Shown in pieces: positions 1 through 64,000 of a stretch of DNA of 64,000 nt. Under the pieces are notes generated by a model, which was given only the letters and a program-made list of their open reading frames with translations, made no database searches and had not been told where the DNA came from. Numbering within the stretch: the stretch's first letter is position 1; every line of letters begins with the position of its first letter. The DNA comes from Gammaproteobacteria bacterium (GTDB lineage Bacteria; Pseudomonadota; Gammaproteobacteria; Pseudomonadales; Pseudohongiellaceae): contig JAGYKB010000012.1 of NCBI GenBank assembly GCA_018401885.1, positions 1 to 64,000 on the forward strand, given 5' to 3'. The position numbers were made by a program, and so were the translations under genes.

Positions 1-627
1 GCAAACTTCCCGAGTGTATTAGGCCTACGCTGTGACGTGACCGATAGCGAACAAATTGATTCGGCAATCGATGCCTGTGTCGGCCGATTTGGCGGTTTGG
101 ACATCGTGGTTAGCAATGCTGGTTTCTTTCCTCCGACCCAATCGCTCGCGGACCTCGAGGAGGCGGATTGGGAGCGTTCGGTTGCGCTCAATCTCACGGC
201 TCATACTCGTCTCTTAAAACGATGCATCCCGCTTTTGAAATTGGGTTTCGACCCTGCTGTGGTGTTCATCGGCTCTAAAAATGTGCTTGCGCCGGGCCCA
301 GGCGCGGCAGCTTATTCGGCGGCTAAGGCAGGGCTTATGCAAGTCGCGAGGATTGCAGCGCTCGAATTGGGTGTGCACGGTATTCGCGTGAATACGCTGC
401 ACCCTGATGCGGTTTATGACACGGCGCTGTGGACGGATGAGCTGCTAAAAGCGCGGGCGAATGCCTATGGGATGAGCGTAGAAGACTATAAACGCAAAAA
501 CGTACTCCGCACCAAAGTTGCCTCGGCAGACGTTGCCGAAGCCGTTTTCTTATTGGCTGGCACACGTTTCGGCAAAACGACTGGCGCTCAGATACCGGTA
601 GATGGAGGGAACGACCGAATCATCTAG
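1..627 (+). CDS. SDR-domain protein, 5' truncated by window edge; probably C-terminal half of a bifunctional aldolase/short-chain dehydrogenase
   Basis: The frame is open from base 1, so the GTG at 37 in the ORF track is not the true start; about 208 residues are visible. Rossmann-fold SDR features are present: an NAG motif (VVSNAGFF), a Ser in VVFIGSKN and the catalytic YSAAK. The tail KTTGAQIPVDGGNDRII and the insertion around KARANAYGMSVEDYKRKN resemble the dehydrogenase half of RhaD/YuxG-type aldolase-SDR fusions rather than a free SDR. That identification is inference, because the aldolase half lies outside the window. The MtnA-like gene follows after 64 nt on the same strand, which fits sugar-phosphate cleavage followed by oxidation of the released aldehyde. 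Confidence 0.75.
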   Translation, partial: ANFPSVLGLRCDVTDSEQIDSAIDACVGRFGGLDIVVSNAGFFPPTQSLADLEEADWERSVALNLTAHTRLLKRCIPLLKLGFDPAVVFIGSKNVLAPGPGAAAYSAAKAGLMQVARIAALELGVHGIRVNTLHPDAVYDTALWTDELLKARANAYGMSVEDYKRKNVLRTKVASADVAEAVFLLAGTRFGKTTGAQIPVDGGNDRII

Positions 628-691
628 GCGTTGTCAAAGTACGCGCCAGATAGAGAATTTGCGAAGGCTGTAGACAACAGGAAGCAACAAA

Positions 692-1846
692 ATGGGTTCA
701 ATCGAAGGGGTGGAGCAGAATAACGGTCCCTCGCCGCACACGTTAACGATTCGTTATGACGCAGAGACAGATCGCGTGCTAATTATTGATCAGACGCGTC
801 TTCCTCATGAGTATATCGAGGTGGAGCTGAAGACTTTAGCCGATGCTTGTTACGCAATTTCTTCGATGCAGGTACGGGGCGCGCCGCTAATTGGCGTAAC
901 AGCTGCCTTCGGCGTGTATCTTTCTCTTCGTGGAAAAAACGATATCGCCGCTCAGAGGATCGTACCGCAGGCAGTTGAAGCGCTCGCGGCGACGCGCCCA
1001 ACGGCGGTCAATTTGCGTTGGGCGCTAACTGAAGTGGAAGCGAGCCTTGCGCGCTGTGAAGGTAATTTGGCTGCTTCTGCGCTGGAAGCCGCGCTTGAGT
1101 TGCATGCCCAAGACATCAAAGCCTGTGCGCAGCTCGGCGAACACGGTGCACAGCGGCTGCAGGAGCTTTGGGATGCGAAAAACGAACGGGCAGCTCTGGA
1201 GGGTCTGCCTAAACCTGAGCGTCTCAACATCCTAACCCACTGCAATGCAGGCTCTCTGGCGACAGTCGATTGGGGCACGGCGCTTGCCGTTATCTATAAA
1301 GCGCAGGCTCGTGGCATTCCTCTGCATGTCTGGGTAGACGAAACACGACCGCGCAATCAGGGCGCGTCGCTAACCTGCTGGGAGTTGGGTCAGCGTGGGG
1401 TTGCCCACACGCTCATCGTCGATAATGCGGGCGGGCATCTGATGCAGCATGGTTACGTCGATTGCTGTGTGGTTGGAAGTGATAGGACGACCCTGCTCGG
1501 TGATGTTTGTAACAAGATTGGCACTTATCTTAAAGCGCTTGCCGCATCCGACAATGGCATACCTTTCTATGTCGCGCTTCCGGTTTCGAGCATTGATTTT
1601 TCGCTGCGAGACGGCCTAACCGAAATCCCGATTGAGGAGAGGGAGGCAGAGGAGGTGAGTCACATCAGCGGCCTCGATGATCTGGGGGCTATCAGGCGAG
1701 TAAAGTTAGCACCGACAGGCACGGTGGTAAGCAATTTCGGTTTTGATGTAACGCCCGCTCGATTGGTCAGCGGTCTCATAACCGAGCGTGGAGTCATTGA
1801 AGCGAATGAAACTGCATTGATCAAACTACGTGATTCGCTTGTCTAG
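692..1846 (+). CDS. mtnA: S-methyl-5-thioribose-1-phosphate isomerase (MtnA/eIF2B-like)
   Basis: This 384-residue protein of the eIF2B-related isomerase family should convert methylthioribose-1-phosphate (or 5-deoxyribose-1-phosphate) to the ribulose form in the cytoplasm. Family signatures appear in order: RGAPLIGVTAAFG (about residues 68-80), THCNAGSLAT with the catalytic Cys near 183, DETRPRNQGA, and VVGSDRT with the catalytic Asp near 264, then GDVCNKIGTY and FDVTPARLVSGLITERG. Length is typical, slightly long at the N terminus. A GGAAG lies just upstream of the ATG. It follows the aldolase/SDR-like gene by 64 nt, so both are likely one transcript. It overlaps the convergent HIT gene by 4 nt. 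Confidence 0.9.
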   Translation: MGSIEGVEQNNGPSPHTLTIRYDAETDRVLIIDQTRLPHEYIEVELKTLADACYAISSMQVRGAPLIGVTAAFGVYLSLRGKNDIAAQRIVPQAVEALAATRPTAVNLRWALTEVEASLARCEGNLAASALEAALELHAQDIKACAQLGEHGAQRLQELWDAKNERAALEGLPKPERLNILTHCNAGSLATVDWGTALAVIYKAQARGIPLHVWVDETRPRNQGASLTCWELGQRGVAHTLIVDNAGGHLMQHGYVDCCVVGSDRTTLLGDVCNKIGTYLKALAASDNGIPFYVALPVSSIDFSLRDGLTEIPIEEREAEEVSHISGLDDLGAIRRVKLAPTGTVVSNFGFDVTPARLVSGLITERGVIEANETALIKLRDSLV

Positions 1847-2190
1847 CCAGGAGGCCAGCCGAGCTGCCGCCCGCCTAGGATATGCAAATGCAAGTGGAAA
1901 ACAGTCTGCCCGCCGTTACTTCCTGTGTTGATAATATAGCGGAAACCTTCGTCTGCGAGCCCCTGTGCCGCAGCGATTTCATTGGCGCGAAGTAGCAGCT
2001 TGCCCATTAACGCTTCGTCTTCTGCAGTCGCTGATTTCACATCGGTTAAATGTTTCTTCGGAATAACTAAGAGGTGGGTTGGGGCTGCCGGATTGATGTC
2101 TCGAAACGCGTAAACATCATCGTCCGAATAGACTTCTGTTGACGGAATCTCGCCGGCAATTATTTTGCAGAATAGACAATCAGTAGCCAT
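1843..2190 (-). CDS. hinT: HIT-family (HinT-like) nucleotide-binding hydrolase
   Basis: This is a 115-residue histidine-triad protein. The N-terminal CLFCKIIAGEIPS segment holds the paired cysteines seen in many HinT proteins, and the C-terminal FHLHLHILGGRQLGWPPG contains the HxHxH triad and the canonical end of the family. Members hydrolyse purine nucleoside phosphoramidates and adenylated intermediates in the cytosol. It is a single gene on the minus strand whose last bases overlap the 3' end of mtnA by 4 nt (convergent). A divergent promoter region of about 100 nt separates it from the glutaminyl cyclase gene. Confidence 0.93.
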   Translation of the reverse strand: MATDCLFCKIIAGEIPSTEVYSDDDVYAFRDINPAAPTHLLVIPKKHLTDVKSATAEDEALMGKLLLRANEIAAAQGLADEGFRYIINTGSNGGQTVFHLHLHILGGRQLGWPPG

Positions 2191-2290
2191 ACTAGGTCCT
2201 CAATTAGGCGTAATGTCGGCTTCGCCGAAAAGTCACATTATTTCAGGTTTGAGCTCGATCCACTAATCCTAACCCTCGACAGGAGCAAGA

Positions 2291-3103
2291 ATGGGTTTTC
2301 AACGCTATTCAGAGACGCAGAGTCTTGCTTTTTTGGCGCGGACGTTGAGCCTCATGGCCCTCTCTGTCTTCTTTGTGGCTGGGAGTAGCAGCGCGCAGGA
2401 GAGTCCGGTAAAACGCTTTGGCTATCGTATTGTGAGTAGCTATCCGGCGGACATTAATGCCTTTACTCAGGGTCTGAGTTATTTCGATGGGTTCCTTTAC
2501 GTGGGAACCGGAAAACGTGGTCAGTCGCGTCTGAGTAAACAGTCGCTAGAGACCGGAGAAGTACTGCAGAGCACTGAGCTGAGTAGCCGCCATTTTGGCG
2601 AAGGTATTGAAATCGTTGGTGATCGAATCTTCCAACTTACCTGGCAGTCAAATCTCGTCTACGAATACGATCTGGCGACGTTCGAGCAACGTGCTACACA
2701 TTACAATCCAACAGAAGGCTGGGGGCTCGCATACGATGGCGAGACACTTTATCTAAGCGATGGGTCGTCTGCTTTGCATAAAGTCGACCCACAGACTTTT
2801 GCGTTTAAGGGGTCGCTTGAGGTGACTTACAACAATCAGCCTGTCGCAAGTCTAAATGAGCTTGAGTTTATCCATGGCGAAATTTGGGCGAACGTCTGGC
2901 AGACCGACGTTATTGTCCGCATCGATCCTCTGACAGGTAGGGTGAATAGCATTGTTGATCTAAGTGGGCTCGCCGAACGCACGTCGCGTAACGGTCCCGA
3001 AGCGGTGCTTAATGGCATCGCCTATGACGCAGAGGCTGACCGCTTGCTTGTGACGGGGAAATATTGGTCGAATGTGTTTGAGATAGAGTTGATCGAGCGT
3101 TAA
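2291..3103 (+). CDS. Exported glutaminyl-peptide cyclotransferase (plant/bacterial beta-propeller type)
   Basis: A protein of 270 residues with a signal peptide (hydrophobic run before SSSAQES). The remainder matches the Glu_cyclase_2 family, a five-bladed propeller that turns N-terminal Gln into pyroglutamate. Visible hallmarks are INAFTQGLSYFDG, FGEGIEIVGDRIFQLTW, GWGLAYDG, LNELEFIHGEIWANVWQTD, and NGIAYDAEADRLLVTGKYW. The location should be periplasm or outside. A GACAGGAGCAAG ribosome binding site precedes the ATG. It is a monocistronic-looking gene, convergent with selD. Confidence 0.88.
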   Translation: MGFQRYSETQSLAFLARTLSLMALSVFFVAGSSSAQESPVKRFGYRIVSSYPADINAFTQGLSYFDGFLYVGTGKRGQSRLSKQSLETGEVLQSTELSSRHFGEGIEIVGDRIFQLTWQSNLVYEYDLATFEQRATHYNPTEGWGLAYDGETLYLSDGSSALHKVDPQTFAFKGSLEVTYNNQPVASLNELEFIHGEIWANVWQTDVIVRIDPLTGRVNSIVDLSGLAERTSRNGPEAVLNGIAYDAEADRLLVTGKYWSNVFEIELIER

Positions 3104-3154
3104 TGCTCTGAGGTGATTTCGCTAGTGATATTCTCAGAGAGAGAGCCTTTATGT

Positions 3155-5410
3155 TTACTTTAGGGTTATTGACGAGTCCGTGGCACCAATTTTTACGACG
3201 CGGCCAATAATCGCAGCACTATGACCCGCTCTTATCAGATCTTCGAGGCAGTCTTTGGCGTCCGCTTCGGGTAGCGCTGCAAGTAAGCCCCCCGATGTCT
3301 GCGGATCGAATAGCAGTTGGAATCGCGGGTCGTTCCCAAATTTTTCGTTACCGTGTATCCCCTTTGCAACACGAAGATTGCTTGGCTGAAGCGAACTGAG
3401 AATGCCCGCGGAGAGCAAGTCGAGACTGCCTTCGAGTGCAGGAATAGAGGCAAGATCGAGTTCGGCTTCGACCCGATTAGGGTCGAGCATCTCGAACAGG
3501 TGTCCTGCAAGACCGAAGCCGGTCACATCGGTACAGGCGCTTGCGCCATGTTTTCTCAATATCTGCGCTGCGAGTTTGTTAGACAGCAGCATTTGCTCGA
3601 TCGCACACTCGATCCAACGATTGCGGCTTAGACTGCGCATGTCGGCGGCAAAGAGAGTGCCTGTGCCCAGGGGTTTTGTGATGATTAAAACATCGCCCTG
3701 ATTAAGAGTGTGCTTAGAAAAACTCGAGTTCGCCTCGGCAAAGGCGTTTACTGTAAGCCCTAGCTGCAGCTGAGGGTTCTCTGCAGTATGCCCGCCAAGC
3801 AGTTCGCAGTTGTTGGCATCGAGCTCATGTTTGCAACCACGCATTAGGTCTGCGAGGGTATGTTTCATAATTCGTTGACTCGCAAGAGGCAAGCCTACGA
3901 CAGCCAGTGCGGAGTGAGGTGTCTCGCCCATGGCATAGATATCGCTGAGGCAGTGATTGGTTGCGATACGGCCAAAAAGCCAGGGATCGTCGATGAATGC
4001 GCTGATCTGATCGATACTTTGTAATAACGCGCGTCCATCTCTCAACGGAATAATCGATGCATCTTCTATGGGTTTTTTTCCCATTCCGACTTCGTCATGC
4101 AAATCATCGAGCACCTCACCGAGAAGACCGCCACCGACTTTCGCGCCGCAGCCAGCGCAGCGCATCGCGTGACGCCTCAGTTCGGCTTCCTCCTCGACAT
4201 CCATAAGCCCCTTGGTTAGATCGAGCTTGGTCTCCATCGAAGGCAACTGGCTAAAGCGTGCGACGAAGTCTTTGTCTATTCTCTGCTTCAAGATCCAAGC
4301 TAATTTTCCTTGTAGAGACAATCCTTTGCGCGAGGCGATTGCGGTTTTGTCGCCTAAGGAGATAAGAGCAAGCGCGTGCTTTTGTGGCTTGAATGGTTTC
4401 AGCCGCTTACCCTTTGCGAATCGAACGAGATTGACTGCCAGCGGTTTGCCAGCGCGAACTGCGTAGACACCGGATTTAGGGCGGCTTGCGCCGCGAATCG
4501 TCGCGGCGTCACCGGCAGCAAAGACAAAGTCATGGCTTGCTGATTGCAGTGTCGGTAGCGTATCGATGAACCCATCATCGCTCATTGCGATGCCGGCGCG
4601 TGCAGGCCAATCTGGCAGGCTCGCGCCAGTTGCGTAAAAAGTCGCATCGCTAACATACTCGCCGCCAAGGTCGGTTTGCACTCCATTAACCTGAAAGCGC
4701 GTTACTCGGTGCCCAAGCTCTATCTTTATATTGCGTCGGCGCAATATGTCGAGAGCGGCACGTCTCACCTTCGCGCTGTGACGTGCAAGTATTTCAGACG
4801 ATGAGCTAATGATTGATAGTTTTAATGGAGACTCAGACTCAAGCGCAAGTTTACATTCGGCGTGGATGCGGTATTGCATCGCCAGCGCGAGCTCGACGCT
4901 CGCAGGGCCTCCGCCAACCACCGTAATTGCATAGTCTTCCTGATTACTCACGCGTTGAACTGCTTCCGCAAGCACACTTTCCCAACGCGTCAAAAATTCA
5001 TCGATAGGTTTCACTGGGCAGGCGAATTCGTCGGCGCCAAGAATGGTTGATGCATCTGGACGCGATCCGATATTCAGCGAAAGAATGTCGAAATGAATTT
5101 CTGGCCTATCAGGGAGGCGGATGATTTTAGCCTCGAGGTCGATATCCTCAACCGACGCTCGAATGAGACGAGCCTTTGCAAACTGCGCCAGAGGGCGCAG
5201 GTCGATGTTCATGTCATCACGCGATAGAAAGCCGCTGAGCGTAGCGGGCAGGGAGCCTGAGTAGGGCGTTTCTATGTCGCGGCTGATCAGCGTAATCGCG
5301 AGCCCCGGCACGGGTTTCATGCCGAGCTGTTTTAGCACGAAAAGGTGGCTGTGGCCGCCACCAATTAGCACCAGATGCTTTACCTGTGGAGTAAGGCTGT
5401 TTGTTTGCAT
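3155..5410 (-). CDS. selD: Fusion of a pyridine-nucleotide/FAD oxidoreductase with selenide, water dikinase (SelD)
   Basis: This 751-residue two-domain protein starts with an FAD-binding NDH-2-like oxidoreductase (residues about 10-370; LVLIGGGHSHLFVLKQLG, TVVGGGPASVELA, FAAGDAA). SelD follows from about 405 to 750, with the catalytic Cys/Lys region MRCAGCGAKVGGG near 414-420, SIDQISAF, and DVTGFGLAGHL. SelD makes selenophosphate from selenide and ATP, the donor for selenocysteine and selenouridine. The flavoprotein half may supply reduced selenium, which is inference from the fusion. The catalytic position is Cys, not Sec. No selA, selB, selC or mnmH lies in the window, but a UGSC selenoprotein candidate does (57501-58022). 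The gene stands alone, convergent with the glutaminyl cyclase gene. Confidence 0.93.
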   Translation of the reverse strand: MQTNSLTPQVKHLVLIGGGHSHLFVLKQLGMKPVPGLAITLISRDIETPYSGSLPATLSGFLSRDDMNIDLRPLAQFAKARLIRASVEDIDLEAKIIRLPDRPEIHFDILSLNIGSRPDASTILGADEFACPVKPIDEFLTRWESVLAEAVQRVSNQEDYAITVVGGGPASVELALAMQYRIHAECKLALESESPLKLSIISSSSEILARHSAKVRRAALDILRRRNIKIELGHRVTRFQVNGVQTDLGGEYVSDATFYATGASLPDWPARAGIAMSDDGFIDTLPTLQSASHDFVFAAGDAATIRGASRPKSGVYAVRAGKPLAVNLVRFAKGKRLKPFKPQKHALALISLGDKTAIASRKGLSLQGKLAWILKQRIDKDFVARFSQLPSMETKLDLTKGLMDVEEEAELRRHAMRCAGCGAKVGGGLLGEVLDDLHDEVGMGKKPIEDASIIPLRDGRALLQSIDQISAFIDDPWLFGRIATNHCLSDIYAMGETPHSALAVVGLPLASQRIMKHTLADLMRGCKHELDANNCELLGGHTAENPQLQLGLTVNAFAEANSSFSKHTLNQGDVLIITKPLGTGTLFAADMRSLSRNRWIECAIEQMLLSNKLAAQILRKHGASACTDVTGFGLAGHLFEMLDPNRVEAELDLASIPALEGSLDLLSAGILSSLQPSNLRVAKGIHGNEKFGNDPRFQLLFDPQTSGGLLAALPEADAKDCLEDLIRAGHSAAIIGRVVKIGATDSSITLK

Positions 5411-5610
5411 AGGAAGTCAAACGCTCCGCAAGCGGTGATAGGATCGACATTCTAGCCTACTCTGTGCTGAAGTGTGCGACTGAGTAAAGGTTAGCTAGGG
5501 GTTTGCGCGTTAGCCTGTGCTAAACTCCTTAGACCAGTTTGATCGTACTGTTAATGTCGAACTCAAAAACTTAGCCCCAAGGATTCAAGGCGTAGAAGGA
5601 GTATGTGGTA

Positions 5611-6204
5611 GTGAAATTCAATAGTCGAATATTTCAACAAGCAGCGGTTGTAGCCTCTGCGCTCGTGTTTAGTTCCGTTGCTTCTGCACAGTGGTCTCTC
5701 GATCTGGATAACTCGCAGTTGTCTTTCGTAACAGTGAAGGCTGAGCACATTGCCGAAGTGCATTCGTTCTCGCGCCTCGAAGGCCGGATCGATGAAGCTG
5801 GCAATGCGCTAATTAGTATCGATCTAACAAGCGTGGAGACTGGGATTGCTATTCGCAACGAGCGTATGCAGTCGATGCTGTTCGAGACAAGGCTCTACCC
5901 ACAGGCGACTGTCAGTGCGGCGATAAATACCGACGCGCTGAGTGCTATCGTAGTTGGCGAAGACATGACTCTAGATACACAGTTGACGCTCGCTCTGCAT
6001 GGCGAAGAGTCCGTGATCTCGGCGCCGCTGCGTGTCACACGACAGACAGATGGTGTCCGCGTGACGACTCTTGCGCCCCTGATCATCACAGCCGAGTCCG
6101 TAGGGCTTGTCGCTGGCGTTGAGAGTCTGCGAGAGATAGCCGGTCTTCCGAGTATTAGTCGTGCAGTGCCAGTGACCTTCTCAGTTAAATTCGTCGCTGA
6201 CTAA
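5611..6204 (+). CDS. Periplasmic YceI-like protein
   Basis: The protein has about 197 residues with a Sec signal peptide ending ASA and a mature part beginning QWSLDLDNSQLSFVTVKAEHIAEVHSFSRLEGRID. That order (strand, H, then an F-x-x-x-x-G core) and the later RNERMQSMLFETRLYPQATV resemble the YceI lipocalin-like fold, which binds isoprenoid lipids in the periplasm. I chose GTG 5611 because AGAAGGAG at 5594-5601 is 9 nt upstream; the track start at 5605 would leave only 3 nt. It is convergent with the TonB receptor gene, and its own substrate cannot be read from sequence. Confidence 0.75.
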   Translation: MKFNSRIFQQAAVVASALVFSSVASAQWSLDLDNSQLSFVTVKAEHIAEVHSFSRLEGRIDEAGNALISIDLTSVETGIAIRNERMQSMLFETRLYPQATVSAAINTDALSAIVVGEDMTLDTQLTLALHGEESVISAPLRVTRQTDGVRVTTLAPLIITAESVGLVAGVESLREIAGLPSISRAVPVTFSVKFVAD

Positions 6205-6226
6205 CTTCGATTCTTCAAACTGCCCG

Positions 6227-8308
6227 TTAGAACGAATAGCGCAGTATAGCGCGAATGACACGGGGATTAGAGGGATGGAAGTGGATGTCTTCCATCGCCT
6301 CAACTTCTCCTGGAAGACGTGATTCGAAGAAATACGCGATGTCGTCGTCCTCTGCATCGAGCAGATTGAGCACGTCGATCCCCATCTCCCACGCACCAGC
6401 TGCGTAGGAGACCCCCGCGTTAATGAGAGTTGAGTTCCCTTTCATGACGCTATCATCTACGGTAAGAGCCGCATCGCCGAAGTACCGGACGCGCAGGCTC
6501 GCCGTAATTCCCTGGGTGCCAACGTAGGTCAGGCCGGCAGCGGCAACGACTTCATGGGCGTCGGTGATGCTGTTTGCACCGTCGGGCAAACCTCTGAAAT
6601 GACCACTAGCTCGTGCGGCGCTCAAATCGATAACGAGCCTTTCATTGATAGAATAGAACGCATTGAGCTCGACACCGCTGCGCCGTGTTGGGTCGCTCGG
6701 CTCGGTTGTGCCCGCGTCACCCACGAAAACCAGCTCTGAGTCGGTCGCAAGTTCGAACGCGGTTAGCGTAACGTTGAAACCTTTGAGGTTGTCATAGCGA
6801 AAGCCTATCTCGCCGCCGCGTCCCTCTACCAGAATATCTTGCGCCTCGGTATTTTCGCCGGTAACGGGGTTAATTCGATTCACTGCGGCGCGCACGTCAT
6901 TCGAATGAAATCCGTGTCCATAGTTTGCGTAAAGCTCAAGCGAGTCCGAGAGGCGGTATGCGAGGCCGAATTTTGGCTGTAGCAGTGCATCACTATCGGT
7001 GCCGGAATTTTGCGCTCTTAGCGCCTCGACATCGAATCGAATGTAGTCGGCGCGAAGCCCTGTGGTGAGCCGGAGATTTTCGCTCAGCGCGAATTCGCTC
7101 TCCGCAAAGGTAGATAAACTCAATTCCCGTGCGCTGTCCTCGCGCACGCTACCGTAGCGCAGCCGGCTGCGAGTGTCGAACATATTGAGTTCCTGCACAT
7201 CGTCAACCCTTATCTCTGCGCCGAAAAGTCCCGCTGCCTCGAGTCCCATGAAGTCGAATCGGCTCTCGCGGACAAGCGAGCCGCCGAAAAGCACTCTTTT
7301 GTCTTCCTGTTCGAACTCATCGCCGTTGATTGGATCGTTGAGAACATAAGTGGGGTTGTTGATCAGGCTCATGTAATAGGCGCTGGCGTAGGCCGTTAGA
7401 TCCCATTCACCGAATTTGAAGCGCCCGCTAAGCGAATAGCGGTGAGATTGGCCACCGAGGTCGGGATCAATGAAGCCAAAGCGGTCGATCTGCCCAGAGG
7501 TCACCGCGCGTTGTGGAACTTGATTGGTCGATATCCACTCGGACTCGTAGGCGGTCAGAGTGAGTTGGCTAGAAATACCAGCAATTTCACCCGCGTATTT
7601 AAGAAGACCATTGTATTTGCGTACGTCTTGGTCGAGCACGAACATACCATTGGTCTGCTGATGTTCTAGCGCGTAGAGCAGGCTACCCTCCTCAGTGCTT
7701 AAGGAGTCGGCGGCGACAATACGGATTTCATCCCCCGAGCCTGCAGTCACTTCCACAAAGCCTCTTTCGAGCGAGTCGTAGGTTTTCATCGAATTGGTGC
7801 CGGCGAGTGAGAAATCGCCCGAATTCGCAAAATAGGGGCCTTTCTTGAAATCGATTCGTTCGATTAACTCGGGGATGATGAAGTTAAGATCCATATAACC
7901 CTGCGCATGCGCATGGGTACGAAAGTTTACCGGCATGCCATCAAAGAAGGTCGAGAAATCTGAGCCGTGATCTAGGTTAAATCCCCTAAGAAAATATTGG
8001 TTCGCCTTGCCTGGCCCGCTGTGCTGAGTCGCAATCATGCCTGGGACGACCTCTACCAATTCGCCAACGCGGGCGAGAGGTCTCGTTGAGAAGTCGGCAT
8101 AGCCTACAACTCCCTGCGAGGAAGAGACGGCATTGCCGAGCAGTTGCAGCGAGCGGCCCCACACAACGACCTCTTCGATAACGTCGCTGCTGCTCTGAGC
8201 GCTGACGTCCAATGGCTGCATCGAGACTGCGCAGGCAACACCGAGAGCAATTGTGCTCAGTGAACGGCAGTGGAGGTTGGAAGACTTGGTCTTATGAGCG
8301 AATGACAC
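6227..8308 (-). CDS. TonB-dependent outer membrane receptor
   Basis: A 693-residue outer membrane receptor. It begins with a signal peptide (ALGVACAVSMQPLDVSAQ), then a plug domain about residues 45-165 (VGELVEVVPGMIATQHSG, YFLRGFNLDHGSDFSTFFDG), and a beta-barrel that ends in a terminal aromatic (RAILRYSF), as expected for barrel assembly. The plug sequence with HAHAQGYMDLNFIIPE is typical of uncharacterised receptors; the ligand is unknown. The MFS carrier gene lies 149 nt upstream on the same strand, so the two may be co-transcribed as an uptake pair. No Fur-box-like palindrome was seen in the gap. Confidence 0.92.
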   Translation of the reverse strand: MSFAHKTKSSNLHCRSLSTIALGVACAVSMQPLDVSAQSSSDVIEEVVVWGRSLQLLGNAVSSSQGVVGYADFSTRPLARVGELVEVVPGMIATQHSGPGKANQYFLRGFNLDHGSDFSTFFDGMPVNFRTHAHAQGYMDLNFIIPELIERIDFKKGPYFANSGDFSLAGTNSMKTYDSLERGFVEVTAGSGDEIRIVAADSLSTEEGSLLYALEHQQTNGMFVLDQDVRKYNGLLKYAGEIAGISSQLTLTAYESEWISTNQVPQRAVTSGQIDRFGFIDPDLGGQSHRYSLSGRFKFGEWDLTAYASAYYMSLINNPTYVLNDPINGDEFEQEDKRVLFGGSLVRESRFDFMGLEAAGLFGAEIRVDDVQELNMFDTRSRLRYGSVREDSARELSLSTFAESEFALSENLRLTTGLRADYIRFDVEALRAQNSGTDSDALLQPKFGLAYRLSDSLELYANYGHGFHSNDVRAAVNRINPVTGENTEAQDILVEGRGGEIGFRYDNLKGFNVTLTAFELATDSELVFVGDAGTTEPSDPTRRSGVELNAFYSINERLVIDLSAARASGHFRGLPDGANSITDAHEVVAAAGLTYVGTQGITASLRVRYFGDAALTVDDSVMKGNSTLINAGVSYAAGAWEMGIDVLNLLDAEDDDIAYFFESRLPGEVEAMEDIHFHPSNPRVIRAILRYSF

Positions 8309-8457
8309 GGTTATCTGTACCTATGAAACAGTTCTGTGGCGCGAGCAATCAGCACTGCGTTGCTGCGCTATTCAAAGTCAGCGCAGGTTACGCAGTAGGC
8401 ACACTGAGGGTAAGTTTCAATAGGTTTAATAACGTTAAATGGTCGGTTTAAACGGTG

Positions 8458-9657
8458 TTATCGCGTGGCAGAGAGCCTCGTTTCGAGCTCGGGTTGGGGA
8501 CTGTCCGGTATTAGCTGCGATAGCGTCAGTGAAAGAGCGGCGATGCCCGCCCCTATGAGGAAGACAGCGCTAGAATTTGTGATCCAGACAATCCCGAGCA
8601 GGGCAGGGAGCACCACGGCGGCGATGTGGTTGATAGTGAAACTGATGCTTGATGTCGCAGCAATGTCGGCTGGGTCTGCGATCTTCTGAAAGTAGGTTTT
8701 GATCGCAATAGCCATGGCGAAAAAGAGGTGATCGAGCAAATAAAGCAGAATGGCAATGGCGAGCGTGTCGACAAAAGCATAGCTCACGAACACCAAGATC
8801 AGCCCAATGTATTCGAGCGTCAATGCGCGGCGCTCGCCGATGCGCGCGATAAGTTTGCCTATTTTTGGTGCCAAATAAAAAGTCAGGACTGCGTTGACGA
8901 GCGTCAGCATGACAACGTCTTCGATTGGAAAATTAAATTTCTCGACGAGCAGAAAGCCAGCGAACACGACGAATATCTGACGACGCGCCCCTGCCAGAAA
9001 CGTGAGGGAGTAATACAGCCAGTAGCGTTTTCTCAGAAACAGCGTTTTGCGCTGTATAACCGCGTCGGGGAAGTAGGGGATTCGTAGACGGCAATAGGCC
9101 GCGATTGCAATAGCGGCGCCTCCGGCAAGACCATAAATAAGAATGTAATTAGCGCTAAACAGAGCGAGATAAAGATAGAGCGCACTCAGAATCGCAAAGT
9201 TACACAGTGATTTAACGCTGAGTAACTGACCCATAACAACCGGCGCTTCCTCTTTCGAAAGCCACTGCAGACTGAGTGAATTCTGCAGCGTTTCAAGGTA
9301 GTGAAAGCCTATCGACATGAGTACTGTGGCAAAATAGAGCCACAGTGCCTGTGGGAAAAACGCGGTTATCGCGGTGCCAATGCCGAGAGTAGCTAGCGAG
9401 AGTAGCGCGAAGGTTTGCTGCCTTAGGTAAATCATTACCAGTATTGCGGTGAAGGCGAGGAAGCCGGGCACCTCGCGTAGGCTCTGCAGCAGGCCTATTT
9501 CTTTACCGGTGAACGCCGCCTCTTCGACGACAAAATTATTCAGTAGTACCTGCCATGTGGCAAATGCGATGGTGTTGCCGATAGCGAGCAGGAATAAAAG
9601 TGTCTTTTGGTCGCCTCGACCGAGTGCTTCGCGGAGAGTGCCTAGCATATTGGACAT
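8458..9657 (-). CDS. Major facilitator superfamily transporter
   Basis: A 399-residue polytopic inner membrane protein with about twelve hydrophobic segments. The cytoplasmic loop between halves (RLRIPYFPDAVIQRKTLFLRKRYW) is basic, and the second half carries GKLIARIGERRAL, which resembles the MFS loop 8-9 motif. The substrate is not evident. It is followed by the TonB receptor gene on the same strand. It starts 75 nt from the divergent patatin gene, so a shared promoter region at 9658-9732 probably serves both. Confidence 0.8.
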   Translation of the reverse strand: MSNMLGTLREALGRGDQKTLLFLLAIGNTIAFATWQVLLNNFVVEEAAFTGKEIGLLQSLREVPGFLAFTAILVMIYLRQQTFALLSLATLGIGTAITAFFPQALWLYFATVLMSIGFHYLETLQNSLSLQWLSKEEAPVVMGQLLSVKSLCNFAILSALYLYLALFSANYILIYGLAGGAAIAIAAYCRLRIPYFPDAVIQRKTLFLRKRYWLYYSLTFLAGARRQIFVVFAGFLLVEKFNFPIEDVVMLTLVNAVLTFYLAPKIGKLIARIGERRALTLEYIGLILVFVSYAFVDTLAIAILLYLLDHLFFAMAIAIKTYFQKIADPADIAATSSISFTINHIAAVVLPALLGIVWITNSSAVFLIGAGIAALSLTLSQLIPDSPQPELETRLSATR

Positions 9658-9732
9658 TGTCGGAGCCTCGTTATCGGGTCTGGTTGACTAGCTCGGCTAG
9701 CGTGTTGGCGCCGCAGATTATATCATCGACCC

Positions 9733-10809
9733 ATGCTGTCTTCCCTTTCGATTTACGCCGGCCCCACGGCGCGCGCCCAACTCCTTGAGCAGGGCGTCAC
9801 AGCGGCTCAATTTAAAGTCATGGTGGGCGCCTCAGGCGGCCCTAAATGGTTTGTGCTCTATGGCCTTGATCGCTACTTGTTTGGCAATTTTCTGCAGGAG
9901 AGAACAGAGCCATTACTCACGCTTGGCTCGTCGGCAGGCGCTTGGAGGATGTGCTGTCTCGCGACTGCGGATCCCGTCGCCGCTATTGATCGACTCGCCA
10001 AGCTTTATAGCGAAGAGCGGTATTCCGACACGCCTACTCAGCGTGAAATAACCCTCAAAGCCGAGGCTATGCTCGCGGGTACGCTTGGACCAACAGGCGC
10101 GGCGGAAATAGCGTCGAGCGAGAGGTTTCTAACGACTATCGTCGCCGATCGCAGTCGCGGATTTGGTTCATCGAGACACAAAGGGCTGCAGACTGCGTCG
10201 CTCGGCTTAGCGGCGCTTGCGAATGTCATCTCTCGTCGCAGTCTGTCGTTTTTTTTCGAGCGCACTCTCTTCTCGACTCAGGGTATTGAGTCGCCTTGGC
10301 GTTCTGCTGATGATCTGCGCACGACGCTGGTGCCGCTACGAGAAGACAACGTCATGCAGGCTATGATGGCAACTGGCGCTATACCTTATGTGCTCGAAGG
10401 CGTGCGCGACATACCCGGCGCGCCAGCTGGGCTCTATTGGGATGGAGGCATGACCGACTACCATTTCGATATGGATTTTCACGCAGGCGATGGGCTAGTC
10501 CTCTATCCACATTTTTCGGCCGAAGTGATTCCTGGCTGGTTCGACAAATCACTCCCTTGGCGTCGTGCTCATGCGCAGCATTATGATCGAGTGGTCCTTG
10601 TTACGCCCTCTAAAGAGTTTGTGGCAACGCTGCCAAATGGGAAAATCCCAGACCGTAAAGACTTCGAAAAACTCGGCGCTGACGAGCGGATACGCTGCTG
10701 GCGTGAGGTTCTAAAAGCGAGTGAACGACTTGCCGAAGATTTCGCAGAACTCGTCGAGTCGGGCGCGGGGGTTGACCGCATTCGGCCCTTTTCTGAGCGT
10801 GATCGCTAG
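9733..10809 (+). CDS. Patatin-like phospholipase family protein
   Basis: A 358-residue predicted acyl hydrolase. The nucleophile elbow GxSxG is LGSSAGAW near residue 75, preceded by the oxyanion-type glycine segment VGASGGPKWFV. The catalytic Asp is probably in YWDGGMTDYH (the DGG motif of patatins) near residue 238. No signal peptide or membrane span is evident, so it is likely cytoplasmic or peripheral. The family acts on membrane lipids; the substrate here is unknown. The GNAT gene follows 21 nt downstream, so they may share a transcript. Confidence 0.78.
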   Translation: MLSSLSIYAGPTARAQLLEQGVTAAQFKVMVGASGGPKWFVLYGLDRYLFGNFLQERTEPLLTLGSSAGAWRMCCLATADPVAAIDRLAKLYSEERYSDTPTQREITLKAEAMLAGTLGPTGAAEIASSERFLTTIVADRSRGFGSSRHKGLQTASLGLAALANVISRRSLSFFFERTLFSTQGIESPWRSADDLRTTLVPLREDNVMQAMMATGAIPYVLEGVRDIPGAPAGLYWDGGMTDYHFDMDFHAGDGLVLYPHFSAEVIPGWFDKSLPWRRAHAQHYDRVVLVTPSKEFVATLPNGKIPDRKDFEKLGADERIRCWREVLKASERLAEDFAELVESGAGVDRIRPFSERDR

Positions 10810-10830
10810 TAATTATTTGAGGTCTGAAGC

Positions 10831-11364
10831 ATGGGGGAATCTCTTCTAAATTTAGAAAAAGGCGAGCACCGATCGATCATCATTCGGGCAGCTGAGGCCA
10901 AAGATGCGAAATCACTGGTAGCGATTTATAACAGCTATATTTTGGAGACAGTCGTCACCTTTGAAATTGAGCCGATCACAGAGGCAGACATGTTACAGCG
11001 TCTTGCTAAAGTTGAGGCGACGATGCCTTGGCTTGTTGCTGAAGATTCAAGCGGGGCAATTTTGGGTTATGCCTACGCTACGCAGTGGAAGGCTCGCGCG
11101 GCATATGATTTTGCACGTGAGGTTACAGTTTATCTAAAGCCAGGCTTTGAGAATTTAGGCTACGGTACGAAGCTTTACAGGGCGCTAATAAGTATTTTGC
11201 AGGACTCGCCGATACACTCCCTAATCGCAGGCATTGCGCAGCCGAATGCTGCCAGCGTTGCTCTGCACGAGAAACTCGGCTTTAAAAAAGTAGGCGAGTT
11301 TGAAGAGGTTGGGCTCAAATTCGGTCGGCGAGTCAATATAGGTTACTGGCAACTATTACTATGA
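10831..11364 (+). CDS. GNAT-family N-acetyltransferase (phosphinothricin acetyltransferase-like)
   Basis: A 177-residue acetyltransferase with the PAT/Bar pattern: IRAAEAKDAKSLVAIYNSYI at the N terminus, FEIEPITEADMLQRL, REVTVYLKPGFENLGYGTKLY (beta-strand 4 plus the acetyl-CoA pyrophosphate loop, here GFENLGYG), and NAASVALHEKLGFKKVGEF. The family acetylates amines on small molecules; the acceptor is unknown. A TTGAGG lies just upstream of the ATG. The stop overlaps the start of the next gene by 4 nt (ATGA), indicating translational coupling to the small lipoprotein gene. Confidence 0.85.
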   Translation: MGESLLNLEKGEHRSIIIRAAEAKDAKSLVAIYNSYILETVVTFEIEPITEADMLQRLAKVEATMPWLVAEDSSGAILGYAYATQWKARAAYDFAREVTVYLKPGFENLGYGTKLYRALISILQDSPIHSLIAGIAQPNAASVALHEKLGFKKVGEFEEVGLKFGRRVNIGYWQLLL

Positions 11365-11597
11365 AATCTGAATTTAAGACCGCCTCCCAGGCAGGTGCAG
11401 TGGTCCACTTCTCTGTGTTTAAGCTGATTGCGGCACTGACACTTTGCTTCTCGCTTAATTCATGTTTGGGCATCGCCGTAGGTGCGGCGAGTGCGACTGT
11501 AGGCGTTGGGATAGCCGTCGCTAAAGTCCCGGTTAAGGTAGTTGGAAAGGCTGCCGGGGCCACTCTTGGGCTCATACTCCCGGATGGAAAGGAATAG
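11361..11597 (+). CDS. Small predicted lipoprotein
   Basis: A 78-residue protein whose hydrophobic signal segment ends in LNSC, a plausible lipobox with Cys near residue 33. The short mature part is Gly/Ala/Val-rich (GAASATVGVGIAVAKVPVKVVGK) and ends in LPDGKE. It resembles small envelope lipoproteins with a VPVKV-type repeat, but I cannot assign a named family with certainty. It overlaps the GNAT gene by 4 nt and lies just before the thioesterase gene, so all three look co-transcribed. Confidence 0.6.
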   Translation: MKSEFKTASQAGAVVHFSVFKLIAALTLCFSLNSCLGIAVGAASATVGVGIAVAKVPVKVVGKAAGATLGLILPDGKE

Positions 11598-11603
11598 CGC
11601 TTG

Positions 11604-12029
11604 ATGAAAATTGATCCCAACGACTACAACATCCCTGAAGGGTTCAGACATTACGGTGGTGATCCCGCCGAAGACTCTCTCGGGCCGTTTTTTGGCAGGA
11701 TTGGCGAGAATGGATTCGAGACTGCCTTTCGCGCGCAAGCGAAACACTGCAATGGCCACAATACAGTCCATGGCGGCATCCTGATGAGTTTCGCCGACTA
11801 CTCGCTTTGCATGGCGGGTATAGACGGAGAAGAGGGCGTCAGCGTAATTACAATAAGCTGCAACAACGAATTTATCCTGCCTGCGCTGGAAGGCGATTTG
11901 ATACTAGGCCGTTGCGAGGTCCTGCGCCAAGGGCGCTCGCTAATTTTTGTCCGCTGCACATTATCAGTGAACGGTAATCATGTGCTTAATAGTAGCGGTG
12001 TCGTTAAGCGAATCCCTAAGCCCGCTTAA
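11604..12029 (+). CDS. PaaI/YdiI-type hotdog-fold thioesterase
   Basis: A protein of about 141 residues with the 4HBT hotdog pattern HNTVHGGILMSFADYSLCMAG (the conserved HGG loop followed by the central helix) and then VITISCNNEFILPALEGD. These enzymes hydrolyse acyl-CoA thioesters in the cytosol. The track starts at TTG 11601, but ATG 11604 with AAAGGA about 10 nt upstream is the better start. It is last in the GNAT/lipoprotein/thioesterase group, and 24 nt separate it from the convergent amidohydrolase gene. Confidence 0.82.
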   Translation: MKIDPNDYNIPEGFRHYGGDPAEDSLGPFFGRIGENGFETAFRAQAKHCNGHNTVHGGILMSFADYSLCMAGIDGEEGVSVITISCNNEFILPALEGDLILGRCEVLRQGRSLIFVRCTLSVNGNHVLNSSGVVKRIPKPA

Positions 12030-12053
12030 CGCGCAGCGCCGAGTTCCGCCTCT

Positions 12054-13079
12054 CTAGAGCTTGTAGACCTTGCTCGCTGTGCCCGAAAAAAGTGCCTGCT
12101 GTTCACTTTCGCTATATCGAGCGGCGATTTTCTTCAGCGCGTTCCAGAGCACAGGGTAACTGATACTTAGCCTGTCTACGGGGAAGTTGCTCTCGAACAT
12201 GCAACGCTCGGGTCCGAAACACTCGATCATGTGGTGGTAGTAACGCCCCTGAGCCGCGACGAATTCGTCGGACGTTGGCGGGCGTTCGGCGAGGTGCCAG
12301 TCGAAACCGTTGTCCGGCATTGCTAGCCCGCCAATTTTTGCATAGACGTTGCTGCATTTTGCCAACTCACGCATTTCAACTTTCCACTCTTTAAAGATTT
12401 CATCGCGATTGCCTCGGAAGCGACCCACGCCGAGCGGTGTGCCAAAGTGGTCTAACACCATGGTGCACTCGGGCACTGCATTCGCGAGGTCAATATAGTC
12501 CAAGTTCTGATGATGGTAATGCCAGGTATCGTAACTTAGCCCGCGTGCGGCGAGCAGGCGGAGTCCTTCGCGAAACGATTCTTTTCCATACAAGTAGGCC
12601 GGCGCGGAGCCGGGAATGACCAGCACCTCGGGTTCTCTGTCGCGTGCACCGGACTGTCTGATACCCTTAAACAGCGATCCGGCAATCGCGGTATGTCCAT
12701 CTAAAAGCTCTATTAGCTTCTCCTTTTCTGCCCCCGCGAGGGTGAGATCGGCATGGGCGACGATGCCGGCTATCTGCGCGCGCCCTTTGTTGTTTTCATG
12801 CGACTGTTTGGCGATTTCGGTGATCGCTTGAGTTTCGCCAAGTGCCTTTAGGTGCTCGGGTCCCTCACGACGGTAAAAAGCGCGACACTCCATGAATACT
12901 GTTTTGGTCACATTGTGGCCGGCACTGGTGTCTGCCCATAGCTCGTTCAATAAATAGTCTTGGTTAAAGCGGTTGCGCCAGAGATGATGGTGGGGATCGA
13001 TAATCTCGCGCGCTGGATCCTCAATAGGTTCGATCACTTGCGCGAGCCAGTCGTTGCTGCCGGGGGTCGGGGTTGTCAT
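12054..13079 (-). CDS. Amidohydrolase-family (TIM-barrel) metal-dependent hydrolase
   Basis: A 341-residue protein with an early metal-binding motif IDPHHHLWR (about residues 26-34), the entry strand of the PF04909 amidohydrolase barrel. Further barrel landmarks are VFMECRAFYRR, CTMVLDHFGTPLG (His/Asp), NVYAKIGGLAMPD and CMFESNFPVDRLSI near the C terminus. Relatives hydrolyse or decarboxylate lactones and aromatic acids; the substrate cannot be assigned here. No signal peptide. It is alone on its strand and divergent from the Na+/solute symporter, which starts 210 nt away. Confidence 0.82.
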   Translation of the reverse strand: MTTPTPGSNDWLAQVIEPIEDPAREIIDPHHHLWRNRFNQDYLLNELWADTSAGHNVTKTVFMECRAFYRREGPEHLKALGETQAITEIAKQSHENNKGRAQIAGIVAHADLTLAGAEKEKLIELLDGHTAIAGSLFKGIRQSGARDREPEVLVIPGSAPAYLYGKESFREGLRLLAARGLSYDTWHYHHQNLDYIDLANAVPECTMVLDHFGTPLGVGRFRGNRDEIFKEWKVEMRELAKCSNVYAKIGGLAMPDNGFDWHLAERPPTSDEFVAAQGRYYHHMIECFGPERCMFESNFPVDRLSISYPVLWNALKKIAARYSESEQQALFSGTASKVYKL

Positions 13080-13289
13080 AGTAGGGTCCTTAGTCTCGAA
13101 TGCTATCGGGTGTCAGCCGCTTTCAATTGCCAGAGTTAAGCCTAAGGCCAACGTGCATGCAAGAGCTTGATCGTGGGCAATAATTGCGCAGTAAGGTGCT
13201 CGGAGGTTATGCTCGGCTCTCCTCAAAATACAATTAAAAAGCGTGTGAATAGAAGCGTAGCGCTAATAAGAACACTCTCGGAGAGTTAG

Positions 13290-14831
13290 ATGGATCTGCC
13301 AGCCTTAGTCATACTGTGTTACCTCGTCTTCTTTGTACTCGTCGGCATTTATATAAGTAGCGGCAACCGCAGTTCCGCCGACTGGGCTATAGGGGGTGGG
13401 ACCCTCGGCGTAGGGATGTTGGCGGCAGGAATCGCGGGCACACGTATCGGTGGCGCTGGTACTTACGGTGTAGCTGGTGATGTGATTAGCGAGGGCATCG
13501 GCCACCTCTGGTACGGTGTTAATTCCTTCGCGGCGCTTTTTTTGGTGGGCCTTTTCTTCGCCATTCCCTATCGACGGCTGCGACTCTCGAGCGTGGGTGA
13601 GGTGTTCGACTTCCGGTTTGGGTCGCAGCGCTGTCAGTCGCTCTCCAGCCTCTGCGTGCAGGCTGAATATCTCGTCATCAATATTATCGAGCCCTACGTC
13701 ATTGCCACCATCGTCAGTGGCGTAACCGGTTGGCCGTTCTGGGTTGGGATACTGATCGGCGGCTTCGTTATCGTTCTGTTTACGATAACGGGCGGACTGA
13801 AGGGCACTGCAGTGACCAATATTGTGCATTGCATTGTGATCATCGTAGGCCTAGGAGCGGTGGGATTTGTCGCTATGCAGAATCTCGGCGGGTGGACGGC
13901 CGTTATCGCTGAATCGAAAGTCATGCTCGAAGCCTCGGGTAAAGACGTGCCGTCTTGGTGGAGTTTCACTGGTATCGGATGGGCCACGATCATCGCACTG
14001 TTTATTTCTGCCACTATCCATACGCCGGCCGCCTCGGTGTACGCAAACTATGCGAGTTCGGCGGCAAAGCAAGAATATCTGATTCCCGGATTTTTTTGGG
14101 CTGGAGTTATCGCAGCCATTATGCCCGTCGTTGCGGGCGGCATAGGCATTCTGACGATGGTGAAATATGGTGCCGAGAGTGGTCTCTCTGGCTACCTAAA
14201 TATCGCTCAACTAGCCATAGATACTGGGCCTCTGCTGGGAGGTATTGCGTTAGCGGCGGTGCTCGCGGCGGTCATCTCATCAGGCGCGCCGATATTGCTT
14301 GCTAGTGCAACAATGCTTGTTAGCGACTGGATTCCTGCGTCGAAAGGATGGTCTAGCGATACGAAATTGAGGGCGTATAAAATAACAACCGCACTCTATG
14401 GCTCTCTTGCTGCGTTCCTTGCTTGGTCTCTGAACTTCGGTTCCGTGTTGCAGTTCTTGCTTTTAGGATTCGCAATGGTTGTGCCACCTGCGATTGCGGT
14501 AGGTTACGTTTTCTATTGGAAACGCACGACGGAGTTAGCGGTTTTCTGGGGAATACTTACCGGCTTCGTCGGCGGCGCATTAATGTGGTTGCTCAATCGA
14601 AATTTTGCCGGGAGCGAGAATGCAGACGCAGGTGGTTTTCCTCAGTACTGGTACGAACTCTGTCAATTTCTTGGCGAGTGGCGCGATCCGTCATTCCTGA
14701 CGTTGCTTCTTCCCTTGGTGGTGATTCCAGTTGTGACGATCCTGTTTCCTGATCAGGAGGAGGATACTGAGCGAGCCGACGCGTTCTACGCAAAGCTTGG
14801 CCGTTTTCAACGCAATTTCGACTGGGCCTAA
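13290..14831 (+). CDS. Sodium:solute symporter (SSS family)
   Basis: A 513-residue integral membrane protein with about 13 hydrophobic spans. Features typical of the SSS family are SADWAIGGGTLGVGMLAAGIAGTRIGG in the first two helices, GVAGDVISEGIGHLWYG, and AAVLAAVISSGAPILLASATMLVSDW (the conserved helix-9 region with sodium-coordinating Ser/Thr). The solute is unknown. A start ATG follows CTCTCGGAGAG. The gene ends in a perfect 9-bp hairpin that overlaps its own stop codon. The ThDP enzyme gene is convergent, 24 nt away. Confidence 0.88.
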   Translation: MDLPALVILCYLVFFVLVGIYISSGNRSSADWAIGGGTLGVGMLAAGIAGTRIGGAGTYGVAGDVISEGIGHLWYGVNSFAALFLVGLFFAIPYRRLRLSSVGEVFDFRFGSQRCQSLSSLCVQAEYLVINIIEPYVIATIVSGVTGWPFWVGILIGGFVIVLFTITGGLKGTAVTNIVHCIVIIVGLGAVGFVAMQNLGGWTAVIAESKVMLEASGKDVPSWWSFTGIGWATIIALFISATIHTPAASVYANYASSAAKQEYLIPGFFWAGVIAAIMPVVAGGIGILTMVKYGAESGLSGYLNIAQLAIDTGPLLGGIALAAVLAAVISSGAPILLASATMLVSDWIPASKGWSSDTKLRAYKITTALYGSLAAFLAWSLNFGSVLQFLLLGFAMVVPPAIAVGYVFYWKRTTELAVFWGILTGFVGGALMWLLNRNFAGSENADAGGFPQYWYELCQFLGEWRDPSFLTLLLPLVVIPVVTILFPDQEEDTERADAFYAKLGRFQRNFDWA

Positions 14832-14851
14832 CGCCCAGTCGAGGCGGTTTT
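14819..14851 (+). terminator. Candidate intrinsic terminator of the SSS symporter gene
   Basis: CGACTGGGC (14819-14827) and GCCCAGTCG (14833-14841) form a perfect 9-bp stem with a 5-nt loop that contains the TAA stop. A TTTT run follows at 14848-14851 after a short spacer. The short T run makes it a moderate candidate. Confidence 0.6.
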
Positions 14852-14855
14852 GAGC

Positions 14856-16436
14856 TTAGGCACGCGCCTGAATTACAAAAGGACCAGGCGTTTTATAGCT
14901 TTCCTCAAGCAGTCGACAGAGATCCTCGGCATCTTTGGCATGTGCGCCTGGAACTCCAAAACCTTTTGCCATCGCAACCCAATCTAGTTCCGGATTGCCG
15001 ATATCAAATAGACTCGCTGCAATTTCTCCCACCTCTGTAACACCGAGGCGACCGTACTCAACGTTGAGTATATTGTAGGTGTGGTTGGCGAAAATCAGCG
15101 TAGTTACATTGAGGTTCTCGCGTGCCTGCGTCCAGAAAGACTGATTCGTATACGCAGCACCACCATCGCCGAGCATGGCTAGCACTGGCCTATCGGGGCA
15201 GGCGAGTGCGGCGCCCGTTGCCACGGGTCCACCTTGCCCAATAGCGCCACCAGTAAGACTAAGCCAGCTATTGGGCTCTGAGTTTTGACAGAACGCGTGC
15301 GCGGCATTGCCTCCGCCTGAGTCAGTGGCAACAATCAGCCCGGCTGGCATAGTTGCCGCAACTGCCTGAATAATTGTTTTCGTCTCGAGATCTCCGGTTG
15401 GGCGCGGTATTTCGCGACGCTCATAAGTTTTGACTGATTCATTTTTAGCGCCAAGGCGCTCAGCGAGACGAGCAAGCGCGTCTACGGCATCCTCTTCCTT
15501 CTGGGTTAGCCTGCTCACATGGCAGCCTTTCGGGATGAGTTGGCCAGGAATGCCGCGATAGGCAAAGAAACTCGCTGGTGGCTCTCCGCCTACCAGTACG
15601 AGGTGATCAATTCCGGCCAGCGTTTGTAACACCTGCTCAGGAAAATAAGGAAGGCGCTCAACTTCGGGGTTACCGGGACCGCCATCTACGCGAGCAGGGA
15701 ACGTGCCGGTGAAGAGCCTGCAGCCGGTTTTAACGGAAATTTTACTCGCATAAGCGAGCGCCTCTGGGCTAACACCATGGTGTTCGAGAAGCAGAGCTAC
15801 TTTGCCTCCTGTACCGATCGTAGAAGCGACCGCGTCAATCGCATCGCTGCTCACTTTGCTACGCTGAGGTAATGCATTTGGCGCAACCGGTCCTTTGCTT
15901 TCACCCCATGCTGCATCTGCGCCCATTATGAGTGTCGCTATTTGTCCCTGCGACCCTGGGGTTTGGCGAAGGGTTGCGGTAAAGGCGTCGGCGCCATCTT
16001 GGGCGAGCGTCGTCTCTGTGCTCTCCGACTTGATCCAAGCCGAGTAGTTACGCGCGAGCGTATCGATGTTGGAAGTGAGTGGGGCATCAAATCCGACATG
16101 GTAATTCGGATGATTGCCGACGATATTGATCATCGGTGAATTTGCGCGGCGAGCGTTGTGTAAGTTTGCGATGCCGTTGGCGAGTCCAGGCCCTAAGTGG
16201 AGCAGGGTCGCTGCAGGTTTGCCGGTCATTCTCGCGTAGCCGTCGGCGGCGCCAGTACACACGCCTTCGAAAAGCGCGAGTACCGATTTCATCTTTGGTA
16301 CGCGGTCTAATGCTTGGACGAGATGCATCTCTGAGGTGCCAGGGTTCGCTATACATAGTTCAACACCGCATTCGGCAAGGGTTTCAATTAAGGCAGTGGC
16401 GCCATTCATAGCGGCATTGTTTTGGTCTTCAGACAT
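14856..16436 (-). CDS. Thiamine diphosphate-dependent enzyme of the acetolactate synthase large-subunit family
   Basis: A 526-residue three-domain ThDP enzyme. The N-terminal Pyr domain has VELCIANPGTSEMHLVQAL and FEGVCTGAADGYARM, with the conserved activating Glu near residue 59. The C-terminal PP domain has the diphosphate/Mg motif MLGDGGAAYTNQSFW ending in FANHTYNIL. The family includes acetolactate synthase, benzoylformate decarboxylase and related decarboxylases; residues around the substrate pocket do not single out a reaction. There is no neighbouring small subunit (ilvN-like), so it is probably not biosynthetic ALS. Convergent with the symporter gene. Confidence 0.83.
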   Translation of the reverse strand: MSEDQNNAAMNGATALIETLAECGVELCIANPGTSEMHLVQALDRVPKMKSVLALFEGVCTGAADGYARMTGKPAATLLHLGPGLANGIANLHNARRANSPMINIVGNHPNYHVGFDAPLTSNIDTLARNYSAWIKSESTETTLAQDGADAFTATLRQTPGSQGQIATLIMGADAAWGESKGPVAPNALPQRSKVSSDAIDAVASTIGTGGKVALLLEHHGVSPEALAYASKISVKTGCRLFTGTFPARVDGGPGNPEVERLPYFPEQVLQTLAGIDHLVLVGGEPPASFFAYRGIPGQLIPKGCHVSRLTQKEEDAVDALARLAERLGAKNESVKTYERREIPRPTGDLETKTIIQAVAATMPAGLIVATDSGGGNAAHAFCQNSEPNSWLSLTGGAIGQGGPVATGAALACPDRPVLAMLGDGGAAYTNQSFWTQARENLNVTTLIFANHTYNILNVEYGRLGVTEVGEIAASLFDIGNPELDWVAMAKGFGVPGAHAKDAEDLCRLLEESYKTPGPFVIQARA

Positions 16437-16582
16437 GTAAACTCTCTCTCTTGCTTTCGATCTGTTTAGTTCTCTCGCACACAGCTAATTATCGGCATGC
16501 TCTTCAGCCCAATCATACCAGTTAAAGGAGTCGGTGGAAGAGCGGTCTCATTAAGTCATGTTGAGTCGACAGAGGCTCTTTT

Positions 16583-17275
16583 ATGAGGCGAGTGAACCCG
16601 CTAGACTACAGTTCGGTGAGTGAGCAACAAGGTTGGGGGAGTAAAGACAGTATTATGCAGTCAGAAATGATGAACTTGTTTGCGGTCCCAGTCGTGCGCT
16701 CTGCGATCAATCGAAGTTTCACTAGCGATGAGATGAGCTTTTTTCAAGAAGAGTTGCGTGATCCCATTAATGCGATTACCAATTTTTCTTCGCGCAACAA
16801 AAATGTGCTCAATGCACCTGAGATGGCCTCACTAAGAGCGTTTATTCACAGTTGCCTCGATAACTATTTGGCAACTGTTTTTAGCCCCGCGAACAACGTT
16901 AAGTTGAAAGTGACGCAGTCCTGGTTAACGCTCTCGCGCAAAGGCGACTCGCATCATTCGCATGTTCATCCCAACAGCGTCGTGAGTGGTGTTCTTTATA
17001 TTAATTTAGCTAAAGACGACGGCATCAATTTTTATCGGAATCAAGACTCGATTTGGTATGAATTATTGAGAGGGCAAGAGACTTACCATAATGCCTATCG
17101 GTATTTTATTGGTACCAAGATTGGCGATGTTTTGCTTTTTCCTTCCAATCAGAGTCATGGCGTAAGAGAAGTTGTAGAAGATATTGAACGAATGAGTCTT
17201 TCATTCAATACTTTTTTTGATGGTGAACTCGGACGTGAAGAATTTGCCAATTCGCTGAAAATTTCTGTTGGCTAG
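16583..17275 (+). CDS. TIGR02466-type putative 2-oxoglutarate/Fe(II) oxygenase
   Basis: A 230-residue protein whose core NLFAVPVVRS, QSWLTLSRKGDSHHSHVHPNSVVSGVLYI and LLFPSNQSHGVREV matches the family of putative double-stranded beta-helix oxygenases. The Fe(II) triad is likely His in HVHPNS plus the late His of SNQSHGV, and the following Arg may bind 2-oxoglutarate. Such proteins hydroxylate unknown substrates, often in marine bacteria and cyanophages. The ATG at 16583 has AGAGG about 7 nt upstream; a downstream ATG at 16655 is possible. The DUF4105 gene follows 32 nt later on the same strand. Confidence 0.72.
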   Translation: MRRVNPLDYSSVSEQQGWGSKDSIMQSEMMNLFAVPVVRSAINRSFTSDEMSFFQEELRDPINAITNFSSRNKNVLNAPEMASLRAFIHSCLDNYLATVFSPANNVKLKVTQSWLTLSRKGDSHHSHVHPNSVVSGVLYINLAKDDGINFYRNQDSIWYELLRGQETYHNAYRYFIGTKIGDVLLFPSNQSHGVREVVEDIERMSLSFNTFFDGELGREEFANSLKISVG

Positions 17276-17307
17276 TTTGCAATTCACAATCAGAACTCGG
17301 AGCGTTA

Positions 17308-18687
17308 GTGGTGGTAGAGATATATAGGCGTGGCTTCCTCGGGCTAGGCTTTCTGCGGCGTCTCGCAAGAAAGCAACGCGTTCAGCTCCTGATTCTGGTT
17401 GCCTTGATGGTTCACTCGTCACAGCTGGTATCTGGCGCCGAGAACGGTGCGCACGAAGATCCTTCGAAATTAGATTTTTATCTCATTACAGTAGATGTGG
17501 GTAATAACGTTTGGGATAACTTTGGACATAGTGCGCTTCGGGTTGTCGACGGGCTAGCTGGAACAGATACGATCTACAACTGGGGGGTTTTTGAAGTTCG
17601 CGATGGTCCAGTCGCCTTTGCCTATGACTTCTTTATTGATGAGTTAGAGTACCGGCTTGCGACTCAGAGTACGCGGCGAGAGATCGATAATTATCGAGCG
17701 CAGAAGAGAACGGTCTGGCAAGACGAGCTCCGACTAAGTGCTGCGCAGAAGCAGCGGCTACTGGCGAGATTAAACTGGAATCGAGCGCCTGAAAATTTGT
17801 ATTACGACTACGATTACTTCTTCGATAACTGTACAACACGCATTCGAGATTATCTGGACGAAGCGCTTGATGGCGCGATTTCTGCGCAGGTTGCTACGAT
17901 GGCGGGAGCGACATTTAGAGATCAGGTGAGAATTCACTATGCCTCTTTGCAGCCGATAAGTTTTTCTCTAGATGTTATTATGAACAGTAATTTTGATCGT
18001 GAGATGAGTGGATGGGAGTCTTTGTTTCTGCCACTTAATTTGCGAGCCAGCCTCGCGCAACTTAAAGGTGTTAATCCGCAAGAAGATAGGGAAGCTTCGT
18101 TTTTCGGCAGGCGTGAGATGCTGCTGAATTACGAGGCGCCTGCACCGCAGCGAGATTTTTACCGGACAGCCTCGTTCATTGCGCTATGCCTTACACTCTA
18201 TTTTCTGCTTATGCTCAAGCGGATTCGGCGCTCCTACTTTGCGACGCATTCGCATCTGGGGTTTAGAGCAGCTGGGGTGAATTTTAGACTGTTCGGTGGG
18301 CTGAATGTCGTTTTGTTTGGTGTCAGCGGTATTTATGGCTTTCTGATGCTTGGTAGCTGGTTTTTTTCAGGTCATGAAGATCTGCATCATAACGTCAACC
18401 TACTACTCTTCTGGCCGACGGACCTCTTCGGTGCGGTGATCGCCCTTCGCTGGCTTTTTCTGGCGCAGCCGTGGTCTCTGACTAACAACAATAAACCCTT
18501 TATGGTTTATTACTTTCTTGCGAAATTTAGCGCCGTGATTCTTTACAGCTTTGCCACAGCGTTTGGTTTTTTTGAGCAAGACACGCTGCAGATCGCCTTG
18601 TTTATACTGCCATGGCTGCTCTTGCTAGGATTGTTGGGTTGGCTTGTTGGGTTTGATGCGGCTAGAAGCCGCGATTCAATTTTTTAG
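17308..18687 (+). CDS. DUF4105/Lnb N-terminal-domain membrane protein
   Basis: A 459-residue protein with an N-terminal hydrophobic anchor (about residues 29-44) and an extracytoplasmic domain 55-250. Four to five membrane segments follow from about 288 to the end. The domain holds DNFGHSALRV and YDYDYFFDNCTTRIRDYLDE, the conserved His and NC-T-R signature of DUF4105, known as the Lnb N-terminal periplasmic domain. Lnb of enterococci moves an acyl chain within lipoproteins; whether this protein does so is inference. Start GTG 17308 or 17311 after CGGAG. Possibly co-transcribed with the oxygenase-like gene before it and the TTG-started esterase after it. Confidence 0.78.
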   Translation: MVVEIYRRGFLGLGFLRRLARKQRVQLLILVALMVHSSQLVSGAENGAHEDPSKLDFYLITVDVGNNVWDNFGHSALRVVDGLAGTDTIYNWGVFEVRDGPVAFAYDFFIDELEYRLATQSTRREIDNYRAQKRTVWQDELRLSAAQKQRLLARLNWNRAPENLYYDYDYFFDNCTTRIRDYLDEALDGAISAQVATMAGATFRDQVRIHYASLQPISFSLDVIMNSNFDREMSGWESLFLPLNLRASLAQLKGVNPQEDREASFFGRREMLLNYEAPAPQRDFYRTASFIALCLTLYFLLMLKRIRRSYFATHSHLGFRAAGVNFRLFGGLNVVLFGVSGIYGFLMLGSWFFSGHEDLHHNVNLLLFWPTDLFGAVIALRWLFLAQPWSLTNNNKPFMVYYFLAKFSAVILYSFATAFGFFEQDTLQIALFILPWLLLLGLLGWLVGFDAARSRDSIF

Positions 18688-18743
18688 ATGCGGAGAGATG
18701 CAAGGGTCTGAATGAGCATCGATGAGAATTTGGAGAGTACAAA

Positions 18744-19748
18744 TTGAGTAACAATCGAGTGGATGTCGCAGCACGAAGCGAGAAATTGGAAGCTATGGCC
18801 TCGAAGGTTGCTGAATCTGCAGCTCAATTACAGCAGATCCAGGACGCTTCGCCGCAGGAAACTCGCGCGGCACGCGCAGAGAGGGGGAATCCTTTTGCAC
18901 CACCTGCGGTTGAAGGAGTTGAGGTAATCGAATCGATCGTTGTGCACGACGCTGGGGAGACGCGAGTTCGTCGTTACTACCCAAGCGGCTCCTCTTTTGA
19001 CTTTTCTCAACCGTTTCTCGGTGGCTCTCAGCGCCCTGCGCTAATTTACTTTCACGGCGGCGGGTATGTTCTGGGTGATGTCGCACAATATGACACGCTA
19101 ACGCAACAACTCGCGGAGCGAGCAAACTGCATCGTGATTTCGGTGGACTATCAACTCGCACCAGAAGCAAAATCTAAGCAGATTTTTACCGAAGCCTTTT
19201 CTGTTTATCGCTGGCTGTGTGCCAATGGCGAGGCTTGGGGAGTCGATACGTCGAAAATCGCTGTGGGCGGGGATAGCGCTGGAGGCAATCTCTCTATTGC
19301 GGTCGGGCTTAGCTGTAAGGCGTCTCAGTTCCCGCAGCCCTGTTTCCAATTACTCCTTTACCCAGTAACGGACTACACCATGAGTTTTCCGTCGATAGCT
19401 GAATTCAGTTCAGGCTATTTTTTGACTAAAGCGGGGATGGAGTGGTTTCGAAGCCATTTCCTCGAAGACGCTAGTCGAGCGACAGACCCCGTCGTGTCGC
19501 CGCATTTTGCCGATGTTTCAGGTTTAGCACCTGCGTTTGTTCTAACGGCGGGATTTGATCCACTGCGCGATGAGGGTGAAGCGTTTGCGCGCAAGCTCTC
19601 CGCGGCGGGCGTAGCAGTGAGGCATGTCTGCTACACCGATATGATCCATGCATTCATCTCTTTCGCCGGAGGCATCGAGGCAGGGATGGAAGCGATCGAA
19701 GAGTCTGCTTTGGAGCTTCGCAACGCTTTCGCCTTAGTCTCATCGTAA
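18744..19748 (+). CDS. Alpha/beta hydrolase of the HSL (acetyl-esterase) family
   Basis: A 334-residue esterase/lipase with the oxyanion-hole motif YFHGGGYVLGD near residue 97, the nucleophile elbow GGDSAGGN near 177, the acid in FDPLRDEGEAF near 277, and the His in MIHAFISF near 305. That is the complete hormone-sensitive-lipase set. No signal peptide, so it is cytoplasmic. TTG is the start codon (18744), supported by GGAGAG 6 nt upstream. Its 3' end overlaps the convergent DUF2306 gene by 9 nt. Confidence 0.88.
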   Translation: MSNNRVDVAARSEKLEAMASKVAESAAQLQQIQDASPQETRAARAERGNPFAPPAVEGVEVIESIVVHDAGETRVRRYYPSGSSFDFSQPFLGGSQRPALIYFHGGGYVLGDVAQYDTLTQQLAERANCIVISVDYQLAPEAKSKQIFTEAFSVYRWLCANGEAWGVDTSKIAVGGDSAGGNLSIAVGLSCKASQFPQPCFQLLLYPVTDYTMSFPSIAEFSSGYFLTKAGMEWFRSHFLEDASRATDPVVSPHFADVSGLAPAFVLTAGFDPLRDEGEAFARKLSAAGVAVRHVCYTDMIHAFISFAGGIEAGMEAIEESALELRNAFALVSS

Positions 19749-20510
19749 CCCTAAAAATATCGGCGCGAAGGCGTAAGTTCCTAAGCTAAGCAAGGCGATT
19801 GACAGTACTGCGAGCCCGCGAGCGGCGTAAAGAGGCAAAACTGGGCGACCAGCACGTTGATGTCTTATGTAAATTTCGACTCCTATCAAGTAGGGCACGA
19901 AGAACGCGAAATCTTGAAAGTAGTCGAATGGGCCACTGAAATTTTCACCAATACCAATGTCGCCCATTATGGCGAACCAAACACCGTACTGTATTCGATA
20001 GAGCCATGACCCCATCGCTAGGACGAAAACTCGCAGTGCCCATTCTCTGTGAGTAGCAAAGTCACGAGCGCGGGCAAAGCGGATGGTCTGAACGCAGCAA
20101 ACAAGGACGCACAGCCCGTAGAGAGTAAAAGCTACGTCCATCACCGGACCACCAATGGTACGGTTAATCGTGATAAACCCTAGTCCTCCGACTGCAGTGA
20201 GAATGGCCGAGAGAAAAAATAGGTAGCCGGATACGCGGTGCAGAGCAGGGAAGCGCTTACGGAGTGGTGTAAAAAGTTGCAGCGGGGCAAGAAAGGTAAT
20301 AAGCGCGCCTGCAAGCATGTGCGTGAATATCGCCGTGTTGGGTAACACAGCGCCGGCAGTGTAGAGGTGAGTTTCAGCGCTTAAGTCTTGGCTGAGCCCT
20401 CTTATACTAAAGTCGAAAGCGTAATAAACAAAAAGCAGGGCAAAAACACTCATTGCGAAAAGAAGAGTTTGGTTGATGCGCTGGTCTAACGAGTTATTTG
20501 CGATCGCCAT
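19740..20510 (-). CDS. DUF2306 membrane protein
   Basis: A 256-residue protein with about seven to eight hydrophobic segments. The core FTHMLAGALITFLAPLQL, PALHRVSGYLFFLSAILTAVGG and ATHREWALRVFVLAMGSWLYR fits the DUF2306 family, including the spaced His residues that could bind haem by analogy to other four-helix membrane proteins (inference). The function is unknown. It is a single gene between the convergent esterase and the pal terminator region. Confidence 0.78.
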   Translation of the reverse strand: MAIANNSLDQRINQTLLFAMSVFALLFVYYAFDFSIRGLSQDLSAETHLYTAGAVLPNTAIFTHMLAGALITFLAPLQLFTPLRKRFPALHRVSGYLFFLSAILTAVGGLGFITINRTIGGPVMDVAFTLYGLCVLVCCVQTIRFARARDFATHREWALRVFVLAMGSWLYRIQYGVWFAIMGDIGIGENFSGPFDYFQDFAFFVPYLIGVEIYIRHQRAGRPVLPLYAARGLAVLSIALLSLGTYAFAPIFLGLR

Positions 20511-20567
20511 AGCTGTGTGAGCCTCATCGAATTATTATTTTTATCGCCGTGAGGTTTATTCAAGCAG

Positions 20568-20618
20568 CAAAAAGCCGACAAGGGAACCCATTGTATCTTT
20601 GGGTGCCTTTGTCGGCTT
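20568..20618 (-). terminator. Candidate intrinsic terminator downstream of pal
   Basis: On the minus strand AAGCCGACAA (20618-20609) pairs with TTGTCGGCTT (20581-20572). An inner ACCCA/TGGGT stem lies inside, and TTTTT follows at 20573-20569. It lies downstream of the pal-like gene and reads in the correct orientation. The 5' arm on this strand continues into the 12-bp tandem repeats. Confidence 0.7.
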
Positions 20619-20683
20619 AGGGGTCGGCTTAGGGGTCGGCCTAGGGGTCGGCCTAGGGGCCGGCCTAGGGGCCGGCTTGGGTG
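20612..20683. repeat. Six tandem copies of a 12-bp unit between pal and its terminator
   Basis: The unit is TCGGCTTAGGGG, then drifts to TCGGCCTAGGGG and CCGGCCTAGGGG, with a last degenerate copy CCGGCTTGGGTG. The TCGGCTT core is the same sequence as the terminator arm, so the array looks like slippage expansion of that arm. Confidence 0.9.
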
Positions 20684-20748
20684 TCTTGCCTGATCAATCT
20701 CTTTAAAACAAAATCTCAGATCAGTTAAGCCCCTCTCTGACTATTCGA

Positions 20749-21288
20749 TTAGATGCCAGAAATTTCAACGCGACGATTTTGCTGGTAAGCAGCATCGTTT
20801 TGGCCTGTCTGCGCCGGACGCTCTTCGCCGTAGCTGACGACTTCGATCTGGCTGCGCGCAGCGCCGTTAACGATTAGGAAGTTGAGTACGCCATTGGCTC
20901 TGCGCTCACCTAATGCGAGGTTGTATTCACGAGTGCCGCGCTCGTCAGCATGGCCTTCGAGTCGAATGCGTTTGCTTGGGTTCGCAGCTAAGTCCTTGGC
21001 GTGATAAGTCAACACGTCGCGGTCGGCCTGACGGAATTCGGCAACATCAAAATCGAAGTAAAATACCGTAGTATTGAGTGCGTTGCGGGCCATGCGCTCT
21101 TCTGCAGCTGCAGCACGTGCACGCGCTTCAGCTTCTAGCTCTTGTGCGCGGCGGGTTGTCGCATCTACACCACTCTCGGTTTCTGCGACTGCAGGCTCTT
21201 GAGCCTCTTCGCCGGTTGAGCTACAGGCGGCCAGGCCTGTGAGCGAGAGAATCAGAATAGCCATTTTCGCCAGTTGTGTGATTTTCAT
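20749..21288 (-). CDS. pal: OmpA-family peptidoglycan-associated lipoprotein (Pal-like)
   Basis: A lipoprotein of 179 residues. The signal peptide ends in the lipobox LAAC, an alanine/glutamate-rich linker (about residues 35-65) probably forms a coiled coil, and the OmpA C-terminal domain follows. That domain has VFYFDFDVAEFRQADRDVL, RIRLEGHADERGTREYNLALGERRA and VSYGEERP, and binds peptidoglycan from the outer membrane. ATG 21288 is chosen over the track start because GAAGGAGC lies 6 nt upstream. No tolB, tolA or ybgF lies beside it, so it is either a relocated pal or a paralogue. Confidence 0.87.
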   Translation of the reverse strand: MKITQLAKMAILILSLTGLAACSSTGEEAQEPAVAETESGVDATTRRAQELEAEARARAAAAEERMARNALNTTVFYFDFDVAEFRQADRDVLTYHAKDLAANPSKRIRLEGHADERGTREYNLALGERRANGVLNFLIVNGAARSQIEVVSYGEERPAQTGQNDAAYQQNRRVEISGI

Positions 21289-21770
21289 GTAAGCTCCTTC
21301 TTGATTGACGTGGGCATTGATCCAAAAATGTATCAAATTTGTTACGGCAAAAGCATATAGTATTCGAATACCGAATGCTATATCGCCCGAGCAATTTTCC
21401 TTTCTATTTAGCTCCGCCGATGCGCAAAGAAGTTAGTGGCTTTAGGGTAGGTTGAGGCAGGTGGAGAGTGCCGTCCGACGGCCCTATTTTCGAGACAATG
21501 GGAGGACTCAGCGCGGCAGAGAAATTATCGAGCAAGCGTTCGATTTTTGCTTATCAACTAACTCCATTAGTGCTAGTCTTGAACCCAGAAAAGGCCGTTT
21601 TGTCAGCCGAGGATCGTGTTCCCGGTGCGCGTCTACCCGGAAGGATAGAAGTTAACTGCGAGGCGATCCGCCGGCTTTGTACCATAAGAGCCAAGTTTAA
21701 CGTTCGCCTCGCGAACTCACACTCATACGACACTCACACCACATTATGTCATCGCAACAGGAGACAAACC
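21289..21770. other. 482-nt intergenic region between divergent pal and acyl-CoA dehydrogenase genes
   Basis: No convincing coding sequence; the upstream extension of the downstream ORF has no ribosome binding site or family similarity. It holds a hairpin at 21355-21383 (ATATAGTATTCG / CGAATGCTATAT, 12-bp stem with one G-U pair, loop AATAC), just upstream of pal. Promoters for both divergent genes must lie here, but none could be placed with confidence. Confidence 0.6.
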
Positions 21771-22970
21771 GTGAACGCAGATTTTACCGCGGAAGAACTG
21801 GCCTTTCAGGCCGAAGTGCGCGAATTCTTAGCCAATGAATTTCCAGCAGAGCTAAAGCAGAAGGTCGACAAGCGTATTCGTCTAAGTAAAGACGAAATCG
21901 TCGGATGGCAGAAGATACTCTATAAAAAAGGCTGGATGGCGCCCAATTGGCCCAAGGAATACGGTGGCACTGGTTGGACGCCTACGCAGAAATATATTTT
22001 CAGTACGGAGATGGGCCTTGTCGGCGCCCCAGAGCCAACGCCTTTCGGCGTGACCATGGTTGCTCCTGTGATCATGGCTTACGGGACAGAAGAGCAGAAG
22101 CAGCGCTTTCTGCCCGACATTCTTGAAAGCAATGTTTGGTGGTGTCAGGGTTATTCTGAGCCAAATGCCGGTTCAGACCTTGCCTCGCTTAAGACAATGG
22201 CCGTTCGCGACGGCGATGATTACATCGTTAACGGCAATAAGACTTGGAATACCTACGGTCAGTATGCCGACTGGATTTTCTGCCTCGTTCGCACCGACAA
22301 CAGTGTTAAGAAGCAAGAGGGCATTAGCTTCTTGCTAATCGACATGAAGTCCCCTGGTATAACTCTCAAGCCGATCGTGCTCTTAGACGGCCACGCCGAA
22401 GTGAACGAAGTGTTCTTCGACGATGTGCGTGTCCCTGCGGCGAATCTAATCGGTGAAGAAAATAAAGGCTGGACCTACGCGAAAGTGCTGCTAACACACG
22501 AGCGCACCAATATCGCTGGCGTTCCGCGCGGCAAGCGTCGTCTTGCCTCTCTCAAACGAATCGCGGCCGAAACCGACGACGGTTTTGGCGGAACGATGGC
22601 CGACAACGCCGACTTCAAAGCGCAGCTTGCCGAAGTTGAGATCGAGTTGCAGGCGTTAGAGTATGCAGAGCTTCGCACGCTCGCTGCGCTAAGCGTAGGT
22701 AAGGCGCCGGGCCCTGAGTCTTCGATTTTAAAAATCGTGGGAACAGAGCTTGCGCAAAAAATGGATGAAATGACTGTCGAACTCGCCGGTTATAACTGTT
22801 TGCCGTTTGTACCCGAGCAATTCGAAGAAGGGTTTGAAGGCGAACAAATGGGCCCAGGAAGCTCAGCGGCCGCGGCGCTAAGCTATTTTAATAATCGTAA
22901 GCTCTCGATCTTCGGCGGTTCTAACGAAGTTCAGCGCAACATCATCAGCAAGGCAGTGCTGGGGCTGTAA
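21771..22970 (+). CDS. Acyl-CoA dehydrogenase, larger subunit-type of an adjacent pair
   Basis: A flavoprotein of 399 residues that would introduce a double bond into an acyl-CoA. Landmarks: NWPKEYGGTGW (N-terminal domain), WCQGYSEPNAGSDLASLKT (FAD/substrate loop near 130), YIVNGNKTWNTYGQYADWIFCLVRT, LLTHERTNIAG, and the C-terminal SIFGGSNEVQRNIISKAVLGL. The position that carries catalytic Glu in MCAD-type enzymes (YEGT) is FGGS here. GTG 21771 is the start because CAGGAGAC lies 6 nt upstream; the track start at 21468 is rejected. A second dehydrogenase follows 54 nt downstream, which suggests a heteromeric enzyme as in steroid side-chain oxidation. Confidence 0.9.
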   Translation: MNADFTAEELAFQAEVREFLANEFPAELKQKVDKRIRLSKDEIVGWQKILYKKGWMAPNWPKEYGGTGWTPTQKYIFSTEMGLVGAPEPTPFGVTMVAPVIMAYGTEEQKQRFLPDILESNVWWCQGYSEPNAGSDLASLKTMAVRDGDDYIVNGNKTWNTYGQYADWIFCLVRTDNSVKKQEGISFLLIDMKSPGITLKPIVLLDGHAEVNEVFFDDVRVPAANLIGEENKGWTYAKVLLTHERTNIAGVPRGKRRLASLKRIAAETDDGFGGTMADNADFKAQLAEVEIELQALEYAELRTLAALSVGKAPGPESSILKIVGTELAQKMDEMTVELAGYNCLPFVPEQFEEGFEGEQMGPGSSAAAALSYFNNRKLSIFGGSNEVQRNIISKAVLGL

Positions 22971-23024
22971 GCTCCCCGCCTTCATGAACGGTTGTTTACT
23001 CACTAATTTGAAAGGGGTTTGACA

Positions 23025-24158
23025 GTGGATTTTTCTTACTCAGAAGAGCAGCAGATGCTGCAAGAAAGCGTTCAGAAGTTTGTGATGCAAAAATACGATT
23101 TCTACACGCGGGGTGACATTATTAAAACCGAAGCAGGTTACAGCGCCGAGAATTGGGCAATGTTTGCCGAGCTAGGTTGGCTCACGGTGCCGTTTACCGA
23201 GGAAGACGGTGGATTCGGCGGCAAGGCTGTCGATCTCATGGTGATGATGGAGGAGTTCGGTAAAGGTATGTTGGTCGAGCCGTACCTTTCCTGTGCCATC
23301 ATGGGGGGTACGCTGATAGCCGATCTAGGCAACGAGGAACAGAAGGGGGCGTTGATTCCACAGATTATGGAAGGCGCGATGATCACGGCAGTAGCCTACG
23401 CGGAGCAAGGCAGTCGTTTCAACTCGAATAATGTCAGTACTTCTGCAGTTGCCTCAGGCGATGACGTTGTTCTCAACGGCGCTAAGACAGCGGTTCTAGG
23501 CGCGCCAAATGCGCAGACGATCATCGTCAGTGCACGCGAGTCTGGCGCTGCAACAGACGCCGACGGCATTTCGCTCTTTCTCGTCGACGCCAATGCAGCT
23601 GGTGTGAGCATTAAGGCTTATACAACCATCGACGGTCGCAAAGCCGGTGAAGTAACGCTTACTGACGTGCGAGTTCCTGCCACTGCTCGATTGGGTGCAG
23701 CAGGCGGCGCGGCTGCAGTGCTTGGAGCGGTCATCGATCGAGCAACACTTGCCGTGGCTGCCGAAGCAGTTGGCGCGATGGATTCGTTGCTAACCAAGAC
23801 GGTCGAATATAGCAAGACGCGCAAACAGTTTGGAACAGCGATCGGTACTTTTCAGGCATTGCAGCATCGGATGGCTGACATGTTCATTCAGTGCCAACTC
23901 GCACGCTCAATCGTGGTTCGCGCGGCAATGATCCTAGACAGTGATGAAGACGCGGTGAGCAAGGCACGCGCCGTCTCATCGGCTAAATCACGAGTCGGCA
24001 AAGCGATTCGCAAAGTGGGCCAAGAGGCCGTTCAGATTCATGGCGGCATCGGTGTGACCGATGAGCTAGACGTGGGACACCTCTTTAAGCGAGTTACTGC
24101 GCTAGACCTTATGTTCGGCAACGCGGAGTATCACCTCCAGCGCTTCGCCTCGCTCTAA
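23025..24158 (+). CDS. Acyl-CoA dehydrogenase, partner subunit
   Basis: A 377-residue acyl-CoA dehydrogenase-fold protein: FSYSEEQQMLQESVQKF at the N terminus, WLTVPFTEEDGGFGG, KTRKQFGTAIGTFQALQHRMADM and VQIHGGIGVTDELDVGHLFKR. It ends soon afterwards (HLQRFASL) and lacks the YEGT/FGGS segment of full-length homotetrameric enzymes. This is a feature of one chain in alpha2beta2 acyl-CoA dehydrogenases. GTG 23025 with AAAGGGG 7 nt upstream is preferred over TTG 23019. It lies in one transcript with the preceding dehydrogenase and probably with the phosphatase gene 16 nt downstream. Confidence 0.88.
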   Translation: MDFSYSEEQQMLQESVQKFVMQKYDFYTRGDIIKTEAGYSAENWAMFAELGWLTVPFTEEDGGFGGKAVDLMVMMEEFGKGMLVEPYLSCAIMGGTLIADLGNEEQKGALIPQIMEGAMITAVAYAEQGSRFNSNNVSTSAVASGDDVVLNGAKTAVLGAPNAQTIIVSARESGAATDADGISLFLVDANAAGVSIKAYTTIDGRKAGEVTLTDVRVPATARLGAAGGAAAVLGAVIDRATLAVAAEAVGAMDSLLTKTVEYSKTRKQFGTAIGTFQALQHRMADMFIQCQLARSIVVRAAMILDSDEDAVSKARAVSSAKSRVGKAIRKVGQEAVQIHGGIGVTDELDVGHLFKRVTALDLMFGNAEYHLQRFASL

Positions 24159-24174
24159 TTGTCGACCTGAGCTC

Positions 24175-24882
24175 GTGAGTGAACTCATCCTTGTCCGCCA
24201 CGGACAGGCATCCTTTGGCGCTGAGTCTTACGATAAGCTCAGCCCCAAGGGAGTCGAACAAGCAAAAATTCTCGCCCAACACTGGAATGCGCTGGGCGAG
24301 AATTTCGATTACATCTACAGCGGTACCCTCTTGCGTCAACGCGAGACTGCCCACGAACTCCTCCCTCTAGTTGACGGAAAGCCGAAAACTTCAGTGCAGT
24401 TGCCTGGATTCAATGAATACAATGGCGACCCGCTGATAAAAATCCACCTGCGCGATCTGCGCGCCGCGGGCGAATCTGTGCCATCGGAATGGCCAATCAA
24501 AAATGAGCGTCAGTTTCAATCAATTTTTGAAGTCGCTACCGCGAGATGGATCCGAGATGATCTAGACCCGAAAGAGGATGTCGAGGGCTTCGAGCCTTGG
24601 ACAGAATTCAAGGCGCGCGTCTACTCTGCGATGGACGAAGTTATGGCGAGACATGGGCAAGGCAGTCGAATCATTATTTCGACGTCCGGTGGCGTTATTG
24701 CCATGGCGTTACAAAGAGTATTAAATTTTCCCGACGAACATGTCATTGCTACCAATTGGATGGTGCGAAATAGTTCGGTGACACGTATGATCTACGGGCG
24801 CGGTAAATTGTCGCTGACCCAATTCAATAATCTGGCTCATCTTGAGAATCCAGAAAATAAGCACATGATCACTTTCCGGTGA
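24175..24882 (+). CDS. Histidine phosphatase (phosphoglycerate mutase-like) family protein
   Basis: A 235-residue protein starting with the catalytic LILVRHGQASFG (RHG with the phosphohistidine) and containing LSPKGVEQAKILAQHW, SGTLLRQRETAHELL (the second Arg and Glu) and ISTSGGVIAMALQRVL. The second catalytic His appears to be replaced, because the usual GHGG is TSGG here. The family dephosphorylates diverse small molecules and proteins. Start GTG 24175. It sits between the paired dehydrogenases and an ACAD10/11-like kinase, a common arrangement in acyl-CoA clusters. Confidence 0.83.
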   Translation: MSELILVRHGQASFGAESYDKLSPKGVEQAKILAQHWNALGENFDYIYSGTLLRQRETAHELLPLVDGKPKTSVQLPGFNEYNGDPLIKIHLRDLRAAGESVPSEWPIKNERQFQSIFEVATARWIRDDLDPKEDVEGFEPWTEFKARVYSAMDEVMARHGQGSRIIISTSGGVIAMALQRVLNFPDEHVIATNWMVRNSSVTRMIYGRGKLSLTQFNNLAHLENPENKHMITFR

Positions 24883-24912
24883 GCTGGCAAAAATTCTATT
24901 GGGCTGGGAAAC

Positions 24913-24968
24913 TTAAACGCCGGCAATTAAACGCCGGCAATTAAACGCCGACTATTAAGTGCCGACAA
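24913..24968. repeat. Four tandem copies of a 14-bp unit after the histidine phosphatase gene
   Basis: The unit TTAAACGCCGGCAA occurs twice exactly, then as TTAAACGCCGACTA and TTAAGTGCCGACAA. Each GCCGGC core is self-complementary, so neighbouring copies can form GC-rich hairpins. The array lies in the 176-nt gap before the phosphotransferase gene. Confidence 0.9.
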
Positions 24969-25058
24969 AGAGCCCGAACAATTGGACGGCAGCGAGCCAT
25001 TAGCTTCTCAGGGGCAGGTCAGCGACAGGAAAGGCTGGGAACGAAAGAGGAATTAGGT

Positions 25059-26150
25059 TTGACTGACAGCGCAGTAAACGAAGAATTAATAGACCGAGCA
25101 GGCTCTATCCGGACGGGCGAAGAGCTCGACCTTGACTCATTGCGACAGCATCTCGAGCCTGTGCTCGGGGCAAAGGTCGCACAGCTCGAGGTAAAACAGT
25201 TTCCCGGCGGCTTTTCGAACTTGACCTATTTACTCAGCAGCGGAGACGAGCGGTGGGTACTGCGGCGTCCACCATTCGGGAGCAAGGTCAAGTCGGCACA
25301 TGATATGTCGCGTGAGTTCAAAATTCTCTCAGCGCTTCAGGGTGTTTTTCCCTACGGGCCGAAGCCGGTGCATTTTTGTGATGACCACGATGTGCTCGGC
25401 TGTGATTTTTACCTAATGAGTTATATCGAAGGCTTGGTTATTCGCCGAGAATACCCCGCCGCCCTTAATTTTTCGTCAGATCAAATTCGCGAGCAGTTGT
25501 TTAATTTTTTTGATGTTTTATCTGAGCTTCATTCCGTCGATCTTGTCGAAGCAGGTCTCGATACCTTTGGACGCCCAGCAGGCTATGTTCAGCGACAGGT
25601 CGACGGTTGGTGTAAGAGGTGGGTCGATGCCGTAACGCCAGACACGGTGAATTGCGACTCGACAATGCAATGGCTTCAGGACAACATGCCAGCAGAAAGT
25701 GGCAAGGCAAGCGTCATCCATAATGACTACAAAACCGATAATGTTATTTTTTCCCTAGAAAATCCCATGCAGGTTATAGGTATTCTTGACTGGGAGATGG
25801 CAACGGTCGGCGATCCATTAATGGACTTGGGCTGCACGCTAGGCTATTGGACTCAAATGGATGATCCGGATTTCTTCCGTCAGTACCGCACAATGCCCAG
25901 CGATGTGCCTGGCGCACCGACACGCGCTGAGATCGTTAATCGGTTCCAAGAGAAAACCGGCATAGCCGTCGACAATTTCGCCTTCTACTTCGTGTTTGGG
26001 TTGTTCCGTTTGGGTGTTATCGGGCAGCAGATTTACTATCGCTTCTACCACGGCCATACGAAGGATCAACGCTTTGCCATGATGGTCAAAAAGACCGACG
26101 TGCTGCAGCGCATGAGTGAGATGATCATGCGTGGTGAAATAACTTCTTAG
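25059..26150 (+). CDS. Phosphotransferase-family protein (APH-like; resembles the kinase part of ACAD10/11)
   Basis: A 363-residue protein kinase-like fold enzyme. The glycine-rich segment FPGGFSNLTYLLSSGDERWVLRRPP lies near 50-70, the catalytic loop IHNDYKTDNVIF near 222-233, and the Mg-binding ILDWEMATVGDPLMDLG near 245-260. Homologues are domains of the mammalian acyl-CoA dehydrogenases ACAD10/11, which phosphorylate 4-hydroxyacyl-CoA. That activity here is inferred from the neighbouring acyl-CoA dehydrogenase and SDR genes. Start codon TTG 25059 with GAGGA about 7 nt upstream. Confidence 0.86.
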   Translation: MTDSAVNEELIDRAGSIRTGEELDLDSLRQHLEPVLGAKVAQLEVKQFPGGFSNLTYLLSSGDERWVLRRPPFGSKVKSAHDMSREFKILSALQGVFPYGPKPVHFCDDHDVLGCDFYLMSYIEGLVIRREYPAALNFSSDQIREQLFNFFDVLSELHSVDLVEAGLDTFGRPAGYVQRQVDGWCKRWVDAVTPDTVNCDSTMQWLQDNMPAESGKASVIHNDYKTDNVIFSLENPMQVIGILDWEMATVGDPLMDLGCTLGYWTQMDDPDFFRQYRTMPSDVPGAPTRAEIVNRFQEKTGIAVDNFAFYFVFGLFRLGVIGQQIYYRFYHGHTKDQRFAMMVKKTDVLQRMSEMIMRGEITS

Positions 26151-26211
26151 CCTCAAGCGCTAAGGACACTGCAAGACATTTGGTGGATAGGCTGCGACGA
26201 GGATTAGTGGT

Positions 26212-27009
26212 ATGACATTAGCGATTAACGAATTATTTTCGGTTGCCGGTAAAGTAGCGATCGTCACTGGAGGGTCGCGCGGCATCGGCAGGATGATTGC
26301 GGAAGGCTTCGTTGAGAATGGCGTCAAAACCTATATCACTGCACGTAAAGCAGAAGCCTGCCTAGCTACCGCTGAGGAGCTAGGCAATGCCAAAAAAGGT
26401 GAGTGCATCGCACTGCCAGCAGATTTGTCGACAAAAGAAGGGCGTGAAGCTTTCGTTGCGGAAATTACTGCCCGCGAAAAGAAAATTGATATTCTTGTGA
26501 ATAACGCGGGCGCAGCCTGGGGTGCGCCATTCGAAGACTATCCAGACGAAGGCTACGACAAAGTCATGGATATCAATGTCAAAGCGATATTCACTCTCAC
26601 GCGCGATCTAATGCCATTGCTTAAAAATGGCGCAAGCCAGCAGAATCCGAGTCGGGTCATCAATATTGGCTCCATCGATGGTCTGCGCGTATCAACCATG
26701 GATAATTTCGCCTATGGCGCGAGTAAAGCGGCTGTTCATTTTCTTACCAAAAACTTAGCCCTTCGCCTTGGTCCTAAAGGTGTGACAGTCAACGCGATCG
26801 CCCCTGGCGCCTTTCAAAGCAACATGATGAATGCAACGCTAGAAAAATTTCAGGATAAAATCGAGAGTGAAAACCCACTCGGTAGAATAGGCGCGCCCGA
26901 GGATATGGCCGGGCTCGCTCTATATCTGGCTTCAAACGCGTCAAAGTATATGACGGGACAGGTTATCGCGCTCGACGGCGGCCGTCACATCGGTGCGCGA
27001 CAGGATTAA
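26212..27009 (+). CDS. Short-chain dehydrogenase/reductase
   Basis: A 265-residue classical SDR: nucleotide-binding VAIVTGGSRGIGRMIAEGF (residues 14-32), NNAGAAWG near 104, the catalytic Ser in NIGSIDG and YGASKAAVH near 168-172, and PGAFQSNM. The C terminus ends TGQVIALDGGRH. It is likely NADP(H) or NAD(H) dependent and may act on a hydroxyacyl-CoA. It lies 61 nt after the phosphotransferase gene and 18 nt before the membrane protein gene, in one apparent operon. Confidence 0.9.
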   Translation: MTLAINELFSVAGKVAIVTGGSRGIGRMIAEGFVENGVKTYITARKAEACLATAEELGNAKKGECIALPADLSTKEGREAFVAEITAREKKIDILVNNAGAAWGAPFEDYPDEGYDKVMDINVKAIFTLTRDLMPLLKNGASQQNPSRVINIGSIDGLRVSTMDNFAYGASKAAVHFLTKNLALRLGPKGVTVNAIAPGAFQSNMMNATLEKFQDKIESENPLGRIGAPEDMAGLALYLASNASKYMTGQVIALDGGRHIGARQD

Positions 27010-27027
27010 CTCGACAGGAAATTGTAA

Positions 27028-27684
27028 ATGAACGCGAAGCAGGCTCGCAGGCCCAATAACCAAGGACCGCAAGCAATTCCAAGCCTGCTCGTCGTTAGCG
27101 CAGCGTTCGTGAGCGGCTTCTGTATTATGACCATTGAGATGCTAGGTGCGAGAATCATGGCGCCTTATTTCGGCGGCAGTTTGTCGGTATGGGGCAGCAT
27201 ACTCACCGTCTTTATGCTAGCGCTTGCGTGTGGTTATTTGATTGGCGGTAAACTCTCGACAAATCGTCCAAGCCTTCTTTCCTATGCTCTCTTTTTTCTA
27301 ACTGCTGCGGCACTTTCGCTGCCTATAATTTTCTTTGCTGATGAAATCATGCGCCCGATCTTCCTCGCGGTCGAAGACCCGAGGTACGGATCTCTTCTCG
27401 CGTCACTGTTTTTGTATTTTTTGCCAACGACGATTCTCGGGATGATCTCGCCTTATTCAGTAAGACTCCTCGTCGAGAACAGCGACCACAGCGGGCAAAA
27501 AGCGGGGCTTCTCTTTTTCGTCTCAACACTCGGAAGCGCAGCGGGCACTCTCGGCACGTCGTTCTACTTAGTGCTCTGGTTTGAGGTAAACGAGATCGTC
27601 TTCGGTACAGCGGCGGCGTTGGCGTTGATTGGTGTGATACTAATGATTGCTGGAACTCAAAGAGGGCATGCGAATGACCTGTAG
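27028..27684 (+). CDS. Membrane protein resembling the N-terminal half of fused spermidine-synthase-like proteins
   Basis: A 218-residue protein with six or seven hydrophobic segments. The motifs GARIMAPYFGGSLSVWGSIL and FLPTTILGMISPYSVRLL are typical of the transmembrane half of MFS/spermidine synthase fusions in proteobacteria. In this genome the half stands alone and the methyltransferase-like half is the next gene, whose start overlaps this one by 11 nt. The reading frame is complete, with a normal stop. Function unknown; transport or envelope polyamine chemistry is possible. Confidence 0.75.
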   Translation: MNAKQARRPNNQGPQAIPSLLVVSAAFVSGFCIMTIEMLGARIMAPYFGGSLSVWGSILTVFMLALACGYLIGGKLSTNRPSLLSYALFFLTAAALSLPIIFFADEIMRPIFLAVEDPRYGSLLASLFLYFLPTTILGMISPYSVRLLVENSDHSGQKAGLLFFVSTLGSAAGTLGTSFYLVLWFEVNEIVFGTAAALALIGVILMIAGTQRGHANDL

Positions 27685-28564
27685 ACTGTGGCCTGCTCTG
27701 TTTTGTCTTGGTCTCTTTAGTGCTCCTTTCTTAGCCGCTGAGACCCTGCACGAAGAACGTTCGCTTTACCGTGATATCACCGTCACACAGGAAGGGAATA
27801 GGCGCTGTTTGGTGTTCAATGTTCATCGCGGCGATCGCAATCAAACCTGCATGAACACTGCTGATCCAGAGCGCTTAGTGTTTGAATACGCGAAGATGAC
27901 GTTCGCGGGGCTGCTTCTCAATCCCAATCCCCAAAACATATTGATCGCGGGGCTAGGCGGTGGATCACTGCCCACCACACTTACCAAGCTCTACCCTGAG
28001 GCGAAGATTGACGTCATCGAAATCGATCAGGCGGTAGTCAATGTTGCTAAGCGGTTTTTCGATTTCGAGGAAACCGTGAATGTGAAGGTTGCGGTAAACG
28101 ACGCGCGCGTCTTTGTTAAACGCGCCGGATTGCTAGAGCAGCGATACGATTTTGTCATACTCGATGCGTTTACCGGAGACTATATTCCGGAGCATTTGCT
28201 AACAGAGGAATTTCTTGAAGAGGTGCGTGCGATCATGTCGCCCGATGCTGTCCTCGTCGCGAATACTTTTTCGACAAGCCGGTTCTATGATCACGAGTCG
28301 GTGACCTACCAAAAAGTGTTTGGCGAATTCTTTAATTTCAAGCTGCCTAGCTCTGGTAACCGGATCATTATTGCCCGCAATGAAGCGCTGCCGCCAAGGG
28401 GAGAGCTTAATGCGGTCGCGCGTTCGCTCTCGCCTAGGGTTGAGGCGTTTGGTGTGCCGCTTTTGGAATACCCCAATCGTCTATCGACCAGGGTAGATTG
28501 GGATATGAGCCGAAGAGCACTGACAGACCAATACTCTCCGTCGAATCTGTTGCGCGATAATTAA
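27674..28564 (+). CDS. Exported spermidine synthase-like protein
   Basis: A 296-residue protein with a cleavable-looking signal peptide (MTCRLWPALFCLGLFSAPFLAA) and then a Rossmann-fold SAM/dcSAM-binding domain: ILIAGLGGGSLPTTLTKLYP near 97-117, VIEIDQAVVNVAKRFF, VNDARVFVKRA, and DFVILDAFTGDYIPEHLLTEEF. The latter is the catalytic Asp region of aminopropyltransferases. ATG 27674 is preferred (SD AGAGGG, 7 nt) to the track start 27647. An exported aminopropyltransferase-like domain is unusual, because the substrates are cytoplasmic. The overlap with the membrane-half gene suggests they act as a unit. Confidence 0.78.
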   Translation: MTCRLWPALFCLGLFSAPFLAAETLHEERSLYRDITVTQEGNRRCLVFNVHRGDRNQTCMNTADPERLVFEYAKMTFAGLLLNPNPQNILIAGLGGGSLPTTLTKLYPEAKIDVIEIDQAVVNVAKRFFDFEETVNVKVAVNDARVFVKRAGLLEQRYDFVILDAFTGDYIPEHLLTEEFLEEVRAIMSPDAVLVANTFSTSRFYDHESVTYQKVFGEFFNFKLPSSGNRIIIARNEALPPRGELNAVARSLSPRVEAFGVPLLEYPNRLSTRVDWDMSRRALTDQYSPSNLLRDN

Positions 28565-28582
28565 CTCGCGTGGAAAGCGGGC

Positions 28583-29392
28583 TCAGAATTCATCTGCTCC
28601 GATAATCACCCGCAGCTCTTCTTTATCCAGCAGGGCTATTTCGCGATTGTCGACGCTGATAAGCCCTTTTTTCTGCAAGGAAGTAAACAGCCGGCTTACC
28701 GTCTCCACCGTCAAGCCAAGATACTCTCCAATATCCCCTCGTGTCATGGGAAGATGAAACCTGGTGGGCGATAATCCAACGCGAGCATAGCGGCTCGAAA
28801 CACCGAGTAGAAAAGAGGCGATACGCTGCTCTGCGCTGTAGCTGCTGAGTATTGTGTGGATCTTCTGGTCTTTAGTGATCTCGGCGCCCATGATAGCGAA
28901 AAAATTGTGCTGAAGACTCGGAAGCTTGAGGCTTAGGGATTCGAGCTGGCTAAAGGGAATCTCACAGATAGATGAGTGCTCGAGTGCAATGGCCGAATTA
29001 GCATGCACCCTGTCGGCGATGCCGTCCATACCGATTATTTCACCGGGCAGATAGAAGCCGGTGACGCGTCCAGCCCCAGAACTGCTGAGAACATAGGTTT
29101 TGAAACTACCCGAGCGAACTGCAAAAATTGATTTAAAATCATCATGTTGACGGTAAATGTGATCGGCTTTCTTGTAGGGTCGATTCCGCTCGACGATGTC
29201 GTCGAGTTGTTGCATCTCGCTCTCATCGAGCGCAATCGGCAGGCATAACTCGTTGAGCCTACAGTTTCCGCATGAAATGCCGGAGCTGTGGGGGCACAGC
29301 TTCACTACCGGCGCGTTACTTCTATGGTCCTGTGGCTCGCTAGAGGCGAGGTTTGTGTTGTTCGCAGACGTTGAATGGTTACTCGATTGCAT
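28583..29392 (-). CDS. fnr: FNR-type oxygen-sensing transcription regulator
   Basis: A Crp/Fnr-family regulator of 269 residues with a longer than usual N-terminal tail. Cluster ligands match the FNR pattern: CGNCRLNELC (C-x2-C-x5-C, as C20/C23/C29 of E. coli) and the later Cys in SICEIPFSQLESL (C122 equivalent). The DNA-recognition helix contains TVETVSRLFTSL, with the E-x2-SR residues that read TTGAT half sites. It should bind a 4Fe-4S cluster without oxygen and control anaerobic genes. An FNR-like palindrome lies 23 nt upstream of its start, suggesting autoregulation. Confidence 0.9.
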   Translation of the reverse strand: MQSSNHSTSANNTNLASSEPQDHRSNAPVVKLCPHSSGISCGNCRLNELCLPIALDESEMQQLDDIVERNRPYKKADHIYRQHDDFKSIFAVRSGSFKTYVLSSSGAGRVTGFYLPGEIIGMDGIADRVHANSAIALEHSSICEIPFSQLESLSLKLPSLQHNFFAIMGAEITKDQKIHTILSSYSAEQRIASFLLGVSSRYARVGLSPTRFHLPMTRGDIGEYLGLTVETVSRLFTSLQKKGLISVDNREIALLDKEELRVIIGADEF

Positions 29393-29414
29393 CCTTTCAG
29401 TTCCTCAATAATCT

Positions 29415-29428
29415 TTGAGCTATATCAA
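29415..29428. promoter_or_regulatory. FNR-box-like palindrome upstream of fnr
   Basis: TTGAGCTATATCAA matches the consensus TTGAT-N4-ATCAA at 9 of 10 defined positions. Its centre is about 29 nt before the fnr ATG. That close placement would favour repression (autoregulation). Confidence 0.6.
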
Positions 29429-29487
29429 GATCGTCGAAGCAGTCTGCCACTAATCGAGGTGATGGACAATTTTAAAACGTGAGAAGG

Positions 29488-29504
29488 GGTGACAAACTGT
29501 CACC
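29488..29504. promoter_or_regulatory. Perfect 7-bp inverted repeat (possible operator) between usp and fnr
   Basis: GGTGACA-AAC-TGTCACC is a perfect dyad with a 3-nt centre, about 95 nt upstream of the fnr start. No T run follows on either strand, so it is not a terminator. The binding protein is unknown. Confidence 0.4.
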
Positions 29505-29623
29505 AAAGGTTAGAGCAGGTCGAAGCTTTGTCCTCAAGCTCCTCGTCCGCATTGATAAGTTTCTCGACGCTGTGGGCGGGGACCAGAGAGGGCTGGGGCT
29601 TCCATAGAAAGGATATAGAATTT

Positions 29624-30052
29624 CTATCCCACGTAAACTGTAAGCACGTCGCAGTGTGCGCCATGGAGCACTTTGATAGCGGTGGAGCCTAATAATATTT
29701 TCCAGCCAGAGTGTCCGTGGCTGCCAATCACGATCGCATCGGCACTGATTTCTTCGGCAAGCGCGCGGATCTCAGGTGCGGGTGCGCCGAGCAGAGAATG
29801 AGTGCAGCCTGGAGCAAGCCCCCATTCCTCGCCCAACGCAGCAAGACGCTCTTCGGCGAATTTGATCGCTTCCTGTTGCAGCTCACTCACGTTAGCCGCG
29901 TAAATATCCATGCTATAGGCAGCGGCGATAGGTTCTACAACGTGCACCAGATTGAGTTTGCTGGCTTCGCCATTGGCCATGCGGAGTGCGGCCTTGAACA
30001 CTTTGTCGGTGTCTTTCGATAGGTCTATTGCTACGAGTATTTTACTGTACAT
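29624..30052 (-). CDS. Universal stress protein (UspA family)
   Basis: A 142-residue Usp fold: ILVAIDLSKDTDKVFKAALRMA at the N terminus and the ATP-binding signature GSHGHSGWKILLGSTA (G-x2-G-x9-G-S/T) near 111-126. ATG 30052 is preferred over the track start because GAGGAGAG precedes it. In Pseudomonas and relatives such proteins are induced under low oxygen by the FNR homologue Anr, and an FNR-box-like site lies 72 nt upstream of this start. The fnr gene is downstream on the same strand. Confidence 0.88.
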   Translation of the reverse strand: MYSKILVAIDLSKDTDKVFKAALRMANGEASKLNLVHVVEPIAAAYSMDIYAANVSELQQEAIKFAEERLAALGEEWGLAPGCTHSLLGAPAPEIRALAEEISADAIVIGSHGHSGWKILLGSTAIKVLHGAHCDVLTVYVG

Positions 30053-30123
30053 AGTGCTCTCCTCGATTGGTGTGAAGGTCACGACCGTTGGTCTTAATTT
30101 CACATCATTATTGCCTCAAGAAT

Positions 30124-30137
30124 TTGATTCAAGTCAA
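30124..30137. promoter_or_regulatory. FNR-box-like site upstream of the universal stress protein gene
   Basis: On the minus strand TTGACTTGAATCAA matches TTGAT-N4-ATCAA at 9 of 10 defined positions. Its centre is about 78 nt before the ATG. A classical -41.5 activator position would place the transcript start near 30089, with only a weak -10-like sequence at the matching place. Confidence 0.6.
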
Positions 30138-30181
30138 CGCTTGTCTCGAATGAGATTCATGGGTGTGTCGCCACTGTGAGT

Positions 30182-31576
30182 CTAGAGATAGGGTGAAAAA
30201 AGCCAAGCGGCCGCATCACGCAGTCGAATCAAATAATGCCTTGTCTCGCGAGCCTCTGGATCTAACCGCTGGGTTTCTGCTTGGAGCGACCGAAGGTAAT
30301 TGGCGAGCCACAGGTTGCACTCGGAGGAAAACAGTTCCAGTCCTAGTTCGAAATTCAGGCGCAGGCTGCGTGGGTCGATGTTGGCAGATCCAACTAGGGA
30401 ATAGTCACTGTCGATTATCAGCGCTTTGCTGTGGATAAAGGGGGCTGGTACTTGATATACGGGCAGCCCGTCGGCGACAAGCCGTTTTAGGCTGTGCTGG
30501 GATGCCCAGTGGGCAAGGTGAATATTTCCCCGCTCTGGGATAAGAATACGGACATCGACCCCTCGAAGTCGTGCAGCGGTGAGTGCGCCGACTAAATCCT
30601 TTTCCGGAAGAAAATATGGCGTAATAAGCCAAAGCCGCTCTTTTGCGCTCGAGAACACACCGAGCAGTACGTCGTTTAACTTATCACTATCCTCGTTGGG
30701 ACCATCTAAAATTAGTCGTGCTTCAGCCTTAACAGGCGTACTCGGGTCGGGTGTGTGATTTAACGAATTCGCCAATGACTCGCCGGTGCTGCGCAACCAA
30801 TCTGCTCTGAACGCGCGCTCAAAGTCATCGACAATCGGCCCTTCGAGTCTGACTTGCAAATCTCGAGCGGGTGACTTTATCGCTGGGTCTTTAACTAAGT
30901 GTTTTGCACTTATATTGTGTCCGCCGGTAAAAGCGATGCGGTGGTCGATGATAAGCATTTTTCGATGATTGCGGAGGTTAATATGAAGCGAAGGCGGCAT
31001 CAGTCTAACGGGGTCGAAGCGAGCAAAGATTAGATTGGCTTCGCGCAGTGCTCGCCCTACGCGTGGAGGGTAAGCGAGTTCGCCCAAGCCATCGACCAGA
31101 ATCCTCACATCGACGCCGCGGCCCTGTGCGTCTTTTAGGGCGGAAACAAACTGTCTGCCTATCTGGTCGTGCTGGAATATATAGGAGCACAAATAAACAG
31201 ATTGCTTCGCTGTCTTTATATCGGTAAGCATCGCCGGAAAGAGCGCGTCGCCATTCTCCAGAAAGCGGATGGCCGAGCAGCCGGCTAGTTTTTTATTGCT
31301 CGCTCGCTGTCCTATCATCGCTCTCGAATGACGCTCTGAAAGCGGAGCCGGCTCTCCTTCCTCGAGCGTAGGTTTAGTCGAGTAGAGTCGTTGAGCGGTG
31401 CTGCGTGTCCGGTTGATGCCGAACAATAGATAGGCGATCGGACCAATAAGCGGCATGAGCAGGCAGAAGCTCACCCAGGCAAGAGCTGAGCGGGAGTCGC
31501 TTTTCGTCGTTAGGGCGTGAATAGCCGCTGCGGTTGAGAGCAGACCAAGTGTTATGCTGATCAAAAGATTAAGCAC
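30182..31576 (-). CDS. cls: Cardiolipin synthase-like phospholipase D family protein
   Basis: A protein of about 464 residues. Two N-terminal membrane spans (LLISITLGLLSTAAAIHAL; ALAWVSFCLLMPLIGPIAYLLFG) are followed by two HKD motifs, HRKMLIIDHRIAFTGGHN and IHSKALIIDSDYSLVGSANID. That is the cardiolipin synthase layout, which condenses phosphatidylglycerol at the inner membrane. GTG 31576 is the likely start (SD GAGGA) and overlaps the preceding endonuclease/exonuclease/phosphatase gene by 8 nt; the track start 31651 lies inside that gene. The operon order is channel, EEP protein, cls. Confidence 0.9.
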   Translation of the reverse strand: MLNLLISITLGLLSTAAAIHALTTKSDSRSALAWVSFCLLMPLIGPIAYLLFGINRTRSTAQRLYSTKPTLEEGEPAPLSERHSRAMIGQRASNKKLAGCSAIRFLENGDALFPAMLTDIKTAKQSVYLCSYIFQHDQIGRQFVSALKDAQGRGVDVRILVDGLGELAYPPRVGRALREANLIFARFDPVRLMPPSLHINLRNHRKMLIIDHRIAFTGGHNISAKHLVKDPAIKSPARDLQVRLEGPIVDDFERAFRADWLRSTGESLANSLNHTPDPSTPVKAEARLILDGPNEDSDKLNDVLLGVFSSAKERLWLITPYFLPEKDLVGALTAARLRGVDVRILIPERGNIHLAHWASQHSLKRLVADGLPVYQVPAPFIHSKALIIDSDYSLVGSANIDPRSLRLNFELGLELFSSECNLWLANYLRSLQAETQRLDPEARETRHYLIRLRDAAAWLFSPYL

Positions 31577-32321
31577 GCTTATTCCTCGACAGATTGGCAA
31601 CAAGGGCACTGTGATCTGAGAGCCAACGCCAATTTGGATTCGACAGCACATTTGCCGATTCTACTGTGAGCCCACGACAATAAATGCGGTCCATCGAAAG
31701 TAATGGAAGTGCGGCAGGGAAGGTTCGCGCGGGCGCGCCGCAGATCGAGTCGAAGGCCTCTGTCAAACCAAGTTCTTGTACGAGTGTTCTGTGCGCCGTT
31801 AATCGCCAATCATTGAAATCGCCAGCGAGAATTAGGGGCGCCTGAGGTGGTATGTGCTCGTGAATATACTCTATAAGTAGGCGCAACTGGCGTTTCCTCT
31901 CACGCTCGAAGAGGCCTAGATGCACACTCAGCAATTCCGCGCCTTCAACTAGCGTCACATGGAGTAATCCTCTCTGAGAGATTCGATGAAGGCTTAGGTC
32001 TTCGTTATGCACGCGGCCGATTGGAGTTGCACTGAGGATTGCATTGCCATGATGCCCCAGAGACGTTGCGGCGTTGCGTCCGTAGGCGAAATGAGGCCAA
32101 ACAGAGTCTGCCAGATATTCGAGTTGATCGGTGTTTGGCCAGCCTTTGATTCGCTGATGGTAACGGCTATTTTCTCCGCTTACTTCTTGTAGGAAAATCA
32201 GATTACACCCTGAGTCGCGAAGCGCAACGCGCAGTGCTTCTAGCGTATAGCGTAAATTGCTCGCCGAGAACCCTTTGTGGATATTAAGAGTGAGTGCCAG
32301 ATACTCTGGTTTCGCGTTCAT
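31569..32321 (-). CDS. Endonuclease/exonuclease/phosphatase (EEP) family protein
   Basis: A 250-residue EEP-fold hydrolase. The expected motifs are LTLNIHKGFS (Asn), LIFLQEVSGENSRY (metal-binding Glu in QE), LLSVHLGLFERERKRQ, LILAGDFNDW (DFN), and the C-terminal SDHSALVANL (catalytic DH). This is the complete metal-dependent phosphodiesterase set. Similar genes very often precede cardiolipin synthase in gammaproteobacteria, so a role in membrane lipid or phosphodiester turnover is likely. It starts 3 nt after the end of the ion-channel gene and overlaps cls by 8 nt. Confidence 0.87.
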   Translation of the reverse strand: MNAKPEYLALTLNIHKGFSASNLRYTLEALRVALRDSGCNLIFLQEVSGENSRYHQRIKGWPNTDQLEYLADSVWPHFAYGRNAATSLGHHGNAILSATPIGRVHNEDLSLHRISQRGLLHVTLVEGAELLSVHLGLFERERKRQLRLLIEYIHEHIPPQAPLILAGDFNDWRLTAHRTLVQELGLTEAFDSICGAPARTFPAALPLLSMDRIYCRGLTVESANVLSNPNWRWLSDHSALVANLSRNKRA

Positions 32322-32324
32322 CGA

Positions 32325-33218
32325 TCAACTCCGAATTACCTTTTGTCCACAGTATTTACAGAATCGTGCATCGAGATCGTGATTGGCGTTTTTACAACCG
32401 GAGCAGATTGAGCTCACGCTGTTATTGCGCTGATTGCTACGCTGTACCTGCTGCATAAGTTCGGCACCGATTATTCCAGTCGGAACTGCAATAATCGCGT
32501 AACCGCAGATCATCGCGAACGCTGCAACAAATTGTCCGAGCGAGGTTTGCGGAGCAATGTCGCCATAGCCTACCGTTGTGATGGTCACGATAGCCCAATA
32601 GATGGAGACCGGAATATTTGTGAAGCCATTCTCTGGTCCTTCGATGACAAACATCAGAGCGCCGAAAATAATGATTAGAACGAGAACAGAGAACAGAAAT
32701 ACGATGATTTTACGACGTGCTTGCAGAAGCGCGGCATAGAGTAGATTAGCTTCGCCGATATAACGAAACAGCTTGAGAATGCGGAAGATTCGCAGAACTC
32801 GCATTATACGGATAACAAGTAGGTAAGCTGCGGACGGAAAGAGGAAAGCGAGGTAGGTCGGTAGTATCGAGAAGAGGTCGATGATTCCGTAAAAGCTGAA
32901 TAGATAGGCGCGCTTATTCGGCGTCGAATAAATTCTGAGGAAATACTCGAGAGTGAAGATGAGCGTAAATGCCCATTCCAAACGATAGATCAAGACACCA
33001 TAGTTAGAATGAATCGAGTCGACGGAGTCGGCGAGAACGGCAGTGACGCTCGAAAGTATAATCACGATAAGCGCAATATCGAACCAGCGTCCAGCCCGGG
33101 ACTCGTAGCCGAAGATGACTTCGTAGATAGCTTGCTGAAGTGGGGATTGCTTTAAAACCTGCGAGTCGTCGTTTGTTTGCAGATTGTCGCTTGAGCCTTT
33201 GGCTTGCTTCTCTGTCAT
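32325..33218 (-). CDS. Voltage-gated-type potassium channel with a C-terminal zinc ribbon
   Basis: A 297-residue six-helix ion transport protein. The S4 voltage-sensor-like segment is LLVIRIMRVLRIFRILKLFR (regular Arg/Lys). The pore has the K+ selectivity filter ITTVGYGDIAP near residue 218, followed by S6. After the membrane part comes CSGCKNANHDLDARFCKYCGQKVI, a four-Cys zinc ribbon at the extreme C terminus, on the cytoplasmic side. It heads an operon with the EEP and cls genes. Confidence 0.88.
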   Translation of the reverse strand: MTEKQAKGSSDNLQTNDDSQVLKQSPLQQAIYEVIFGYESRAGRWFDIALIVIILSSVTAVLADSVDSIHSNYGVLIYRLEWAFTLIFTLEYFLRIYSTPNKRAYLFSFYGIIDLFSILPTYLAFLFPSAAYLLVIRIMRVLRIFRILKLFRYIGEANLLYAALLQARRKIIVFLFSVLVLIIIFGALMFVIEGPENGFTNIPVSIYWAIVTITTVGYGDIAPQTSLGQFVAAFAMICGYAIIAVPTGIIGAELMQQVQRSNQRNNSVSSICSGCKNANHDLDARFCKYCGQKVIRS

Positions 33219-33299
33219 GGGACATTCGCTATCTTACGTTAAGTTCAAGGCGCCCTAATCTGAACCTACTAAAGCGCCTTGGCAAATTTTCCTCGGGTG

Positions 33300-34448
33300 C
33301 TAGCTTGCCGCTCTGATCATGTTACGTGCGATAATTATTTGCTGAATCTGACTTGTGCCTTCATAGAGCCTAAATAGACGGACATCACGGTAGAAACGCT
33401 CCACAGCGTATTCCGACATGTAGCCCGCGCCTCCATGTATCTGCACAGCGCGATCTGCAACTCGTCCAACCATCTCTGTGCAGAAAAGTTTGCACGCTGA
33501 GGACTCAGTGCTGACATTTTCGCCTCTATCGCGGCGGCGGGCAGTTTCCAATGTCATACACTCTGCCGCATATGTCTCGGTCTGTGAGTCTGCAAGCATG
33601 GCTTGGATGAGCTGTTGTTCGGCAATAGGTTGTCCAAACTGCTTGCGCTGCATCGCGTAGTCGAGTGCGTCGGCGATTAGGCGCTTTGCGACGCCTATCG
33701 ACACACCTGAGATGTGTAGACGACCTCTGTCCAGCACCTTCATTGCAGTAATGAAGCCTTCGCCTTCTTCGCCAATAATATTTTCGGCAGGGACGCGCAC
33801 GTCTTCGAAAATGACGTCGCAGGTCATTGACCCTGACTGGCCCATTTTCTTGTCTACAGAGCCGAGTGTGATTCCGGGCGTGTCGCGCTCAACGATAAAT
33901 GACGAAATTCCGCGCGCGCCTTTGATGTCGGGGTTGGTTCTGGCCATGACATTAAAGGTGTGTGCGACTGGTGCGTTGGTGATGTAGCGCTTGGTGCCAT
34001 TGATCACGTAGTGATCGCCTTCGCGACGCGCGGTGGTTCGCAGCGACGCCGCATCGGAACCCGCCTCGGGTTCGGTCAAACAGAAACAGCTAATCCACTC
34101 GCCACTTGCATACTTCGGCAGATATTTTTGCTTTTGAGCCTCTGTGCCGTTGAATACGATAGCCGCGGATCCGATGCCGTTGTTTGTGCCCATAATCGAG
34201 CGAAAAGCTGGAGACGTGTGACCGAGCGCCATAGAGACCAGGATCTCTTCTTCCATCGTCAGCCCGAGACCACCGTATTCCTCGGGAATCGTTAGGCCGA
34301 ACAAGCCCAACTCGCGCATTTCCTGAAGCAGGTCGTCGGGAAGTTTGCCCTCCTCTGCCATTTGCTCTTCGGCCGGGATTAGTCGCTCGCGCACGAAGCG
34401 TTCGATAATATCGACGAGGGCGTTGATGGTTTCTTGGTCTCGGATCAT
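33300..34448 (-). CDS. Acyl-CoA dehydrogenase (complete, homotetramer type)
   Basis: A 382-residue enzyme with all standard motifs: LTIPEEYGGLGL, CLTEPEAGSDAASLRTTA (FAD/substrate loop), YVINGTKRYITNAPVA, LDRGRLHISGVSIGVAKRL, MQRKQFGQPIAEQQLIQAMLAD, VQIHGGAGYMSEYAVERFYRDVRL, and RLYEGTSQIQQIIIARNM. The YEGT segment carries the catalytic Glu, in contrast to the paired dehydrogenases elsewhere in the window. The first committed step of beta-oxidation is expected. It is divergent from the thiolase gene; the 255-nt gap probably holds both promoters. Confidence 0.93.
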   Translation of the reverse strand: MIRDQETINALVDIIERFVRERLIPAEEQMAEEGKLPDDLLQEMRELGLFGLTIPEEYGGLGLTMEEEILVSMALGHTSPAFRSIMGTNNGIGSAAIVFNGTEAQKQKYLPKYASGEWISCFCLTEPEAGSDAASLRTTARREGDHYVINGTKRYITNAPVAHTFNVMARTNPDIKGARGISSFIVERDTPGITLGSVDKKMGQSGSMTCDVIFEDVRVPAENIIGEEGEGFITAMKVLDRGRLHISGVSIGVAKRLIADALDYAMQRKQFGQPIAEQQLIQAMLADSQTETYAAECMTLETARRRDRGENVSTESSACKLFCTEMVGRVADRAVQIHGGAGYMSEYAVERFYRDVRLFRLYEGTSQIQQIIIARNMIRAAS

Positions 34449-34703
34449 AGTGTCTACCTGTCTCTAGCCTACTTTAACTTGCTTTAGCTTGATAATGTGG
34501 GGGCGGTCTTTGGGTGGTGTTTAGGCGCCATCGGATCTGGGAAATTAGCATAATCCACGAGTCAGCGCGACTCATACCATGGCTAAAAACCCTATGCTAT
34601 GATCCGAGGGATACGGCAATCAGCCGCGGTCAGACCTGTTTGGCGCCGGCAAGACCTTAACCCGCAAAACTCATACTAAGTCGAATTCGGAGAGCACCCA
34701 GCT

Positions 34704-35924
34704 ATGTCAGACAAGCACCTTAACGACGCATTCATATACTCTGGCGGACGTTCGGCCTTCGGAAGACACGGCGGAGGGCTATCATCTATCCGTCCAGACG
34801 ATTTGCTTGCGCATGTAATTAAATCTGTCGTTGCTAGCAGTGGCTTCACTCCCGAAACCTTCGAAGATGTCGTCATGGGAAACACCAACGGCGCTGGAGA
34901 GGATTGTCGCAACGTTGCGCGCTTTGCTTCGCTCCGAGCGGGGATGCCAACGGCGCTGGCGGGAATTACAGTTAATCGATTATGTGGATCGGGCCTCGCG
35001 GCGACATTGGACGCGGCACGCGGTGTTAAGGTCGACGAGGGGGATCTCTTTCTAGCCGGTGGCGTCGAATCGATGAGTCGTGCGCCTCTCGTTCTTTCCA
35101 AGGCAACAAGTGCATTCGATCGAGGTCAGCAGATAGCTGACAGCACGTTAGGCGCGCGATTCACTAATCCAGAATACGCGAAAGTCTATGGCAACGACAC
35201 CATGCCGCAGACGGCGGACAATATTGCCTCTGATCTCGGCATTTCGCGGGAAGACAGTGATATTTTTGCCGCGGCCTCTCAATCAAAATATGAAGCGGCG
35301 CGCGCGGCGGGCTTTTTTAAAGACGAGATTATTCCGATCGAGGTCGATCAGGGACGGAAAAAGCCCGCAATTACTGTCGATGCAGACGAGCACCCTCGGC
35401 CGTCCTCAGATATCGAAACCCTTGGTAGCCTCCGCGCTCTCTTCGACGGCGGAGTAGTCACAGCGGGGAATGCTTCGGGCATCAACGACGGTGCTGCGGC
35501 ACTAGTGATCGGCAATCGCGAGGTTGGTGAGAAATTTGGCATTAAGCCGCGTGTCCGCATTATCGCGGGCGCCGTCGCTGGCGTTGAACCACGGGTAATG
35601 GGGCTAGGTCCCGTGTTTGCAATTCGCAAAGCGCTCGCGCGAGCGAATCTAACCCTCGCAGACATGGATGTGATCGAGATAAATGAAGCCTTTGCAACCC
35701 AAGTGTTGGGTTGCCTCAAAATGCTTGAAGTCGACTTTACTGATTCGCGCGTAAATCCTAACGGTGGTGCAATAGCCGTCGGCCATCCACTTGGCGCGTC
35801 AGGTGCGCGCATTGCGCTCACAACGATGCGTCAACTCGAACGCACCGGCGGCCGCTATGCAGCCATAAGCTTATGCATTGGTATCGGGCAGGGCGTCGCA
35901 GCGATTATCGAGCGCTTGGACTAG
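34704..35924 (+). CDS. Acetyl-CoA acyltransferase (thiolase)
   Basis: A 406-residue thiolase that cleaves 3-oxoacyl-CoA with CoA. Catalytic residues are visible: the acyl-accepting Cys in VNRLCGSGLAA (near 94), the base His in GGAIAVGHPLGASGAR (near 360), and the C-terminal Cys in LCIGIGQGVA. The start has a CGGAGAG ribosome binding site. It opens a five-gene plus-strand cluster (thiolase, FadB-like, ADH, two dehydrogenases) that together can oxidise a medium-chain or branched acyl-CoA. The exact chain specificity is not readable. Confidence 0.92.
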   Translation: MSDKHLNDAFIYSGGRSAFGRHGGGLSSIRPDDLLAHVIKSVVASSGFTPETFEDVVMGNTNGAGEDCRNVARFASLRAGMPTALAGITVNRLCGSGLAATLDAARGVKVDEGDLFLAGGVESMSRAPLVLSKATSAFDRGQQIADSTLGARFTNPEYAKVYGNDTMPQTADNIASDLGISREDSDIFAAASQSKYEAARAAGFFKDEIIPIEVDQGRKKPAITVDADEHPRPSSDIETLGSLRALFDGGVVTAGNASGINDGAAALVIGNREVGEKFGIKPRVRIIAGAVAGVEPRVMGLGPVFAIRKALARANLTLADMDVIEINEAFATQVLGCLKMLEVDFTDSRVNPNGGAIAVGHPLGASGARIALTTMRQLERTGGRYAAISLCIGIGQGVAAIIERLD

Positions 35925-36007
35925 GTCGGGCGCGTGGCGCTTTCGTGAGCACAGAAGCAATACAAAATTCAGAGTTAAAGAATTAAATAGAAAAGGAAAC
36001 TAGTACT

Positions 36008-38113
36008 ATGTCCAATGTAGTGAGCTACCAAGTCGTCGACAACATCGGCGTTATTAGCGTGAACAATCCACCCGTCAACGCCCTCGCGCAAGTGGTCCGT
36101 GCTGGCATACTAGAAGCTGTGACAGCAGCACAAAGCGATGCGACCGACGCCTTAGTTCTTCGCTGTGAGGGACGGACATTTATCGCCGGCGCCGATATCA
36201 CCGAATTCGGCAAGCCGCCACAAGGTCCGGGGCTGCCCGAAGTGCTCGGCGCTATCGAAAACTCCACTAAACCAGTCATCGCAGCTATACACGGCACGGC
36301 TCTTGGCGGCGGCTTCGAAGTATCACTCGCTTGTCACTACCGCTGTGCTATAGCTTCGGCAAAAGTAGGATTGCCAGAAGTGAAACTCGGGCTTCTTCCA
36401 GGCGCGGGTGGCACGCAGCGGGTTCCTCGCATTGCCGGCGTGAAGGTCGCGCTCGACATGATCACCTCTGGCAATCCAATCGGCGCTGAGAAAGCGAAAT
36501 CGCTCAATCTGATCGACGAGGTAGTGGCAGGCGATGACGTTCAGGCAGGGGCGATAGCCTACGCGAAAGAACTCGTCGCATCCGGCGCACCGCTTAAGCG
36601 TATCCGCGATATTACGATCGATCCTGCTACGGTCGAACCTGGTTTCTTTGACGCGGCGCGTAAGCAGCTTGCTGCACGAGCGCGCGGACAGATCGCACCT
36701 GATCGTATCGTGTCATGCATTGAAGCAGCGGTGGGACAATCAATGGATGCGGGTCTGGACCGTGAACGCGAGCTTTTCATGGAATTAGTTAGCTCTCCTG
36801 AATCTGCTGCAATGCGTCATATCTTCTTCGCCGAGCGTCAGGCGGCAAAGATCAAGGATCTGCCGCTCGACACGCCTCTGCGTGAGGTAAAGAAAGTTGC
36901 GGTCATCGGTGGCGGCACCATGGGCGGCGGCATCGCAATGTGTTTTGCGAACGTGGGCATCAAGGTTGTCATGGTCGAGATCAACGACGAGGCGCTCTCA
37001 CGCGGCCTCGGCATCATCGAGAAAAACTACGCAATCACGATGAAAAAAGGCAAGCTTACTGAGGCTCAGGTGGCGCAGTGCATGGGCGCGATAAGCGGGA
37101 CCACAGATTACGGCGATCTTGCCGATGTTGATTTGGTTATCGAGGCTGTCTTCGAAAACTTGGAATTAAAGAAAGAAATATTCGCGAAGCTCGATGCGGT
37201 TTGTAAGCCAGGCGCAATTCTTGCGAGTAACACCTCTTACCAAGACATCGATGCTATCGCTGCAGCAACCAAGCGTCCGCAGGACGTGCTCGGTATGCAT
37301 TTCTTCAGTCCAGCGAATGTAATGAAACTGCTTGAGGTGGTGCGCGGTGAGAAGACTGCGAACGACGCTCTTGCAACTGCGATGGCAATTGGTAAGAAAA
37401 TCGGCAAGGTGTGTGCCTTGTCGCGCGTCTGCTACGGCTTTATCGGTAATCGCATGCTCGGAGGCTATGGCCGCGAGTCACAGATGCTGCTGCTCGATGG
37501 TTGCACCCCGGCGCAGGTTGACTCAGCACTCGAAGGCTTCGGAATGGCGATGGGGCCTCTCGCGATGGGCGACCTCGCTGGTCTCGACGTCGGCTATAAA
37601 GCCCGTGAGGGACGCACAGATCTCCCTAACGACCCTAAGCTTTATCGGATGGGCACTGTGCTCGTCGAGATGGATCGTTTCGGACAAAAAACAGGCGCAG
37701 GATTCTATAAATACGATCCTGCCACTCGCGCACGCATGAATGACCCTGAGATTGAAGCACTGATTAAATCAGAAGCGGCAGCCTTGGGTGTCGAACAGCG
37801 CGAGGTTAGCGAGCAAGAGATTCTTGAGCGTTGTCTCTACCCGCTGATCAACGAAGGCGCGCTTATTCTCGAAGAGGGTATTGCACAGCGGCCGAGCGAC
37901 ATTGACGTTGTCTATGTGTTCGGTTACGCGTTCCCAGCGCCTAAAGGTGGACCAATGCACTACGCCGATCACGTAGGTCTAAAAAATGTTTACGACAAGA
38001 TCTGTGAGTTCCGAGACCGCTACGGCGAAGACTATTGGAAACCAGCGCCTCTTCTCGAAAAATTGGCGAAGGAAGGAAAAACTTTTGCGCAATGGGGAGC
38101 CGAACAGGAGTAA
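36008..38113 (+). CDS. FadB/FadJ-like fused enoyl-CoA hydratase and 3-hydroxyacyl-CoA dehydrogenase
   Basis: A 701-residue bifunctional beta-oxidation enzyme. The N-terminal crotonase domain (1-190) has AALGGGF-like ALGGGFEVSLACHYR and the Glu-containing LPEVKLGLLPGAGGTQRVPR. The NAD-binding domain begins near 295 with VIGGGTMGGGIAMCFANVGIKVVMVE, and the catalytic His is in MHFFSPANVMKLLEVV. It hydrates the trans-2-enoyl-CoA and oxidises the hydroxyl. An AGAAAAGGAAACT leader precedes the ATG. The thiolase gene 83 nt upstream supplies the third activity. The gene is followed by a strong hairpin. Confidence 0.93.
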   Translation: MSNVVSYQVVDNIGVISVNNPPVNALAQVVRAGILEAVTAAQSDATDALVLRCEGRTFIAGADITEFGKPPQGPGLPEVLGAIENSTKPVIAAIHGTALGGGFEVSLACHYRCAIASAKVGLPEVKLGLLPGAGGTQRVPRIAGVKVALDMITSGNPIGAEKAKSLNLIDEVVAGDDVQAGAIAYAKELVASGAPLKRIRDITIDPATVEPGFFDAARKQLAARARGQIAPDRIVSCIEAAVGQSMDAGLDRERELFMELVSSPESAAMRHIFFAERQAAKIKDLPLDTPLREVKKVAVIGGGTMGGGIAMCFANVGIKVVMVEINDEALSRGLGIIEKNYAITMKKGKLTEAQVAQCMGAISGTTDYGDLADVDLVIEAVFENLELKKEIFAKLDAVCKPGAILASNTSYQDIDAIAAATKRPQDVLGMHFFSPANVMKLLEVVRGEKTANDALATAMAIGKKIGKVCALSRVCYGFIGNRMLGGYGRESQMLLLDGCTPAQVDSALEGFGMAMGPLAMGDLAGLDVGYKAREGRTDLPNDPKLYRMGTVLVEMDRFGQKTGAGFYKYDPATRARMNDPEIEALIKSEAAALGVEQREVSEQEILERCLYPLINEGALILEEGIAQRPSDIDVVYVFGYAFPAPKGGPMHYADHVGLKNVYDKICEFRDRYGEDYWKPAPLLEKLAKEGKTFAQWGAEQE

Positions 38114-38134
38114 TTTCTGCGCCGAACCTTAATG

Positions 38135-38164
38135 GCTGTGCGGTGCAACTGAGCGCCGCACAGC
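38135..38164 (+). terminator. Candidate terminator-like hairpin after the FadB-like gene
   Basis: GCTGTGCGGTGC pairs with GCGCCGCACAGC (12-bp stem with one G-U) around a 6-nt loop AACTGA. A weak T-rich stretch TCCTCTTT follows. It lies in the gap before the ADH gene, so it may limit read-through or only stabilise the upstream mRNA. Confidence 0.5.
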
Positions 38165-38195
38165 TCCTCTTTCCGAGATAGGCCAGGAGGTCATC

Positions 38196-39233
38196 ATGCT
38201 CTCATTCGAAACTACTACACCAGGCGGTCCTCTCGCCGCAGTCGAATCTGAAATTCCGCAGCCACAAGGCACTGAAGTCATCGTTAAAATGTTAGCCTGC
38301 GGTGTCTGTCATTCCGATATTCATATGCACGATGGAGTGTTCGATCTCGGTCACGGCAAACAGCTAGAAGTTGGACGACCCGGCATGGTACTAGGCCATG
38401 AAATTTTCGGCGAAGTCGTTGCGATTGGCCCAGAATGTGAAGGCGCTGCAGTCGGCGATCGTCGTGTGGTTTATCCCTGGATAGGCTGCGGTGAATGTGC
38501 CTCATGTTTGCGCGGAGATGAAAACCTCTGCACGCCGGGTCGCGCGCTTGGCATCGCGGCTAAGGGCGGCTTCGCCGAATATGTATCTGTGCCGCATTCA
38601 CGCTATCTGTTCGATAAAGGCGAGGTAAGCGATAGCCTTGCAGCGACCTATGCCTGTTCCGGCCTTACTGCCTACAGTGCGTTAAACAAGTTAGGTGAAT
38701 TGGGCAAGGGCGATGAGGTTGTGATCATCGGTGCAGGTGGCGTCGGTATGATGGCGATTCAGATCGCATTATCTAAGGGAATAGATCCGATTGTCGCCGA
38801 TATCGATGAAGCTAAACTCGCCGCGGCTAGGGAATTGGGCGTAACTCGCACATTCGATTCGAGTGACCCGCAATCCGGCAAAGAAATTCGGAAGTCGACC
38901 GGCGGCGCCTATGCGGTGCTTGATTTTGTGGGCGCTGAAGCCTCAGTTAACTATGGCCTTGGATGTCTTCGCAAGGGCGGCATGATAATTATTGTCGGTC
39001 TCTATGGGGGTTCTCTCAATATTCCTATTCCGTTCTTACCTATGAACGCGCGCGTTATCCAAGGTAGCTATGTCGGCACGCTCAAAGATATGGGCGAACT
39101 CATGGAATTGGTACGAGCAGGTAAAATTGATCCCATAGAAATTCATGAACGCCCTTTAGCCGAGGCTGAGGCAGCACTTGCCGACCTCAAAGCAGGTAAG
39201 GTGCGCGGGCGGCAGGTACTCGTAAATACCTAG
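38196..39233 (+). CDS. Zinc-type medium-chain alcohol dehydrogenase
   Basis: A 345-residue MDR enzyme. Catalytic-zinc ligands are in CGVCHSDIHMHDG (Cys near 36) and GHEIFGEVV; the structural-zinc cysteines are in CGECASCLRGDENLC. The coenzyme site is VVIIGAGGVGMMAIQIAL near 170, and DIDEAK after it suggests NAD(H). Substrate could be an alcohol or hydroxyacyl intermediate linked to the surrounding acyl-CoA genes. An AGGAGG ribosome binding site is present (CCAGGAGGTC). The dehydrogenase pair follows 29 nt downstream. Confidence 0.9.
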   Translation: MLSFETTTPGGPLAAVESEIPQPQGTEVIVKMLACGVCHSDIHMHDGVFDLGHGKQLEVGRPGMVLGHEIFGEVVAIGPECEGAAVGDRRVVYPWIGCGECASCLRGDENLCTPGRALGIAAKGGFAEYVSVPHSRYLFDKGEVSDSLAATYACSGLTAYSALNKLGELGKGDEVVIIGAGGVGMMAIQIALSKGIDPIVADIDEAKLAAARELGVTRTFDSSDPQSGKEIRKSTGGAYAVLDFVGAEASVNYGLGCLRKGGMIIIVGLYGGSLNIPIPFLPMNARVIQGSYVGTLKDMGELMELVRAGKIDPIEIHERPLAEAEAALADLKAGKVRGRQVLVNT

Positions 39234-39262
39234 CGGCAAGAACACAGCAGAGGAGTAAAAAG

Positions 39263-40501
39263 GTGCAAGCGATTGCTCAGTTAGAAGATTTTAGACAAGA
39301 AACGCGTGCGTGGCTTGAGGCAAACTGTCCGGCCTCCATGCGCACGCCTATGGTTGACGCCGAAGTTGTTTGGGGAGGACGCAAGGCAACATTTGTTAAC
39401 CCGGAGAGCAAAGTATGGCTAGAACGCATGGCCGATAAAGGGTGGACAACACCTACCTGGCCAAAAGAATACGGCGGTGGCGGGCTGAGCAAAGAAGAAT
39501 CGATAATTCTCTCGCAGGAAATGGCTCGGATAAATGCGCGTCCACCGCTCAATAGTTTTGGTATCAGTATGCTCGGTCCAGTACTTCTTGAGTCTGGTAC
39601 CCATGAACAAAAAATGGAGCACATTCCTAAGATTGTCCGTGGAGAGATTCGCTGGTGTCAGGGGTATTCTGAGCCGGGATCTGGGTCCGACCTGGCAAGT
39701 CTTAACACTAAAGCAGTTCTCGACGGCGATGAGTATGTTATCAACGGCTCCAAAGTGTGGACCTCCTATGCGGATAAAGCGGATTGGATTTTTTGCCTCG
39801 TACGCACCGATAGCGAGGTGCCTAAACACGCAGGGATCAGCTTTATCCTCTTCGACATGGATGCACCGGGTGTAACGACGAAGCCAATTAAGCTTATCAG
39901 CGGAATGTCGCCTTTCTGCGAGACATTTTTTGACAATGCGCGTGCTAAAGCCACCAACCTCGTAGGCGGCCTTAATAATGGATGGGCGATCGCTAAGCGT
40001 CTATTGCAGCACGAGCGCACGATGATTTCCGGTTTTGGTTTGGCAGGAAGTCAAGGCGATCGTGGCGGAACGACGTCGACAATGGATAGCGTCGAGCGGG
40101 CGGCGATGTACTACCGTGGTGATACCGATAAGATTTCCGATCCAGGTCTTCGCGATGAAATTGCACAATTTAAAATAGACAGTGCCGCGTTCGCGCTAAC
40201 TTCACAGCGTTCTATCGAGGAGTCGAAGCAGGGCCAGGGTCCAAACGCGACATCATCGATGCTAAAAAACTACGGGTGCGAGCTGAATAAGCGACGCTAT
40301 GAATTGCTCCTTTCTTCTCTTGGCAGTCAAGCACTTGGCTGGGAAGGTGAGGGTTTTGCGAACGATGAGATCGCCGTGACCCGCGAATGGTTGCGTTCTA
40401 AAGCGAACTCGATCGAAGGCGGCACCTCGGAGGTGCAGCTAAACGTGATCGCTAAACGTGTACTGGGTCTACCGGACATGCTTAGTCTAGTGCAGAAATA
40501 G
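39263..40501 (+). CDS. Acyl-CoA dehydrogenase, larger subunit-type of the second adjacent pair
   Basis: A 412-residue enzyme: WPKEYGGGGLSKEE, WCQGYSEPGSGSDLASLNTKA, YVINGSKVWTSYADKADWIFCLVRT, LLQHERTMISG and the C-terminal NSIEGGTSEVQLNVIAKRVLGLP. The EGGTSEVQ segment occupies the place of the catalytic Glu loop. It is close in design to the 21771 gene product. Start GTG 39263 follows GAGGAG. A shorter partner follows 42 nt downstream, the same gene order as at 21.8-24.2 kb, so a second heteromeric dehydrogenase is likely. Confidence 0.9.
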   Translation: MQAIAQLEDFRQETRAWLEANCPASMRTPMVDAEVVWGGRKATFVNPESKVWLERMADKGWTTPTWPKEYGGGGLSKEESIILSQEMARINARPPLNSFGISMLGPVLLESGTHEQKMEHIPKIVRGEIRWCQGYSEPGSGSDLASLNTKAVLDGDEYVINGSKVWTSYADKADWIFCLVRTDSEVPKHAGISFILFDMDAPGVTTKPIKLISGMSPFCETFFDNARAKATNLVGGLNNGWAIAKRLLQHERTMISGFGLAGSQGDRGGTTSTMDSVERAAMYYRGDTDKISDPGLRDEIAQFKIDSAAFALTSQRSIEESKQGQGPNATSSMLKNYGCELNKRRYELLLSSLGSQALGWEGEGFANDEIAVTREWLRSKANSIEGGTSEVQLNVIAKRVLGLPDMLSLVQK

Positions 40502-40543
40502 AGAAACAACTCGGCGGCAATAGCCTGCGAACGAGAGAGAATT

Positions 40544-41692
40544 ATGAGTTTAGTATTAAGCGAAGATCAGCAATTGTTAAAAGATTCGGCGAAGGCATTC
40601 GTCGATCAGAACGCGCCGGTGTCGGTTTTACGGGGACTGAGGGATAGTAAGGATGCGCTAGGCTATGACCAGAACCTCTGGCGACAGATGCTCGAACTCG
40701 GCTGGGCTGGTATGGCTATCCCCGAAGCGTATGGCGGCTTTGAATTCGGTTATGGCGGCCTAGGTGTGGTCCTCGAAGAATCGGGTCGTACACTTCTCAG
40801 TTCGCCACTCATTGCCACTGTGCTGCTCGGCGCCTCTGCGATAAACGAGCTTGGTTCGGAGACGCAGAAAAGCGAACTATTACCAAAAGTCGTCAGTGGA
40901 GAACTGCTTCTCGCCCTCGCGATCGACGAAAAGCCTCATCATCGGCCTAACCGAATCGAAACGTCAGCAGTCAAAGCAGGCGACGGCTATGTACTCAATG
41001 GCTGCAAGACGTTCGTACTCGATGGGCATATTGCGAACAAGCTTGTAGTTGTTGCGCGAACGTCGGGTGCAATCGATGACGAGTCGGGCATTAGCCTCTT
41101 TTTGATTGATGCGAATACTGATGGCGTGTCGATCAATCGCAGCTGGATGGTAGACAGTCGTAACTCTGCAATGCTTAGTCTCAATGATGTGAAGATTGGC
41201 GGCGACGCACTTCTCGGCGCTGAGGGCAATGCCTATCCGGGTCTCACTCGGGTCTTGGATATTGGTCGTATCGGTGTCGCTGCTGAAATGCTAGGGAGCA
41301 TGCAGCAGGCATTCGATATCACTCTGGACTACCTGAAACAGCGCGAGCAGTTTGGCGTTCTCATTGGTTCTTTTCAGGGATTGCAACATCGCGCCGCCGA
41401 AATGTATTCCGAAATCGAATTGTGTAAATCGGCGGTCCGTGCCGCACTCTCTGCTCTGGACGACGCCGAGAAAACCGACGCTAAAATCGCTGAGCTCGCC
41501 AGTATTGCGAAAGCTAAACTCAGCGAGGTCGCTACCCTCGTGAGCAATGAAGCGGTGCAGATGCACGGTGGCATCGGTATGACAGACGAATACGATATCG
41601 GTTTCTACATGAAGCGCGCCCGCGTCGCGTCGGCTTTTCTAGGCGATGCGCTTTTTCATCGTGATCGTTACGCGAGCTTAAACGGCTTCTAG
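40544..41692 (+). CDS. Acyl-CoA dehydrogenase, partner subunit of the second pair
   Basis: A 382-residue protein of the acyl-CoA dehydrogenase fold with LVLSEDQQLLKDSAKAF, WAGMAIPEAYGGFEFGYGG, LDYLKQREQFGVLIGSFQGLQHRAAEMYSE and VQMHGGIGMTDEYDIGFYMKRARV. As in the 23025 product, it ends just after that helix (HRDRYASLNGF) and has no YEGT loop. This suggests it works with the preceding subunit. An AGAGAGAATT leader precedes the ATG. The DUF2237 gene follows 15 nt downstream. Confidence 0.88.
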   Translation: MSLVLSEDQQLLKDSAKAFVDQNAPVSVLRGLRDSKDALGYDQNLWRQMLELGWAGMAIPEAYGGFEFGYGGLGVVLEESGRTLLSSPLIATVLLGASAINELGSETQKSELLPKVVSGELLLALAIDEKPHHRPNRIETSAVKAGDGYVLNGCKTFVLDGHIANKLVVVARTSGAIDDESGISLFLIDANTDGVSINRSWMVDSRNSAMLSLNDVKIGGDALLGAEGNAYPGLTRVLDIGRIGVAAEMLGSMQQAFDITLDYLKQREQFGVLIGSFQGLQHRAAEMYSEIELCKSAVRAALSALDDAEKTDAKIAELASIAKAKLSEVATLVSNEAVQMHGGIGMTDEYDIGFYMKRARVASAFLGDALFHRDRYASLNGF

Positions 41693-41707
41693 ATAAAGGG
41701 TTGATGC

Positions 41708-42085
41708 ATGGAGATGGATGAGTCGGTCAATGTTTTTGGCGAACCCCTCGAGCCCTGTGGAATGGATCCGGTTACCGGTTTCTTCCGCGATGGCTGCTGC
41801 AATACGAGTGAGATCGACCATGGCTGTCACACGGTTTGCGTGGCCGTGACCGATGAGTTTCTGACTTACACGCGCTCGCAGGGTAATGATCTGAGCACGC
41901 CAGTGCCAGCCTTTGGTTTTCCCGGCCTCAAAGCGGGTGACTCTTGGTGTTTGTGTGCGTCGCGCTGGCTTGAGGCTCACGATGAGGGGAAAGCCCCGCG
42001 TGTTTTTCTTCGGCGTACGCACCTAAAAACGCTAGAGACTGTCGCGCTGGAGGTCCTGCGAAGCTATGCGGTTGACCTGAGTTAA
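41708..42085 (+). CDS. DUF2237 family protein
   Basis: A 125-residue protein matching the DUF2237 pattern: SVNVFGEPLEPCGMDPVTGFFRDGCC at the N terminus, then DHGCHTVCVAVTDEFLTYTRSQGNDLSTP and FPGLKAGDSWCLCASRW. It is rich in conserved Cys and Asp residues; its biochemical role is unknown. It begins 15 nt after the acyl-CoA dehydrogenase gene, with AAGGG 7 nt before the ATG, so it is probably the last gene of that operon. Confidence 0.88.
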   Translation: MEMDESVNVFGEPLEPCGMDPVTGFFRDGCCNTSEIDHGCHTVCVAVTDEFLTYTRSQGNDLSTPVPAFGFPGLKAGDSWCLCASRWLEAHDEGKAPRVFLRRTHLKTLETVALEVLRSYAVDLS

Positions 42086-42137
42086 TCCCGCTTACTGCCT
42101 ACTCTGCGTTGCGGCAGGCTATCGGTTGGCATATCGA

Positions 42138-43070
42138 ATGTTAGAAATGTGGAAGCGTAGCGAAACAAAACTCAGCGTTCTTTTAGAACAGTGGCCAGCA
42201 CGACAGCTAGCAAGGCGGCTAAGCTGCGCCGCGCCGCTCGCCTTCCTTTTGCTGTTCTCGAGCTGTTCTACTGAGAAGGGTGCGGGGCAGAGAATGGAGC
42301 AGGAAACGAAGCCAGCGCTAATAGTCAAACCTCTCAATGATGCGCAGAGAGTCGCCAGCGGTTTTGCTGGGGGTGTTTTTTTGCTAGACGGCGAGACGGG
42401 TGATGTGTTCGCGACGAACGAGCAGTGGCTTGTGCGAGAAGCCATCCCCGCGTCCACTTTTAAGGTGTTTAGTTCGCTTGCCGCGCTTGAATCCGGTGTC
42501 GTCGCCTCGACAGACCAAATCATCCGCCTACCTCACTATACAAGTACCCGAGAGGAAATTAACCGAGACCTCGATTTTGCTAGCGCCTTCGCGCTGTCGG
42601 CATTACCTCACTATCAGCACTTAGTGCGAGAAATTGGTGCTGTGAGAATGCAGTCCTATCTCGACAACGTAGGCTACGGCAATCGCTCAATGGGTGGGGG
42701 AGTTGACCAGTTTTGGATAAGCGGAGACCTGCGCATTACGCCCCTCGAACAGCTCGAGTTTCTTCGGCGTCTCTATCGTTCTGATCTGCCCTTCGGGCAA
42801 GAGGTCATGGCGCAGGTTAAGCAGATAATGCAGCGAGACGAATATGGCGGTAGAGTCTATGGAAAAACCGGTTGGGCGACAGCGGCGGAAGGTCTGCACA
42901 CCGGTTGGTCAGTGGGGTGGCTTGAGCGGGAACCGAAAGAGCCGCTGTACTTTGCCACGCTTTTGCAAACAATGACGCCAGGCGACGGTTTTCTTACTAC
43001 TCGCCTAGCGTTGTCATTAGAGGCGCTCGCACAAGCCGTGCCGACGCTGAAGGCAGTCGATACGCGATAA
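42138..43070 (+). CDS. Class D (OXA-like) beta-lactamase, predicted lipoprotein
   Basis: A protein of about 310 residues. A hydrophobic signal segment ends in LLLFSSC, a plausible lipobox. The catalytic domain has the class D set in order: PASTFK (nucleophile Ser plus Lys, near 106), INRDLDFASAFALSALPHYQ (equivalent of the S-x-V loop), NVGYGNRSMGGGVDQFWISG (YGN and FW), LRITPLEQLEFLRRLY, and VYGKTGWA (KTG). Class D enzymes hydrolyse penicillins and sometimes carbapenems in the periplasm. The spectrum cannot be deduced. The N terminus is uncertain: TTG 42126, ATG 42138 and ATG 42147 are in frame with no clear ribosome binding site. Confidence 0.83.
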   Translation: MLEMWKRSETKLSVLLEQWPARQLARRLSCAAPLAFLLLFSSCSTEKGAGQRMEQETKPALIVKPLNDAQRVASGFAGGVFLLDGETGDVFATNEQWLVREAIPASTFKVFSSLAALESGVVASTDQIIRLPHYTSTREEINRDLDFASAFALSALPHYQHLVREIGAVRMQSYLDNVGYGNRSMGGGVDQFWISGDLRITPLEQLEFLRRLYRSDLPFGQEVMAQVKQIMQRDEYGGRVYGKTGWATAAEGLHTGWSVGWLEREPKEPLYFATLLQTMTPGDGFLTTRLALSLEALAQAVPTLKAVDTR

Positions 43071-43169
43071 ATTAGGCTGCCAAGAACAGGGCTTGACAGG
43101 TAGACTGAGCGCTTTACGCAATCTATCTGGCCGTGGGCCCTGCAAGCGAGCTTTTCTGGAGGACAAATA

Positions 43170-45689
43170 ATGAAGAATTCGGTGACGATAAAAACGTTTT
43201 CTATTCTAGTTCTTGGCGTGGCGCTGCTGTCGAGCGCAGTGGCACAGGTGCCGATCATTCAGCCAGGCGCGCCGGGTCAGCCAAGCCGTCAAATTACAAT
43301 CGAAGAAGCCTCCGATCTTGCGAGCCTTAGCTATACCGATGCCGATGTGAAATTTATGCAGGGGATGATCATGCATCATTCTCAAGCACTGCAGATGGCC
43401 GAAATGGTCGAGACACGAAGCTCTCGTGAAGCCATTCAACTGATGGCTCTGCGCATCTCACTCTCGCAAGAGGACGAGATTGCGATGATGGAGGACTGGT
43501 TGGTAGAGCGAGGATTGCCGCGTGCTATGCCGATGGCGGACATGCAGGCGATGGCTGCAAATCCGGAGATGATGCCCGGGATACTTACCGAGGCGGAGTT
43601 CAACGAACTCGCCGGATTAGCCGGACAAGAATTCGATTCGCGCTTTCTTCAGTTGATGATCAAACATCATGAGGGGGCAATAAGCATGGTCGATCGATTG
43701 CTCGACCAACCCGGTACTGCTCAAGATTCTGTGCTTTTTGCATTCACTACAGATGTGACCTCAGACCAGACCAGCGAGATAGAGCGCATGAGCGCGATGC
43801 TTGCCGGATTCTCCCCCGATCCTCGAGTAAACCTCAAACCTGGGTACGATGACGCTGGGCAGGCAGCACTTAATATGCGTTTGCTTGCTGCGTTGCCGAA
43901 GCCCGACGGCTTTTTTGACCCAGATAATCCTCAGGGATTGCCTATGAGTCGAGCGCGGCCTCAGGCAATACAATCGTCTGATGCAGAAGAGGAATCTAGC
44001 GCTGAGGGCGATGAGACCCAAGACGACTCGGCCATCGAAACGCTGACTAACGCTGCAGACGAAGGCGTCGTTCCTGCCGATACAGAGGACGAGACGGCGG
44101 AGCCACGTCCAAGTCTGATGAATTTCGCAAACACCGATTTGGTGTTCGCCGGCGATGTTGTTGTAGCGGGCAACTATCATGGCTTTAACGCCTACGATAT
44201 TTCGTTACCGCGCGAACCAAAGTTACTCAGCTCAGTCGTTTGTCCCGGTGGGCAGGGGGACGTCTCTGTTATTGGTAATTTGCTGATCATGTCGGTCGAA
44301 CAGACTCGTGGGCGCCTAGATTGCGGACTCCAAGGTGTAGCTGAGCCGGAAAGCGCTGAGCGCTTCCGCGGGATACGCATCTTCGACATAAGTGATTTTA
44401 GAATGCCTATTCAAGTGGGTGCGGTGCAGACCTGTCGCGGCTCGCATACCCATACAGTCGTTACTGATCCCGACGACGCCGGTAATCTCTATATTTACGG
44501 TTCGGGAACAAGCTCTGTGCGTCCGGGCGAAGAACTCGACGGCTGCTACGATGAATCGCCCTATGAGAATCCGGAGTCAGCGCTTTTTCGCATTGATGTC
44601 ATTCAGATTCCCGTCAACGATCCCGCCTCGGCACGCGTGGTTAACAGGCCGACAATATTTTCGGATCCCGCCTCTGGTGTCATAGCAGGTCTGTGGGAAG
44701 GTGGTGATCACGGTCCTGGTACACAAACGACGCGCGAAACCAATCAGTGTCACGATATTACGGCCTATCCCGAAGTGGGTCTCGCAGCGGGTGCCTGTTC
44801 AGGCAATGGCATCCTGTTAGATATCTCCGATCCTGCCAATCCCACCAGGCTAGCTGAGGTTATAGACCCAGGGTTTGCCTACTGGCACTCGGCCACTTTT
44901 AGTAATGACGGCCGTAAAGTGGTATTCACGGACGAGTGGGGTGGCGGTTCTCGTCCGCGCTGCAGAGCATCTGACCCGCTAACATGGGGCGCCGACGCTA
45001 TTTACGATATTGTAGATAACCAGATGCAGTTCCGCAGCTACTTCAAAATGCCCGCCCCACAGACTGATCAGGAGAATTGCGTCGCACACAATGGCTCGCT
45101 TATCCCTGTCCCAGGTCGCGACATCATGGTACAGGCCTGGTATCAGGGTGGAATCTCGGTTTTCGATTTTACCGATTCCTCCAATCCCCAAGAAATCGCT
45201 TTCTTTGACCGTGGCCCGGTCGATGCTGAGGAACTTATTCTCGGTGGTTATTGGTCAGCCTATTGGTTCGAAGGACTCATCTATGGTACTGAAATCGCAC
45301 GCGGTTTCGATGTCTTCGAACTTTTGCCGAGTGATTTCATTAGCGAAAATGAAATCGCAGCTGCATCGTTGCGAAGCTCGGGTGGTACGTTTAATGCCCA
45401 ACGGCAAGAGCAGCATGTATGGCCGGCCGAACCAGTTGTCGCTCTTGCCTATCTCGATCAGTTGCTGCGCAGCGAAGTAGTGACATCGGATAGGGCAGAA
45501 GACCTCAGCGCAGCGCTTAGCGATGCGCAGGACCGTTTAGACAACAACGTTCGCGACGATCGAGTTGCAGGCAAACTTAGGTCGCTGGCCGTGTCCTTCG
45601 ATACAGAAGCGGACTCCTCGCGCGGCAGAACGCGTGATCGTCTCGAATTGCTCAGCGAGTCTCTCGAGGCGATTGCAGAGAAACTCTAA
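43170..45689 (+). CDS. Exported DUF305 protein fused to an LVIVD-type beta-propeller
   Basis: An 839-residue exported protein. After a signal peptide (ILVLGVALLSSAVAQ), residues about 45-215 form a DUF305 (ferritin-like) domain with its paired His motifs MIMHHSQALQMAEM and MIKHHEGAISMVDR. An acidic low-complexity linker lies around 265-310. From about 320 to 740 there are LVIVD-type propeller blades (NTDLVFAGDVVVAGNYHGFNAYDIS, GIRIFDISDFRMPIQVG, SVFDFTDSSNPQEIAFFD). A helical tail follows. DUF305 proteins are often metal related. This combination looks like a large envelope binding protein; the ligand is unknown. Confidence 0.82.
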   Translation: MKNSVTIKTFSILVLGVALLSSAVAQVPIIQPGAPGQPSRQITIEEASDLASLSYTDADVKFMQGMIMHHSQALQMAEMVETRSSREAIQLMALRISLSQEDEIAMMEDWLVERGLPRAMPMADMQAMAANPEMMPGILTEAEFNELAGLAGQEFDSRFLQLMIKHHEGAISMVDRLLDQPGTAQDSVLFAFTTDVTSDQTSEIERMSAMLAGFSPDPRVNLKPGYDDAGQAALNMRLLAALPKPDGFFDPDNPQGLPMSRARPQAIQSSDAEEESSAEGDETQDDSAIETLTNAADEGVVPADTEDETAEPRPSLMNFANTDLVFAGDVVVAGNYHGFNAYDISLPREPKLLSSVVCPGGQGDVSVIGNLLIMSVEQTRGRLDCGLQGVAEPESAERFRGIRIFDISDFRMPIQVGAVQTCRGSHTHTVVTDPDDAGNLYIYGSGTSSVRPGEELDGCYDESPYENPESALFRIDVIQIPVNDPASARVVNRPTIFSDPASGVIAGLWEGGDHGPGTQTTRETNQCHDITAYPEVGLAAGACSGNGILLDISDPANPTRLAEVIDPGFAYWHSATFSNDGRKVVFTDEWGGGSRPRCRASDPLTWGADAIYDIVDNQMQFRSYFKMPAPQTDQENCVAHNGSLIPVPGRDIMVQAWYQGGISVFDFTDSSNPQEIAFFDRGPVDAEELILGGYWSAYWFEGLIYGTEIARGFDVFELLPSDFISENEIAAASLRSSGGTFNAQRQEQHVWPAEPVVALAYLDQLLRSEVVTSDRAEDLSAALSDAQDRLDNNVRDDRVAGKLRSLAVSFDTEADSSRGRTRDRLELLSESLEAIAEKL

Positions 45690-45711
45690 GTCATAGTATG
45701 GAACTTTAAAA

Positions 45712-46146
45712 ATGAGTCTTACCCCTTTTCATATCGCTGTCCAGGTGCGTGACATAGACGAGGCGCGCGAATTTTACGGTCAGAAAATGGGCTTTCCTGA
45801 AGGAAGAAGCGCATCTGACTGGATAGACTTTGATATGTTTGGACATCAGTTTGTGGTTCATCTGAATCGAGACCTTGGCCCGCAGGGCTCAGTGCGCAGC
45901 ATAGCTAATGCCGTCGATGGACACGGTGTTCCCGTTCCACATTGTGGCGTTGTGCTGGCGTTTGAGGACTGGGAACGTTTTGCTGATAGAGCACGGGAAT
46001 TCGTCGACGAATTTGTGATTGAACCCTATGTGAGATTCGCTGGTGAAGTCGGCGAACAAGGCACGATGTTTTTCTGTGACCCCAGCGGCAACGCATTAGA
46101 ATTTAAGGGATTTAAGGATATCGCTTCGCAGCTGTTCGCAAAGTGA
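45712..46146 (+). CDS. VOC-family (glyoxalase/dioxygenase-like) protein
   Basis: A 144-residue protein with two beta-alpha-beta-beta-beta modules. The first begins TPFHIAVQVRDIDEAREFYGQKMGF and the second ends FFCDPSGNALEFKGF. Potential metal ligands are His7 in the first strand, His in FGHQFVVHLN and Glu in ALEFKG. The family includes glyoxalases, dioxygenases and resistance proteins; this member cannot be assigned. It starts 22 nt after the DUF305 gene and 20 nt before the membrane protein gene, so all three may share a transcript. Confidence 0.85.
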   Translation: MSLTPFHIAVQVRDIDEAREFYGQKMGFPEGRSASDWIDFDMFGHQFVVHLNRDLGPQGSVRSIANAVDGHGVPVPHCGVVLAFEDWERFADRAREFVDEFVIEPYVRFAGEVGEQGTMFFCDPSGNALEFKGFKDIASQLFAK

Positions 46147-46166
46147 CTCCCTAAAAGGGTGTCTGC

Positions 46167-46721
46167 ATGATCGCCGATATACTCAAAGCGATAATCGAGC
46201 TGGGGCTGCCATTAGCCTTGCTAAGCTGGCTCATTTTTATGCGATTATTCGTTAGCGGTGAGTTGGATCGGCAATCTGACCGGAAAAGCATTGAACGCGG
46301 CGTAAAAAAGATAAAAAAGTCATTCAAGAGCGAGAAGAAAAAATCATTCGCCGAAAAATCTAAAACCGACTTTGTCTTCGAAAAATGGATGTACTTCGGC
46401 AGCGGCTTTTACGGTCTTGCAGCACTCTGGACATTCTTGGTCATTGAGCTGAGTGAGTTGATAGACTTCGTCTTCAATTTCCCCGGCCTTGATGTGATCT
46501 TCGGCGACGGACTCATTTCCTTTCTCTTCAACTTAGGTATGAATCAACTGGGCAATCTGATCAGTGCATTTGTGTGGTTCAGTTATTGGGACGGCTCTGT
46601 GCTCATTTGGGTATTGGTCGCCTACGCAGGATATTATGCCGGCATCGAGGCGGCGCGGCGCAACCTAAAAGTCTCGAAAGAAACATTGCTCGAACGGGTG
46701 AGGCGCCGTTCTAGCGACTAA
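46167..46721 (+). CDS. Uncharacterised membrane protein
   Basis: No family recognised. The 184-residue protein has an N-terminal membrane span (residues 8-28) and then a highly basic, Lys/Ser-rich stretch (about 35-70; KKIKKSFKSEKKKSFAEKSK). Three further hydrophobic segments follow, at about 80-98, 113-133 and 145-163. The basic loop is likely cytoplasmic. The gene ends in a small hairpin with a T run. Position after the VOC gene suggests a shared transcript but gives no function. Confidence 0.65.
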   Translation: MIADILKAIIELGLPLALLSWLIFMRLFVSGELDRQSDRKSIERGVKKIKKSFKSEKKKSFAEKSKTDFVFEKWMYFGSGFYGLAALWTFLVIELSELIDFVFNFPGLDVIFGDGLISFLFNLGMNQLGNLISAFVWFSYWDGSVLIWVLVAYAGYYAGIEAARRNLKVSKETLLERVRRRSSD

Positions 46722-46733
46722 CTTGGACTGCAT

Positions 46734-46757
46734 CGTAGCGCAGGCTACGCCGCTTTT
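46734..46757 (+). terminator. Small terminator-like hairpin at the end of the 43-46.7 kb gene group
   Basis: CGTAGC (46734-46739) pairs with GCTACG (46744-46749) across GCAG. TTTTT follows at 46753-46757. The signal overlaps the 3' end of the convergent LLM gene. Confidence 0.5.
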
Positions 46758-47770
46758 TCTTCGGCGCCGGCAAGCTCAAATTCCTTAGCGAGTAATTCAT
46801 AAGAGCGCAAGCGTGCTCGATGATCATGTACGATAGTCACTAGCATGATTTCCTCCACACCAAACTGAGTTGCAAGCGACTCAAGCTTTGCTCTTACCTG
46901 CGCCGGTGTTCCTACCGCGCGCTTTTCTTGGTTAGAATGAATGAGCGCGAGTTCGCTCGCTGCGTAAGGGTAATCGAGAGCCTCTTCGGGTGTAGGAAAA
47001 GGCCCAGGGTTGCCTCGGAGTAATCGGATATACCAGAGGTCACGGCTACTCGCGAGTCGTTTGGCCTCTTCTTCGGTGTCTGCACAGACAGCAAACAGTG
47101 AGAGGCACGTATGGGGCCTGTCGAGATTCGGTCCTGGTTTAAACCGAGCGCGATAGAGATTAAATATATCGGTGCTAATATTGGGATTAATAAAATAGGC
47201 GAAGTTGTAGGGCAAGCCAGCGAGCCCAGCAAGTGTTGCGCTGTCCTCGCTAGAGCCTAGCATCCACATTTCAGGTGGCACCTCGGTCTGAGGGAAGGCA
47301 CGCGCATTCTCCATGCCCGGGGTCGGCGGATCAGTGTCATTCAGCAGAGCCTGAAGGTCAGCGATCATATTGGGGAAGTGTTCGGGCCCCACGCGTGAAC
47401 CATAGCGAATCGCGGCGGCGGTAAAGGGATCTGTGCCCGGTGCGCGTCCGACACCGAGGTCCACGCGGTTTGGATAAAGTGTCTGCAGTAATTTGAAGTT
47501 TTCAGCGACTTTGTAAGGGCTGTAATGGGGCAACATTACACCGCCTGAACCTAACCTGATACGCGCTGTCTCGGCGCCCAGGCGGCCCAGTAATACTTCA
47601 GGCGAGCAGCCGGCGAGCGCGCCTGATGCATGATGCTCAGAGACCCAGTAGCGATGGTAGCCGAGCCTATCCACATGACCCGCCAGCTCGATTGTTTCCT
47701 GCAGTGCGGCATAGGGAGTGCTGCCGGCACGTACGGGAGATTGATCGAGCACAGAGAGAGTGAATGGCAT
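46745..47770 (-). CDS. LLM-class flavin-dependent oxidoreductase (luciferase-like)
   Basis: A 341-residue TIM-barrel flavoprotein of the bacterial luciferase superfamily. Characteristic segments: LSVLDQSPVRAGSTPYAALQETIELA, LGYHRYWVSEHHASGALAGCSPEVLLGRLG, IRLGSGGVMLPHYSPYKVAENFKLL, RVDLGVGRAPGTD, and PPEMWMLGSSEDSATLAGLAGLP. Members are usually FMN-dependent monooxygenases needing a reductase. The particular substrate is unknown. It is followed at its 5' side by the serine hydrolase gene, 2 nt away on the same strand. Confidence 0.9.
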   Translation of the reverse strand: MPFTLSVLDQSPVRAGSTPYAALQETIELAGHVDRLGYHRYWVSEHHASGALAGCSPEVLLGRLGAETARIRLGSGGVMLPHYSPYKVAENFKLLQTLYPNRVDLGVGRAPGTDPFTAAAIRYGSRVGPEHFPNMIADLQALLNDTDPPTPGMENARAFPQTEVPPEMWMLGSSEDSATLAGLAGLPYNFAYFINPNISTDIFNLYRARFKPGPNLDRPHTCLSLFAVCADTEEEAKRLASSRDLWYIRLLRGNPGPFPTPEEALDYPYAASELALIHSNQEKRAVGTPAQVRAKLESLATQFGVEEIMLVTIVHDHRARLRSYELLAKEFELAGAEEKAA

Positions 47771-47772
47771 GA

Positions 47773-49101
47773 TTAATCTACTATCGACTGATAAACACCG
47801 TTGCGTAAGGTGATGTGATCGTCAAGCCCAGTCGCGGGAATTATCTGCGTGAGGTAGACGACAACGAGGCCTTCTATGGGATCTACCCAGTAGGTCGAAT
47901 GATAGGCGCCGCCCCAGGCATATTCGCCTTCAGACCCGAGGGTGCCCCGCAAGCCGAGGTCTGTCGCTATCGAAAAACCTAGACCGAAGCCCTGACCAGG
48001 TCGAAATTCGATCTCACCGAGGTGATCCGTTGTCATGAGTTCGATGGTCTTTCGGGACACTAAGCGTTGGCCATTATACTCACCGCCATTCAACGTCATT
48101 TGCAAAAATTTCGCGTAGTCGGCAGCTGTTGAAAGCAGTCCGGCGCCTCCAGAGTAGCTTTGCTGCGGCCCCTCGGCATAGAGACCTTGGCTTTGCATGC
48201 CGTTCGTCTCGGGGATGCTCTCTATACCGCCCCCATCTTTAGGTCGATAAACAGTTGCAAGGCGAGCGCGTTTTTCAGGCGGGAGGTAGAAATGTGTGTC
48301 ATTCATGCCCAGGGGCGCGAAAATATTGTTCGCGAAAAAATCGGCGAGATTCTCGCCGCTAACGACTTCGACGACTGCGCCGAGGATGTCGGTATTGTAA
48401 CCGTAAATCCAGCTTTCACCGGGATGGGCATCGAGCGGGAGTGATGCCATGCGTGCAATTGTTTTTCGAATAGGCTCTTCGCGGTCGGCGAAATACCAGC
48501 CTTGCATGTTTGCCCGCTGCCACTCCGCTGCACTGGGTCCTGTTCCGTAACTCATGCCGCCCGTGTGCGTGAGCAGATGGCGTAAGGTGATTTTAGTTCG
48601 GGCAGGCTCGAGTGTGTAGCCGCCAGAGTCGTCAGGCACCGCAACTTGAACATCACTCCACTCGGGGAGATACTTGGACAGGGGCTGATTTATATCGAGC
48701 TGTCCTCTCTCTTGCAGCATCATGATGGCAAGGCTTGTAATAGCTTTAGTCTGCGAGGCGATTCGAAATATAGTATCGGGCGTCATGGGTATGGCTCGAG
48801 CAACGTCCTGCAGCCCATTCGCCTCATGTGCAACCACCTCTCCATGGCGCATGACAACATACACTTGCCCTGACAAGCGGTTGTCCGTGGCATAGGCTTC
48901 AAGATTGGCGTCAAGCCTTGCGAGGCGCTCGCCTGACATGCCCACACGCTCTGGTACAACTGTTGTGTCAGCAAAGACGACTGAGGGAGTCAAAAGTGTC
49001 GCCGTCGCGAGAGCGAAAACACTAAGCAGAGACTGTAAAGACTTTGAGGCGCGCGGCTGCAGAGTGCTGCAGTGAGTATTCTGGCGATGTGTCGAAGGCA
49101 T
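47773..49101 (-). CDS. Exported serine hydrolase (beta-lactamase/esterase family S12-like)
   Basis: A protein of about 442 residues with a signal peptide (LLSVFALATATLLTPSVVFA). The serine-Lys pair is in FRIASQTKAITSLAIMML (SxxK). The Tyr motif is probably WIYGYNTDILGAVVEVVSG, and the C-terminal HSTYW may replace the KTG triad. These EstB-like enzymes are esterases or peptidases rather than true beta-lactamases. ATG 49101 is supported by GGGAG 7 nt upstream; the track start 49176 lies in the preceding gene. It lies between the S1/P1 nuclease and LLM genes on one strand. Confidence 0.85.
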   Translation of the reverse strand: MPSTHRQNTHCSTLQPRASKSLQSLLSVFALATATLLTPSVVFADTTVVPERVGMSGERLARLDANLEAYATDNRLSGQVYVVMRHGEVVAHEANGLQDVARAIPMTPDTIFRIASQTKAITSLAIMMLQERGQLDINQPLSKYLPEWSDVQVAVPDDSGGYTLEPARTKITLRHLLTHTGGMSYGTGPSAAEWQRANMQGWYFADREEPIRKTIARMASLPLDAHPGESWIYGYNTDILGAVVEVVSGENLADFFANNIFAPLGMNDTHFYLPPEKRARLATVYRPKDGGGIESIPETNGMQSQGLYAEGPQQSYSGGAGLLSTAADYAKFLQMTLNGGEYNGQRLVSRKTIELMTTDHLGEIEFRPGQGFGLGFSIATDLGLRGTLGSEGEYAWGGAYHSTYWVDPIEGLVVVYLTQIIPATGLDDHITLRNGVYQSIVD

Positions 49102-49172
49102 AGCTAAGCTCCCACTTTGTTGTTTTTTATTGTAATCATCATCCCAAATTATTGATCGCGAGCTTTGACAAA

Positions 49173-50270
49173 TCAATCTGGATCGCGACTTGTATTAGGT
49201 GCCTCAGCGGGCAGCTCATTCTGAAACCAGATGGCGAGTCTCAGGCCTGCAAGCCCTAGGCGATCGCTCGCAATGCTTATCATCTCGGCCACGTAGCCGT
49301 CACTAAGCGATTGGTTTGGCAAGCGCTCGGCACCGCTGTTGTCGGCGCTGGTAATCGCGGCGAGGAGAGAATCGTTATAAACCGAGGGGACTAAAAACTC
49401 TCGGCTTTCGGCAAGCCAAAGTGTCCAGTCGGACCCGCGACCCGAGAGATCTTCGTAGGTGGCGGCATAAAGCAGGCTGCGCGATTGGCTGTCGGCACCG
49501 CGCATAGCTCGGTCCCAAACAGAATGAAGATTGCTCTCACCTACTCGGATGGCGTTTCCGCCGCGGTCGCCAGTCGCAAACAGCTCCGCGCTATAGAGTG
49601 AGCCCGAATGAAGGGGTTGGTGAATATCACCGATGAGATGGAGTACCCAGCAAAGTGCGACGGCGCGCTGTGCCGGCTCCGCCTCGTCATCGGCGAGAAC
49701 GCGGGTGTTGTAATCCAATGCCGTGACAACATTGTCGGCATCGCGCTCGGATATGATCGCACTTCCATCAGCGCCCCGAATCTCTGGCGCTGGCGGGCGG
49801 TTAACATAGATATTCCCCTGCACGTTAGCGCTATCTCGTAGCCAAGCGCCATCGATATAGTGCCAGTCTGGACGGCTATATTTTTCGCGTTCGCTGTCGT
49901 TGAATCCGCGCGCGATGTCTGGCCAGTAGGCGGCTTGCCCTAACAGCCAGCCGAGTTGACGTTCGGGAGGCGCGTCGGCAAGCTCGGTAGGCATTTGCCC
50001 GACAAAATCTTGCTGATAGCGCGGATGTTGCTGCAGAAGCGTGAGTAGTTCGCGCTGTGTGTCAAAATCTAAGTACCGCAGTGCGACGCTTGCTGAGAGC
50101 CTGTGCCCGGTTTCATCCCAAGCTGCTGCAGGGCTAGGAAGTAGAATTTGTATAATACTTAAACAAAGCGCCAATGCGCGCAAAGAAGCACCGTGTTTGG
50201 TAATGAAAGACTGGGCACAACTCAGTGGCCGAGTCTTGGGGAAAAAGTGAGCGAGGATGGAACGGGTCAT
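49173..50270 (-). CDS. Exported S1/P1-type nuclease
   Basis: A 365-residue zinc nuclease/phosphatase. A signal peptide (ALCLSIIQILLPSPAAA) leaves mature WDETGHRLSASVALRYL, where the N-terminal Trp and the His are zinc ligands in S1/P1 enzymes. Other zinc-binding segments are HYIDGAWLRD, VALCWVLHLIGDIHQPLHSGS (HxxxD-type) and NAIRVGESNLHSVWDRAM. It cleaves single-stranded DNA or RNA and 3'-phosphates outside the cytoplasm, a possible phosphorus-scavenging role. It follows livF by 20 nt, so it may be co-transcribed with the transporter. Confidence 0.9.
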   Translation of the reverse strand: MTRSILAHFFPKTRPLSCAQSFITKHGASLRALALCLSIIQILLPSPAAAWDETGHRLSASVALRYLDFDTQRELLTLLQQHPRYQQDFVGQMPTELADAPPERQLGWLLGQAAYWPDIARGFNDSEREKYSRPDWHYIDGAWLRDSANVQGNIYVNRPPAPEIRGADGSAIISERDADNVVTALDYNTRVLADDEAEPAQRAVALCWVLHLIGDIHQPLHSGSLYSAELFATGDRGGNAIRVGESNLHSVWDRAMRGADSQSRSLLYAATYEDLSGRGSDWTLWLAESREFLVPSVYNDSLLAAITSADNSGAERLPNQSLSDGYVAEMISIASDRLGLAGLRLAIWFQNELPAEAPNTSRDPD

Positions 50271-50290
50271 GCGAATGTTCTCTGGGTTAG

Positions 50291-50986
50291 TTAGACTTCA
50301 AGCCACTCGGCGCGCACATCATGCGCCCCAAGCAGACTCTGAGGTGTGCCTTCATAAACAATTTTACCATGGCCCATCACGTAAAGGCGGCTGGAAATTT
50401 TGAGCGCTATCGATAGTTTTTGTTCTACGAGTAAAATAGAGACGCCTCGACTCGCAATCTCCTGCAGTAGTAAGCCTATCTGTTCAACTACCTTGGGAGC
50501 GAGGCCCTCGGTAGGCTCATCGATCATTATCAACTCAGGATCGCCCATCAGCGTGCGGCACATACACAGCATCTGCTGCTCACCGCCACTCAGCACCCCG
50601 CCGGGCACATCAGCGCGTTCGGCGAGGTTCGGAAACATGTTAAACATTTCATCGATAGTCCAGCGCCCGTTTTCGCCCTTACCCTTGAGACCAAGAGTGA
50701 GATTTTGGCGCACAGTGAGCGTTGGGAATATATCGCGGCTTTCTGGGACATAACCCAGTCCCCGATGGGCGATTTCAAAACTCTTTAGCCCGGCGATTTC
50801 CTTACCCTTAAACAGAATAGACCCCCGAGGTTCGACCTCGCCCATGATGGTTTTAACAGTGGTTGAGCGTCCGACTCCGTTGCGGCCGAGTAGGCTAACA
50901 ATTTCACCAGCATCGACATGAAAATTGACGCCCTGCAAAATGTGGCTTTTGTCGTAGTAAGCGTGCAGATCAGTCACCTTAAGCAT
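50291..50986 (-). CDS. livF: Branched-chain amino acid-type ABC transporter ATPase LivF
   Basis: A 231-residue ABC ATPase: Walker A is GRNGVGRST near 34-42, with Arg where Lys is usual. The other motifs are intact: Q loop, signature LSGGEQQM, Walker B LIMIDEPTEG, switch VEQ. The order LivF directly after LivG (8-nt overlap) and the short length are typical of the Liv system. In this family some members carry an R in the same place, so the variant may be functional. The substrate of this importer is not determined by the ATPases. Confidence 0.92.
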   Translation of the reverse strand: MLKVTDLHAYYDKSHILQGVNFHVDAGEIVSLLGRNGVGRSTTVKTIMGEVEPRGSILFKGKEIAGLKSFEIAHRGLGYVPESRDIFPTLTVRQNLTLGLKGKGENGRWTIDEMFNMFPNLAERADVPGGVLSGGEQQMLCMCRTLMGDPELIMIDEPTEGLAPKVVEQIGLLLQEIASRGVSILLVEQKLSIALKISSRLYVMGHGKIVYEGTPQSLLGAHDVRAEWLEV

Positions 50987-51731
50987 CGCAGGGTACCTCT
51001 CCTAGATAAGCTTCTTGCACCCGCTTGTTGCCGCGAATATTTTCGGGTGTGTCGGTTGCTATAATTTCGCCGTAAACCAAGACACTTATGCGATCTGCAA
51101 TATCAAAAACTATGTTCATGTCATGTTCGACCATGATGAGCGTTTTGCCTTCTGTGATTCGTCGAATCAGCGCAACCGCATTTTCGGCTTCACTATTGCT
51201 CATGCCTGCGACGGGCTCGTCGAGCATAATTAATTCTGCTCCGCTCGCGACAGCAACGCCAAGCTCGAGCGCACGCTGCTGAGCGTAAGCGAGTTCGCCA
51301 CTAGGCAACTGGGCTTTTTCACTTAGCCCGATCTGTTCGAGTATGTCGAATGCCTTTTCGTTAAGCTTTTTTTGACGTCCTACCAGCTGCCAAAAAGAAT
51401 ATCGGTAGCCTTCGGACCAGAGTAGTGCGCAGCGAATGTTTTCGAAGACACTCATGCGCGGGAAAATGTTGGTAACCTGAAAGCTTCTGGCAATTCCGCG
51501 ACGAGCGATTTCATAGGGGGGAAGATTGTGAATTGACTTTCCTTGAAAGCCGATTGCACCAGAGCTTACGTTGTAGCGTCCGGAGATAAGGTGGAAAAGT
51601 GTCGATTTTCCCGCGCCATTGGGGCCTATTATTGCGTGTTTCTCGCCAGCCTCGATGTCGAGTGAAACGTCATTGATTATGCAAGTCGAACCGAAGCTCT
51701 TGCAGACAGCATCGAGAGTCAGAAGGCTCAT
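50979..51731 (-). CDS. livG: Branched-chain amino acid-type ABC transporter ATPase LivG
   Basis: A 250-residue ABC ATPase. Walker A is GPNGAGKSTLF near 36, the Q loop is RSFQVTNIFP, the signature-like GELAYAQQRALELGVAVA is the LivG form, and Walker B is LIMLDEPVAGM. The C-terminal GEIIATDTPENIRGNKRVQEAYLGE is the LivG tail. It overlaps livF by 8 nt and livM by 4 nt, consistent with a coupled operon. Confidence 0.93.
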   Translation of the reverse strand: MSLLTLDAVCKSFGSTCIINDVSLDIEAGEKHAIIGPNGAGKSTLFHLISGRYNVSSGAIGFQGKSIHNLPPYEIARRGIARSFQVTNIFPRMSVFENIRCALLWSEGYRYSFWQLVGRQKKLNEKAFDILEQIGLSEKAQLPSGELAYAQQRALELGVAVASGAELIMLDEPVAGMSNSEAENAVALIRRITEGKTLIMVEHDMNIVFDIADRISVLVYGEIIATDTPENIRGNKRVQEAYLGEVPCDA

Positions 51732-52963
51732 TGCGCGTCTCCACCATCATCTGATGTCACGGTGTTGGCGAGCATCCAAGCGGCGTCGAGACGAGGGCGT
51801 GAGAGTTTGACGCCAAGAGCACCGATGCCTGTGAGAGTCAGCAAAATCCCCCAACTAAGCATTGATTCGGCGCCGAGACTCAAACCGAAGTACGGGAGAG
51901 TGTCATCGCCTATGTGGCTGAGTTCGATGAGTCCAACAAACCCTGCTAAGAAAAGCGACGCAGGAATCGCCGTAATTAAATAGGGTAGTATGAGGATTCC
52001 TAGTCGACGGTTCTGCCATGCGGTCTGATGCATCATGATGAAGCCTGCGAATCCGCGAGGTAAAAATAGTACGGTGAGTAAAAACATAATGCCTAAGTAG
52101 AGCATCCACATCTCGCTGTAATTACTAAGCAGCGAATTCATTAGCGTTAAGATCACGGCGCCAATGATGGGCCCAATAAAAAAACCGAGCCCTCCGATAT
52201 AGGCCATGAGAAGCACTCGCCCCGACGTGAGAGCGTTAAGATTCTCTTCAGTAATGAACTCATAGTTAATCGCGAAAAGTCCCCCTGCAACGCCCGCGAA
52301 GAGTCCCGCAGCGCAAAACGAGATAAACCTTACCCGCCGCGTGCTGTAGCCGATAAATTCTGCGCGCTCTGGATTATCGCGAACGGCATTTGCCATTCGA
52401 CCCGCAGGTGTTTGCGTAAATAGGCACATAAAAAGTGTGGCAACAAATAACCAGAACGCACCTAAATAGTAGACCTCTGCATCCTGCAAGAACTCTATTC
52501 CAAAAAAAGGTGGGCCATAGGTTCTATCCCCAGTCACGCCGGCTTCTCCGCCGAAAAAATCAGCAAAGATTAGCGAAGATGCTACGATTAGTTCGCCTAT
52601 ACCTAGCGAGATCATGGCGAACACGGTGCCTGATTTACGCGTTGAGAAGCTGCCAATTAAGAGGGCGGCAAGAAACCCCACAGCGCCACCGACGAGAGGG
52701 ATTAGCGTGATAGAAAAGACAATTATTTCATCGGCGATGAGATTGAGCGCATGCACGCTCATAAATCCACCGAGACCAAAATAAACGGCATGCCCAAACG
52801 AAAGCATGCCACCTTGGCCAAGCAGCATGTTGTAGCTCAAGGCAAAGATAATCCATATAGTCATCTGATTGAGGATCGAGATGCCTAATACCGAATCGAA
52901 AATCTGTGGGAGAAGAATAAGCGCGAGCGCGAATCCGAGCCAAGCTGGCAACTGCTTTTTCAT
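51728..52963 (-). CDS. livM: ABC transporter permease LivM-type
   Basis: A 411-residue inner membrane protein with about eleven spans. The first two thirds match LivM: MTIWIIFALSYNMLLGQGGMLSFGHAVYFGLGGF, the loop NAVRDNPERAEFIGYSTRRVRF (EAA-like coupling segment), LLMAYIGGLGFFIGPIIGA. The last ~90 residues (from about 315) form an extra hydrophobic extension, as in longer LivM variants. Order livH, livM, livG, livF on the minus strand is standard. Confidence 0.92.
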   Translation of the reverse strand: MKKQLPAWLGFALALILLPQIFDSVLGISILNQMTIWIIFALSYNMLLGQGGMLSFGHAVYFGLGGFMSVHALNLIADEIIVFSITLIPLVGGAVGFLAALLIGSFSTRKSGTVFAMISLGIGELIVASSLIFADFFGGEAGVTGDRTYGPPFFGIEFLQDAEVYYLGAFWLFVATLFMCLFTQTPAGRMANAVRDNPERAEFIGYSTRRVRFISFCAAGLFAGVAGGLFAINYEFITEENLNALTSGRVLLMAYIGGLGFFIGPIIGAVILTLMNSLLSNYSEMWMLYLGIMFLLTVLFLPRGFAGFIMMHQTAWQNRRLGILILPYLITAIPASLFLAGFVGLIELSHIGDDTLPYFGLSLGAESMLSWGILLTLTGIGALGVKLSRPRLDAAWMLANTVTSDDGGDAQ

Positions 52964-52964
52964 A

Positions 52965-53915
52965 TTATTGTTCTCTATTGCCCATTAGTCCGGTTGGTTT
53001 AATGATCAGCACTAAAACCAAGAGGAGGTAGGGCAGCACCGGAGCGACCTGCGGCAAATTGAGAGTCCACAAGTCGTCGAGCGGGTGACTGCTGTCGAAG
53101 CTTACACCGAACAGATTGAGCAATTCGGGCATACCTACGTCGGCAGCTATCGCATAAGACTGCAATAGCCCGACGAGTAGTGATGCGATCAACGCTCCCG
53201 GTAGGCTACCAAGCCCGCCGATAACTACGACGACAAATACGATGCTACCCAATACCGTCGCCATCCCTGGGAAGGTTGTTAGCACGGGTCCGGCGATTAC
53301 ACCGGCAACACCTGCTAGTGCGGTTCCTACGCCGAATACGCACATAAAGATAAGGGGTACATTGTGACCTAGATTCGCAACCGTCTGTGGATGACTTATT
53401 GATGCCTGAATAATTATTCCTACGCGGCTTCGCGTGAGGATGAAATAGAGGGCTGCGAAAATAAGGCAGGCGATGGCGATCATGAATCCTCGGTAGGCCG
53501 AAAACTCTTGCCCGAAAAGGGAGAAAAGAGCGAAATCAAAAAACTCCGGCGTCTGATAGTTTTTCGTGTCGCGTCCCCAGAAAAGCTGCACAGCTTCTTC
53601 GATCAAAAAGGCAAGGCCAAATGTGAATACTAGCTCGGCTACATGACCCGATTGATGCACACGTCGAAGCCCGTACCGCTCGATTGAGGCGCCGATACAG
53701 CCTACGATGAGCGGGGCGATTAATAGGCCTCCCCAGAAGCCTATGTAAGTACTAAGTGTATAAGCGAAATAGGCACCGAGCATGTAAAAGCTTGCATGGG
53801 CGAAATTCAGCACGCCCATCATGCTGAAGATGAGCGTCAGCCCACTTGCGAGCATAAATAAGAGCAGGCCGGTAACGAGGCCGTTTAGCGTGGCAAAGAC
53901 GAAGACTTCAGCCAT
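52965..53915 (-). CDS. livH: ABC transporter permease LivH-type
   Basis: A 316-residue permease with about eight membrane spans. Diagnostic segments: NGLVTGLLLFMLASGLTLIFSMMGVLNFAHASFYMLGAYFAYTL, SIERYGLRRVHQSGHVAELVFTFGLAFLIEEAVQLFWG and VVVVIGGLGSLPGALIASLLVG. It pairs with LivM to form the channel. The gene lies 1 nt from livM and 2 nt downstream of the broken substrate-binding protein gene. Confidence 0.93.
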   Translation of the reverse strand: MAEVFVFATLNGLVTGLLLFMLASGLTLIFSMMGVLNFAHASFYMLGAYFAYTLSTYIGFWGGLLIAPLIVGCIGASIERYGLRRVHQSGHVAELVFTFGLAFLIEEAVQLFWGRDTKNYQTPEFFDFALFSLFGQEFSAYRGFMIAIACLIFAALYFILTRSRVGIIIQASISHPQTVANLGHNVPLIFMCVFGVGTALAGVAGVIAGPVLTTFPGMATVLGSIVFVVVVIGGLGSLPGALIASLLVGLLQSYAIAADVGMPELLNLFGVSFDSSHPLDDLWTLNLPQVAPVLPYLLLVLVLIIKPTGLMGNREQ

Positions 53916-53917
53916 AG

Positions 53918-55163
53918 TTAACGTCGTGGCCGGCGCATGCGGCAGCTATGATCAGTGATGGTGTCATCTGTGCTGACTTCGTATTCTGTAAAAAGACCGA
54001 AACCTGAGTTGTCGGCGTCGAACTCGATACCTTCGTCGGTCTGTTTTGATATATACAAAGGTTGGAAAAGTTGATGATCCTCGCCGCGCATCCAAAGTTC
54101 GTCACCTGCAATACTCGTGAACCGCATGTCTTCTAGTTTAACAGCGATATCATAGGGGTCAGTGCTTTGGGTTTGCTCCATTGCCTGAACGACCATCATG
54201 AGCGCATTTACCAGTCGCGACTGAGTGATATCTGAGTCGGGATGCTTCGCTTTAAATGCCCGATAGAATTCACGGCGCCCATCGCTTGCAAGGGGATTGG
54301 CTCGGTCTGTGTGGATGAGACGGATACGGTCTTTGCCATCGGCACCCAATGTCGCAGTGATGCCGTCATAGGCGGCATAAAACGTGTAGATTGGCACATT
54401 GAGTCCAGAGTCAATAATCGAGCGCGCGAGCGACACCATGTCGGCGCCAAAATTGCCAGTGACCACGGCGTCGGCCCCAGAGGAGGCAATCTTTGTTACA
54501 TAGGGCGTAAAATCTTTGACCTGACCGATGGGATGAAATTCATTGCCGACGATCTCGATGTCGGGGCGCTTCTCGCCTAGTAGCCTAATCGTGTTGTCGG
54601 CGACCACCTGACCAAAAGAATAGTCTTGACCGATGATGTAAACGCTGCTGAGCTCGTCATTCATCGCAATAAAGTCAGTGAGTACATCTAGCTTCATGAC
54701 GGCATGCGCGTCGAAGCGGAAATGCCAGAAGCTGCACTCTTCGTTGGTCAAAATAGGATCAACCGCCGCATAGTTAATCTGCAGCACCTCTTGGCCAGCA
54801 TTGCGCCGGTTATGCTTCGCGATTGTCTGATTTAATGAGTTGGCTACTGCAGAGCTATTTCCCTGAAAAATTATCCGCAGTTCCTCGCTGACGGCTCGGC
54901 GAAATTGCAATTGAGTCTCGGTTGGGCTTTGCTTAGGTATTCAGGGGCACAATCTCGATCATGCGTCCGCCCAAGATTCCGCCTTTGGAGTTGTAAAATA
55001 GTCTGCAGCGAATTCGGAGACTTTCAAACCGCTAGCTAACCGAGGCAAAAGGTTCCCGAGAGTGGGTCCGCTGAAGCCTAACCTAATGGGCCTTTGCGCG
55101 TTAACCGCGGTGAGGGAGAACGCGTAGGCGACTGCGCCAATCGTGGCTGAGGCAATCTTTCAT
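53918..55163 (-). pseudogene. livK: Liv-type periplasmic substrate-binding protein, 5' end disrupted by frameshifts
   Basis: The track ORF (53918-54910, TTG start, QFRRAVSEELRIIFQGNSSAVA) lacks a signal peptide and the first lobe. Upstream on the same strand is a signal-like frame AYAFSLTAVNAQRPIRLGFSG ending at FAADYF. A stretch NSKGGILGGRMIEIVPLNT lies in another frame, and then KQSPTETQLQFRRAV returns to the first frame. A Met codon (55163) is one base out of frame with the signal peptide. At least two to three single-base disruptions are needed to restore the full binding protein. The C-terminal lobe (to SCRMRRPRR) is intact. Either a recent pseudogene or sequence errors. Confidence 0.8.
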
Positions 55164-55373
55164 ATTGCTGACGCGCTAGTCGATTTGCCCGGAGCTTTGA
55201 GAGCGGTAAAGATCAGGATTCAGTGGACATTGGTCGAAATCCTAACAAGGCGAAGGGCTCGCTTTCTCTAAACGAGACGAATCGTTCGACCTTATCGCAC
55301 CTTAAACGCTGTGCAACAGCGCAATCGTGGGCTGGTCTTGTGTCAGTAATAACGCCTATACACAGTGGATCTA

Positions 55374-55773
55374 GTGACAGTAATGCGCGAAATTAAAGAC
55401 AGTGAAGTGGGAGTTTTCAGCACGCGGGCAAGCGGTCCGGGTGGTCAGAATGTCAACAAAGTGTCGACTGCGGTACAGCTGCGTTTTGACTACTTGCGAG
55501 ATGACTGTTCAGCGCGCAGCGCGAAATGATAAGAGTCACTGCGATGCGCGAATACTCTCCTCGGGTGAGATAGTGATTAAAGCGCAAAGTGCTCGTAGTC
55601 AAGAGAAAAACAAGCAAGATGCACTCAACCGCCTTAACGCGCTGCTTGATAAAGCGACTTCAGTGAAGCTAACGCGGATTGCTACTCAACCGACGCGGGG
55701 CGCGAAGGAGCGTCGACTTGAAGCTAAACGAAATACGTCGGGCAAAAAGTTCAGCAGAGGCGCGGATTCGTGA
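55374..55773 (+). pseudogene. arfB: ArfB/YaeJ-like peptidyl-tRNA hydrolase with GGQ motif, interrupted by two frameshifts
   Basis: The family matches E. coli ArfB, which releases stalled ribosomes. Frame 0 from GTG 55374 or ATG 55383 gives MREIKDSEVGVFSTRASGPGGQNVNKVSTA with the catalytic GGQ, but ends at TGA 55527. A second frame gives EMIRVTAMRE, and a third gives ARILSSGEIVIKAQ and the ORF-track C terminus with PTRGAKERRLEAKRN. Joining the three gives the normal ArfB order at the usual spacing. TAA directly after the TGA excludes selenocysteine. The track start 55402 is therefore an artefact. Confidence 0.82.
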
Positions 55774-56027
55774 CTTGGACTAGATACCTGTTTGCTCTGC
55801 TGTTAGTACTCGGCGAGCCAGGTGAGCAGCGCGAGCTCACTGCGCAGAGTGAAGAGTGCGTCTGCAATCGGGCTTTTAGCTATGTGCACGATACTCTAAG
55901 CGCGTTTGAGGCAACGGGCAGATTGAGCCCAATCCAGGAATCGACGGTGCTGGATATCGAGGCCTTTGTGGTTCTTTCGAAAGCTATAGAATGCAGTTTG
56001 CAGCGATTGAAGGAGAGTCATGCGTGA
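55770..56027 (+). CDS. Hypothetical small protein
   Basis: An 85-residue ORF starting with GTG that overlaps the ArfB stop by 4 nt (GTGA), so translational coupling is possible. A hydrophobic N terminus (YLFALLLVLG) is followed by a soluble, mostly helical part with Cys in EECVCNRAF and IECSLQRL. No family recognised. It lies in a segment with several frame disruptions, so its ends may be affected. Confidence 0.4.
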   Translation: MTWTRYLFALLLVLGEPGEQRELTAQSEECVCNRAFSYVHDTLSAFEATGRLSPIQESTVLDIEAFVVLSKAIECSLQRLKESHA

Positions 56028-56109
56028 AAGCTTAGAACGCTTGAGCTTTAGAATCAAGGCGAACATTGAGCAGGAATTTGCACAAGAGTCGCAGAGGAAA
56101 TTTTGTTGA
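56020..56109 (+). CDS. Possible 29-residue ORF with a strong ribosome binding site
   Basis: ATG 56020 overlaps the preceding ORF by 8 nt and has AAGGAGAG just upstream. The product begins MRESLERLSFRIKANIEQEF, is helical and charged, and stops at 56109. In another frame the DNA continues as GNFVDLASTLRHAVSSLL, so a longer protein interrupted by one indel is possible. Unsupported by any family. Confidence 0.3.
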   Translation: MRESLERLSFRIKANIEQEFAQESQRKFC

Positions 56110-56170
56110 TCTCGCAAGCACCCTCCGCCACGCTGTTAGCAGTCTTCTTGATAGCTCTAGGGCTCACGCA

Positions 56171-56210
56171 ATAAAAAAGCGAAGCGGGCTATAAAAAAGC
56201 GAAGCGGGCT
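56171..56210. repeat. Perfect 20-bp tandem duplication beside the terminator of the UGSC operon
   Basis: ATAAAAAAGCGAAGCGGGCT occurs twice head to tail. The AAAAAAGCGAAG part is one arm of the adjoining hairpin, so the terminator arm itself is duplicated. Confidence 0.92.
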
Positions 56211-57439
56211 ATATCCACTCCATCCACTTCGCTTTTTTCGGCTGCCCGCGAGTTAGTAAACTTCGAACAGACCTCGCCGCGGTTCATGCCGCCACCGACA
56301 CACATTGTGCAAACAACGTATTTGGCGCCGCGACGCTTGCCTTCGATAAGTGCGTGGCCGACCATGCGCGCGCCGCTCATGCCGTAGGGATGGCCAATCG
56401 AAATCGCGCCGCCATTGACGTTGAGAAGCTCGTCGGGGATACCGAGTTTGTCGCGGCAGTAAATAACCTGTACCGCAAACGCTTCGTTAAGTTCCCAAAG
56501 GCCGATATCATCCATTGTTAAGCCGTTAGCTGCCAACAGCTTGGGGATTGCGTAAACAGGACCTATGCCCATTTCATCAGGTTCGAGGCCTGCAACGGCC
56601 ATGCCGCGGTAGGCGCCTAAGGGGTTTAGGCCGCGCTGTTCGGCAAGCTTGCTGTCCATGATGACCGAGGCAGAGGCGCCGTCTGACAGCTGGCTTGCGT
56701 TGCCGGCAGTGATCACGCCGCCCTCGATTACAGGCTTAAGGCCAACGAGACCCTCAAGCGTTGTCGAAGGACGATTACCTTCGTCTTTGTCGAGCATGAT
56801 ATCGTGGACGCTTTGCTGCTTAGTCTCTTTGTCCATGAACAACATCTTGGATGCCATTGGCACGATTTCGTCATCAAACTTGCCGGCTGCCTGCGCGGCT
56901 GCCGTGCGCTGTTGGCTGCGCAGAGAGTATTCGTCCTGCGCATCACGCGAGATGTTGTAGCGGCTAGCGACGACTTCTGCCGTTTGTAGCATCGGCATAT
57001 AGGCATGCTGTGAGCGCGCGACGACATTGGGATCAATTGCGCGATACGCATTGCGATGCTCGTTCTGCACAAGGCTGATTGACTCTAAACCACCGCCGAC
57101 CACGATTGGCATGCCATCAACGATCACCTGCTTGGCAGCGGTCGCTATAGCCATCATGCCCGAGGCGCACTGACGGTCCATGCTCATGCCCGATACGCTT
57201 GAGGGAAGCCCTGCTGCGACGCCCGCTGTGCGGCCGATGTTCTGGCCCGAAGAGCCTTGCTGCATGGCGCAACCCATCACCACGTCTTGGACCTCGGCAG
57301 GATCGATGCCCGCACGCTGAACCGCCGCAGCGATGACGTGGCCGCCCATTGTTGGCGCATCGGTGTCATTGAAAGCGCCGCGGTAGGCCTTGCCGATCGG
57401 GGTTCTCGCCGTGGATACGATTACTGCTTCTCTAGTCAT
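56189..57439 (-). CDS. Acetyl-CoA acetyltransferase-type thiolase with a probable frameshift at its 3' end
   Basis: A thiolase with [14 protein letters not shown] (acyl-accepting Cys near 89), [19 protein letters not shown] (base His) and [11 protein letters not shown] (C-terminal Cys). After CVGGGMNRG the frame reads [18 protein letters not shown] and runs through the terminator to 56189. In the alternative frame the same DNA reads GLFEVY followed by TAA at 56255-56253, the normal end of this family. A single base is therefore probably missing near 56272-56276. The authentic gene likely spans 56253-57439. It is the last gene of the operon with the UGSC selenoprotein, 61 nt upstream. Confidence 0.87.
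56193..56238 (-). terminator. Terminator of the 59.9-56.2 kb minus-strand operon
   Basis: On the minus strand AAAAAAGCGAAG (56238-56227) and CTTCGCTTTTTT (56204-56193) form a 12-bp stem with a 22-nt loop, ending in the T run. A second copy of the right arm follows because of the tandem duplication. It is placed just after the inferred true thiolase stop at 56253-56255. Confidence 0.75.
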
Positions 57440-57500
57440 GCTGCTGTTTCTCCGGTCTATTAAAAGAAATTTATTAAAGTAAGTTAAATGGTAGTTGTGG

Positions 57501-58022
57501 TTACTCTGCAGCGCAGACTAGCCGTTTAATGTTTTCGATAGCGTCTCTCGCTAGTAGCGTCATCTCTTCATCGCTACGATCTTGTATCGGATGCGGAACG
57601 AAGAGGCTGGCAGGTTTAATTCCCAAAGAGCGCCCCTGCGCCGCTGCCGCGTCGACGAACTCAGTCGAGGCGATAAAGGCTGAGGGAAGTCCACGACTTT
57701 CGAGATTCATGATGTCATGCAAACTGCACGAGGTACACGAACCTCAGTCGGCGAGCCCTTCGATGACCGCGTCGCATTCGACGCTAATCTTTTGAGTGAG
57801 CTCTAACGGAGCGATTCTTGCGAAAGTCGGTTTTGCATAGCGATTAACTTTTGCACCCACAGCGACAAGCTGTCTTTCGACTTCGTCTAAGAACTCCTTT
57901 CCGCGTGGTTTTGAAATATCTAGCAGGCCCACGGTTGCGCCTGCGAGTGTCGCAAGCCTTGGCAGGATTTGCCGCTCAACCGGGCTTAGCTCGGCGGTCG
58001 GGTCAAGCAGAGTAGTGTGCAT
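57501..58022 (-). CDS. UGSC-family selenoprotein (TGA 57744-57746 read as selenocysteine)
   Basis: The track lists two ORFs, 57744-58022 (92 residues) and 57501-57722 (73 residues). They are in the same frame, separated by a single TGA. Reading the TGA as Sec gives one 173-residue protein with [21 protein letters not shown], the U-G-S-C redox motif that names a known selenoprotein family. The downstream half has no ribosome binding site and its track start is a TTG inside the conserved segment. A stem-loop fitting bacterial SECIS rules lies downstream of the TGA, and SelD is encoded in the window. The predicted role is thiol/selenol redox chemistry. It lies 19 nt after the Trx-like gene. Confidence 0.88.
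57716..57730 (-). promoter_or_regulatory. Bacterial SECIS-like stem-loop
   Basis: On the minus strand CGTGCA-GTT-TGCATG forms a 6-bp stem (one G-U) with loop GTT. The loop starts with G, 20 nt after the TGA. Published bacterial SECIS rules ask for a small apical loop with G among its first bases about 16-37 nt after the UGA. Confidence 0.7.
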
Positions 58023-58041
58023 TGCCTTACTCCATTAGTCG

Positions 58042-59496
58042 TTAACTTGATGTTAGTTGTGAGACGAGCTGACTGCCGCGTTCGCCTGATGCTACCCAGC
58101 CACCGATAATCGCTGAAAACATGCCAGCGGTACCACCTAGCGTCACGATATGCAGGCCGTCGTCTCTAAATTTGTTCAATATTTTGTCTTTGAAACGCTC
58201 GGGCATGCCTTCGGCGATTCCGTCGGCGCCGCGCACGATTTCCTCGCCCGGCGTCATTAGATTATTGTACAGGGCTGCGCGCAAATCTGCCTTGGTCCAG
58301 CCGCCTTCTTTGAAAACCCGCCGGTGCTCGGGGCAGACTAGCAGAATCGCGTCTGCCATACCAAATAGCTTGCTATGAGCGACTGTTCTTAGGCTCGCGG
58401 CGAGGCTGAGAGCGAGTGACTCTGGGGTACGAGACTGCTGATCGACGATCCCCTGTAGCCCCTCGCCGGCAAAGAGACTGACGACGGATTCGTTTCTGTT
58501 AAAGCCGCGATCTTGGGCAAGCGTAGGCCAATCGGCATCCGATTCATCTTCGGCGAAGCAGTAACTGTATTTGCCCGGATTACCCATCGTGGCGCGATCG
58601 ATGCCGCCCGGCAGACCGCCGCCAACATTCCGTATGAGTAACTGAAGTGCGCGGCCAATAGTCGCGTTGGCACGGTTGCCTTGTCCCAATGCGTTAATAC
58701 CCGAGTTCATGCCAATAGCTTTGGTAATGGGTCCATTTACAATCACCACCGGTGAAGAAAAATAAGTCGTGCAGAGAAGTCCGTGCATACAAAATTTGTC
58801 TTGCAAGGCGGCTTCAACCGCCGCGAGCACCACTGGGAAGTATTCGGGCTTGCACCCAGCAAGGACCGCGTTGATCGCAACCTTTTCGATACTGCAGGGC
58901 ACATTGTCCGGTGGTATGTTGCCGATTATCTCAGAGGCCGATCTGTCGCTACCCTTGAGCATTCTTATTACTCGCAGGGCAGTGGGCGGCACAACCGGTA
59001 AGCCGTCGCTCCAGCCGCGATCGAAACATGCCTCGAGTTCGTCCTCCGATGACGCTAGCTCTACTTCTCGCGCTTGCAATTCATTCTTGCCGAAGCGCAG
59101 CGCGAGCACCTCGTCCATACCAGGGTCTTGCGTCTTCGAACCACACCCGGGCTTAAACTCGATGAGGGCCTCTCCGAGGGACTGGATACCCGTAAACTCC
59201 CGCCATTCTGCGCGATCCCATCCCACTATTCGTGCCTCATCTCCTGCCGCATCGTGGCGAATGAGGGTCGGAACGATTTCGATGCCAGCGGCATAGGACT
59301 GCTCGAGGTTCCCGTCGTCGACAACCCCTGGCATATCGGGGAAAGTAGGGTCGTCTTGGGTATAGAGGGTGAGAGCTTCGCCTAGCCGCGCAGCAAGTTC
59401 TGAGACGGCGGGGATAACGAGCTGACAGGTTGGACAGTCGCGCTTTAAATACAATGAGTAGCGCGTTGACGCGGCGGATGAAGCGGAAGTAGTCAC
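58042..59496 (-). CDS. Protein with an N-terminal thioredoxin-like CPTC motif and a large uncharacterised domain
   Basis: A 484-residue cytoplasmic protein. The start YSLYLKRDCPTCQLVIPAVSELA has a C-P-T-C redox motif near residues 20-23, followed by IEIVPTLIRHD, which resembles the cis-Pro region of thioredoxin folds. After a linker with PGCGSK (about 117), residues about 145-484 form a domain with GWSDGLPVVPPTALRV, IGNIPPDNVPCSIEKVAINAVLAGC and MGNPGKYSYCF and several conserved Cys. I do not recognise its family. It sits 19 nt upstream of the UGSC selenoprotein, which suggests that it reduces or cooperates with it. Confidence 0.7.
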   Translation of the reverse strand: MTTSASSAASTRYSLYLKRDCPTCQLVIPAVSELAARLGEALTLYTQDDPTFPDMPGVVDDGNLEQSYAAGIEIVPTLIRHDAAGDEARIVGWDRAEWREFTGIQSLGEALIEFKPGCGSKTQDPGMDEVLALRFGKNELQAREVELASSEDELEACFDRGWSDGLPVVPPTALRVIRMLKGSDRSASEIIGNIPPDNVPCSIEKVAINAVLAGCKPEYFPVVLAAVEAALQDKFCMHGLLCTTYFSSPVVIVNGPITKAIGMNSGINALGQGNRANATIGRALQLLIRNVGGGLPGGIDRATMGNPGKYSYCFAEDESDADWPTLAQDRGFNRNESVVSLFAGEGLQGIVDQQSRTPESLALSLAASLRTVAHSKLFGMADAILLVCPEHRRVFKEGGWTKADLRAALYNNLMTPGEEIVRGADGIAEGMPERFKDKILNKFRDDGLHIVTLGGTAGMFSAIIGGWVASGERGSQLVSQLTSS

Positions 59497-59544
59497 TAAG
59501 AATCCTCTTTTACGTGCGGATATGATTGTATGCGCGACCTCTGG

Positions 59545-59874
59545 TCAATAAACGAAGCCCAAGGTGCTGATGCCAACGAGGATGTTGATTATCATGAAAA
59601 CCGAAGAGGTCCTCGAAATGACCTTCCACTTTTGCGGCCCCCGATAGCGGTTTCGAATACCAATCACGAGCAAGAATGTATAGGCGAGTTGCAATGTGAT
59701 CAATCCTATAAACGTGACCCAATTATCAGAATCGACCGCCCAGCTCCCCGCGAAGAAAAGGATACAAGCGCCACAGAAATAGAGGAGCCAGTAGCTCACC
59801 GCGAGGCGCAGGTCGCCGGCAATAAAATGTGAATCTCGGAATTCGGGTGACGCTGTTTCTGGGTCTTGTAGCAT
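59545..59874 (-). CDS. Small membrane protein, first gene of the UGSC operon
   Basis: A 109-residue protein with three to four hydrophobic segments (LAVSYWLLYFCGACILFFAG, VTFIGLITLQLAYTFLLVIG, SSVFMIINILVGISTLGFVY). No recognised family. Two Cys lie in YFCGACI in the first span. It begins the minus-strand group 59.9-56.2 kb and ends 48 nt before the Trx-like gene. Divergent from the glycine-rich TonB receptor gene; a hairpin (GGCGCTGG/CCAGCGCC, 59966-59991) lies between them. Confidence 0.65.
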   Translation of the reverse strand: MLQDPETASPEFRDSHFIAGDLRLAVSYWLLYFCGACILFFAGSWAVDSDNWVTFIGLITLQLAYTFLLVIGIRNRYRGPQKWKVISRTSSVFMIINILVGISTLGFVY

Positions 59875-60084
59875 GCGTTTCGTCTCTTGAGCTGCGAGAG
59901 CCTCATCGTTTGAATCTGAGTCTATCCTAGACTCAAGTCCTCCACAATTTGTAACAGTAGGGGGCGGCGCTGGCCACTATACTCCAGCGCCTGATAGTAA
60001 AATTTAATAATGCAAAGCATTAGATCGAATAACAAGTGCATCAAGCACTGAACGCATTACAAGCCCCATGCTCGGAGTCACAAG

Positions 60085-62256
60085 ATGACTATCTCTCTTT
60101 TTTCGCACAAGACGCGCTGCGTATTTCGCGCGGTTTTACTAGTTTCCTCTCTCTCCGGCGTTGTGAATGCCCAGGATAACGTCGGTGACGAGTCAACGGT
60201 TATTTATCGTGCCGACTATTTCGCTGAGTTTAATCCCATTACGGCGCAGGATATGGTCAATCGCATTCCGGGTGTCGGTGGCGCGACCGGCAGCGGTGGC
60301 GGATTCGGCGGCGGCGCCGGCGGCGGCAACGGTGGACGCGGTTTAGGTGGCGGCGGTGGTAGCGAGATAATCATTAACGGCAAACGTATGGCGGGCAAGA
60401 GCAATCAGGCCAGCGGTCAATTGGATCGCATTACCGCAGGGCAGGTCGATTATATTGAGCTGATAAGAGGCACTTCGGGTGATCTCGATGTGCGCGGCAG
60501 CGGCGTCGTAGTCAATGTGATCCTCCGCGAGGAGCTTTCATCGACAGCGCTCAATGTCGGGGTCAATACGGATCGCTATGCAGATGGAGAAAGCCAATCG
60601 GGTGGATCTGTCGCGGTCAGCGGAAATTTAGCGAAACTTGGCTATGTGCTGAGCGCCTCGGCAGAGCCGCGTTACGACCATCGTATTACCTATGAGGATA
60701 GCGTGCTCGGTGACTTCACTGCCAATGATGCAATTCGTGAAGATCAGATTCGTGATCAAACCAGCTACAACTACAGCGCCAATTTCGACTACGAATTTAG
60801 CCCTAACACGAGCGCTAGACTCAATGCACTTTATTCGCAGAATGACAATCCGACGACACTCGCGCGACGCACGGTTAACTTGCGCGTGTATCCCAACACC
60901 GTGGCGCTGCAGCGCGAAGAGTTGCCGGGCGAGCGGGACAATTGGGAAATCGGCGCGGACTACGAGCTGCGCACGCAGCAAGGATCGCGGTTCAAAGCAT
61001 TGATTATCAGTAATCAGGGAAATGTCGATAACATCCGTAAACGCTACGACGTTGCGGACGATGGCAGCGAGGAGCTGACTCTCTTTCTCGATACTGGCAG
61101 CGTCACCAAAGAGCGCATCGCTAGAGGTTCCTTCACGTTCGATATTTTCGACTCTCAGGATGTCGAAGTGGGCATCGAGCGCGCGCAAACCATACTTGAT
61201 TCTCGTCTTGCGTACGGCATCAAAGACGCGAATGGAAACCCTGATCCTACGCTTGGCGGTCTCGTCGCGCAAAGTGTGTCGAACGCGGTCTCTACCGTTG
61301 AAGAAATGCGCTACGAGCCATTTCTGATTCACAATTGGCAGTTGAATTCGCAGATGTCACTCGAGACATCGATGCTCTACGAATCCTCAGAGATTAGCCA
61401 ATCGGGCGAGAAGTCGCTGTCGCGCGACTTCGGTTTTTTTAAGCCAAAAATCGATTTCCGCTACGACCTCACGCCGCAATTGCAGGTCAGAGGAACCGTT
61501 GAAAAACGAGTGAGGCAGTTAAGGTTCGGCGATTTTGTTGCCTCGAATGATGATCAAGATAATGACTCAAATGTTCTCGGCGGAAATGAGAATCTAAGGC
61601 CTGAGTGGCTTTGGGCTTACGATCTTAAGGGCGAGTATCGTTTGCCGAATGACGTGGGCGTCATATCTGCAGGAGTTTGGTATCACCAACATACGGATGT
61701 GATCGAGCGCATTGATGCGACGGTCAATGAGAGCAATTTGCAGTCGATTGCCGGCAATATTGGTGAGGGTCATATGTATGGACTGAACGCTGCCGCGAGC
61801 ATCCGCATGCGAATGATCGATATGCCGAACTTGCTAGTCACCGCTAATTTCAACGTCAAAGACTCTAGCGTGACTGACCCTTTCTTGGGGATCGATCGGC
61901 GCTTCGCCAATTTCGACCGTGGTAGATTGCGTCTGGGTATGCGTCACGATGTGACCTCGCTCGGTATTAGCTATGGGATGGAGTGGAATAATCGCTTCGA
62001 TGCCAACATGAAGCGCTATGAGATAGATGACATTGAGCTGCGCGCAGGCGATCCGAATGTCACCGCTTTTGTGCAATTCGTTGACCGCCGCGGCATTACC
62101 TACCGCCTAGACATACTTAACGCGAATGACAATATGCAATGTCGCGAGAGGCAGCGCTTCATAGGCAGAATGTCCGACGGCATTCTTGAGGAAATCGAGG
62201 ATAACTGCGGCGGTTCTGGCCGCACGTTATCGCTAAAAATCAACGGAAATTTCTAA
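60085..62256 (+). CDS. TonB-dependent receptor-like protein with a glycine-rich plug
   Basis: A 723-residue outer membrane protein. The signal peptide ends near VNAQDN. The plug region has ADYFAEFNPITAQDMVNRIPGVGG, then a very glycine-rich stretch at about residues 69-92 and SEIIINGKRMAGKSNQASGQLDRI. It continues with IELIRGTSGDLDVRGSGVVVNVILRE, which matches the plug of TonB receptors. The rest is a beta-barrel with dense aromatic/Gly strands ending SLKINGNF. A TonB box is not clear. It is flanked by the SPFH gene on the other strand. Confidence 0.85.
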   Translation: MTISLFSHKTRCVFRAVLLVSSLSGVVNAQDNVGDESTVIYRADYFAEFNPITAQDMVNRIPGVGGATGSGGGFGGGAGGGNGGRGLGGGGGSEIIINGKRMAGKSNQASGQLDRITAGQVDYIELIRGTSGDLDVRGSGVVVNVILREELSSTALNVGVNTDRYADGESQSGGSVAVSGNLAKLGYVLSASAEPRYDHRITYEDSVLGDFTANDAIREDQIRDQTSYNYSANFDYEFSPNTSARLNALYSQNDNPTTLARRTVNLRVYPNTVALQREELPGERDNWEIGADYELRTQQGSRFKALIISNQGNVDNIRKRYDVADDGSEELTLFLDTGSVTKERIARGSFTFDIFDSQDVEVGIERAQTILDSRLAYGIKDANGNPDPTLGGLVAQSVSNAVSTVEEMRYEPFLIHNWQLNSQMSLETSMLYESSEISQSGEKSLSRDFGFFKPKIDFRYDLTPQLQVRGTVEKRVRQLRFGDFVASNDDQDNDSNVLGGNENLRPEWLWAYDLKGEYRLPNDVGVISAGVWYHQHTDVIERIDATVNESNLQSIAGNIGEGHMYGLNAAASIRMRMIDMPNLLVTANFNVKDSSVTDPFLGIDRRFANFDRGRLRLGMRHDVTSLGISYGMEWNNRFDANMKRYEIDDIELRAGDPNVTAFVQFVDRRGITYRLDILNANDNMQCRERQRFIGRMSDGILEEIEDNCGGSGRTLSLKINGNF

Positions 62257-62297
62257 TTCCGTTACTTGGAAGTTGAGAGAATCTCACGCGGGGTGAG

Positions 62298-63149
62298 TTA
62301 GCGCGCCCCCATCATGCCTTTCAACGCAGCGGGAATATCTGCGGGGAAGACGACAAATTTAGAATTCTCTGATGCCGAAAGATTCTGTAACGAGGTGATG
62401 TATTTTTCACCCAGAAGATAGGCGACTGGTAGCTCATTTTCGCCTACCGCAGAAGTGACGAGTTCGATAGCCGTCTGACTCGCCTGTGCGAGCACGACCT
62501 GCGCCTCAGCTTCGCGTCGCGAGGCCTCTAGCTTTCCCTCTGCCTTTAAGATTGCGGCTTGTTTATCGCCATCTGCGCGCGTCACTGTGGCGCGGCGAGC
62601 ACGTTCGGCGGCGGCCTGTTCTTCCATTGCCGCCTGCATAGTGCTAGACGGATTTATGTCTTGAATCTCTACTGTTTTGAGCGTGATACCCCAGTCTGCG
62701 ATATCATCGCTGATCGCTGCCTTGAGCTTTGCCTTAATGTGATCTCGGGACGAGAGCGCGTCGTCGAGCGCCATTTCGCCGACTATCGAGCGGAGTGAAG
62801 TCTGCACAAGCGTTTGAATGGCTAGGGTGTAATCTTCGACACCGTAAACCGCCTTTTCGGGCGACACGATATTTATGTAGGCAACGGCATTGGTCATGAT
62901 GACGGCATTGTCTTTCGTGATGACTTCCTGCGAGGGAATGTCCAAGACGATGTCTTTTGTTGTCACCTTGTAGGCAATACTGTCTATGTAAGGGATTACG
63001 AAATTGAGCCCAGGATTGAGCGATGTGTAGTATTTTCCTAATCGCTGAACAACCCACTTGTTGCCCTGTGGGACTTGTCTGACGCCCTTAGCGACGGTCA
63101 CGAGCAGAAAAATAAAAATAGCGGCGGTTAAAATCAATGCCGGTTCCAT
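62298..63149 (-). CDS. SPFH/Band 7 membrane protein (stomatin/QmcA type)
   Basis: A protein of about 283 residues with one N-terminal membrane span (LILTAAIFIFLLVTVAKG). The SPFH domain has VPQGNKWVVQRLGKYYTSLNPGLNFVIPYID, VTTKDIVLDIPSQEVITKDN and a long helical part AMEEQAAAERARRATVTRADGDKQAAILKAEGKLEASRREAEAQVVL. It forms oligomers that organise membrane domains, often with an NfeD partner, and the NfeD gene is directly upstream (38 nt). ATG 63149 is preferred (GGAG 6 nt upstream); the track start at 63161 has no ribosome binding site. Confidence 0.92.
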   Translation of the reverse strand: MEPALILTAAIFIFLLVTVAKGVRQVPQGNKWVVQRLGKYYTSLNPGLNFVIPYIDSIAYKVTTKDIVLDIPSQEVITKDNAVIMTNAVAYINIVSPEKAVYGVEDYTLAIQTLVQTSLRSIVGEMALDDALSSRDHIKAKLKAAISDDIADWGITLKTVEIQDINPSSTMQAAMEEQAAAERARRATVTRADGDKQAAILKAEGKLEASRREAEAQVVLAQASQTAIELVTSAVGENELPVAYLLGEKYITSLQNLSASENSKFVVFPADIPAALKGMMGAR

Positions 63150-63187
63150 AGCGATCTCCATGAAGAGGATTAGCGTTCGTTTGTCAT

Positions 63188-63634
63188 CTAGACGCGGACG
63201 ACGATTAGGGAGTTTCCTGAGACATCTTTAACTGATACTCGATCCCCGATATTCAAGTTATCTTGGGACATAATTAGCCATTCGTCCGAGCCAAGCAGTG
63301 GTGCGGGAAAGCGAACCATGCCGCGTTTTTCGCCGTTAGGTACAGAGAGAACTTGGCCGATCTCACCGATTAGGGTCTCGCGTGACAAGCCCGCTTTGGT
63401 AACGTCTTTCGAGAGTGGTTTAAGAAAACGAAACCAGGCGACCGCAAAACCGAGCGACAGAAACGTCCAGAAGATAAGCTGTGCTGGCGCGCCGATGCCT
63501 GGTGCAATGATCAGGCTTAGGCCAACAACAACGGCGGCAGCCCCAAACCAAAAGATGAAGAAAGACCCAATAAATATCTCGGCGAGCATCAGTATGATAC
63601 CCAAGACAATCCAGTGCCAGTAAACGAGTTCCAT
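63188..63634 (-). CDS. nfeD: NfeD-family membrane protein
   Basis: A 148-residue short NfeD: two or three N-terminal membrane spans (YWHWIVLGIILMLAEIFIGSFFIFWFGAAAV, AQLIFWTFLSLGFAVAWF) and then a C-terminal OB-fold (IGEIGQVLSVPNGEKRGMVRF, NIGDRVSVKDVSGNSLIV). It lacks the ClpP-like protease domain of long NfeD proteins. It acts with SPFH proteins and is followed by one, so the two form a standard membrane-microdomain operon. Confidence 0.92.
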   Translation of the reverse strand: MELVYWHWIVLGIILMLAEIFIGSFFIFWFGAAAVVVGLSLIIAPGIGAPAQLIFWTFLSLGFAVAWFRFLKPLSKDVTKAGLSRETLIGEIGQVLSVPNGEKRGMVRFPAPLLGSDEWLIMSQDNLNIGDRVSVKDVSGNSLIVVRV

Positions 63635-63651
63635 GGTGTAATCCCTGTATA

Positions 63652-63687
63652 CTTGTTTTAACTCTTTAACTTGTTTTAACGCTTTAA
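63652..63687. repeat. Imperfect tandem 18-bp repeat upstream of nfeD
   Basis: CTTGTTTTAACTCTTTAA is followed directly by CTTGTTTTAACGCTTTAA (one base different). It lies in the divergent region between nfeD and the partial hydrolase gene and may overlap promoter elements. Confidence 0.8.
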
Positions 63688-63779
63688 AGAGGACCTTTAA
63701 AAATACGATTAGTTTTCACACTATAACGTAAAGACCCTCGAGGGTTGCAAATCTAATTCTCAAGGAGAGAACCCGCTCA

Positions 63780-64000
63780 GTGCAGTTACTAGACCTCCAA
63801 GCCAAAACCCCCGTCGTCGATTTCGGCGGAACAGGCCCTATTATTCTCTTCTCGCATGCTAACGGCTACCCTCCTCGCGTATACCGCGATCTGCTTACCC
63901 GTCTGACGCGAGAGTATCGCGTGTTGGCGGTTGAGCACCGTCCCCTCTGGCAGCAAGACCCTCTGCAGCTCGATTCATGGCAACGCTTTGCTGACGATGT
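63780..64000 (+). CDS. Alpha/beta hydrolase, 3' truncated by window edge
   Basis: This gene is not in the ORF track because it runs off the window. Start GTG 63780 has AAGGAGAGA 9 nt upstream. The visible 73 residues include TPVVDFGGTGPIILFSHANGYPPRVYRDLL. The oxyanion-hole region (SHANGYP) and RVLAVEHRPL (the second beta-strand/loop) fit alpha/beta-hydrolase esterases; the catalytic residues lie outside the window. Divergent from the nfeD/SPFH operon. Confidence 0.75.
   Translation, partial: MQLLDLQAKTPVVDFGGTGPIILFSHANGYPPRVYRDLLTRLTREYRVLAVEHRPLWQQDPLQLDSWQRFADD

Follow-up and report, generated by a model that had tools for sequence, protein, structure and literature searches.

The 484-aa protein encoded directly upstream of a UGSC selenoprotein gene in the window (the whole 64,000-nt stretch of DNA analysed) joins a thioredoxin (Trx) domain to a large C-terminal domain (CTD), and this CTD is a near-constant, obligate partner of UGSC. 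By analogy with the glycine and D-proline reductases, the two gene products may form a thioredoxin-dependent (seleno)reductase in which the CTD would play the part of the substrate subunit, a reading to which we assign a probability of about 0.5.

The gene pair in the window

The two genes are found in a transcription-unit-like arrangement (Table 1), the upstream ORF being preceded by its own Shine-Dalgarno sequence (AGAGGA, 59503-59508). The ORFs, the alignment and an AF2 model searched with Foldseek confirm what had been read from the sequence alone, namely a Trx-like protein with a CPTC motif, followed after 19 nt by a selenoprotein gene. The structure prediction that the same reading had called for, run on the whole 484-aa protein, gave a confident two-part model (pLDDT 86, pTM 0.79) with a clear Foldseek match to thioredoxins (probability 1.0, target TM about 0.6 for the N-terminal domain) and a weak one to fumarate hydratase, discussed below. 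In the window protein the Trx domain scores below the Pfam gathering thresholds, and the protein as a whole matches nothing in Pfam or NCBIfam above threshold; its homologues match Thioredoxin_2 or TraF weakly (Thioredoxin_2 in 11 of 36, best E 8.9e-5). The Trx active site is intact, with the thioredoxin fold, the CxxC motif and the cis-Pro loop all present: C21, T23 and C24 (CxTC) and the loop V75-P76-T77 do not vary among the 26 Trx-bearing homologues. The domain thus shares its fold, CxTC motif and VPT loop with Thioredoxin and Thioredoxin_2, and differs from them in being fused to the CTD, in having diverged below the Pfam gathering score and in its invariant PGCG linker, which is present in genome G143 too.

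Table 1. Features of the UGSC locus in the window
Feature	Position	Strand	Basis
Thiolase, downstream	56189..57439	(-)	PF00108/PF02803
UGSC selenoprotein, 173 aa, U93-G-S-C96-T-S-C99	57501..58022	(-)	PF24696, NF041046
SECIS-like stem-loop, at and directly after the UGA	57697..57746	(-)	folding
In-frame TGA (Sec93), single	57744..57746	(-)	aligns with the TGA of all Sec-type homologues
Intergenic gap, exactly 19 nt, with GGAG Shine-Dalgarno	58023..58041	(-)	sequence
Trx-CTD fusion protein, 484 aa, GTG start	58042..59496	(-)	ORF; 45 related loci; AF2 model
CTD, aa 126-484 (~350 aa), family of unknown kind	58045..59121	(-)	alignments A1/A2
PGCG motif of the linker, including C118; invariant among Trx-bearing members	59140..59151	(-)	alignment
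Thioredoxin-fold domain, aa 12-102	59191..59463	(-)	AF2 + Foldseek, homologue Pfam matches
CPTC redox motif, C21 and C24 (aa 21-24)	59425..59436	(-)	alignment
Predicted membrane protein, 109 aa, upstream of Trx-CTD	59545..59874	(-)	synteny

The downstream gene belongs to the GOS UGSC family, as indicated by scores over the cut-offs of PF24696 (E 9e-41; 140.3 against 25 bits) and NF041046 (E 2e-41; 141.4 against 125 bits) and by the U/CGSC motif in alignment A4. Its in-frame UGA is accompanied by a SECIS-like hairpin (MFE -21.4 kcal/mol over 50 nt) whose GCAGUUUGC apex recurs in gammaproteobacterial UGSC homologues, and the Sec machinery is encoded in the same genome: SelB (351.9 bits) and a tRNA-Sec gene (67.4 bits; G000:C4:71546-71635), the latter on the contig of the window, about 7.5 kb past the window's end and about 13.5 kb away from UGSC. 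Rfam gave no match within the window at the gathering threshold. The great majority of UGSC genes keep Sec. Among 12 genomes examined, SelB scores over the cut-off in all nine with a Sec-type UGSC, and the three SelB-negative genomes (G375, G143 and G277) carry the CGSC form. The UGSC part of a natural fusion was modelled by AF2 as a flavodoxin-like alpha/beta domain with Sec at a helix start, instead of the Trx-like fold supposed in an earlier report (PMC2398784).

A constant partner domain of UGSC

We identified 45 CTD loci with query peptides taken from the 484-aa protein and none from UGSC, and a TGA-bearing UGSC gene is adjacent or fused in all of them, including those of Rokubacteria, Alphaproteobacteria and Chloroflexi members without a Trx domain. 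When 399 evenly drawn Pseudomonadota genomes were searched with a CTD profile and with PF24696, each was detected in the same six genomes, always as adjacent genes; the genome of the window is among these six, which leaves 5/5 as independent evidence. In seven further genomes, at least 103 of the 117 UGSC genes listed have a same-strand CTD no more than 700 nt away. The two are also encoded by single ORFs in several phyla, at L033, L035-L042 and L043 and in Sporomusa, Vibrio and Variovorax boronicumulans, and in these fusions the CTD is often the larger part and strongly conserved. The dedicated partnership that the sequence-only reading had staked on conserved linkage across genomes is thus borne out by the loci, the genome draw and the fusions. 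The constant partner is the CTD, the Trx domain being fused to it in one branch only.

A pairing that is near one-to-one, together with the capacity of Trx domains to act as foldases, would also suit a factor that folds, matures or delivers UGSC, protecting its selenol for instance, and stays outside the catalytic complex. We regard such a role as very improbable, given the fusions of CTD and UGSC in several lineages, the pairing of the CTD with Cys-type UGSC in SelB-negative genomes, where there is no selenol to protect, and the several loci with two CTD genes per UGSC gene. At three such loci (L080, L086 and L095), the two CTD genes flank or trail a single UGSC gene, an arrangement that suggests hetero-oligomeric complexes.

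UGSC and its fusion with an unknown domain are already known: Zhang and Gladyshev described the family in 2008, together with a 'UGSC/Unknown_1' fusion (PMC2398784), and Unknown_1 may be the CTD. The main text of that paper mentions no operon linkage, Trx fusion, trxB context or GrdB relation for UGSC. The CTD itself is unplaced among families, having no relatives by sequence in Pfam, NCBIfam or the PDB, so that its description as a large unfamiliar domain stands; no phage copies were found. A PDB profile search gave a local similarity to two thioredoxin reductase (TrxR) entries (E 0.035) that we took as chance. The core of the domain is formed by the motifs GW(T/S)DGLPxxPPT, NAVxAG, RANATIGRA, GxPxKYxYCFAE and GWxK, with invariant residues D164, N209, R282, N290, D300, K309, E316, W323 and K402 (alignments A1/A2). 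All of these but W323 form an invariant polar core, and the conservation of D164, N209, R282, D300, K309, E316 and K402 suggests that they make up a putative active site. The several cysteines that had been pointed out in this domain are indeed present in the window sequence but fail as a functional sign: C313 (in YCFAE) is kept in 35 of 36 sequences family-wide and the remaining ones are lineage-specific. A catalytic role of the CTD cysteines was rejected for lack of conservation across the family at large.

Genomic context and paralogue expansion

A thiolase gene adjoins UGSC at all gammaproteobacterial loci listed (L001-L021, L027, L028 and L030-L032), being shared downstream by Pseudohongiella/OM182-type genomes, and is conserved in this clade only; the predicted 109-aa membrane protein, which has no Pfam family, is conserved in the same clade. 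The thiolase is absent at L022-L026 and L029, and since these loci keep Trx, CTD and UGSC together with other neighbours, we consider these three as the unit. Catabolic genes near CTD/UGSC loci encode CoA-transferases, TRAP/TTT transporters, SDRs and RraA, suggesting a catabolism of small organic acids with substrates that differ by host. Outside the branch with the fused Trx domain, separate thioredoxin-system genes can take its place, and thioredoxin-reductase genes adjoin the pair in seven lineages. The order is trxB-trxA-CTD-UGSC in Arthrobacter sp. ERGS1:01, where trxA overlaps the CTD gene by 4 nt, and TrxR-type genes are located beside the pair in Roseovarius THAF8, Variovorax SRS16, V. 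boronicumulans, Haloterrigena, G139 and the Chloroflexota genome G494. At the majority of CTD/UGSC loci, no trx gene lies within reach.

One Chloroflexi genome of about 5 Mb (NC_groundwater_644, or G399; the genome of L043 and of L138-L157), a MAG in which genome mixing is possible, has 150 or more UGSC genes, and nearly all of them contain a single in-frame TGA. It encodes SelB. The 363 kb read contain 49 UGSC genes with a TGA at UG[SAT]C; in 32 of these the ORF continues for more than 300 aa past the Sec codon, corresponding to fusions. Strain duplication was rejected as the cause of this expansion, the identity between nearest paralogues having a median of 65% and a maximum of 76%. By comparison, the largest bacterial selenoproteome reported comprises 63 genes (PMC13188914).

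These data bear on whether the pair could be a detoxifying system, such as a peroxide/sulfoxide or other thiol peroxidase or repair system, in which UGSC would reduce the oxidant, the Trx domain would recycle UGSC and the CTD would be a scaffold or target protein. The combination of Trx with UxxC is typical of selenium-based antioxidant enzymes, and peroxidase activity has been reported for GrdB, according to the title of a reference cited in PMC3091704. We nevertheless find this explanation unlikely: the neighbours are catabolic and not stress genes, such a number of diverged paralogues in one genome fits substrate diversity better than peroxide defence, and the polar core of the CTD is highly conserved.

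Relation to glycine and D-proline reductases

Comparison by hhalign of the UGSC alignment with a GrdB/PrdB alignment built from Chloroflexota genes gave a probability of 95.5% (E 1.5e-8), with Sec aligned on Sec. The GrdB model TIGR01917 is matched by 12 of 18 UGSC proteins (best E 4e-4), and other UGSC proteins match the GrdF, GrdH and PrdB models. Judged from these profiles, UGSC is distantly related to the Sec-bearing domain of GrdB/PrdB; it has the homologous Sec domain of the protein B family but not the full-length protein B architecture, and the window UGSC, at 15.8 bits, stays below the TIGR01917 cut-off of 602.2. The PF07355 (GRDB) model stops just before the Sec codon of GrdB (position 347, ...VILTAT, then TGA), and the relation may go without a Pfam match because this model lacks the shared Sec domain. 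PF07355 is absent from the genome of the window; its matches of about 320 aa in Pseudomonadota are not true GrdB and were left out.

GrdB, GrdF, GrdH and PrdB share with UGSC the Sec domain and the UxxCxxC motif. At the level of the systems, the glycine, sarcosine, betaine and D-proline reductases likewise comprise substrate-specific paralogues and a Sec protein paired with a larger subunit, and glycine reductase receives its electrons from Trx/TrxR (PMC3091704). In contrast to GrdB (about 436 aa), UGSC consists of the Sec domain only. By Pfam and NCBIfam, its partner is not GrdE/PrdA-like, and here Trx is fused to that partner. The CTD is unrelated to the GrdB/PrdB profile (hhalign probability 0.8%) and matches neither a Pfam family of GrdE/PrdA-type pyruvoyl proproteins nor any other Pfam or NCBIfam family, so no pyruvoyl subunit was identified; GrdA, GrdC and GrdD were not seen at the loci examined. 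Unlike the Stickland fermenters that harbour Grd and Prd, the hosts of UGSC/CTD include aerobes and haloarchaea. A Grd-type Sec protein and its partner also catalyse the reductive cleavage of a non-amino-acid substrate in the fluoroacetate reductase encoded by the farACEB operon (PMC10838667), which resembles the present system in this respect but contains a true GrdB/GrdE pair, unlike UGSC/CTD.

In the (seleno)reductase that we propose, the Trx-CTD protein and UGSC would work together in a single enzyme system. The CTD would bind a small organic substrate, which the selenol of Sec93, with Cys96, would attack or reduce, leaving a Se-S bond between the two residues. C21 and C24 of the fused Trx domain would then re-reduce this bond with electrons supplied by thioredoxin reductase. 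That the Trx domain reduces UGSC, resolving the selenol as had been suspected, is probable because of the trxB/trxA neighbours and the relationship to GrdB/PrdB; a substrate-holding role of the CTD appears only slightly less so. Reductive cleavage at carbon, suggested by analogy, is a more tentative proposal for the chemistry. Several observations speak against the reductase reading, namely the fusions devoid of Sec and Cys described below, the majority of loci without a trx gene in reach, the aerobic hosts at several loci, the dissimilarity of the CTD to GrdB/PrdB and the failure to identify a pyruvoyl subunit.

The fusions in question, from Sporomusa, Vibrio and L043, have DMGTS or DQGVTQNC in place of UGSC (L083, 6329-8053; L084, 6323-8008; L043, 485-2206), and two of them adjoin aconitase-X/DUF126 dehydratase genes, a hint of a non-redox sub-branch. 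Redox chemistry is therefore not universal, some members having left Sec/Cys chemistry. The whole family could, in principle, consist of non-redox lyases, hydratases or isomerases, with UGSC mainly as a binding domain whose Sec/Cys serves as a base or nucleophile and is simply kept reduced by the Trx domain in oxic cells. Besides these fusions, a weak Foldseek match between the Trx-CTD model and a class I fumarate hydratase (6upo_A, probability 0.80, E 1.2e-3) points in this direction, but its TM-score is only 0.24 with an rmsd of 16 A, and the CTD has no conserved three-Cys Fe-S ligand set; homology to this enzyme was rejected on these grounds. Considering also that Sec is retained, at a cost, in most UGSC genes and that Trx/TrxR genes recur beside the pair, a non-redox enzyme seems an improbable explanation for the family.

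Among marine selenoproteins, the UGSC family ranks with the commonest (255 genes in GOS, PMC2398784), and its function was still listed as uncharacterised in 2026 (PMC13188914). With a constant partner, a probable electron donor and a likely relation to Grd/Prd named, this orphan becomes a testable two-component enzyme. It is conceivable, if somewhat less likely than the reductase reading itself, that UGSC-CTD forms a widespread superfamily in its own right, made up of thioredoxin-coupled (seleno)reductases whose catalytic partner domain is of a new kind. Such enzymes would serve aerobic catabolism in haloarchaea and across Bacteria, and the expansion to 150 or more paralogues in one Chloroflexi genome would allow many different organic substrates to be reduced. 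If the proposed reading is true, selenol chemistry of the Grd/Prd type would extend beyond anaerobic amino-acid fermenters, with a relative in aerobic marine bacteria, soil bacteria and haloarchaea.
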